DNA of 64,000 nucleotides from Oryzias latipes. Lineage: Eukaryota; Chordata; Actinopteri; Beloniformes; Adrianichthyidae. Location: assembly GCF_002234675.1 (NCBI RefSeq), contig NC_019867.2, positions 18,322,184 to 18,386,183 on the forward strand, written 5' to 3'. Made by a program: the position numbers and the translations under genes. Below are positions 1 through 64,000 of this stretch, one piece after another; positions within the stretch are counted from its first letter, which is position 1; every line of letters begins with the position of its first letter. A model generated the notes under the pieces. That model saw only the letters and a list, made by a program, of their open reading frames with translations, was not told where the DNA came from and made no database searches.

Positions 1-1370
1 TTGCTTACACTAAATCAAAAGTAGCCAAGGAAAAAAAGATGTAATCATTTTTTTGTTACTGTTAATTACTATTATGTTGGTTAATTATTGTGAGCCTGCA
101 AAAGGATGTATGCATGTTATAAATGAATAAAACTGGTATTTCTTTTTTTTTATGCGTAACACTTTCCCATTGTGTATGTCATCATCATTACGTCATCAAT
201 TCTCCTTGGACAAAGTCAAGGCGTCAAATTTAAGATTATGAACCATGATGGATGATTTTAATCTTTCATTTAATTAAAGTGATTCTACCTCTGTGGGTGT
301 ATTAGAACTGAGGGTCAGCAGTCCATTTTAGCTGATAATGTAATAATAAAAGATGTTCTGAAATTCTAAAAAAAAAAGTCTTTTCATCTCCTGAGCTCAT
401 TAGATTCAGGAGGAATTTTATTAGTTTGACCGGGTGAAACGTTATTGGATTTTCATAACCAAATTTTGAGCAACCTCAAAAACGCAACAATTAAACTGAA
501 ATATATCCAAAAGCTATTTTTTATATTTTTTCTTCTTGATTTTGGAAGAAAATATGTGAGCCTTTAAAAACCTGAATGATATATACTGATATTCAAACGG
601 GCCTAATCCCACTTTTTGATTGGTGTTGTTTAGCACAGTTTTCTTTACCCAGCACTTAATGCCTCCTTATGCCGCAGAGTTGTCCTTTCTTGGAGGATTT
701 CATGTGATTAATTCCAATCCTTTGATCTCCATATGGTGCACCTAGTCTGTAAGAGTGAACATTGTCAAACAGCTAAAGAAAAACAACAAAAAACTATTAC
801 TGCTGCAAATGTACCGCAATTGAAGTAACCTGCCTTTTTTCTTCTTCTTTTTTTACCTGTCCCAACCCTGATCAGCTCATTAGAACCAGAACAATATAAA
901 TGTTTTCCTGTAAAAGGTTCTGGATATCCTATGTAAAATGCTTTGCTTCAAAAGGTTGGACTTCTATAATCCCTCGCAATCCGATGCTCTCTAGAGGGAT
1001 AATTCAAGGATCCTAAGGATACTTGTTTGAGTTCTCTTTTCATCTCTTTCGTAGTATTAAATGTGGCCACCCAAGAAGCACCGACCACAAACTACCTGGT
1101 ATTAGTCAGATCAGAGCTTTAAATCAGCTCAGGGCCCTCAGCACTGCCTATTGTTTTTACATTACCGGCTCAGTCACTAAAACCAATTGTTTTTTTTAAC
1201 ATTTACCAAATACCTAAATGTATTATTCATCAATATACATTTTTTACATTCTAAAAAGGTATTATAAGAAGACTTATAAGAAGCATTATTGTTTTTTTGT
1301 TTTAAAAAATCTATAAGCAAAAAGTAGTACTCTTGAAATGTATTATATTTAGTGTGCTTGGGTAGAAGGA
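1..1370. other. AT-rich intergenic DNA, no gene seen
   Basis: Both strands show only short AT-rich open frames with no recognisable domain and no exon-like stretch bounded by splice sites. I see nothing beyond homopolymer runs of A and T. Confidence 0.6.
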
Positions 1371-1374
1371 TAGC

Positions 1375-1533
1375 AAGTATACTATAGACCATATACGTGT
1401 AGTGTAGGAAGTATACTAACTAAATATTTCTTCAGAGTAAATTGAAACATTTTAATTTTGAAATGCACAGTATGTAAAAAGTAAGCTTCAAGTATACTAC
1501 CTCACTTTAAGTATAGACCACGGTAAGTATACT
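1375..1533. repeat. Cluster of four AAGTATACT motifs
   Basis: The 9-mer AAGTATACT, which contains the palindrome AGTATACT, occurs at 1375-1383, 1409-1417, 1490-1498 and 1525-1533. The motif spacing is irregular, so this is not a simple tandem array. It may be the remnant of a small repeat element with internal inverted copies. I cannot name the family. Confidence 0.5.
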
Positions 1534-2569
1534 CGTAGTACACCAAAATAGCCTACTTTGTATGAATGGATTTTAAAGTTGGTATTATGTTACCATCAAC
1601 CCGGTCATGCTACTAAATTCAAACAAATCAATATTGGTAAATCAAGGCCAGAGTCTGGAGGAAAAACCTGTATCCGATGCTTATGTGGCAACATAACAAC
1701 ACCACTGGAAGATGTTAAGAATCTTCGAGTGGGAAAGCTTAGGAGAATGGCTGACCACACAAGAGACGGAGAGGCCGTTCTGTGCTAATACAGAAACTTT
1801 ATTTAATTTCACATCTTAAACTGCTTTCGAAAAACACTCGAAAAACTGAAAGAAAAGGGAAACCCTCTCAGGCTGGGACTGAGTCTGACTCAATGGGGTG
1901 GAGAGCTTTGGCACAAAAGACTCCCACTCACACTTAGCAAAAGGAGAACCTGGGATACGACACACCAGTCAGAAGCCTCTACCTCAGCACGGACAGGCAG
2001 TCTCCAACAATGAGAAGGTCAAGAAAGGGGACTCACCTATCCATGGATTAAAAGTCAAGCTGTACGAATACAGGAACTGGGGCAATTACAAGTTCCCTGT
2101 TTCCTTAAATTGCCCAAAGTAAATCATGAAAGGTCCTATTGAATCATTTACGCTGCTCATTAGCAGCCTGGCGATAAGCCGTGATCTGAGACCATGCCAG
2201 GTCAATAGCAGTGATAATGCAGACGACGTCTATCTCGTCATGTTGTTGGTGGATCTCTGTGAGCACATCTTTCTTAGAAGAGCAGAGCAGCAGAAACCGC
2301 AGCACATCTTTGCCCCATCAAAGAGTTGACAGTGCAAAACTGCAGTTCGTGACAACTACTTAAACTCTCCACAGTATTGGCAGACAAGTTCTTCCCAATA
2401 GGGTATGAGCTCCTTCAGGAGAGAATCAACTCTTTGGAATGAAGCAATGTCTTATGGGGTGTAACGGGACACAACAACCATGACAGCCTGGGTAGCTCCA
2501 CCACTGTCCACGGGACAGCACTCATGCCCAGACTTGGGTGGTTTGGTGCTTTGAAAACCATCCACCAAT

Positions 2570-3130
2570 GCCTGAACTATGGAGAGGTGCCAATAAGACA
2601 GAATATCTGGATTTCTATTATTCTTAACCAAACTTCAAAATAGGAACGCTGCCAGCTGTGCTGCCCATCTCTGCCCTGTGGCTCCAAGCTTGACAGTAGA
2701 CAACTAAGAGGGTTGTTGTCAATGTAAATAACAGACTTCTGCCCCAACAGGGACTCCCTGAATTTTTCACTCACCACTCATTTTAGTGGTAAAAAATCAA
2801 AATTTACAAAGCTGTTATTGCTGAGGTTCTTGCAGGTCTGGACTAGGCCCCCCCCCAATCACTCCAGGACCTGAAAGAGCACTGCTCCAAGGCCTCCTTT
2901 ATAGTCATCAACCTTCAAGATTAACAGCATCAACATCTGCATAGGCCAACACAGGTGTGAGGTCAGTTTAGCCTTACACTGTTAGGGCCTCAAAGCTGTG
3001 CTGACATTCCTCAAAGGCCCAAGACGTTACGCTCTGACCTCTTTATAAACCTGGCACCCTCCAATGTTTCCATTAGCAGGTGGAGGGGAGCAGCCAACCT
3101 GGCGAACCTCTTCATAAACCACCTTTAAGA
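2570..3130 (-). mobile_element. Ty3/gypsy LTR-retrotransposon pol fossil
   Basis: Read on the minus strand, the segment resembles the end of a Ty3/gypsy reverse transcriptase (a stretch like RFARLAAPLHLLMETLEG) followed by the RNase H region (FRESLLGQKSVIYIDNNPLS). This is the usual pol order. The copy is clearly broken and old, with multiple breaks. No LTRs were recognised. The DNA down to about 1650 may be more of the same element but is not recognisable. Nearby open frames should not be annotated as host genes. Confidence 0.75.
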
Positions 3131-3272
3131 GATGCCAAAGCCTGGAAACAACAGGAGCTGGAAAACTGCTGTGAAAGGTGGCCAATGGTCTGCTACACTT
3201 GGTGTAGGTCAGCTACACTACCTAATATTTACCTATAATTATAAATATTTTTCTGAGTATGCCTTACTTATT

Positions 3273-3600
3273 GGAGCGGCAGTGGCTCAGGCGATTGAGG
3301 AAGGTCGGCGGCTCGATCCGTCCTCCCCAGTCAACCGCTGCCGTGTCCTTGGGCAAGACACTTTACCCTCCCTGCCTCCAGTGTTGCTCCAACGTTGCAT
3401 GAACACGTATGAACGTCCTGGTGATGGTCAGAGGGCCGTAGACGCACACTGGCAGCCACGCCCCTGTCAGTCTGCCCCAGGGCAGCTGTGGCTACATCAG
3501 TAGTTACCATCACCAAGTATGAATGAGAAGTGAATGAATAATGGACACATTGTAAGAGCTTTGTGCATTTAGAAAAGCGCAGAGAAATCCAATTCATTAT
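3273..3600 (+). mobile_element. SINE-like element with tRNA-like head
   Basis: It begins with a box-A-like run (GGCAGTGGCTCAGG) and a box-B-like GGCTCGATCC. The body contains the phrases CCTTGGGCAAGACACTT and CCCAGGGCAGCTGTGGCTAC, widespread in teleost short repeats. It ends in a GAAAAGCGC tail. This layout fits a pol-III-derived SINE. The family name is not certain. Confidence 0.6.
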
Positions 3601-4694
3601 TACATTATCATTGTTACTTGTAGATTTAACTCACATTCGTTTTTCCAAGGTGATTTCTTAAAACAATATTTTTTAACATTGTTTTTTTTTCCAAACTAAA
3701 ATGTTACTCTCATTTTATTGGAGTTCAGCACATTCCTCTTAAAAATAGGCTACTTTTTCAGTAGTTCATTACAATATTACAATATTTAATAAGTAGGATA
3801 TTTCTATAAATTTTGTACCAAGAATAGTGTAGTTAATGAGCGGGGGCAAATCTTTACTTCTGTTGGAAACATGTAGATGTTGTGCGGAACGTGAGAAATT
3901 GCTGCGTTAGTCCTTTTGTTTCAGTCATCGCTCTTTCCCACCGAAACGAGCTTTTGTCTGGGGCGCTCAAGTGGAAGCGTCGTCAAGTTCACAGGGAGTG
4001 ATGGCAAGTTAACGGAAGTGAATTTTTAACCTTCAGCATAAAAGCTTTTTCTTTTTAAACCTGGTTGATGAATGAAAGCTGCAGTTTTTAGGCATATAAA
4101 TACAAATTATTTAAACATGATTTGAAAGTTAAAAACTTTTGTCATTTTTTTTAAAATGATAAGACTCATGACTCATTTAATTTAGTGAAAAGTTCAAAAG
4201 ATCCAGGTATAATTGTAACAGCATTGAAATAATAGGCATAACTTGGCTGCTATGAGGAATCTGACATATTTAAACATTTAAAAAGCAGTTATTTTCAACA
4301 TTTATTTATCATTGATTGTGCTCGTCATAAGTAGCTTTGGCACCAAATTGATTTTTTTAAATTATTTTTGAAGAAAAAAAAGTCTACATGTCCAGAGTCC
4401 AAAATTGTGACTGACTTTACTCACTTTTTGTGTAAAAGTAAAGCAATACAGACCTTCTAATTTATTAAAAATAATATTAGTGTATAAAATACGAAAAATG
4501 CTTTGAAAAGATGAGCAGCATTCCTCCTCAGTAAAAAGTTTTCCTCCAAGACTTAGGATAGCAGGATTTATACTAGTTTATTGTAGATGTTGGCTACCAG
4601 GGTAAGCAGTATTATACATTACTTTCCCAGAGTAAGCTTCAGTATTTAAAACTTTAATTTGGTCATTCTGCTTTATGATGACAATAAAACATTC
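3601..4694. other. Intergenic DNA, nothing recognised
   Basis: AT-rich sequence upstream of the putative igsf9a promoter. There are no coding exons, no structured RNA and no repeat that I can name. Confidence 0.5.
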
Positions 4695-4765
4695 TGTTGT
4701 ATTGTATTGTATTGTATTGTATTGTATTGTATTGTATTCTATTGTATTCTATTCTATTCTATTCT
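4695..4765. repeat. Pentanucleotide microsatellite (ATTGT)n/(ATTCT)n
   Basis: About 14 tandem 5-base units. The first part is ATTGT units, switching to ATTCT units at the right end, about 100-300 bp upstream of a CpG-richer segment. The unit switch suggests slippage plus a spreading point variant. Confidence 0.9.
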
Positions 4766-4849
4766 GTTTAAATAAAAGTATTTATAACTGCAACTATATC
4801 TGCTTTGAGGTTTGTTTTTCATAAATCATTTTAAAGTTTTACTCTGAAA

Positions 4850-5496
4850 GGTAAAGGTGAAGCAGGAAGTGACGTTTCAGCATTGACGGTGACTTTACAG
4901 CGTGTTTCTTTCTGCGACTGTAGTAGGAGGAGGGGCTCATGGTAATGAGGGGAGGGACAGCAAGGCGAAAGAATCAACAGCACTGATCCCACTAAACGTG
5001 CGCCGGGCAGACTTTCTGCTGGATCCGCCGCGCGCCTGATGCTCACTCAGCCCGCTCCGTGTGAAGGCGACCCGGGCTCTCCATAAATCAATGCTGCGTT
5101 CCCACGCCGGATGACAGGAACTCCAACTAGTTTGGACCAATAGAGCTGCAGACATCCACAGCCGCTGCGTGGAAAGTTGAAATGGGCTGATGTGGTGGCA
5201 AGCGTGCTTTGCGATTGATTGATTTATTTTTTTTCTATAAAGACGCAGAAAAAGTCTGGAGGAAGTTCCCACGGAAATCCTGGATTAATGTGATTTTAGG
5301 TTGATCCGCACACAAACCAAAAATGTGACCACCTTTCCCCCATTTATCAGGTTTTTCACCTCTGGGACGTTTTTTTTTTTAATCAAAGAAAGCTCTACAT
5401 GTTCAAATTCCGTCTAAAGAAAACCCTCCAAAATAAGAGCACCGATGGATTGAGTGGCTGTACTTTTGAGTTGGAGTGTAAAGTGCCTCAAGCAAG
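4850..5496 (+). promoter_or_regulatory. igsf9a: Putative igsf9a promoter and noncoding first exon
   Basis: This is the most GC- and CpG-rich stretch before the first coding exon of igsf9a. It ends in a strong splice donor, AGCAAG|GTAAGG, after 5496. The first coding exon (acceptor TTTTTCAG at 10731-10738) has its own 5' leader, so an upstream untranslated exon is required or at least expected. The exact transcription start is not visible. This is an inference from composition and splice signals only. Confidence 0.4.
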
Positions 5497-8400
5497 GTAA
5501 GGTGCTGACCAGGCGGGCTAAGAGGTCCTCCGCAGGCCTGTAAACACCAATATAGCAGGAGTTTTTTCTTCTCAGGTATCCCTAACATCTCAACTGCAAA
5601 CTGGATTACCTGACCTGTGGTGCTTTTCTTTGTTCATAATTATAGCTCTTTTGTGGGTTTCTACATCTATCTAGCTCTTTTTCATTCATAAAACATACTC
5701 AGCACGGATATGTATGTTTTTTCTCATCACCACCTTTCTGATGTTTAACAAAGTACTAATCCTTTAAAATGATTGCACTTTTTAGTAAAGTCGTTCAAAA
5801 AACACAAAAAAATTATGTTTTTCAAAATTTAAAAATGTGTTCATTTTTCAAAAGATACACCTGTTCTAGACACCGGTTGTGGGTGGTGACACTGGGAATT
5901 GCATCAAAAATCACTGCAGGCTTGCCGAAATGAAGCACTTGTGTTTGTTTTGTACCACACTGCTGCATTGTATGCTGCAACATGCAAGATGAAAGCAAGC
6001 TTTGCAGAGACGTGTGCATCCACCAATTCTTTTTAGCACACAAAATAAACCTTCCCTTCTAATTTGTTTTTTTGCACACAACCGCCTGTTGTTCTTTGTG
6101 TTTGGAGGACCACTGCAGTTTATTTTCCTGCATAAATGTTAGTATTTTTGAAATAAGTAATCAGTTTTTAGAGGGTTTTGATAGTTTTTGGAGAGATATT
6201 TTTTATAAAACATCACATTACCATTATTTACACTGTAATTATATATTCTAACAATGCAGTTCCTCAACATTCATCCTTAAATGCTGAAGCATCTAATCCA
6301 GACTCCCATCATCAGTACATTGTGACTACCCCTTAGGTGTCATTTCACTGAAAAATATCCATAGTGGTCCATCACACAAACATATAGAAAGCTTCGTCAA
6401 ATTTATTATGATAATAACAATACAGTTCAATAAATACACAAACGAAGAAGTTAACTAAACCAAAGGAAACAATATATGAAGTTTTAGGTGTTAATAATGT
6501 CAGAAAATGACTACACCTGTATAGAGGATTACATGCATTTGTAAATTCTTTTGCATGTCCTTAAGGCTTTATCACTGTTGAAATTTCATCCAACTGCAAC
6601 GTGAAGGCATTATTTGCCACATTTCTTGACTTTAGGCTGTTAATCATCGACATTTTCCCCTTTTTTTTGGAAGAAAATTGTGTAGCATTATAAAAAAAGG
6701 ATTTAAAAAGCAACAAAAATGTGATCATCAGTTACTCCCATACCCAGTGAAAATTAAAATGTTTAACCTCTCTGAAGCCTATTGATGCAAATGTGCATCA
6801 AACCACATTTGCAGTAAATTGACACAAATTTACTTTAAAAAAAACATAAACATAAATGACATTTTATTTCATCACTGGAAAAAAAATCAAGTGTCAGGTG
6901 TGAATATGTTTGTACCACTGCCTGAAAACCATGCAGGAAAGGTGCACACATAACTTGGGTGTGAGGGAGTCATTTTAAAGTACTGCACCATAGTTCAATT
7001 AGAGCAAGTATAGTAGCACACACGTGTTAATTAATGACCATTGCTTTAGCCCACATATAGAGGGCTTTCCCCGGAAGCGTGGGATTCTTTTTACAAGCGT
7101 GTACTCAGCTTCCTTTAGTCAAAATAAATGTCAATACGATTTTTAACTGGGTTGGCGCACCAGGGACATGAATCCATGCATTGATTGCTGTGCTGTCCCA
7201 GCTGGTCAAACCAGTCATTTTTTCGCAACCCATCTCCATTGTAATGGTTTTGATTATAATGCAGTAGCACAGATTTTGTTCATGTGATTTATCGGTTTGC
7301 TCTGAACTTGTGTGAGCCTCTGAGCAACATTTGTAGGGTCTGTAGTTCACAGGTTTTGTGCTAAGGCCGTGGCCTGTCAGGATTAACAAGGATTACTGAG
7401 AGTAATAGTAATGCTTATCAGGACTGTATCTGTCACGGGCATCACTTGCTTGTTTTAAACCAGGATAACGAACAAGTCTGACAAACATTAGGTCAAACAG
7501 ATGATTTAAGGGCCATGTCTAACGTCTACTCGTGTTGAACCTCGTAATAAAGCATATGGGATTGTTAAATGTCTCTCTATGTGCTAATAGAAGGTGTCAG
7601 AGGTACTGAGAGATTTGCCTACTTGCTACTACAGCTGGCAGGTTTCAAACAGCCTCTTATGAGGCTTGTGCCTCTGGGAAATCACAAGTTGGAGTCTCTG
7701 CAGAGGATCTGCATGCTGTGCATTTCGTCATTAGAGGGTATACATTAGAGGCTTTCAGAGATCAACCCACCTGCCAATTTGTCTTGACCCCACAGACCAA
7801 CCCTTGATTCAAAGTTCATATATGCAAAATATCTATCTGGATAAACTGGCATGACATGCACCGTCAAGGTGCATGTGATGTAGAATCATTTGCACTGTAG
7901 CTGTTAAATCAATTCTTTTTTCCCCCCTTCTGAATAATAGTTGTTACTAAGCACAGATGGCAGGAGATGTTATCACAAGAAGACCTACGTTGTTAAAATG
8001 TATTTTAGTGTCACTGATGTCCTGTAGGTCAAAACACCAGAACCCCTATCCATTGTTCCAACCAGTGACGGTTATCTGTTGTTGAGGACAGAGAAAATTG
8101 GTGGGACTTGGATGGGCAGACTGCTGGGACTTCATGTTGTGTTGATTGATCACTGCACAGTTAGATGACAGTGTCCTTGATTTGTCTCACCATTTTGATC
8201 TCTAATTCAATTAGACTGTTAACACTCAAAGCAGGAGGGCAGGATTAGACTGGGTGTTACAAATGTACCGTCCAGAAGGCTAAGTCATGACTAGATCCAA
8301 AGCAATTTGTGTCAATGAAATCCAGGGAAGCTCTGAAGCTTCACATGGTGTCAACATGCACACTCCAGAGCATTCCGGTGATTTACTTACCATGTTCTTC

Positions 8401-8917
8401 TTGAGTGTCTTTTAAATAATAGACCAAACAAAACTCAATTAAACGTGTGCTTTAATGTGTTGTTATAGCACAGATGAACACCGTTGAGTTAGGACTTTTC
8501 TTTTTTTTGAAAATGGCTTATCTGTTTCCCTCCAATGCTCTTGTGAGATGAAAGTGCTGGCGTAAACCCCTCTGACGTTCATATGTATGTTCTCCTGCTT
8601 CCAAAAGGTACTTTAAATCCACTTCTTTTTCTTTCTTTCTATGTTAATAAGAACAAGTTCATCACATCTGCGTAGATGCCATCCCATTATTGTGCTGTCA
8701 GAGGACATCTTGCCTCCTGTGCAGTGCTGATCCTGCACGTGCCAATTAAACTGTCACTCTTCTACTACAGGAAATAAACTGCTTGATTTCATCTTCTTTA
8801 CCTGGAGTCAAAAGCCTTAGAACAACAGGTTAGAGGGACACAATATGCATTAACAAAAGCTACCTAAACATAGGATTTCAATTTTGCATCATCAAATGAC
8901 TTGTGGTATGGAACACA

Positions 8918-9135
8918 CACAGCAAAAACTGAATTCCTAAAAAAGTAAGAAGACCCTTATTTCAAGAAAAAATGTCTTACTTTCTGTCTTGCCAGTAAAA
9001 ATAATCTTATTAAGAATATATTTCAATAGCAAAAATAATCTCAGTGTAAGAAAATATGTCTTATTGCCTAGAATGGTTTTTCTTAAAAGAGGACAGTTTT
9101 CCTTACCCCATTGACAGATTCCTGCTTATTTAAAG
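8918..9135. mobile_element. AT-rich MITE, family also at 23864-24107
   Basis: It starts with ACACAGCAAAAACTGAATTCC and is rich in the words AAGTAAGA, TTCAAGAAAAAATGTCTTAC and AATAATCTTATTAAGA. It includes TTACCCCATTGACAGATT. Such sequence is typical of an abundant teleost non-autonomous DNA element with internal inverted subrepeats. The right end is diffuse. Confidence 0.5.
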
Positions 9136-10197
9136 TTTTTCAAATTTCAAGACTTGTTGATTTTTATTTATTTTTTGATCATTCTGTTTGGAAAACTACT
9201 AATATTTCATTCGATTTATATTTTTCTTCTTGAAATAGCAGCTCAACAGATGTGCTTTTGTCCCACTTCTGTCCAGCTTTGGCAAAATGTATTCCACAGT
9301 TTGTCTCTGCTCACAGCCTCTATGCTGGTCAGATCCAATGCAAAGAAATAAATGCATCATTCCTTAGTGGTTCCACTGCATGCAGCTCATCTCAGTGTGT
9401 TGTGTCAGCAGCTGCTATCTAACTCCTATTTGCTCGCCAAGAATAGTCTCCTCATATTACCTAAATGAACTTTAGATAATGAGCTGGCATTAGGGGCACT
9501 GAATGGAGGGACTTACAGGACGGTTGTGAAGGCTCCTATTCTGCTTGAAGGACAACAACTTAAACTCACTTCCAATCCAATTTGAAGTGGGGGGCAGCAA
9601 AGGCAGCTTCAACTGTTTCCAACATGGAGCAGGTTTACAATTTGCAGAAGTGGAGTCTTGTTTGTGAGTCTCATTAGGAGGTGAAAATCTGTGTCGGTGC
9701 TTATATGTGACTCCTGTGTGGATGGATGAGATGGAACAGAAGGTGGAGAGCTGCTGTCTGTTTGAATTTAATATATTTTTGTCTTAAATAAAAGACCTGT
9801 TTGATGTGTGTTTGGATTTCTCCTTTCTGGACTGCTAATAAGAGAACATCTGGACTTAAGTGGTGCTCGTGTCACCTGTCAACTGCTGTTGGCCTATTTA
9901 GAGTGAGATGAAACCCTCTGGGTGAGCTGGACCAATCAGAAGCATCAGGTTAATCTGTACATACACTTAGAGCTTTGTACAGGTGTTCTCTGCAGCTACA
10001 TGCACACTCTTTGGTCGCCTCTTTGCAGACTAACCTCCGTGGGGCTAACGCTGTTTGAGCATGCTGTCTTTTCGCAGCACTTCTTATATTGGTTTGTTTT
10101 GACTGGAGCTCAGACATGCTGCCTGAGGGGGTATTATAGTTTTCGGAGAATGCACTTGTTCCCTAACCAAGACACATCTGCAATATGCTGCTTTGGG

Positions 10198-10592
10198 TAG
10201 GCCTGTAGCCTACAATAAATTGAAATTTGTTGTCATGGCGATATCGTAAACTGCGATAAATGTTTACACACATGCTGAAACAATCCCATGGCAGCTTGAA
10301 GTATGGAACTAATCAAAGAAAGTCCTTTAAACATTGACAAATCAGATGGTCTCCTTCACGTTGTCGACCAATCAAATGGAGCCCTTTTATGTTAGATGCC
10401 CGTCTCCTATGTAGAAGTGAGTCATTTGGAGTATAATTTAAGTTATGTTGACTTTTATTTACATATATCTGTATTACCGGTAGTTGTTTTTTGTTTTGCT
10501 ATTTGTTCATGTATCACTAGTCATATCGTCATTGCAATATTTGATCTCTAATATCATTCATTGGACATTTTTCTTGTATTGTGCTGCCCTAG
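10198..10592. mobile_element. Short non-autonomous hAT-like element
   Basis: The left end TAGGCCTGTAGCCTACAATA and the right end TATTGTGCTGCCCTA are roughly inverted. The interior has ATATCGTAAACTGCGATA and CATATCGTCATTGCAATAT, words frequent in teleost hAT MITEs. The flanks GCTTTGGG and GTTTGGGG could be an eroded 8-bp target duplication (6 of 8 match). Confidence 0.4.
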
Positions 10593-10773
10593 TTTGGGGG
10601 CGACTGACAAAGTTAACTCTATGGATTACATCTGTGCTTAGCAGTAGAGGGATGTCCTTGTACAGCAGAGATTCTATGGATGCTCCTGATTATGAGTAAA
10701 CCAGATGTGTTTTTTAGATGTGCGGTTCTGTTTTTCAGATTGGGAGATGTGTGAAGGAGCGTGAGGGACGGCC

Positions 10774-13700
10774 ATGGGACTGGAGAGTCAGAGGCTTCAG
10801 GCTGTCACCACTGCTGTAGCCATCTGTCTTTTATGTAAGTACGCTTGGGGGGCGTTCATTTAACCCTTGTATGATAGGTTCATTTCTCCTATGCTTTTGT
10901 CATAGGTAGTTTCAGTAGAAAGTGATTTTTATCACTCAAAAATTACATTCTCTTTGCTTTCAAGGAAGTCATTCATTTTACTGATACCTGATCTGTTTCT
11001 TTGAAGACCCACTCCAAGGAAAATTGTGTTTTTTTTTTGTATTTTACATATTCTTTTGCATTTTTCTTCTGATGGAGGACATACAGTATATAAAGAAATT
11101 AAGCTTAAAATCACATTACTGAGTACTTATTTATTCAAATCATTCTAAATTGGGAGCAGATGAAAAAAGTGCTGTTGGAAAAAGCTTGTAGCTGCATCTA
11201 AAAGCGGGAGGCCACAAGCTCCCTGCTCCACTTCATTCTGATGGATCCACTTAAAGACAACTAGATCCATTTACGTCTTCCTTTTCCTTGCCATTATGTT
11301 AGAAAGGGGGGTTGTGAGGCGCTTTCTCTGCGCCAACAGTCTCGCCAAAAAGTCAGAGGCAAATTTCTAATAAACTACTGCAGAAACAACACAGGTCTTT
11401 ATATTTTGCCTAAAACAGCATAATCATAATTGAACGACCACTGGGAACGATTTCAGAATAGATCAAAAGATTGGAGTGGGACTTTATAGGTTCTGTTATC
11501 ACATGAGCTGTGTATTTATGCCAGACGCCATAATCTGACAGACAGCAAAACCTACAAAATAACAGAATAAACAGTCAGATGATGGGATGCACAGCAGAAA
11601 AAGAACTGATGAAGAAATGTTGGATCCTTTAATGAAAAATAACTCTGTCTCATTACATAAACAAAATTTTTGCGCCATTGCATTTTAGTTAAACTGTTTG
11701 TATCACATTAATCTTGCTTATATGTTGTTGATATGTTAAAAGTTTGCACTTATACCTACTGTTTTTTCTTGGTATCAATATGCCCTACATCTTCTTGTTG
11801 TTGAGATGGTGCAAAACAGTTGGCATATGTTGCTGTTTAGCTTCGTGCAGGCTCCTCACACATACACAAGAGCAGTTCTGGCAATGGTTCTGTTCCCTTA
11901 TGTCGGAGCGAGAGTGGGGGTTCAGCTTAGACATGAGGGGATGAAAGAGAATGGGGCCCAAATCCAACTTAAATAATATCTCTGGGTGCAGATTAAGATC
12001 AATCCTGGATTTATGCTACCCCCAACCAAGGCATGCTTGAGTGTATTTGTGGGACGTCAGGAGTGGGATTGATCATTCTGGTCCGCAGACCATGTGTGCA
12101 CCCCAGGGGGTAGCGAGAGGTCGGTTCGAGCAAACGCAGAGGGGGCCCGCATTAGAGTGTCACCACCAGCCCGTCCCTCCCTCCCCTTCAGATGAAAGCA
12201 AATCGCCAGGCTGGAGGAGTTGTGGAGCAAACACTGGCACCCAGTCAAGCACACATGCACGTCAGCACATGGCAGCGAGGCGGTCAGAGGAGGCTGGGAG
12301 CGCACAGGCTTTTCCAGGTGTCGCTAATGGGATTGCCGTGTTTGCAGGCTTTGCAGCTGTATGATCTTGTTACCTAATGATGCATGATTGTTCTCCATTG
12401 CTGGCTTTTAACAGTCTAAGGATTCAGAGGTTGATTTCACATCATTTTCAATAAAGATTTTGCAGGTCAACTGTGGCGTTATTTGTTGTCATAAGTGGTC
12501 AATTCTTTTCTTTAATTATTGTATTTATTTTATGTATTCATATGATCATAGATTTATAAATTATTTTAATAACAAACAATTTTAAAAGGATAAAGGATCC
12601 AGTAAAAGATTCTGATTCTGATTTTTTATAAATGAATAATTGATGCCTCCAAGGATGGTTGATCCAGTTTCTTTTAGAGCCATAAGTCATTATTACTTAT
12701 TGACCTATCCACTTTTATTTCCTTCTGTGCTGTTAGCTAATGTCGGTCTGTGTTGTATCTTGGTGACTCGCTATTGTCTTCACAGGCGTGTCTCCCGGTT
12801 TGGCATCAGTGGTTCGTGCTCGAGAGGGAGCGTCTGCAGAGCTCGAGTGCAGTCTGGCCCCGACATCCAAAGAAGGCACCAGCCCCAACCTCTTTCCACT
12901 GCATGTGGTGGAGTGGGTGCGCCTCGGTTACAACGTCCCTGTCCTCATCAAGTTTGGAGTCTACGCTCCCCGCGTTCACCCTAACTATAAGGGTAAGCGT
13001 CATTCATAGGTACAAAGCCTTGAACTAAGTTCCCCACTTCTGATGAAAGACTGTCTGGCAGACACTCATAAACCAATTGACAGCATGCAGGTGTTCTGCT
13101 GGTGATCTGTGTCAGACCGTGTGAAAGTCAAATACTGCAGCACTGTTCATTGAACGGATGATTGAAAATGAAGACCCGTTCCACAACACGCCGGTGGTTT
13201 CTTGCAGGTTTCTTGATCATTTCTCAAAAACAAAAAATAAATCATCCTAAAGCTATTATCATAACTGTCCATGACCATCAACTGGTTCTCTCTGTTTGTG
13301 CTTCAGAGAATCCTTTTCATCTTAGAAAAAAAAGAACCAAAATGCTTTTTTAATGTTTTCGTTGGTAAAGTTATGAGTACAAAGGTAAATCTTGGAAGAG
13401 GAAGTTGGGATGAAACAATACCCCCAATAGATAATCCATCCAAAGCAAAGTCCTTGTAATTACAGGTCGCCTTGCGTCTGTGTTTTCACCGTGCAGAGAA
13501 CAGAGGAATGGCGAGAATGGACGTGTTTTAGTGGCGGCAGTTAAAGGAGGGGGTGGGGCAGCTGGGGAAGAAGAGGTACACCAGTAACGCTGCTCACAGG
13601 GGGATTAGACGTGTAGGTGGGGGCTCGGTTGTTTGTTGACAGCGTTTTATTAGTATGCGGAGGGGTAACCCAATAAAAGGAGATTGCTTTGCTCGAAGGA

Positions 13701-16700
13701 GGATGGACGAAGCCTCGGGTATAATGGGAGTTTTCTTGCTGGAGTCCCATAATCCAGTCATTGTCTACCAAAACACAAAGACAAAGAGGGGTATCACAAC
13801 CTCCCATTGCTTTTGTAAAGCCTACAGGAGTCCGAGGCTACCCCAAATCTCTCCAACTGGGTCACCCAAATATTCGGAGACCCCAATCTTAATAGCCAAG
13901 GATTTGTTGCTCACAGGTTACAGTAGATCAAAATCTCAATAAATTCACTAAAGTTAAATGAGGATCCCCAGCAACTGAACATGTGTTAACCACATTTCAT
14001 CTAAAGTATGAGCTCATATCAGAGCTAAAACCAGCAGATAAAGCAAGGGGTATGTCAACATTTAGTGCATTTATTTGCAGGGTTTGTCCCCCTCTGCTCG
14101 TATCTCCCCTCCCACTGGAGGCAGATGGCGGCATGTGAAGCGTGTCAGTGCTGCGGGTTTAATGGATTCAACCCTCCTATTAAAATATTGTGGGATTTGA
14201 GATTTTTAAACATGAGACGCTCAAGTTGGCAGGCGTTTCCTGATCTGTGCCTTGACATGTCCGCCGTAGGGCAATGGTGATGTACACTCTAAAATTGAAT
14301 ATTAAAAGTAGCAACGACGTGATGAGGACATGGAAATTTGGGATCTCAGAATTTGAGCGGATTTATAAACAGCAGGGCATCCTTTTAAATAAAAACAAAA
14401 CCCATCCTAACTTCTGTAATCTGGTGCTATTTTTTGAAGAAACCAATACATGACACGAACAGTTCATAGGAACACAGAAAAATTTGATCTTGGTATTTAA
14501 AACAAAACTTTTTTAACCTTTTTTCTTTTATTTATTTACAAGCAGTCATACCAATGAGGTTAGAACTACAGCAGAGTATGGAGATCCTATAGAGAGTATT
14601 AATGGTTCAGCCATTATGTTAGTGGTTAAAGGTGATGCTGCAGCTGCACTAACATTTCAAAGCTTTTAAATGTAATCTGGGCGGCCGTGGTGCAGCGGTA
14701 GGGAGGTCGACCCATGATCGTAAGGTTGCAGGTTCGATTCTTGCGCCTGTGTTTGGCAGCGGAGCAGCTACCAGTGTGTGAATGTGTTTGACTGGGTGAA
14801 TGGGTCAGTGACTGTAAAAGCACTTTGTCCTTGTAGGTAGAAAAGCGCTATACAAGTATATGCCATTTAATCTGCAAGCTGGTTATTGGTCATGAAGCTT
14901 TAGGAATAAGTAAGACAGCTGCATATCATGCAGGGTACTCAACACATTTCTGTTTTTTGGGTACAAATTTAAGCAACAATTATGTCATTCATTTGTGTCT
15001 TTTCATGCAAAATCACACAGATCACATAGTAATAAATGTCAAGTCTGTGTAGATTATCATTCATCCAGGTAAAGTCCATCTGTGTAGTAAATAAAAAAAC
15101 AGTCAGTTAGACTTGGCTTTATTTTAGTTATTCTTAATTAATGGCAGATAACGTTCTGGTTATCCCTTGTGCTATCCTAGGCACTTTAAAATTGGGAGTT
15201 GGGTCATCTAGACCAGTGTTTTTCAACCTTTTCTGAGCCACGGCACACTTTAACCTTAAAAAAAATCCCGCGGCACACCAGCATCCAAAAATTTATTAAA
15301 AAGGAGAAACTCATAGTCTGTATTGATCTACAGCCCCTCCACAATCTCAAATACATTTTTGAGATAATTGTTACATAAAAAGCTGGAAACTGCAGCTGTT
15401 TTTTTCTAAAAGATGCAATAAAAGTTAAGTTAGAAGATTTAAAAACAATTTGTGTGTTCGTTGGTTTCAAGACGTTTAACAACAGATCTCCTTTTGCGCT
15501 GTCACTCTCACAACCCAATGCATCATGGGAAATGTAGTGCATAAAACGGCCGAAGATCGGTTTTCGGAGCTTCATTGTTTTGTTCAGTTGTTCCACGGTC
15601 TGATACCGGATTCTGTGGAAAGCTACACCGCTAAAGACGAGCTTTAGCTGGTATTTCTGTTAGAACTGAGCGACTTTACGAGCTAAATCGGGACAAGGAA
15701 GTGAAGACTTTAAGCATTTCTGATTGGTCAGACCGATGACATGTGATTAACCCCCCCAAGAATGATTGGTGGAGACAGTTAAATGGACGGGACTTTTACA
15801 AAATACAGCCGAAGGTGCAGCTGAATCGCGTCATTCTTACCAAAATGTTTTTAATAAAATAAAATAAACGCAAAGAAAAAGTATTTTACGATCTTTTATA
15901 TTCCTAACTCCTCAGTGTTTTATCAGGATGTTTGGATGAACAGAGAGCTAAAATCCTGGGGATGGGAAATGTTTTTAGATCAGTTAATGAGGGCAATTTC
16001 CCACGGCACACTTGGCCATCTCCCACGGCACACTAGTGTGCCGCGGCACACTGGTTGAAAAACACTGATCTAGACCCACTAGACAGTGCTCTGAACCTTT
16101 TTTCTTCAATTATTTGTGATCTTCACTGGTGTCCATTGATTACATGAAATCTTTCCACCTTTATCCACCTTTGTCATGGTAGGGAGAACACGTCAATGTA
16201 AGGGTGGGGTCTTAGGATAGCACAAGGGTTAATGTAAGTAACGTTTTTTGTTTTTAATTAGAAATGTTTTCTTTTATTGCCATTAGCTATATTGTTTGCT
16301 TTTCCCATTTGCTATTGCTGGTCATAGAAACTGCTAGTTCAGGCTTCCGATAAGAAAAGCAAAAGCCATTTTTATTACAAATTATGTCTAAATGAGGGCA
16401 GTAATGGGAGGATAGGTGTGCATCAATAGAAGGCTGTGACCTTCAAGACTCTGTCTCTGTTTTAGTAACTGTCAAGCTCTGATAAGGAGTAAAAAAATGC
16501 AACAGACGTCTTTTGGAGGAGGTCAGATTCAGTTGTTACACTTGGAACTACAAGGTTCTAAAGAAGGCTTGGCTTAAAGCACACAACCTTCAGTCAATAG
16601 TTTCACCGGACTTTCACCTGGGAGTGTAAACTTTTAACTCAGCCTAAAGAAAAACAACTTTTATTTAACTTGAGAGTTTTACGAGGCTTTTATAAAACTG

Positions 16701-19700
16701 TAAAAGGATGACCATAAAAGTGTCATCACTACTATCAGTCTGATGACAGCAAAGTTCTCCTGAAAACCAAGATAAGATCCTACAAAACCTTTTTTTTTAC
16801 TTTTCCTGTTAAAACGGATGGAAGTGGAATCCATTGAACTAATTAGATTTCAAGTTCTATATTAAATTCAGAGTCATAAAATAATATGTCATAAAATAAC
16901 TTTAATAATGTTCCAAAGCATGGGTTTTTGTTTTCTTTTATGCAAAGTTGAATCTTGAACAAACTGCACAGGGATTTAGTAGCATCTCTAGTTTTATAAT
17001 ATAGTAGTAAAGCTCATGGCTTTTAAAAAAAAAACCAAATTCAATGTTATGTAACTGAGTATTTAAGTGAAATTAATCATTTGTATTTTGTTACTGAAGT
17101 CTTGAATTTTTCTCTCTAAAAATCTTAATTTAATAGTATATTTTTAAACTCATCGCTGTAGAAAAAAAGATTTTAAGACACACCTGCACTTTAGAGATAA
17201 ATAATAAAACATACAAGCACACAGTTGAGTGATATTTTTCTGATAGAGGGCAAATTCTACCCAGAGGATTAAGTCAAAACGTGCACAGATGCTGTGTGAC
17301 CTCAGTCTACTGGTTTGGCTTTAGAAAGTTTTAGCACCCGAGATGAAAGCCTTCCAGCAAGTCGTATCGAGAATCCCCGGCCATTAGACCAACAGGTTTT
17401 TGATACGATATCAGGTGTACTCGAAACCACTGCTTTGTATTTAAAGGGTGTCATGGCAACACAGCAGAAACCATTAAACCCCTGCCTGTCTGGATCTCAG
17501 AGACGGTCGCAGGTTCGCCTTGTGACAATAAGAAAGACACAGATACCTTCAGTCCCCTGAGGACTGAAACACCTCTTTAGCACTGTTACAACTTTATTTT
17601 TCGAAAGGGGATTTTTTTTCAAGTTTTGCCTGGTCAAGATGGTTTACTGCTTGCTGCTGGGCTGGATCCGTTTTTTTTCTGAAGTAAATCAGGTGATCCA
17701 CAGCAAATTTACAGCAACAATGGGCAAACCGCCCGGCCACAGCGGGCCATCATGACACGCTCAGCATGGCCTATACGTGCAGCACAAGTTACAGCTGCCA
17801 TTTGCCACACACAGGCACAAGTAAAGTTATACTCTTGTACACGAAAACTTTAAGTACTGTAAAGTATGATGGAATAAACATTAGAACATTACATTTTTTC
17901 TTTTAAATTAAAAAAAAGAAAACAAAAAATAGTTGCGAATTTGATCCCTTAACCAGTTTTTCTGGACTAGACACGAAAGAAAAGATGAAGTAGGGCCACC
18001 TCACTAGTGTCTTCCAGCTTGTAGTCTGACTTTTGCTTCTTCCTGCTGCTTTGTTAAGTTTAGTAAGTTTTCTTGTTAAGATTTTAATAATTTCTCCAAT
18101 GTCTTAAAATTATAGTTGGACACTTTTGCAATAATGAAACCAACAGAGCATCCTAAATTCCCGCTCCAATCCTTTTTTGATCTATTGTAAAAGCGTTCCC
18201 AGTGATCATTTATGATTATGCTATTTGTTTATTTTATTTATTTTTTAGCCAAAATAATAAAAACCTGTGTTGTTTTCTTAGATAAGATAAGATATTCTTT
18301 ATTGATCCCAAGTTGGGGAAATTCAATTGTTACAGCAGTTCAGTGCAAAATAGAGAAAAAAGAAGAACAATAGCAATGTGCAAAAAGAATGAAAGGGTAT
18401 TTAAAATGTGCAAAAATGCAAAAGTAAGACATAGTTTCTGCAGAGCGGCAGGAGTTCATTAGAACTTCACCTCTGAGTTACGGGCGGGACAGTTGGGGGG
18501 GGGGGGCAACCCCGCCCCAACTTCCCTTCATCCATCTGCTTACATGACCTCCCGCTACCTTACAGCCCCTCACAACCCTAACATCCTTAGAAATTTAATT
18601 TTTTTGTTTTCTATAAGTCCTCTATCATGAGAAAAATGCCACTAAAACACGATAAAAACACCAAAAACAGGATTTTCTTCAGAGTGGGTCTTTAAGAAAC
18701 AGAAGTCAGGCAGCAGGATTATGACCTCACTGCTCCCTCCCTGACTCTGAAGCAAAGCTCACTACTTACTGCTGTGCTGTAGTGAAGTTTAGCACGTGAG
18801 CTTTGTGCGCTTGCCAGCCCAGGAGGTTAGCCGAGCTGGGCAGAGCGAGAGGGACAGAGTTAACTGTAATCTATCTCATGACAAAGAGCTATTCATAAGA
18901 GGGTTAAACTGATTAGTGGGACAGGAGGATTGGACTGAGAAATATGGGGGACTGGGAGGGGGGTGAGCTGTCAGAGGTAGAGAGTGGGGGCAGTGGGGGG
19001 GGGGGGGGGGTAGACTTATGATTGTATTCAAATTTAAACACTTCCCACAATGCACCTCTTCCCAGCACATATTAGGCACATACGGATGGACAAAGAAAGC
19101 AAAGCGGATGCTTCTCCAAAAAAAGTGAACTTTCTTTTTCTTTACTGCAAAACGTCATGAACTCTTTTATTATTTGGTCAGGGCTAAAATATAAAAAGAC
19201 TTAAATGCTTAAATCCGACCGCAGTGTTCTTGAAACTTGGGCCGCCACCCACCGGGCAAGATTCCCACTCGCTAATATGAAGAGGCTGCTTTCAAAGTTC
19301 AAACAACACTTGTGGATTAACTCTCCTTTTTCTGCGCTTGACTGCATCGCAACCGTTAAGAAAAACAAGGGGCGCCTTATTGAAGATAGACTTGAGCTGT
19401 CATGTGATAGCCACTGGACTAAAAATAGAATAAAAACCAGGGTAGACATAAAATGCTTTGGTAGTCATTGTTTTCTAGCATTCTCTTCTTCTGTCTGCTA
19501 TAAAGTGTAATTGTGTCCGAAGGAGGGCTCGTGGACAATGTGCTAACGCCAAACCCAGGGGGTGATGAATGTGTCTGCTTGAGCACGAGGGTTAGGAGGG
19601 CCAGGCTTTCACTGGTTGTCAGTTGATAATCGATGGACATAATATGGGCAACCTCTCTGTGACCTCTTGTTCAATTCCTTCATTTAAAAGCAAACCCAGA

Positions 19701-22700
19701 ACCTACATTTGGACACTTATTGTGGTTTTTCCAGCTTATTTACATACTAGTCCATCCCTGCTCTTGCCAAATGGTGTCTGAGGTCACGCTAACGTTAACT
19801 TTTCTTTCTTTCCAAATCATTCATTTTATCTATTTTCAGTTTTTTTAAACTAAACCCAATTTTCCCATACTTATGTTTCAAATGTGTGACAGTAGGTAAA
19901 CGCCCTACCTGCCCCCACCCATATTTGGTTGTGCGCTGTTTCCATAGCAACTGAATTCAAATCAAAACCTTCAGCCCGGGCTTTTCTTGGTGTCATCGCC
20001 ATGGTAACCCGAGAGCATGAGGAATGGGGGCTGTTTTGTAATGATGGAGAAGAGGTGGGGGGGGCAGGGTTAAGAGTTTGACAGTGAAACCAGAAGCCCC
20101 TTGTGTGGACTCGGGGGGGGGGGGCAGGGCTCTGAAATTTGAAAATCAACACTTACGACCACGTGTCTCTGGGATAATTGAAATCCCCACTAGCTGCCTT
20201 TTGAAGCGATCACAGAAATTCCCTGTGTGCGCTGCCTAAGCATGAACCCCCCACACACAAAAACATGAGATGTGCCAGAAAGAGATAACAAACGCACAGA
20301 TCAGAAGAGGATGAGAGGAAAATCCCCTACAGGTATCCCCACACCTGTTATCTTTAGGCTGCACGCTTCCTCATTCCCATACCGCCCCAGCTCTTTGAAA
20401 GATGCTGACCCTAAACCAGAGGCCTTCATTTTATGGAACCTGAACGCCTCCCATTAAAAGGGCCTCCGTCTTGTAGGTCAGTCAATCATTAAACCTAGTG
20501 ATTTAACACGGCAACAACCCAAGACAGGAATGCAGTTAATTGTTAGCTTTTGTTGTATGTTTATTCTCAGTTTGTTTCCCTCTGGCTTAAGGGCACACAT
20601 AATATCGAGAATTTCAAAGTAAAAACAAACTTTTTTGACCTTACTATTTAAAGGAAAACTTCACTAATGGGGAAGCATTATTTTTTCCAGATACACTCTT
20701 GATGCTCTGCATACACTAGAGTGAATACATTTCTTTTTTTTTTTTCTGAATAAAAAATGTTGGTTTTCTCCTCTGTATTTTGATTTAAAACGACACAAAA
20801 AAAGCTGCCCGCTGATAAAAACCACCAACGATGGGATGCTGGGAGCTTCTCAGCATTTCCGTGTTTACTTTCAAACTGCTCTGGCTGGGTCTGGTATGAG
20901 CAACGTGTGCATTCCCCCCCCCCTGCCTACTTCCTCCTGCTGTTTAAAGCCTTCAGACTGAAAGGCAAAAAAAAAAGGAAAGAAAAAAAAAAGGAGTTCA
21001 TTGATAGACGGAATAAAAGGAGGGGTGTACCCTAAAAACCAGACTGCAGTCACCAGGCAACGAGCAGATCAAGTTTCAAAGGCTGACAAGAAGTTGCAAG
21101 AAGTTCAGAGAGGAGGAGAAGGAGCAGAGAGATGGGTGTATCTGGTGGGGAGGTGCATGGATCAGTGGGAGGTTGTTGCTGTTTATCTGCTGCCTACAGT
21201 CCTCTTTCATTTTGCAGCAAAGAAGGAAAAAAGTAACGGATTAAAAAAAATCTATTTGATACTTTTTGACTTAATTACGTCCTTTTTATTTGTCATTTTG
21301 TTTGAAATTTTACTCAAGAGCGAAGGGCCTTCTCATTCCTTACGTTACCTCTCCAACCCTAAATTACAGGACCCCATCTTTATCTTGTCATCACTGAAAC
21401 CATCACTTTAGAGATTCACGTGTTTGCACTCCACAGAGCCTCTGGCTGCTCATCAGCTAAAGCTGAACCTCTGTGAGAATGTCATCAAAGAAACAAGGAT
21501 CAGCAGTTTTTGTAGGTAATTTTCTTTTCCACTCCCTTTTTTCCAAACAAGCCCAAGGTGGGTTATAATTTGAAAAAGAAAACATGGAAATGCTTTAAAA
21601 AATCAAAAAACTTTCCAACTGGTCAACAATAAGAAAGTGCACCTTTTTTATTTTTTCTAAAAAAATTGTTGTTTGAGGATTAAAATTTGGGATTATTGTT
21701 TTAATCCAGTTTCAACTGTTTGTAAAAACAAACTATGGTGTGATTTTTTGTGATCCTTTACAAACCTGCTGTCATACCACTATCTTTCTTCAAACATTTT
21801 AATTTATTTAATGTTTTACTAGGAAAAAAAAATTAAATTCGGCACACAAAATGAAGGAAACGTGTGAAAAAAAACACAATTTGTAAAAGATTAACTTAAT
21901 TAAGTCGAGCAGTGAAAACAAACTTTGTTTACCCATCAATGAAAATATATTTGAATAGGTTATAGTTTAATCTTCTGATTAAACTTTAGAGACCCGTCCA
22001 GAATCTTAACCCAACAGCAGATGGGATAGACTCCAATAACCTCTTTATCCCAAAAGGGATTGATGGGTTTAGAAAAGGGAGAGATAGATAATCAAAATAT
22101 AATTAAAGAAGTAAAAAAAAAACACCAATACAGGTTAACTTGTAGCAGAAAATGACTTTATTTGAAGCGTAAGCTTTAAGTTGTGTTAGACTTCATATTT
22201 CAAGTGAACATCATTTATTTGAACCCATTTGTGTCACTTTACGCGTCATGTGATGCATGTCACCGTCCCGCAGTGCTCTTCCTCAGGAAGCAGAAGGTGT
22301 GGCCCAGGGTGCAGCTGACTGAAATGCTGAAGCCAGCTAGTTAGGCTTTACCATTTCAGTCTGATGTGAGGGGGAAGAGTTTTCCTGATTTGGTTTTTTG
22401 TTTTTTGTTTTTTACCTTTTTGATTTTCATGGATTTCATCAAAACATATAAAAAAACTTTTTTGTCTTTGTGTGGTGGGTTAGTTAATTTTCCATTAACA
22501 GTCTAGATTGTTCCTATTTTTTGGGTACAGTTGTCTTTTGTCAACCTATTTTACAGCCCCATTTTGTAAGTTCCGGGTAAAATAAAACCAATTTCTATTA
22601 ATACTTCAGGTGCCGTCATGCCTTCCTGCTTGGTCCCTAACATGTAAACATGATTTAGTAAAAACGAACAGGTCGTGTGTGTCTTTCTTAAAATTTTGCC

Positions 22701-25700
22701 TTCAATGAGGCCAGAAAAAGAGAACAACGTCATTTCTGGTGCAAGTTTGTGCACAAACGTGTTCAGTTTGAGTGAGTTTTATTCAAACTTTCCAAAACAA
22801 AGTGTTCAGTTCAGTCCTGTCTTTGCCAAAGCAGTTTCCAGATCATTGACCCAACACGATTACCTAATTTCTGTGTTTCTTTGTCCTCTATGGCTCAAGC
22901 TGTCATAACAGGAGCTTGTTATCGTTCATGTTATCGTTCATTTTCATGAAACACAACAGCTTGTTTTAAAGCCTCTCGGAGGCGTCTGATGTCTGTGATC
23001 TAAAACAATGTTTTCCGCCTCACAGTTTTTAAATGTTGCGCTGTGTTGTCTTGTGTGTCAGAGCAGCAGCTGATCTTCACAGTGTGTGCCCATCTCTGTT
23101 TGCAGAAGCTCTGACTGCAGCCATTGTCACACTAGATGCTTGTGTTCTCTGCCCGATAAGCCCTCTTCCTGCACATGCTGACTCTGCCTGTCTGCCCCTG
23201 TGCGCTGACCTTCTTTTCTGTTTCCCATCCCACCCTGACACACCCTCCCACAGGGCGTGTGTCTCTGACCAGGGGGGCATCTCTGCTTGTCGAGCAGCTG
23301 ACCCTGGAGGACGAAGGCTGGTTTGAATGTCGCATCCTCCTCCTGGACAGCAAAAAGGATGACTTTCAAAACGGCACATGGACCTTCCTTTCCATCACAG
23401 GTGCATCTCTGCAGGATTTAGAGGCCATAGGAGCTGCCCCCCCCCCCATACATCTCTGACATGATCTCTATTTAAAGCTGTGTCAGCATGAGGCCTGGCA
23501 AGATCAGTTGCCTGACTGTTAGTGCAATGAATTGAGATGAAATAGTCCAAAGTGAGAGAATATTTCCTTTCAGATCAGCTTGCTGACTTAAAAAAAGCAT
23601 GTTTTATAATTACAGAAAAGGTATTGGGGTTTTGAAAATAAAGTAGACTCTAGCATTCATATTGTTTCACTATATTAAATAACAGTCTCTATGAGGTTGG
23701 AAATAAAGTTTTTTCCACTCTTATAAACCTTACACTGTGAGTGTTCTGGATGTAAATATGGGTTTATCACAATCAAATGACACATCATTTAACTATAAAT
23801 AATAGGAATACAGTTCTGCCAAAGTCCTTCTAATTTCAAAAATGTTATTTAAACATGTAAATACAAAGCAAAAACAAGTTCCCTAAAAATAAGGGAAATA
23901 TTCTTAGAATAAGAGAAAATTCTTTAAGTAAGAAATGGGGTAAGAAAATAGTTCTTACCTAGAATTCTTTAAAAAAAATCTAGTTAGTAAGACATGTTTT
24001 CCTAAATCAAGATTATTTTTCTATCAAAAACTTCTTGATAAGATTATTTTTATTGCAAGTCAGAAAACAAGAGTATTTCAACTTTCTTAAGATTCCGTGT
24101 TTGCAGTCTAAAGAAAACAATTTTCCAGCTGTCATGCACTGAAAGGGATTTTCCACACTTCCTGATTGTTTCTTTTAAAATTATTACAATAATAATGCTA
24201 ATATACTGTCATGTTTCACTCATTTCAAACATCTCCATGTCTTCTAGCTGTTGAATGGAACAAAGAATTTTACACCTTTTTTAAGTTCAGGTGTCGTAGC
24301 AATTAATAAACAACAAATATGTCTTTTCTAGCTCCACCTGCGTTTATTAAAACACCACCGACTTTTGTGGAGGTCCTGCTTGGAGACTCATTGACCCTCA
24401 GCTGTGGAGCCCACGGAAACCCTCGTCCAACAGTTGTCTGGCATAAAGATGAGCGGCCAATTGAGAAGCATGAAAAAATTAAAGTAGGCACATTAAAGAA
24501 ATAAAATACATAGTTTATGTATGTATGTATAAGTCGTTTTTTTGGTAGTGTGTGGTTATTTTTAAAAAAAAATTTAATTCACTGTTTCTCATCATGTTCT
24601 TATTTTCCATCATAGGTGCTGAACGGTAGTCTGTCTTTGGCTTCAGTCACAAGAAATTTTTCTGGTGTGTATAAATGCCACGTCTCAAACTCAGAAGGGA
24701 AACTGACCCACTACACCCAGCTGCAGGTCCAAGGTCAGTATTAAAAAAAACAACAACCCTGCAGCGTTTGGTATATGATCATTGAAATTGATTGACTGGA
24801 GAGTGATTCAGTGGAGTTTGAGAAGTGTGTTGATGTGTGGTTGCCTATGCTGCCATCTACAGTGCAACGACCGAAGGATTACCAACTATCTTTACTGATC
24901 TGTGGCTTGTTCTCTCAAAAAAGGTCCACCAATCATCATCATTTCCCCAGAGGACACCACTCTCAACATGTCCCAGGATGCAGTTCTGCAGTGTCAGGCT
25001 GATGCTTACCCTTCAAACCTCACATATGAATGGTTAAAACAAGGACAGAATGTCTACCATATTGAGTAAGTCTGCTTAAAATCCATGTAAACTCAAAGAC
25101 ACATCATATATTCTTGTTTTGTTAGATATAACGGCAATATTGAAAGGAAATTGTCATAGTATCTTTCTAAAGCAAGCTGCTAAAGAAATCAGTCCTATTT
25201 TGATGAATATTTATCCAATTATATCATGTGATCGTGAGCAGCTGTGAACCTGAGACAAAGGGGATTGCTCAGATCCAGGTCCCATCTCCAACAGTTATGC
25301 AAAACATTTCTTTTAAAAAAAGATCATTTTCTTTCTGTAACCAAATATTTTTTGTGTCATTTTGTACCAGTTAAAGTGCATCTTCAAATAAATCCTGGTT
25401 CCCATGTTTCACCGTAGGTCACTTAAAACAAGAGTAAAGGTGTTGGTGGACGGAACGCTGCTCATCCCCAATCTCATCCCCGAAGATGCTGGCAACTACA
25501 CCTGCATCCCAACTAACGGCATACTGGCTCCACCCATGGCTTCTGCTCATCTTAAAGTGAAACGTTAGTCTGTTCCATGTCTTTTCGTGTACTAGTCTAC
25601 AGAGAGATACATTTCCAAGCCTGTTTTTTTCTCATCTGTGATTGATACTTTTTTTAGACCCAGCACGTGTTGGACGAATGCCCCGAGAAACTTTATTGCC

Positions 25701-28700
25701 GGCAGGTATGGAGGGGGTCATTATCTGCCCCACTCAGGCAGATCCCCCTGTGCTGTATGTCAACTGGACCAAGGATGGGAATGAATTGAATCTTGACAAT
25801 GTAAGTTTTCTTTTTTAATTAATGTTTAAATGCATCATAGAAGGTTTTTTAATTTTTCAAAGAACCTGGAATCATTGTCCCTTTCTCTCCTCATCCACCT
25901 GTCTAGTATCCAGGTTGGATGGTGAACTCGGAGGGCTCTGTTTTCATAGCAACAGCCAACGACAATGCTGTGGGCATGTACACCTGTACTCCCTATAACA
26001 GTTACGGCACCATGGGCCAGTCTGAGCCCACTAAAGTGATCCTGAAGGTAAAGCTGTTGTTTTTGACCCACAAGCATTTTTCTCATTGTAAATACTGTTG
26101 GATCCATAAAAAGGCTTTGCCTCTTCTCTAGGATCCTCCTTCATTTCGAGTGCCTCCTCTGCCCGAGTATCTTCAGGAAGTCGGCCGAGAGTTAGTTATC
26201 CCTTGTGAAGCTGCTGGAGACCCTGCTCCAAATGTAACTTGGAGCAAGGTATCAGAGATGACCTACTTTGGCAGCTGGATTTATGTCTGATTGACCTTTT
26301 ACATCAAGATTTCTGTCTCTCCTCACAGATTGGCCCCACTCCTCGTTCACCCTTCACAGTGTTGTCTAACGGCTCCCTCCTGCTTCGGCCGCTGAGTAAA
26401 GATCATCACGGGGGGTGGGAGTGCCTGGCCACTAATCGTGTAGCAACGGTCAGTGCGGGCACTGTTGTCATGGTGCTGGGTAAGTGGGTCAACATTAGGA
26501 ACGAAGGGACAGTTTATTCTAACAAAACAATAACTTGAAATAAATATGAAGGAGTATCATCAACCCAAAGTGTATTTCTGCTTCTCAGGCACCAGCCCTC
26601 ATGCTGTGTCTTCAGTGACCGTCACCACAGAGTTGAACCAGGCAAATGTGTCCTGGGTACCAGGCTTTGATGGTGGATACACCCAGAAGTTCACTGTGTG
26701 GTTAGTGTTGTGAAGAACCAACACTGCATCCACATTTCCCAGCTTATCATTGCCAATCATGACTTTGATTCCTTATTTTAGGGTCAAGCAGGCCTCTCGC
26801 GGGAAACACGAATGGGCGTCTTTACCAGTACCAACATCCAAAAGCTATTTGCTTGTGACTGGGCTGCTTGCTGGAACTGGATATCAGTTCAGTGTTTTAC
26901 CTCAAAATAAAGTCGGCTCAGGACCATTTAGTGAAATTGTAACTGTGCGAACTAAAGGTTAGTCAAAGTTAAGTTGTGTTTTCTTTTACTGTTCATTTGT
27001 AGTATCTTGAAAATAACTCGCAGTATTCTGGTCATTTTTAGCTGTGCCAACAGAGGTACCAGAACTTGTTACCACTTCCCAGTCCCTGGATCCTCCTACA
27101 GTTCTGTCTGCCAACCGGACTGGACAAGGAGTTCTCCTGTGGTGGCAGGCTCCAGAGGATCCGGTCTTTCCGGTCACTTCCTACGTGCTGCAGGCACGGA
27201 GGGACCAGGGCCAGTGGGTGATCCTCACCAGCAGCATCAGCGCCAACCAGAGTGTCTTACTAGTGCAGGGACTGCTGCGGGTAAAGATGGCCTCCGTGCA
27301 GCACTAAAAGCATCTTCCCATAAATGCTTTATACAAATAAGCCCATTTTTGTAGGACTCCACCTATGATCTGAGGCTGATGTCCCGCAGCAACAAAGTCC
27401 TCAGTCAACCCAGTGAGTCTGTGAGTGTATCTACAGCAGGTAAGGTTAAGACACTAATGCTAATTCACAAAAGGATTGCTGTTGTCAATAAAATGGTTGT
27501 GACTGCAGGAATGGAGATTTACCCCCTCCGTTCGAGTTTCTTGGAGGTCATCCCTCAATCGCTGCTGGCCGGTGTGTTAGGTGGGGTGTGCTTTCTCTTT
27601 TTTGCCATCATCCTTTCATTGGTGACGGCGTGCTACATGAGTCAGAGGAGGCAGCGCAGACGCAGAAAAAGAAGACAAGGTATAAAAACAGCTATAAAAT
27701 AGACTTTACACTCATAGGATATTAACGTTTTCACTCCTGGGACTCAAAAAGATGGGAAATTTGGAGTTATAGGTTCTAAAGTAAAGCTGCTGACTCATTG
27801 CTTTCCCTGTATTTCTGCAGATTTGTCAACTGCTTTTCAGAAAATCCAATCTCAAGAGTAAGTAGAGGTCACTTTTACGGTTGAAAACGTGTACATTATT
27901 GATGATCTGCCAGACATTGCAGATTTTGCATTTTAATTTTTGCCCTATGTCCTTCTCAGGGCACGCTCACCTCCTCCCAGCCCTGACAGCGTCCTCAAGT
28001 TGAAGCTGTGTCCACCTCTGCCCTTTTTTCCCACCTCCTCACAGTCTGATCGGTCCTCCTTTGACAGGGGCAGCCGCGGGGAATACCATGATCAGCGCAA
28101 ACAACTCCTATCCAACTCCTCCCCGCCACCGCACTACACACTCTTCGAAAGCCACTTGGGTTCTCAGGCGCCCTCACGAACTGCTCTTGAGTCCATCTCC
28201 AGAGGCCCAGACGGGCGCTTTATTGTTCAGCCGCTGCCTGAGAGCTCAAGTCCCTCCAATCTTAAAAATCTGAGTAAGACTGTACTACAGATTAATGGTA
28301 GCGCTAGTGGCTCCGGAAGCAACAGAACATCCTTTAGGGACTCTCCAAAGTCGAGCATTTTAAGCTCGGAGAGGGACGAGAGGAAAGGATCTCCACTCAC
28401 CGTGGATGTTCCGGAGCTGAGCAGGCCCCCTGCCTCACCTGGAAGAGTTCGAGCCATGGCCAGAAATTTCTCTCGTCACGGCTGCTTTTACTCTGACGAC
28501 GAGCAGGGCTCTGAGACGCATCTAGAAAGAGCCAGCTTTTACTCTGACAACAGCGAGAGGAAAAGCAGCGACTCTCACAGGAAGTACCGCATGCCTGGCT
28601 GCGCTGACGACCTGCTGCCACACTTTGGAAGACCAGCAAAGCTGCTTGACAGAGGAGACCGGGACAAAGCTCATCATGCAGGCTACCAGGCTATGGAAAG

Positions 28701-31700
28701 TCTGCTGACTGATAACAGCACCATGGTCTCGCAGCTGGACAGCGAGCTTGAGAAGGAAAGCATTAGCAGGTGTGTGCAGCTGGCAAAGGAGAGGGAAGAA
28801 ATCGAGAGGGACTTGAAGAAGTATGCTGCTGATCAAAGACGCCGCAGAGGGAAAGAGGAGCATCAGGCTCCCAAACTTGACAGCCCTCGAGGCCACGAGC
28901 CAAAGTCAGAGGAAGAGCCTGTGTGGAAACCGCAAGATGTTGCTATCAGACAGAAAAACCTGTCCTCAGGGGTCACAAGTCGAGTCTCGGACTATAGGAA
29001 GGCATGCTACTTTGGCAACACAAGCAGTCCCCTGGACCGAGTCCCAACCTCTCGCATTCAGTGGGACATTAGCCCAGTTACTTCTGTCCCCAGCCTCATC
29101 CAAAAGTCTCACCAGACAACATCAGAAACTACAGATGATTCTCCTGGTGAGGATTCCTCGCGTTCTCCTGTCACCCAAAACACATCCTTGCCTCTGCTGT
29201 CCCCTGACGCCACCTCTGAAAACTACACCCTCTGTTTGGAAAAAGCCGACTCATCATCGACTCCTCAGAGAAACCCACCTGAGCACACAATGTCCAACTC
29301 TGAGCACAGGGGGGCACCTGTTCCTGAATCCTCTAGACTCTGGGAGTTAGAACCCAGCAGTGCCTTGGTTACCAAAAATGACAGTTCAGCATCTGCATCC
29401 TGTGATAAGACTGAAAAAAGTGCTGAAGCAGACACAAGAGATCCCTCTGGTTATCCCACATTAAAATATGAGCATCATGAAGTAGCACTGAGGGCCAAAG
29501 AGGGAGAAACTTATTCTGAGCTGGAGCGAGAAGGTAACCGAGCGCGCTCCCGAAAGAGCGACAAATGCCTCTTTTCCGAAAGTCCCACTCCCATTTCAAC
29601 TTTAACTCTTGTAGAAGAGGTGGAGAGTGACCAGTCTCAGTTATCTGTGCCCAGAATATCAGATTCCTTCAAATCCAAGCCTGCAGTCCCATCTCCCAAA
29701 ATTTCCCCAGTCCAGACAAGTGCAATTCTAGAATACTTGAGTCTTCCTGGATTCATTGAAATGAGTGTGGATGAGCCTGTGGAGGAAGCTCAAGTCACAG
29801 ACTCTGCTGGACAAAGTTTGGAGCTTAAACGAAACGAATCTGTCGTGGCTAAGCCTGACGTAGTCCCGAAAAACTGGGAGGTACATGTTAATGAGAAGCC
29901 AGAAAGAGTGTCAAGCAAAGAGCAAACCCATTGTGTGAGTGCTGCAGAGTCCAGTCAAACTCAAAGCAGAAGTGCTTCCCATGTGGAGACCAGAGTGAAA
30001 TTCCCCGATGACACAAGAGCATCCTCATCTGGTTTGGAAAAAACAAGCAAGCAGCTCTATGCTGAAAAAACTAGAATTAGAGCAGCGAATGCTAGTGCTG
30101 ACCGGCCCGAATCCAGACTTGGATCCAGATCAGCTCACACCTTGTTGAGTGCAGCTAAAGGAATGGCAGACATTGTGTCCAAACACTCTGAAGGTTTTGC
30201 AGACAGCAGGGAGTTTTCATCAGATCAATCCCAAAGACAAGCTTCTCAAGGGAGCAGGACTAACAACATTGTTTCACGTATAACTCAAGTTCCTGTGCCG
30301 TTTTTAAAGAAGTCCTTCAGCCTGGGCCCCTGCAGGACTCTCTCTGGACATCCACGTCCTTTCCTGAAAAAATCCATCAGTTTAGGATCACAGAGGTGGG
30401 AACACTTTGAGACCCCGAGAACGTACATTTCAGAAAGGTGCTACTGGGATGAATTCCCAAATCCAGATGTCAGGGTGAAGTCCCACAGCTTAGGCCGCAC
30501 GCCATCGTCCCTCCCCATGCCAGGCCCCTCCTGGAGGGAATATATCCCCCTCAGGCGTCCCAGTATGGGGAGCTTGGAGAGGCCTCATCATGCTCACAGA
30601 TCTTTTGCTAGTCCTTCTTACCTCAGTCCTTCGATGTATCCACCCCATCCAACCTCAGTCTCTCCCATGCTGGAACCCTGTGATCCACGCCGGCAAGCCG
30701 CTGTTTTCCCAGAATCCTCTAGATGGTCTCCGTCTTACCCAGAAGCCTTCAGGCCGCCTCAGCATCCGTATGTCCACATGCCCGCCTCCATTCCTGTTCC
30801 CAGTTACCAGCATTGGCCTGGATCTAGAGGGGAAAGCTTGAGACCTTTTGACTCCAGGAGGGGCCCTCCAAGGTCCTACCTGCCAAGGGGCATCAGCTGG
30901 CCCTCCCCATACTACACCCCCTCCCCACACAGGGAGGGAGATAGCTACAGGCAGCCTGACAGGATGATGAGCCGGGGCGGGGACCCTGATATCAGGGATG
31001 GGGGGAGGGCCAGTTACGCTAGTCAAAGTAGTGGCAGAGGCAGTGCCGGTTTCTTCAGACAGTCCCTGTCCATGACCCCCACTCTGCTCAGCTCGCCAGA
31101 AACCACGGAGGAGAATGAGCGGCACAGAGCTGAGATGGAGCCGCCCGAGAGGAGAGTGAAAAGGTGAAACACCACCACACCTGGAACGATCCACACACTC
31201 GAAAAGCCCTCTGCAGATGGATTTGTTGATGTTGCCAAAAATAACACACACCCATGTTCTGTTTATGTGTCTGTTGTCTGACCACTGCTTTTGTGTATCT
31301 CATTAGAAGGAACACATCAGTAGATGAGAGTTATGAGTGGGATTCTGCTGATGCCTGTGTGGACTCAGAGGTCCTGGAGGCCACGCAGTTTGATCAGATG
31401 GGTCTGTGGCGCAGCAGGGGGGCGACAAGGTATGATCAAGCTGGTGGCCTCCAGGATCAGAGACAAAGAGGTGACTATTTGACATTCTCAGTGTTTTTTT
31501 TGCGTTAAGTTTCCTTTGGCATGAGTTGTGATTGTAATGCCTGATGTAACCGTGCTGCATGTGTCCTTAGTGCCACGTTTGTGTCAGCTTGTCCCACGAC
31601 ATTCCCATGCACACCTTTCATGTCCCTGATTCCACCCTTCCAGGCCCGTCTTCCCCAGTCAGCCCGCCAGTTTTCCACCCTCCTCGCTGCAAGTACAGCC

Positions 31701-31831
31701 GCTCACTAAGTGAAGCGCGCTTCAATGCTCTCCGCCTGGAGTACCAAGAGTACAGGCGGGCTCAAGAGTCCATCTGTTCCCATGAGCCCGACCGTGACTC
31801 AGACTCTGACTCCAGCTCAGCGCTGCTCTAA
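10774..31831 (+). CDS. igsf9a: Immunoglobulin superfamily member 9 (turtle homolog A)
   Basis: A type I neuronal adhesion receptor (Dasm1/turtle family) that shapes dendrites and synapses. Twenty coding exons: 10774-10834, 12786-12992, 23254-23400, 24332-24483, 24616-24733, 24924-25065, 25418-25563, 25658-25800, 25907-26047, 26132-26248, 26329-26479, 26589-26700, 26782-26957, 27042-27280, 27355-27439, 27509-27679, 27821-27857, 27960-31163, 31307-31470, 31644-31831. All phases join, giving 1966 residues. A signal peptide (AVTTAVAICLLC) is followed by five Ig domains (about 21-138, 139-228, 229-324, 325-419, 420-508), two FN3 domains (509-604, 605-712), a membrane segment near 731-756 and an RRQRRRRKRRQ stop-transfer. 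Matches to IGSF9 include EYLSLPGF, RRNTSVDESYEWDS and a final LL (human ends TLL). The tail is over 1,200 residues, far longer than in human IGSF9. Start ATG lies in GCCATGG context. The symbol igsf9a rests on these C-terminal matches. Confidence 0.93.
14679..14869 (+). mobile_element. tRNA-derived SINE
   Basis: It shows pol-III box A (TGGTGCAGCGGTAGG) and box B (GGTTCGATTCT) about 35 bases apart. The body has GTGTGTGAATGTGTTTGACTGG, and the 3' end is AAAAGCGCTATACAAGTA. The tail is of the type shared by many fish SINEs and their partner LINEs. Confidence 0.7.
15164..16228. mobile_element. piggyBac-like MITE, interrupted by a hAT
   Basis: The terminal inverted repeats are CCCTTGTGCTATCCTA and TAGGATAGCACAAGGG. 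Without the nested element and one target duplicate it is about 203 bp, like the intact copy at 33665-33866. Ends of CCC...GGG type with TTAA-like flanks (TTAT left, TTAA right) suggest piggyBac-mediated movement. No transposase is encoded. Confidence 0.85.
15214..16067. mobile_element. Non-autonomous hAT element nested in a MITE
   Basis: The 854-bp element has perfect 15-bp terminal inverted repeats (CAGTGTTTTTCAACC and GGTTGAAAAACACTG). It is flanked by a perfect 8-bp target duplication ATCTAGAC (15206-15213 and 16068-16075). The subterminal DNA repeats a GGCACAC word many times near both ends, as in hAT transposase-binding regions. The interior encodes no recognisable transposase. It sits within the MITE at 15164-16228, so it is younger than that MITE. 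Confidence 0.9.
18283..18440. repeat. Interspersed repeat fragment, probably a LINE tail
   Basis: It opens with AGATAAGATAAGATATTC and then TTTATTGATCCCAAGTTGGG, wording common at the 3' ends of many teleost non-LTR copies, here probably on the opposite strand. No coding part is left. The clade cannot be told. Confidence 0.45.
18995..19010. repeat. G16 homopolymer in a purine-rich tract
   Basis: An uninterrupted run of 16 G follows a GA/G-rich stretch from about 18950. Shorter runs (G10-G11) lie at about 18496 and 20114. These can form G-quadruplexes, but are also prone to sequencing error in length. Confidence 0.7.
23864..24107. mobile_element. AT-rich MITE in igsf9a intron 3
   Basis: The ends ACAAAGCAAAAACAAG and CCGTGTTTGCAGT are roughly inverted. 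The interior words (AAGTAAGAAATGGGGTAAG, CTTGATAAGATTATTTTTA) match the class seen at 8918-9135. It is non-coding. Confidence 0.5.
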
Positions 31832-33338
31832 CATCTGAACTCGGTCCGTTGCTGTGCCAACCCTCACGGTTCCGTCTTTGCTTTCTCCTTTCATTTCTCT
31901 TTTCCTCTCTCACTTCTCACATGCCTGAATCCTTTTCCTGCTTGCAGCTGTGCCTGCTGTGACTTCGTGAATGCTTGTTTTGCTTCTTTTATAGTCTAAA
32001 CTACTGTGTTTTAATGTTTTCTTTTTTTTAATGATCTGCTTTTTTCTCTCGCAGGCTCATCCAAGAAAGACTCTAAAAAGCAGTCATAACAAAGAGAAAA
32101 GGCACTGCAGTCCTGCACACTGGAAACCTTGGAAGCGTTAATCCTCAGTTACACTGGTTTGAGTTCTTCCTGCACTTGTTCTACTTGGTTATACATAAGG
32201 AAACAGGAAAGATATTCATCTTTTTTGTCTAAAGTGCAGCTGCTGTATTTTACATTGTTACACCATGACAATCAAAAATTAAAGAAAGAAAAAAATCAAA
32301 AAAGTCCTATAAAGAAAATAAATTGAGCTACAGTACCAACAAGATATTAAGATCTTGCTTCAAATCTTTTTTTATCCAACAGTTCATTTTTCACATTTAT
32401 TAAGCTCTGCTAATAATAATTAAAATTAAATTAAAAACAAAAAGTTATCCCTCTAATTGTGCCTGGGATTCAAACTCCTGATACAACACTGGTTAAATTG
32501 TAGAACTCTAACTTTTCATTAAAAAAACTAAAACCATAGCCTAATACAGAACTCTGCTGCATCAATCAGTTTAGTTTATAGTTTTATGTGTTCATTAGCA
32601 GCTTTGATTTACCTGCTTGTTGCTTAAATGTCACACCTGTTCTGCTCTGCACGCCTCTCTGTATCTGTTCAAAGTGTAAAGTTAAAATATAGTTTAAGAT
32701 GAAATAATTTGCTGCTGCTGTAAGTCTCTCATTATCGCTCCAAGACATAACAAATACAACTTCACTTCACCTGATTCGGTCAAACGTTTACTCTCTGGTT
32801 AAGACATTTTCCGTGGAAAACTTGATGAAATAAAAATTTGCCTTACTTTACACCTTCTCTGTGAACTAGAACCGAACAGCAGGAAAATAATCCATCAGAA
32901 AAAGCTGCAATCAATCAAATCTGATCAGAAATCATCAAACCCCCTTTTACATGTCTATGTATTTATTGAGATAAATGATGATATGCAACATTGTTTACAA
33001 GTCACGTTGTGATATAAAGGTAACACTGTGAATTTTCATCCGCTTCTTGTTATGTAATTAAAAAAGGATGATATAAATTCTGTGCCCATTAACCTGCTGT
33101 ATATAGTTTTTTTACTGATGAGTAACAGAAACTGCTTTTATACATCAACACAAAGTTTGTCATTTATGCTGAACTTTGAAGCTGGAGTCATCGTTTGTAT
33201 TTCTACTGTTCCTCAGATGAAACCTTCATGTGGAGTGAGGGCGTGTTTTCTCATGACAGCTTTGTATAAAGTGAAAAAAATTTATAAGTGACTTCCTTGT
33301 TGTTTTTGTCATTTTTATATGTTTATAAGGAATAAATT
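31832..33338 (+). other. igsf9a: igsf9a 3' untranslated region
   Basis: No other gene is found after the stop codon. AATAAA signals on the plus strand lie at 32317-32322 and 33331-33336. The second is followed closely by TTGTTACATTCTG and T-rich DNA, a plausible distal poly(A) site. Confidence 0.5.
32055..32089 (+). other. igsf9a: Possible alternative last coding exon of igsf9a
   Basis: An acceptor (TTTTTTCTCTCGCAG) precedes an open segment that, joined in phase to the exon ending at 31470, reads GSSKKDSKKQS and stops at TAA. This would replace exon 20 and its SALL C-terminus with a short lysine-rich end. It could instead be part of the 3' untranslated region. Phase and splice-site quality are the only support. 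Confidence 0.35.
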
Positions 33339-33664
33339 GTTACATTCTGAATTCATATCTTGTTTTTTTTAAGCCTGTGAATGCATTTTTCTTCACTAAT
33401 TGAGTGAAAGATTGTGTTTTTTATTTGCATAAATTAAAGGAACTAACTAAAATATACTTTTATCTGAATAACAATGAGTAGTATGTATTTTAAAACTTTT
33501 TAAAATAGTTTATTTTGCTTTTTTCTGTCCAATTAACATATATATGCTGCTGCTTATCCTGACCACGGACACCTGAGTTTTCTTCAGGTTTTCAAAATAA
33601 TTTAAGTTAAAATTTGAAATTTGCCTTTTCAGTATGATATTTTGATAATCAAACATGTTAATAT

Positions 33665-33866
33665 CCCTTGTGCTATCTTAGATGACCCCACCCTTACATT
33701 GACGTGTTCTCCCTACCATGACAAAGGTGGATAAAGGTGGAAAGATTTCATGTAATCCATGGACACCAGTGAAGATCACAAATCATTGAAGAAAAAAGGT
33801 TCAGCGCACTGTCTGGGTCTAGATGACCCAACTCCCAATGTTAAAGTGTCTAGGATAGCACAAGGG
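33665..33866. mobile_element. Intact piggyBac-like MITE, 202 bp
   Basis: The ends are CCCTTGTGCTATCTTA and TAGGATAGCACAAGGG, with flanking ATAT on both sides (33661-33664 and 33867-33870). It lies between the convergent igsf9a and es1-like genes. It is the best reference copy of the family seen four times in this window. Confidence 0.9.
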
Positions 33867-33870
33867 ATAT

Positions 33871-34577
33871 GTGAGACACATACCTAAGAAAAAGAAAAAC
33901 ACCAACAAGCACTTATTTTTTCATTCAGATTTACCTCATTGTTTTTGTTGTGGTAATAAAATAAGTGGCTGTATTTGTTTTGCCTTTTTTTTTTCACTGA
34001 TAAAAGCCTAGAAACAAAATCACGCTGGAGCGAATGACATGTTACTGTCACAGCTGTCAGAAATGAGCTGGTGTATTAACAGTTTAGTGTGAATGCACAA
34101 ACTGTCCCCCTCCCTTATTTCAACATAACCTCCTCCACTCAAGAACAGAAGCTTTAGCACCAAACTTTATTTTCCAAAGATGTAATGCTTCGATTGCATC
34201 TTTGACATAGTTTATCCTGGGTTTTGTTTTTCATATTCGTCCACCTTTTTGCTGTTTCACCACAGAAAAATAGAAGAAACCACTAATTCTGAGCAGCATG
34301 TGGTGATTTACAGGCTTGACTTACTCCTAAGAAGAAGTGTTCTTGGCCTGTCATGACCAGCAACCGAACATTCGAGTCACAGATGACAAAGAAAAGGATC
34401 CATAACCCCCTGCTTAGGCATAGGATTTCCCCTTCAAAACAGGTCATTGTGTTAATCAATAATCACACAAAAGCTGTGTTTCTTTTTCTAAAGCATCTTT
34501 ATTATTTCAGGTGAGACTTCCTCTCAGTATTGGGTGAATGCTGAACATTCACTAATCTCCAGGCTTCAAACATCGCC
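33871..34577. other. Intergenic / 3' flank of es1-like gene
   Basis: Non-coding DNA between two convergent genes. A minus-strand AATAAA (read as TTTATT, near 34498-34503) falls about 75 bases downstream of the es1-like stop codon and could be its poly(A) signal. Confidence 0.45.
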
Positions 34578-37363
34578 TCACTTGGTGGACAGACGCATCA
34601 CATGTTTGACCATATTTCCAATCCCATCAAAGATGTAGTGATAGTGATAATCTGTCTCCCACATGAAGGACGGAGTGCTGACCACTTTGTTCTTCTCGTC
34701 CACATAGGCTTCGTAAAGGAGAGGGGTTAAGGGAAATATGTTTTATGAGATCCCCAGATGAGATGAATGCATGGTGTAAGTATGAGGTGACGGAAAGGAT
34801 ATGTATGGCTCGCGGACATTGTGGCGTGCGCCCATGGCTTTCACAGTCTGCACCATGTTGGTGTTGGGCCAGTTCCCCCAGCGGGTGTTTTCATCACGCT
34901 CGTAGCCCATGGTCACCTCAATGCTTGGCAGCGCGCGGCAGGCCAGCACAGAGGCCATGCTGGCCAGTCTGAAACAGGCGTGAAGACCAAAAACAACAAC
35001 AACAAAAATTCCTCTTATTTAGTCACAATAACAAACACAAACCAAACCAGAGCCTGACAAGAGAGATTCAGAGCCTGAAAACCTCTCTGCAAAAGCACTG
35101 ATTTCACATCTATTTTGTTCTTTAGCAAGCTGAAAGCAGACATTCTCAACTGCCTGTTATTACAAAGTATTATGTGAAACCATGGGACAATCATTTAGCA
35201 GTTATTCTATTTTAAAAATCTACTCCTCTTGTGATAGAAAGTCATTCTGCATGGAACCCTCTCTGATGAAATGCTAATTCCAGACAGCAGCCTGACACGA
35301 GACTTTTCTGAGTTCATAAGGAATCAAAGAATTCGAAGATAGAATGATGGATTCAGAAACTATATTTGTTATTGCAGCCATTTAGAGGGAAATGTTTACT
35401 TTTTATTTTACAGATAACGCGGAGGCATTACAGTAGTTTTTTACACAGGCCTGAAGAGTAATATTTGTCTTATTCTGCAAATGCAGCAACACTGAGCTGA
35501 TTATGTTTATTCTCCAAAAAATGTTTTACAAAATAAAATAAAAACCTCACTGCAGAGATGCTGAAAGAGCCAAAGGAAAAAACACAATTGGATGTATAAA
35601 CCCAGTTTTGTATTTATTAGTTACAGTCCATATATACTAAAAAAAACAAACAACTTTTGATGCTTCTGACTTTTTTGGGGGCTTTATTAAAAGTATGGGA
35701 GGATTATTTTCTTTAAATGTGGGGTAGAGGTCACAACGCCTTTTAACCTGATACGGATACTGCTTCTTTGTTTCATCCTCAACCTCGAGCTCAACTCTTT
35801 AACTCCGGTAATCCCACTTCTTCTGCCACCTGGAATCTTCTTTCTTTCACCTGACACTCTGTGTCCTCTAACCTGACCTTGTCACTGGCGTCCCTCATCG
35901 CCTTCTTCATCTATCCCAGAAAAGCCATTTTGCAACAGAGACCATTTGTGCTGCTACCTTTGTCCAGCCACGCCTTCTTTAGAGGATTTGCCTGGAAAAA
36001 CTACTTTCCTGTTGTCCAAACTGAGCTTAAGACTGTCTAAACTATTTTTACTGCACCTGTCCTTCCTGCTGTCTGCTGCCAGAAAGAAGACTTTAACCCC
36101 ACAACTTCAAGAAGCAGCGCATAGAAGAATCCCTGTTTCCCTAAACAAACCCTTTAGTTCAGCAAAATGCATAACAAAATTCACATATTGTGCAGAGAAG
36201 CGTTTTTTTTAAACAAGAACATTTTATCTGGCATCCAATTATTATGAAAAAATTAAAAATGTCTAATTTAAAACTATTTCTACATTCGCACATTTAAAAT
36301 CAAAGAAGGAAAGTAGCTTTTTTCATTGAAATTATTCAATAATGAACCATGCACCTCTTTGCTTGTCACTTCCAGCTGCTTCTCTGGTGTCTTCAGAAAC
36401 ACGTGGTGAAATTTGCCTCACGATTGACTGTCAATTGAGGTTGTTTTCAGGCATTTATTAAGTCAGCAGCACCTTACTCTTACATACCCGATAGGTTTCC
36501 GTGAACGGTGGAAGTCCTTCAGCACCCTTTCCACATCATTATGCAGCTTAAAGTCTTTGCCATCCTTCATAAAAGAGGATCTGAAGAGTCAAGATACATC
36601 CATTAGTCTTAGTTCTTTGCGTTCAGTCACACCAGCTTTTACCTTTGTGTGTTTTCAGTCTTTTTTTTTTTGTGGTTATGTTCCTCACAGATTCTTAGTG
36701 ATGCCGTAGCCTCCAGGGAAGATGACGGCATCAAAGCTGCTGGCATCCAGGGAAGACAGGTCCTGCATTTGCATCTTTCCCTGCCCGTGGCTGAAGCGCG
36801 CTGACTCAATCATCATGTTCCTGTTTATCAGTCAAACATGACCAAAAGTAGTTCCAGTCAAGTTGAATATCAAAACTATGACATTAGGGAAGAACAGAGC
36901 TCTTCTTAAGCGTGTCAAATGAGTGGCTCCAACCTGTTCTCCCCAGAAGCTGGTTGCTTTTTCATGTGGTCCATCACGTTCATCTGCTGTTGATTTGGGG
37001 CAAAAATCTGGAAGCGAGCGCCATTTCTGCTCAGGTGGTACATGGTGCTAAACACAAGTGTTTCCAGTTATGGTCATTCACTGGTGTACAAAACTTTCCT
37101 GATCTTCTCATACTCACTACACGCCCTCATGGACGTCAGTTCCATCCCACCATCCGCATCCAGAGAAAACCTAGAGTATAAGGAGAAATTCCAGCAATGT
37201 GTGCCATGATCTCATTACTGATCTCACAAAGTTCTGCTTAACCTACCACAGCGACATTGGTGTTTCCCCAGTTGCCATAGTCACCCTGGTGAACAAAGCA
37301 GGCAGGCTGGCGGAAAAAAACAGCCAGTGTTTGTTTAGAAAGCAAAGCCCTGGTTCCCAACAT
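34578..37363 (-). CDS. ES1/GATD3-like mitochondrial protein
   Basis: Seven exons (transcript order 37247-37363, 37118-37170, 36934-37047, 36689-36820, 36488-36580, 34803-34968, 34578-34712) join in phase to 269 residues, near the usual 268 of human GATD3. It is a DJ-1/PfpI-superfamily glutamine-amidotransferase-like protein (ElbB/ES1 family). The arginine- and alanine-rich N-terminus fits a mitochondrial presequence. Family landmarks are [59 protein letters not shown] and VVSTPSFM. In human the segment KPIGLCCIAPVLAAR holds a conserved cysteine pair; here it reads [15 protein letters not shown], so that pair is missing. Together with WETDYHYHY and other changes this suggests a divergent paralog rather than the main es1. 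The last intron has AT-AC ends of U12 type. The role is unknown; zebrafish ES1 enlarges cone mitochondria. Confidence 0.85.
34713..34802 (-). other. Predicted U12-type AT-AC intron (90 nt)
   Basis: On the minus strand the exon ends ...GAGCCATAC, and the intron starts ATATCCTTT, the exact 9-base U12 AT-AC donor consensus. Near the other end lies TTCCCTTAAC (34726-34735), close to the U12 branch site TTCCTTAAC, with the branch A about 14 nt from the acceptor TTTAC. Joining gives [17 protein letters not shown], in register with human CVKEVVEAHVDQKNKVV. No GT donor that keeps this register is available. Confidence 0.85.
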
Positions 37364-37942
37364 GGTTCTGCTTTGGTCTCACGGCTTTGAGAGGAGAAAT
37401 GAAACGTTGGAGTTTCTCACAGAGCTTTCCACGACCTCTGATAGTCCTGATATTGATCCGAGTGAAGCGGCCTGTATATATACCTCCATAGTGCAGCCAA
37501 AGTGACGTGGCCACGTAAGACCATTGTCTTATCACACCTGCACTTGTTTCCCCACTGAACTCCCTTACCTACGCCATTACCGCCTTCACCGCTCCCCTAA
37601 TCAACTTATTTAACCACAGAGGGACGCCTCCTGACAAATCCAATCAATATCTTTGTTTGCCTTTGATCTTCATGGGATTTGCTGGTGGAGAAATTGTGTT
37701 CAATGTTTAAAGCAGCTGAGTGACATTCCATATGCCCTTTAAAGTCCATTAGATTGTAAGGCTCTTACTCTCTAGTAATGCCATGTAGCGTCTAGACGGT
37801 GAACCCAGAAATATCCTTGGCAGATGGAAAAGACAGATCAAATTTAAAGGCTTCAGTTAGTTAGTGGAAGGCTGACATTTGGTTAAACTCCTGGACGCCT
37901 CAGTGGGATGTAAACCAGCAGGACGCAAAATATGACTTTGAC
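37364..37942. other. 5' flank of es1-like gene; no coding sequence
   Basis: This holds the likely promoter of the es1-like gene, but no TATA box or other clear motif stands out. It runs into the 3' flank of tmem127, so the two minus-strand genes are in tandem. Confidence 0.4.
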
Positions 37943-38971
37943 TTTATTAGAATCAGTTGATGTAAGCAATCAATATGTACATACTGCTGACAGTATAGCA
38001 AAGATTAATAGTGGAAAAATGTTGTAAAACCAACTCGAAACACATTAGCCACAATTCCAAGTCTGAACTAAGTGAGAAGATTTGGGCTGAAACGTAAAAA
38101 TTGCACACTAAAGAACTCATGCATGGGTACAACATGATGGATCCAACACACAGTCACAAAATACAAATAAGAACAATTCAAAGACAAAAAATAAAAAACA
38201 AAATAACCTTACATACTCATCCTGCAAACACTTTTCTTGGGCATCTCCCTTTCTTTACGCCCCCACCTTACAACAAAAACACCCACCCGGGCTGTTTTTT
38301 TTTCCTTAAACGCCCAAAATCTCACCCCCCCACCAAAAAGCACAGAATAAAAGACACAGAATATAACCATAGACAAATGTCTACAAAGCAAAAGAACAAT
38401 CAAAGACAAAAAGAAAAGTATGTGCAATAAATAGGGTCAATTTTCATAAAAATAAAAATTTAAAACAATCTCGTCAGTGTACAGATGAATTTGCATCTAT
38501 GGTGCATCTAAAAATAAATCATACATATGACAAGCACATCAAATGAAATCTAAATGCTGCTTAGCAAAGCTCCATCTTTCTCCAATTACATCAACAATCT
38601 GCTAAGAGCCAGTGTGGCTTTGGCTGCATCATCAAAATCTTAGGGAGTACTGGTTTGCACTCATTGCTTTTTTTTTTAATTTTACATGTAAAGACTAAAT
38701 TCTGCAAGTCATTTAAATGCAGATATTTAACCAACCCCATGTTGAAATGAAGAATTCCCTTCTAAATGTCTATCACCACCAAATAAAAGCGTTCATGCAC
38801 CTCAGCACTTTCATTGAATGAATCTGTGCACTAAAGGTACACAAACTGTTTTCGTTGCCAAGAATATTTGCAGAGATATTCATTTGATAAAGAATGTGGT
38901 TTGCGGGTCAAGCAAACAGCTGTGCAGAGAGGAAAGACAACCCAAGGCCATGTCGCCGCTTTTTGCTGGCA
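37943..38971 (-). other. tmem127: Likely tmem127 3' untranslated region
   Basis: About 1 kb without coding potential follows the tmem127 stop on the minus strand. A minus-strand AATAAA (TTTATT at 37943-37948 on plus) gives a plausible end. Small open frames here are not gene-like. Confidence 0.45.
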
Positions 38972-39855
<884 letters not shown>

Positions 39856-40825
39856 AGCTGACCGAATGGCGAATTTTCTGTTGAAGTGGTAGGTTCCTCT
39901 TAGCACTGTCTTCCTCTTGACAGTAGTACCGGGTTATTGTGGTATTAGAGTAAAACTACGGCAATTGTCTTCCAGGATATGTCAAAGATTTCGGTGGCGA
40001 TAAAAGTGCTCAACAATATAAAAACAACAATAACCGCTTCCCTAAAGTAGTCAAAAAATATTAAGGAAAAGCCAACACAAAGAACAGATCCTAAGCGGGC
40101 CTTTAGCTCTGTTGTTAGCCTCTGAAGCTAACTAAAAAAAATAAACACTTTACGTCACCAGTTCTCGGAGGAAAGACACTTTTTAGCGAACGAATGGGAA
40201 AAAATATAACCTGTAAACATCAAATCCCGCTGATAAAACCGTCCGTCTCTATGATACAAAAAGGAACACAAAACAAAACAAAAGATAGCTTACGCTGTTT
40301 TCCTCAAAATCCCTAACTTCCTGTATATGCCATTCTTCTTCGTGACGTTTAGAATGTTTGCTGTACACTACCGCCCCCAGCGGAAACTAAAATAGAAATG
40401 TACACAATGTTTAGCATGAAATTTTCTTTGCAAACAGTAATGTAAATATAGATTCATATTATAAAAATACATATATAGGTAGATCACTTTCTTTAAAAAT
40501 ATATAAATGAAATATTACCATCAAAACGTTTTATTTTAGATCAACCCATAATGCACCGGGTCCAGATCCCGATAAGCAAACATGGCGGCATTTCCTAATT
40601 TGACGCTTCTTTGAACTTATCTGTGTGAACAATTTTCCTTGGTTAATTTCCCCCTCCTTTTGTTTTAATGTTCATAAAGGTGTATTAATTTACTCGCAGT
40701 CCTCTTGTCTGTCGTTTTCCTCATTTGTGACTCTTTTTAGCCTAAATCTTTGGTTAACGGAAATCGAGAAAAGTGTCGAGTCGACGCCTGACAGACAGAG
40801 GAGTCACGTTTGCTGGAGCTCTGCC
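39856..40825. promoter_or_regulatory. Divergent promoter of tmem127 and ciao1
   Basis: The 970 bp between the two start codons includes both 5' untranslated regions. It holds a YY1-like site AAACATGGCGGCA (40578-40590), typical of TATA-less housekeeping promoters and probably close to the ciao1 start site. CRE/ATF-like words lie at 40150-40157 (TTACGTCA) and near 40342 (GTGACGTTT). No TATA box is obvious. Both genes are housekeeping genes, so a shared promoter is plausible, but start sites are inferred. Confidence 0.6.
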
Positions 40826-43347
40826 ATGAAGGAGGCTATTTCTCTGGTGCAGAAACTCAGCGCACACCCAGATTCTCGGTGCTGGTTCGTCAGTTGGAGC
40901 CCGAGCGGTGCGCTGCTGGCTTCGTGTGGTGGCGATAAGGCCATCCGGATATGGGGACAGGAAGGTCAGACTCAGACAGACAAAGAGCCTTCTATTCGAA
41001 TTTTGCTACGCCGATTTAAAATCAGTGGTTGGATGACCTTACCTTTTTTACAGTTCATGTTTTCCCTTTTCAAGGTGACTCTTGGGTTTGTAAAAACGTT
41101 CTGCAGGACGGACACCAGCGCACTGTGAGGAAAGTAGCCTGGTCTCCCTGTGGGAACTATCTGGCCTCCGCCAGCTTCGATGCGACGACATGCATCTGGA
41201 AAAAGAAGAACGACGACTTTGAGGTAAGGTTCGTTTAACCTCTGATCTAACACGTGTTCTGGCTCCACCTGGACTCTTTTCTTGTCTTCTAGAGCTTAAC
41301 TGTGTTGGAAGGTCATGAAAACGAGGTCAAATGCGTGGCGTGGGCCCCTTCAGGGACTTTGCTGGCCACTTGTAGCCGAGACAAGAGTGTCTGGGTTTGG
41401 GAAGGTTTGTGTCCTCACCAGCTCTTGCAGGACAATCCTTTGTCACAGAAAACATATAGAGCTGGGTTGTAAACCTTTGTTTTCCTTCTTCACAGTGGAC
41501 GAAGAAGATGAGTACGAGTGTGTTACAGTGGTGAACTCGCACACACAAGATGTAAAGCATGTTGTGTGGCATCCCACGCAAGAGGTAGGTCTGCACTCAG
41601 TCCTTCACCATCATGTAGTTGTTTTATTATTGTTGCTATTAATTGTTAAAGTGCATCTTTAGCCATATTTATGATCTACGTGCTGTTTTTAATAGAGCCA
41701 TGGTAACGACGTTTGTGGGATCAATAAAGTTGTATTTTATTCTATTTCCGCAGCTCTTGGCTTCTGCCAGCTACGACAACAACATCTGTATTTACAAGGA
41801 GGAGGATGATGACTGGGAGTGCAGGGCCACTCTGCAGGGACACACGTCCACCGTCTGGAGTTTGTGTTTCGACGTGACGGGACAGAGGCTGGCGTCTTGC
41901 AGCGATGACCGCACTGTGAAGATTTGGAAGGAGTATCCAAGTGAGAGTGGTGAGAAGATAGAGGGGTAGTTTATGACATAAATAAAAAAAAATAGGATAT
42001 TTTTTAATCACAGAATGTTTTGTTTGGTCTGCTTTATTAGGTGATTTGTCATGGAAGTGCGTTTGCACTCTGTCGGGTTATCATGGACGAACAGTGTACG
42101 ACATTGCCTGGTAAGACTAAATACTTACACTACAGCAGGGGTGTCAAACACACGGCCCGCGGGCCTTATCCGGCCCGCCAGGTGGTTTACTCCGGCCCAC
42201 ACATGAAGAGTAAAAATCAAAAGGATGATTAAAAAAGAAAGCAAGTTTCTAGTCCATTCCTGTGGCGAATTATGATTTTTTAAAGAAATAACAGAAATGT
42301 GCAATTCCGCCACTAGGGGGAGTAAAGGAAAAGAAAAACAGTTGAAACAGCAAATATCTGCATGTGCCAAAAGCGAAACATAACAGCTCTGCGTCTGGGT
42401 AGGATGCACCTTGGTTCCCTATGAGCCTTACCGCTGTTATCTTGCTATAAGGATGATCATTAGCGACACCCTAATGACCAAAATGCTGTCAAACGTGAAG
42501 TGGAGGGAAGAGCCTTCCAGGAAAATTGGACAGAGTTTTTTCTTTTTTTCACGAAGCTGAATGTAAAACCCAAATGCTTTGTATGTCATCAACATCGCAG
42601 TGCTCAAAGAATATGACATTCAGCACCACTAAGAGACTTATCATAAAGAAAAGTTTCTGGATTGCTTCAGTGTCAGATGTAAAATATTCAGACTGCATTA
42701 ATTTGAATAGACCAACTTTTCTTTAATTGAAATTAATTTTATTTGAGCTCCATTGGCCCCAAGTGATTAGGCTACTATGTTGATTGAGACATTTTTTCCA
42801 ACTGAATAAAAAACTAAAACAAAGCTGTTATTTTGCTTTTATGTTACTGGTCCGGCCCACTTGAGATCAGACGGGTTAAATGTGGCCCCCGAACCAAAAT
42901 GAGTTGGACACCCCTGCACTACAGTCTGGTGTCTGATTTTTTTTTTTTTACTTTAAAAATAGATTCTATTTACAGAGTTTTTAAAAAGTTGCCAAAACAG
43001 ATTTTCTTCTTTGCTTTTTTGGCTGTACCACCACTAAAACAGCGCTTGTCATCAGTCGGCTGAATCTTTGTCCCCTTTACTATTATGGCTCAAACAACTG
43101 TCTGTTGCGTAGGTGTCGACTGACCGGTGCCCTAGCAACTGCCTGTGGCGACGACGCCATACGAGTGTTTAGGGAGGATCTCGCGGCCCATGCAGATGAG
43201 CCGGTGTTCTCGCTGGCTGCTCAGGTGAAGAAGGCTCACTGTCAGGATGTGAACTGCGTCGCCTGGAACCCAAAGGAGGCCGGCCTCCTGGCCTCCTGCA
43301 GTGATGATGGAGACATTGCAATTTGGAGGTTTCAAGAAGAAGACTGA
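40826..43347 (+). CDS. ciao1: Cytosolic iron-sulfur assembly component 1 (CIAO1)
   Basis: Seven exons (40826-40964, 41075-41223, 41293-41404, 41496-41584, 41754-41949, 42041-42110, 43113-43347) join in phase to 329 residues. CIAO1 is a seven-bladed WD40 propeller that, with CIAO2B and MMS19, hands 4Fe-4S clusters to cytosolic and nuclear apoproteins. The repeats are easy to see: [13 protein letters not shown]...[24 protein letters not shown]...[20 protein letters not shown]...[29 protein letters not shown]...[22 protein letters not shown] and [27 protein letters not shown]. The exon 5-6 junction (ESG-DLSWKC) is shorter than in human. Intron 6 carries a hAT element (42136-42916). AATAAA lies at 43632-43637. 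Start MKEAISLVQ matches the family N-terminus. Confidence 0.97.
42136..42916. mobile_element. hAT element with transposase relic, in ciao1 intron 6
   Basis: The ends are CAGGGGTGTCAAACACA and GAGTTGGACACCCCTG, inverted with few mismatches. The flanks are a perfect 8-bp duplication CACTACAG (42128-42135 and 42917-42924), diagnostic of hAT insertion. Near 42550-42640 a frame reads [10 protein letters not shown] and, one frame over, [10 protein letters not shown] and ETYHK, a decayed BED-type zinc finger like the N-terminus of hAT transposases. At 781 bp it cannot encode a whole transposase, so it is a deletion derivative. Confidence 0.9.
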
Positions 43348-43822
43348 ACCTGCTGTGGAGACACCAGCAATTGGATGAAACCCTGTGCTGAACTTAAATG
43401 TTCTTTTCTTTTGCTATATAAAGTCATGCTTATACAGTTATCTTTATAAATCTGAATGATTGTAAAATGTAAAGTTTAAGTTCTATTTTTATTCACAAAA
43501 GTGATGATGGGTGTGCTGGTTAACTGTTTTTAGTCCTACAACTTAAAAGGAGCAAGAAACTAGTTCTGTTCTGTTTACATCTAAATACATCTTTATAGCA
43601 AAAAGCAGGTTTTCTGTAAAAAAATGATTTAAATAAAGCCTCAAACCCTTGGAGTGATCGGAGACTGTGCATAACTACTGTACACCCAAAAAATGGAAAA
43701 TATATATATATATATATCCCCACACCTGAAATGTCTGAATAAGCTTGCAAAAATGTATTTTGGAAACGGAAATAAGTAACTGCACTGAATGAACTTGTTT
43801 TCAAGTTTGGTAGTTGGGTTTA

Positions 43823-44015
43823 CCTTTGTGCTATCTTAGACGACCCCACCCTTACTTTGACGTGTTCTCCCTACCATGATAAAGGTGGAAAGATTTCATG
43901 TAATCCATGGACACCAGTGAAGATCACAAATCATTGAAGAAAAAAAGGTTCAGAGCACTGTCTAGTGGGTCTAGATGACCCAACTCCCAATGGTAAAGTG
44001 CCTAGGATAGCACAA
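43823..44015. mobile_element. piggyBac-like MITE copy, left palindrome arm
   Basis: Same family and orientation as 33665-33866. The left end has lost a base (CCTTTGTGCTATC), and the right end GATAGCACAAC departs from GGG, so this copy has no intact target duplication. It probably arose by inverted duplication with its flank rather than by separate insertion. Confidence 0.8.
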
Positions 44016-44066
44016 CACCACTATCAGTAGTCAAAGCTCACCAACTGGCTTGCACTGTTAATTTAA

Positions 44067-44256
44067 CCCTTGTGCTATCCTAACATTGGGAGTGGGGTCA
44101 TCTAGACCCACTAGAAAGTGCTCTGAACCTTTTTTCTCCAATGATTTGTAATCTTCTCTGGTATCCATAAATTACATGAAATCTTTCCACCTTTATCATG
44201 GTAGGGAGAACACGTCAATGTAAGGGGGGGGGGAGTCGTCTACGATAGCACAAGGG
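44067..44256. mobile_element. piggyBac-like MITE copy with TTAA target duplication
   Basis: The ends CCCTTGTGCTATCCTA and GATAGCACAAGGG are flanked on both sides by TTAA, the classic piggyBac target. It is 190 bp with an internal G10 run. Orientation is opposite to the neighbouring copy. Confidence 0.88.
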
Positions 44257-44260
44257 TTAA

Positions 44261-44914
44261 ACCCAACTACCAAACTTGAAAACAAGTTCATTCAGTGCAG
44301 TTATTTCCATTACCAAAAGACATTTTTGCAAGCTTATTCAGACATTTCAGGTGTGGGGATATATATAGGGATAAAGGGAGGGGATCAAGAACAATCTTGT
44401 CAATATCCATTAAGTGCTGTAGTGACATGAGCTTGTAGCATAAAAGGGGCCAGACTAAGAACTAATTGTTTCATAATAAAACTATAAAACAATTTTCAGA
44501 TGTTTTTATTGCAAAAAACAAACAGACAGCATGAATGATTAAACGGTTTAACCAATCCAAAAAATCTTATGACGTTTAACCAAAGTAAAATGGAAAGTCT
44601 AATCTATTTAAACATGCAATGTGGATGAGACTCAGCTGTTCAACGGCAGTTTAAGATGTCTTAGACTTATCTTTGAATAATTTTGTGAAAAGTACATCAA
44701 TGGTCAACGTAAAGAACACAAAACTTCTGAAAAGCTGTTTAACATACAGGATAAAACGATTGTACTGACTACGAAAACATGTTATAACACCCACAGAGAA
44801 CTGACAGGGTCACTCTCAGAGATTGATCGGGGTAAATATCTACATATAAAACCTGATCCCATTATTTATTGAAAAAAAAAAAAGGATTAAAAATGTAGAA
44901 TTTGAATTTCCAGC
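44261..44914 (-). other. snrnp200 3' flank and untranslated region
   Basis: No coding sequence. Minus-strand AATAAA candidates (TTTATT on plus) lie at 44865-44870, only 45 bases past the stop, and at 44505-44510. Which is used cannot be told. Confidence 0.45.
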
Positions 44915-57165
<12,251 letters not shown>

Positions 57166-57440
57166 GGTGGAGCCGTTCTTTCAACGTCGTCTGACCACAC
57201 GTTCTGAATCAGGCCGCCGGGTCCACGGAGTTGAGTTTGCTCTGCTTTCTTCACGGTAAAACTCTGAGCATTGGTACGGTGTTCAGACTTTACACATAAA
57301 CCAGCTTTCAAAGTCTTTACAAGTTTCACGCACGAAAAAGCGTTTCACCTACGTAACAATGCTTCTGCTGCTAGCACGAGCGCACAACATACAGCGATCG
57401 TCTTCCTCTTCCGGTGTCAAACGATGAGAAAAACTGAAAT
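57166..57440 (-). promoter_or_regulatory. snrnp200: snrnp200 promoter region
   Basis: A GC-richer stretch immediately 5' of the start codon that carries CGCCATGGTGG around the ATG and several CpGs. No TATA box is seen. The tail of a LINE lies directly beyond it (from 57465), so the proximal promoter has little more than 300 bp of unique sequence. Confidence 0.5.
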
Positions 57441-57464
57441 AGAAACGAAGCAGCGCCCTCTAGC

Positions 57465-58440
57465 GCAGAACTTCTTCTCCTTCTTCTTCTTGTGGTCTTA
57501 ATAGCGGGAGGCACAAACGACCTGGTGCAATGTCGCCACCTACTTGGAGTGTGAGTCGGAGTGGGGTACAACTGGTCTAAAAGACAACTACAAAGACTAC
57601 AAAGACAACAAAAAACCCTATATTCTCCTCAATAGACCAACATTGAAATTCTGCCCCCCTCCCAAAAGCCTCATCAAACTCTACCCCTCTTCCTCTGGCA
57701 ATGGTACACTATCCTCCAGCTGCCACCTTTCTTCCCAATATAATTCAGCAACACAAAATGTGCTCCACTGATTCTTCCCCTTTCCCGCATTCACACAGTC
57801 CAGTGGGATGTTTCCCTAGTAAATCTAGTGTAGTATTTAAAGCCGTGTGTCCCATCCATGATCGTGATATCATGATTTGAACGGCTGCTGCCTTCGGGCA
57901 GAAGATACAGGACAATTAAAACAAGGACAAACAGATTAAAAAATAGCTTTTATCCGAGAGCCATCGTGGCCTTAAACGCTGCTAAATAAAGTTAATTTAT
58001 TAGGGAAGCGTGCAATACCTTGACAACATGTAACCTCCTTTTTATATTTTTGTAAATTTTTAATACATTTTTTTTATCTTATATTGTCTTGTTTCGCAGT
58101 TTTAGTTTATTTTTATTTGACTTTTTTTTTTTTATTCCACCGGAAGAAATTGCACTGTAATTTCGTTATACATGTACAATGACAATAAAGATATTTTCTG
58201 TTTCTATTTGATCTCTGGTGTTTGATGTAAGATGGATACGTTTCCCTACTTTGTCTTGTATACTGAATAGATGTTGTTCTTTCCACTCCCTTTCACATTG
58301 TTTCTGCCAGTCTTCTATAATACGCCTTTTAACAACGAAATTTCTATCTCCACGCACCGTTTCAACGCCTGCTTTGCACAAAAATCAGCTATTTCATTTC
58401 CCTCCACCACCTATGTGATGGTACCCACATAAATCTGATA
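57465..58440 (-). mobile_element. LINE 3' end with RNase H (I/Nimb-like clade)
   Basis: On the minus strand, 58210-58400 encodes a piece like FCAKAGVETVRGDRNFVVKR, resembling the end of a LINE RNase H. Around 57760-57830 it reads MGHTALNTTLDLLGKHPTGL followed by CECGKGEESVEHILC, the cysteine-rich C-terminus typical of I-clade elements. The 3' end has an (AAG)n-like tail (TTCTTC repeats at 57472-57492 on plus). The copy is 5'-truncated, carries stops, and is split by another LINE at 57879-58200. Confidence 0.75.
57879..58200 (+). mobile_element. 5'-truncated LINE tail inserted in another LINE
   Basis: The plus strand reads LLPSGRRYRTIKTRTNRLKN then SFYPRAIVALNAAK and a stop, a typical last segment of a non-LTR reverse-transcriptase ORF. 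A T-rich 3' untranslated region and GACAATAAAGATATTT follow. It interrupts the minus-strand LINE between its RNase H part and its cysteine-rich end, so it is the younger insertion. Clade not determined (L2- or CR1-related is possible). Confidence 0.7.
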
Positions 58441-58589
58441 CTGATTTTCAATGTCTCCAATCTGAACAGACTCTCATAAATCTCGTACATGAAAAACATT
58501 TTGCTTCAATCTGAAAGGTTTGTTGACTTAAAACCTTCAATTAAAAAGTATTTATTTTTTACATAAAGCCTTTAAAACGAGCACTAAAC

Positions 58590-58745
58590 AAGGTGGCCCA
58601 AGTCTGCGTTCCCCTGTGCCGGTCCCCAGCCCGGATAAAATACAGGGTTGTGTCAGGAAGGGCATCCAGCGTAAAAACCACCTGTGTGAATCCGTGAAAG
58701 CTTATTTGCTGTAGCGACCTCTGAAGGGACATTCCTAAAGGTGAA
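58590..58745 (+). mobile_element. LINE 3'-untranslated fragment (RTE-like?)
   Basis: It contains GGTTGTGTCAGGAAGGGCATCC and GCGTAAAAACCACC, followed by CTGTAGCGACCTCTGAAGGGA. These phrases are common at the 3' ends of an abundant teleost LINE family, possibly RTE/Rex3. No coding part remains. Confidence 0.5.
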
Positions 58746-60267
58746 AAACAACTTTAAAGCGAGCACAAAATAGAGAAAGAAAAAGACAGGGATCCATTAA
58801 AGAGCATTAGATAGCAGCAGTTTATTATTATTTTTTAAACTGTAGGAAAGTTGACAGCTGGCTGTCCAATGTTTAAAAGAGCATCAGAGGCTGACAGACT
58901 GTCAATGAGTAAAATCCACTCAGGACAGTTATGTGACTGATGAGTCTGTGGATTTATGTTCTGTGCCCCAATCTACCAGAGTAGAGGCCACTAAACCAAG
59001 GAAACAAATCATTCCATTGGAAATTGAAACAGCCAGGAGACAGGACACATCAGACCTGGCAGGAGAGGATAAACACTGACTTACACACACACTGTATATA
59101 TATATTTGTGAGTACAGAGTGTATCATGACAGGGTGTACGTAATCTTGCCTGACTCACACTGCGTTTGGATAAGTGCTGTTAGGAAGGTGGCAAAGATGT
59201 ATTACATTTCCCCAGCAGTCACAGGCAGATGGCAGCAGGAGCTCGCTCATTTGCACTTTGATTTGTGTCAGAACCTGAAATCTCTTCTTTCAGTGTTACC
59301 TTCCTTTTTTCTGAATGTTTATTAAATGTTCACGTGTGAATATTTTCTGTGGGCAGTTTGTATTTGTATCAGGTAAAGGTATTTGGTTTTTTAAACAAAC
59401 AACTTTGTGGCATGACAATTAGACAGAAAAGCGATCAGAAATAGACAGTGGTTATATTGTTATAATATTGTTATATTATATTTATTGGAAGAGTGTAATT
59501 TTTCTGGAGCTTTTAGACTTGCAGCTTCACTGCACATCTGCCAGCAACATCTGTCACTGCCCGCAAATCAGAATCTGCGATGCCTTACATGCACTGATCC
59601 TGCTGTTTAAGCTCTAACAGCCCTGTACCAGACAGATTGACACAGATACGTGTGGGAGAGTGTGTGGCAATGCCTAAATCTTCTTTTACTTGTAGGAACA
59701 AATGCTATTTCAGGTCGAACTTGGACTTGATGCGTCCTTCCTTCTGTCCCCTCGTACATACTTGGAGCATTTCTTATCATTCCTCTAGGTTTAAAGGGTC
59801 CAGGCAATTTAATGTGGAGAATTATGTCAAGACAGTTGACTTTTAAACAGTTGTAATTGAAATACTTGACTTGACAACAAGAGTAGCCCACAGTGGTCTG
59901 AGCAGCTGTTGCTGGAACGCCATCTGTGAACAGACGCTGGTCTGGATCTCTCAGTGGGAGTTGAGAAAATGACACGAGAAGTGGGCATGTGCAGTCAGAA
60001 GTAGGTGGCTCACTTTCTGCCTGGGCTCAGGGATTAAAACTTCCTGTGTGACCCAGGTAAGGCGTCTCTGGAGTTGGGTTTTCAATCTTTGACTGGATTA
60101 GCTGAGGTAAGATGTTCCATGACAGAGCCAAAACTCATATATTAAGCTCCCTTATCCTTAACTAGTTCATAGATGTTATTAAAAGCTTTACAGCACAATA
60201 AACATACTAAACAAAGGCGAGCCCTGCAAGTCAACACAGCCAAACGTATTAATGTCTCTCTGTACAG
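58746..60267. other. Intergenic DNA, nothing recognised
   Basis: No exons with family similarity were found on either strand. Open frames up to 122 residues (such as the one at 59607-59975) have no recognisable domain or splice context. Confidence 0.5.
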
Positions 60268-61821
60268 TTTTATTTACATGATACTACTCTGTTTTAATGC
60301 TGGGCAGCATGATTATATGTAATACATAAATAGCAACACAGTTTGTTGTTTTTTTCTTTTTTTGTACAAATTTGCATATTACTAGTCAAAAAAAAAAAAC
60401 AACTCAAACGTATACATACAGTTATCTTTTAAAATGAAAAACATTCTCACAGGGGAAAAATAATGCATGACACAAACATACATGTGGTTAGGCAGCCATA
60501 AAACACACTTTTGCACGGGTGTGTGCACATGCTCGCCCACAATTACACTCACACACACGCTTCTCTACAGTGTTCTATAGCAGATAAACAGACTGATAGC
60601 AGTTAAACTGATGGAAGGTTACAACTAATTTTGATTTCTATTATTTTTCATTAAATCTAGCTCTGGCATGCTCCTTTACTTCTGTAAACATGTGCTGATA
60701 AACCGGGCAGCTCCACAACTTATAGAGGATCGGGGGTGCGGCAAAACACTCACACCAACACACACACACACACTGTGCTTACATGAATATTGTGTTAGCG
60801 CAATGAAAGAAAAAGAAGAAAAAAAAAACAAATTACTCCCACAGATGCACTAAAGTCCATGTGCAGACATCGGCACAATTGACACAAAAAAAAGAATCCA
60901 AATAATTTCTCCAAAAACAAAATGCAGAAAACTTTTTTTTAAATGATTCTTTTGAAACACTAGTGAAAATGAAGAGTAACTCATGCACTTATTTCATTCA
61001 TTTATACCCCTCTGTCATTTATAACCCTAGTCTAAGTTCACCCGAAAGGCTTACCAGGAATTGATGCTGCTCTTCCTCTCAGGATGCACAGAAGTGCACA
61101 CAGCCCTTTGCCAGGCGTCAGGTTACAATGTGAACTCAAACCAGGCAGCTAAACCCTGCATTATGGTTTCCACTGCAAAATGATGCAAAATGACTTCCTT
61201 GTACCCGTCTGGCAAAATACCTCAAACCGACGGTGTGATCATCAGACAGGGGTGTTAGGATCTACTGTTGTGTAACGTAAAAAGGGAAGACAAAATAGCT
61301 AAACGCAGCAGCTGTGAGGTAGGTTAAGGTAACAAAGATGACATAAAATTGTCTCGTGCAGAGAGGGCAATGCAGACTGGTTCCAGAACCTACGGTGGCA
61401 GGGTAGCTGAATCCTGCCCGTGTTCCAAAACGCTAGAAAGTCCGGCTAAAATGGCTGTTTTGGCACAAAATGGCACCTGGCAAGGGAGAGAGGAGCACAG
61501 CACATCCTGGAGTAACCCTGGTCTGCTCTACATAGGACAATACATATTTTTTGAAAAAGAAAAGACTTAACAGCGGCAAAGTCACACCACAGAAACAGGA
61601 TAAAACAATTTAATGGATTAATTAAAAAATAAAATCGTTCATGCATCTCCCTCGCTTAGGATCTCAAATTGTTTCTTTTTTCCGTTATTCTGAGGTTGTG
61701 ATTTGGTAAATCAAGTCCTTTCCATCCTCAATTAGCCACTTGTGTCGGTGCTTTTGTCAAAGAATCGCACTCCAGTCTTTGTCATGGTGTTTCATTGTTG
61801 TCAGCTCCACTGCTGTCAAAA
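60268..61821 (-). other. zfand5: Likely zfand5 3' untranslated region
   Basis: No coding sequence follows the zfand5 stop. A minus-strand AATAAA (TTTATT on plus, 60268-60273) would give a 1.5-kb 3' untranslated region, in line with the long, unstable 3' ends of this family in mammals. A CA-repeat lies near 60550 and another near 60758. The extent is an inference. Confidence 0.4.
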
Positions 61822-62935
61822 TTATATTCTCTGAATTTTGTCGGCTACAACCATGGGGTTCTCTTTGCGAATCTTAGCGGCGGCCTCCGCCTTGTAATCG
61901 TAGGGACAGTTGTGCTTGTCGGAGTATCGGTGAATGCCACAGAACAGGTTACCACAGCGACAGTCAAAGCCTGAAAGCACAAATGAAAAGTGTAAGAGCT
62001 TTGACAGGAGAGATAATAATAATTCACACAATCGACAAAACAGACTTTGTTTGTAAGATGGGAAAATCATGCTTTATTACCTGTAAGCCCAACTCTTTTG
62101 CGGCACATGAAGCATCTGTTCTTTTTGGGTTTGGGGGCGTCGCCCTGACTTTCCTCAACACTAGAAGAAGCTAAAGGAGTAGGGCTAGAAGCAGCAGGCT
62201 GGTTTATAACTGCATAATGAAACAGGAAAAAAGTTATTTTTAACTTAGGCCAAACACATAACAAAAATACAGTAGTTTGGACTAAACTAGTAATAAATAT
62301 CCCTTTTTTAAAATTTTGTTGTAGCTTTTTTCTATGATTTTTCTATGATAAAGTGGGTTTATGTTTACCAGGCTCTAAGGATTCGGGTTTGTCCTCTCTC
62401 GAAATGCTCATTTCCGTCATTTGCTGAGTCACAGGAAGGGATCCTTGAATAGTTCTGCAAGTTTAAATTGGAGAATAAAACCAATCAATGAGGAGCTCAA
62501 ACAGACTTGAATCCAAAGTTAGGGCACCAAGGAGCCAAAACAGTCTTCATAAGTCAATACTTGCCTAGACATGTCTGGTGAAGAGGCAGGAGACGCATCA
62601 ACCTTGGCTAGACTGGCTTCTAGTCTCTGGATAGCAGAGACCTCTGAGGTAGGACTAGGAGCAGAGCCTTGATGTGAGCACAAAAAAAGGCCAAATGAAA
62701 TTATGACATGGATTTTACTATTATTATATTGTAATATTATCTAGATGAAACTAATAAGAATTTGAATTGTCTTACCCATTGGGCTGAGAGGGCTCATGCG
62801 GTCACTGCTCTGCTGCCGCGTCAGGTGTTCCTTATAGCATACAGAGCACATGCCGTTTGTTCTTGGGTTGCCATAGAAACCGCACCCGGTGGCACAAAGC
62901 ATGGGGACCGGGCTCTGGTTTGTCTCTTGAGCCAT
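61822..62935 (-). CDS. zfand5: AN1-type zinc finger protein 5 (ZNF216)
   Basis: Five coding exons (62776-62935, 62565-62667, 62369-62454, 62081-62209, 61822-61970) join in phase to 208 residues (human 213). ZFAND5 binds polyubiquitin through its A20 finger and the 26S proteasome through its AN1 region, raising degradation in muscle atrophy; it also dampens NF-kB signalling. The A20 finger near the N-terminus shows [19 protein letters not shown] and SVCYKEHL. The C-terminal AN1 finger has [20 protein letters not shown] then [17 protein letters not shown], and the end is [22 protein letters not shown] matches human ZFAND5, not ZFAND6. The start codon lies two bases after a splice acceptor, so an upstream noncoding exon is expected. 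Intron 2 has a GC donor. Whether this is zfand5a or zfand5b cannot be told. Confidence 0.95.
62455..62564 (-). other. zfand5: GC-AG intron of zfand5
   Basis: On the minus strand the exon ends GACATGTCTAG and the intron begins GCAAGTATT, the preferred AG|GCAAGT form of GC donors; the acceptor is AAACTTGCAG. The resulting join [17 protein letters not shown] keeps the conserved frame. Using the GT four bases later would shift the frame out of the conserved TQQMTEM segment. Confidence 0.88.
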
Positions 62936-64000
62936 TGCTGAGGGGGAAGAGACAGTGCGAATGTTTATTAGTGTGACAGGCACCCGCGGATAGCTTTTGT
63001 CCCGCACATTCATGCTTAACGAGAAAAAAAGGTTTTCTGTCTGCCTGAAAGTCTGGTTCCACAGCAAGGCTGAAGGAACACACCAGTCATATTATGTCAA
63101 CTCCACAAACAACACCTCTGTCTTTTCCTGTTGCTTGAACACAGACACAAATGGTTTTCAGTAGGAAGCAGAGGAAAAAAAACTCTTGCTGTGTTCTGTT
63201 TAACACCTTTACCAGGAGCTGGACTCTATTCTGCCCCACGCCTTTTTGTTCACGGCTCTCTCATGCCTCCAACTCTTTGCAGGAATTGTTTCCTAATAAA
63301 GTGGAAGAAATGTCGGTAATAGAGCTTGAAAACATTTCCTTATCGGGCTGTTATTCCGTGTAAACAGAAACCACAGCTATGACTCAGTAACGCTCACTTT
63401 AATACAATATTTTCTCATCAGGTGCAATCATGAATATTTCCAGCCAAAAGGCTCAGATGAACAAAGTCAGTTATCATCACTAAACGTCCCCCTCCTCTCC
63501 CACTCTGTCACATACAGTATTGCAAAACTTTCTGAGTCATGTCTTACCACACAAGCACTCACAGTACAAGTCTGCGTGTGCGTAATTTGGCAGAACACGT
63601 AGTACTGTGACGTTGTTGCCTGACTTTGCTGTGCTGCGGTACAACAGGACGTTGTGTAATGGGAGGATCTGACTTTGAAGCTCCAGATCAAAAACACCTA
63701 GATTAATGACAAACTAACAGACAGGAAGACCCAGATTAGTTGGGTAAGAGGCATCCTGTGTGCCAGCTCTGCCTTGGCTGCCTGTTTTACAACTCACCTG
63801 ATGATCATATCTGGGAATGACCAGTGACACAACAACACAACTATCATGTTTTTTTTTCTTGTAAACAACCCTTGACCCTATTTTTTTCCCAGCAACTCGG
63901 CAGCTTGTGCTCATGTGAAGCTTGTTTATATGCTAGTCCAAGACACAAACAGGGCGGACGGGCTTTCTGTTTCAGGGGTCAGCGGGTTCTTTGGAATGTC
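62936..64000 (-). other. zfand5 upstream DNA, no coding sequence
   Basis: The acceptor CTTCCCCCTCAG just 5' of the start codon means at least one noncoding exon lies upstream on the minus strand, either in this stretch or beyond the window. I could not place it. No other gene is supported here. Confidence 0.45.

Follow-up and report, generated by a model that had tools for sequence, protein, structure and literature searches.

The locus described in this work has its closest counterparts in the U12-type AT-AC introns of vertebrates and in the proteins of the ES1/GATD3/ElbB family. The donor of a U12-type intron is recognised by U11 and U6atac and the branch site by U12. The branch A of these introns lies about 10–20 nt from the 3′ splice site, and the 3′ splice site is not preceded by a distinct polypyrimidine tract. 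AT-AC introns account for 22% of the U12-type introns of zebrafish, and two pufferfish each have a share of 12% (PMC7367187), 662 U12-type introns in 612 genes are cited for zebrafish (PMC9501576), and 91% of human minor introns are cited as conserved in zebrafish (PMC10639083). The last source sees hardly any evidence of newly gained minor introns, with the slime mould Physarum as the exception (PMC10639083). Another study listed one earlier accepted recent gain, proposed 55 candidates and argued that gain was more common than thought (PMC6865273).

On the protein side, GATD3A of human and mouse was described as a mitochondrial deglycase (PMC8935817), and the bacterial members of the family are represented by the ElbB structures 5lir, 1oy1 and 1vhq. 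The Discussion of the GATD3A paper reported that Cys176 of the human protein was conserved and that the Cys176 mutant had diminished activity (PMC8935817). The same paper placed the origin of GATD3A early in eukaryote evolution and concluded that one lateral transfer probably brought it in from bacteria that were not the progenitor of mitochondria (PMC8935817). Zebrafish ES1 was identified as a factor that enlarges cone mitochondria; its expression was cone-specific, and that of its paralogue was found in diverse tissues (PMC4772128).

Results

Structure of the Gene and Family Assignment

The window, which is the whole stretch of Oryzias latipes DNA that was analysed (64,000 nucleotides), contained an intact es1/ElbB-family gene on the minus strand (37363-34578). 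Seven coding exons, all on the minus strand, were joined into a product of 269 aa. Exon 1 with the start codon was located at 37247..37363, and it was followed by exon 2 (37118..37170), exon 3 (36934..37047), exon 4 (36689..36820) and exon 5 (36488..36580). Exon 6 (34803..34968) included the codon of Ser173, which occupied the position of the nucleophile Cys in ElbB, and its 3′ end encoded ...REPY. Exon 7 (34578..34712) ran from EAYVDEKNK... to the stop codon. Introns 1–5 were all of the GT-AG kind and had lengths of 76, 70, 113, 108 and 1519 nt, respectively. The last intron of the coding region, intron 6, had AT-AC ends, a length of 90 nt and phase 0 (34713..34802, minus strand). The length had been remarked on in the original prediction as being only 90 nt; the value was correct but not unusual, as four of the five other introns had 70, 76, 108 and 113 nt.

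The protein matched the NCBIfam ElbB model NF008747 with 201.7 bits against a cutoff of 180. The best three of the four PDB matches were the ElbB-type structures 5lir, 1oy1 and 1vhq (E-values of 2e-34 to 3.8e-33), and the search of Pfam with this protein gave no match at 0.001. The gene is assigned to the ES1/GATD3/ElbB family by sequence because of the match with NF008747 and the ElbB-type PDB matches. The ElbB match began at residue 36 and left an N-terminal extension, which could be a mitochondrial targeting signal.

Signals of Intron 6

The 5′ splice site ATATCCTTT (34794..34802, minus strand) matched the U12 AT-AC donor consensus exactly. The branch-site motif TTCCCTTAAC was located at 34726..34735 on the minus strand, with its second A as the branch A lying 14 nt before the intron end, i.e., inside the range given above for U12-type introns. 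The 3′ splice site was the AC at 34713..34714 on the same strand. The last nine bases of the branch motif, TCCCTTAAC, differed by one mismatch from the consensus TTCCTTAAC. The coordinates of the intron (34802-34713, minus strand, 90 nt), the donor, the branch motif and the AC end were all exactly as originally predicted, and the predicted distance of about 14 nt from the branch site to the AC acceptor corresponded to 14 nt after the second A. The dinucleotide AG was absent within the intron, and the RNA fold of the intron was unremarkable (z 0.34). Pyrimidines made up nearly all of the 14 nt between the branch A and the intron end; hence, the lack of a polypyrimidine tract in U12-type introns was not evident here.

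The exact sequence RTATCCTTT had a single copy across both strands of the 64-kb window, which was the donor of intron 6. With the AT...AC ends taken as given, an exact donor would arise here by chance with a probability of approximately 7e-5, and such a branch motif with one of approximately 1.7e-3. The number of chance pairs was estimated via 60 order-1 Markov simulations. A pair consisted of an exact donor and a branch motif with no more than one mismatch, at a spacing of 45-600 nt, and its intron ends had to agree as AT-AC or GT-AG. By this estimate, 0.17 pairs were expected per window on both strands, so the motif pair taken alone was only suggestive.

A looser scan, which allowed one mismatch each in the donor and the branch motif at 45-600 nt and took in introns of up to 600 nt, returned the minus-strand intron 6 together with three pairings on the plus strand, which fell in two places. 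One pairing (37811-38325) was located between the coding exons of es1 and TMEM127, on the other strand, and the remaining ones (54045-54443 or 54452) were opposite the Brr2 gene. All three were read as chance pairings, as about 2.2 pairs were expected per window under the looser scan.

Register Across the Junction and Alternative Joins

The register of the junction was compared with bacterial ElbB proteins from public genome records, of which the best 80 of at least 502 relatives were used. A scan of the public genome records with the single window protein as the query found no relative, and the at least 502 were obtained with an alignment query. Two patterns were used to retrieve this set, and one of them spanned the residues just past the join; the set was thereby biased to the motif but not to the spacing that precedes it. 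The stretch aligned to GARHNV...VDE had 16 residues in the window protein and in all of these 80 bacterial proteins. Moreover, no gap was present at the join in three of the four PDB matches, which were those with an alignment extending there; the fourth match, 3l3b, was aligned only up to residue 193, short of the join.

Joined proteins were scored with a profile made from the same 80 of the at least 502 relatives. A total of 427 joins with GT-AG, GC-AG, AT-AC, AT-AG and GT-AC ends, including those that broke the frame, were formed from donors between 34900 and 34712. The AT-AC join 34802/34713 ranked first with 217.8 bits, and the second rank was taken by another AT-AC pair, 34835/34713, with 214.2 bits. 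The best GC-AG join (34831/34709) reached 212.8 bits and the best GT-AG join (34817/34692) reached 208.2 bits; the margin over these two was modest because they dropped just 11 and 12 residues. When seven kinds of ends were considered, AT-AT and GT-AT included, 98 joins kept the frame, and 7 of these 98 were GT-AG. Each of these seven GT-AG joins deleted residues that were present in the relatives. The original claim that no GT donor preserved the register was thus valid for the residues but not for the frame. The motif pair sits on the codon junction demanded by the protein comparison, and this point decides in favour of the U12-type reading as far as sequence evidence goes.

Ser173 and Its Relation to GATD3A

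Ser173 of the window protein was located at the nucleophile position of ElbB, which was occupied by Cys in all 80 bacterial relatives compared (the best 80 of at least 502). By the ElbB matches of the window protein, GATD3A of human and mouse (PMC8935817) and bacterial ElbB (5lir, 1oy1 and 1vhq) are placed in one family with it. Cys176 of human GATD3A presumably corresponds to the position of Ser173. A nucleophile cysteine, as the criterion for an active deglycase, was lacking in the window protein; its descent within the family stands, and activity is not claimed. Residue 176 of the window protein was also Ser, with Pro at this position in 79 of the 80 bacterial relatives in a count that misread one of the 80 loci.

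Zebrafish ES1 shares the ES1/ElbB family with the window protein (PMC4772128). Because of Ser at the catalytic position and the zebrafish pair of a cone-specific ES1 and a broadly expressed paralogue, the window gene may encode an inactive-enzyme paralogue with a mitochondrial role other than deglycation, which is a lead from the sequence and not a result. We guess that the window gene is the cone-type es1 and not the broadly expressed paralogue.

Neighboring Genes

A domain search was carried out on 10 of the 134 open stretches in the window, and 4 of the 10 were matched in Pfam. These were TMEM127 (38975-39364, minus strand), a WD40 match (41643-41966, plus strand) and, both on the minus strand, two parts of SNRNP200 (Brr2): the winged-helix domain SNRNP200_wHTH (46689-47177) and a helicase match of the DEAD type (53240-53716). 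The gene with the WD40 match is presumably CIAO1, as suggested by synteny, and we take the presence of TMEM127, the WD40 gene and SNRNP200 beside es1 to resemble the human 2q11 neighbourhood. Brr2 acts in both spliceosomes. As in the original prediction, a Brr2 gene lies nearby, and its proximity to es1 gives no functional link. In another part of the window, a 1076-aa open stretch from stop to stop (27937-31164, plus strand) was apparently part of a larger gene, and a Pfam search at 0.001 with this stretch gave no match.

Discussion

Intron 6 is a genuine U12-type AT-AC intron, the last intron in the coding region of an es1/GATD3-family gene, with a probability of about 95% as judged from the sequence. 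The donor, the branch motif, the distance from the branch to the intron end, the terminal dinucleotides, the phase-0 register and the in-frame stop upon retention all agree with this reading, and the original prediction of such an intron in an es1/gatd3-like gene is supported by the same features. Removal by the minor spliceosome would follow the usual course. The donor ATATCCTTT would pair with U11 and then with U6atac, in keeping with the roles generally assigned to these snRNAs. The motif TTCCCTTAAC would pair with U12, its second A would act as the nucleophile at the branch, and the 3′ splice site would be the AC found 14 nt downstream of this A; AC at such a distance is usual for AT-AC introns. 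Splicing out the intron would join REPY to EAYVDEKN in phase 0.

The consequences of retention can also be predicted. When intron 6 was read through in silico, a stop codon was reached after 244 residues. If the intron were retained, 19 intron codons would be translated before the stop, which would give a 244-aa product that lacks the last 44 residues at the C terminus. Since intron 6 is the last in the coding region, an exon junction downstream of this stop is improbable, and nonsense-mediated decay might fail to remove the message.

A conventional U2-type intron, either GT-AG or GC-AG, would give a protein with a small deletion relative to its relatives; this reading was considered very improbable. 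Frame-keeping pairs of this kind do exist (7 of the 98 joins for GT-AG and several for GC-AG), and the scores of 212.8 bits for GC-AG 34831/34709 and 208.2 bits for GT-AG 34817/34692 are not far from that of the AT-AC join, although both are below 217.8 bits. Their use would alter a residue count that is common to all 80 of the bacterial relatives (the best 80 of at least 502) and would leave an exact U12 donor and a branch motif without explanation. Furthermore, the sequences GTGCAGACT, GTGAAAGCC, GTCCGCGAG and GTCACCTCA as GT donors, and GCGCACGCC as a GC donor, appear to fit the U2 consensus poorly.

The same U12 signals bear on the possibility that the AT-AC ends are real and that the major (U2) spliceosome performs the removal. 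U2-type introns with AT-AC ends are known and constitute 0.01% of human U2-type introns and 0.02% of those of zebrafish (Table 2 of PMC7367187), and the pyrimidine-rich stretch before the AC would suit them. However, the donor matches the U12 consensus exactly and the U12-like branch motif lies at the usual distance from the intron end; both argue against removal in this way, which we regard as having only a slight chance. Least credible of all is that the es1 gene is a broken copy, in which the 90-nt stretch would be a chance feature. The Ser at the nucleophile position, which is Cys in every one of the 80 bacterial relatives (the best 80 of at least 502), might point to such decay, but the 269-aa frame is intact across seven exons, the other five introns are GT-AG, and the protein exceeds the cutoff of the ElbB model.

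Intron 6 is unexceptional among the U12-type AT-AC introns, which are a well-known class. It has the same AT-AC ends, the same ATATCCTTT donor and the same TTAAC branch motif near the 3′ end as the vertebrate introns of this type (PMC7367187), and it likewise is a single minor intron among major ones, with nothing different in kind. It is in phase 0, which is under-represented among U12-type introns according to PMC7367187. Given the published counts of U12-type introns and the AT-AC shares, a fish gene with one AT-AC intron is to be expected. The importance originally attached to the rarity of AT-AC introns was therefore overstated, considering their share of 22% among the zebrafish U12-type introns (PMC7367187) and the 662 U12-type introns cited (PMC9501576). 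Intron 6 is probably conserved in other vertebrates. Full-text literature on C21orf33, GATD3 or es1 together with a minor intron was searched (for C21orf33, U12 as well) and none was found in the article text covered. Similarly, PMC8935817 was the only paper found that linked es1, gatd3 and cysteine, and the main text of PMC4772128 contained neither "cysteine" nor "intron".

The origin of the family places a limit on the age of the intron. If the gene was acquired from bacteria, as concluded in PMC8935817, every intron of the family, including the minor one, must postdate the transfer. Intron 6 is not thereby young, since the transfer itself was placed early. Were intron 6 present only in vertebrates, or only in the es1 paralogue of fish, a bacterial gene that once had no introns would have gained a minor intron at a time that could be dated, an outcome that we consider unlikely. 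In that case, the bacterial proteins, which are uninterrupted, would show precisely where the intron was inserted, namely between the residues aligned to Y225 and E226.

If intron 6 is spliced as read here, the es1-family gene relies on the minor spliceosome. If this is also true of the cone-expressed zebrafish gene, a shortage of ES1 could add to the eye defects of minor-spliceosome mutants. Moreover, the published bacterial origin of the family makes intron 6 a case for dating the gain of a minor intron.
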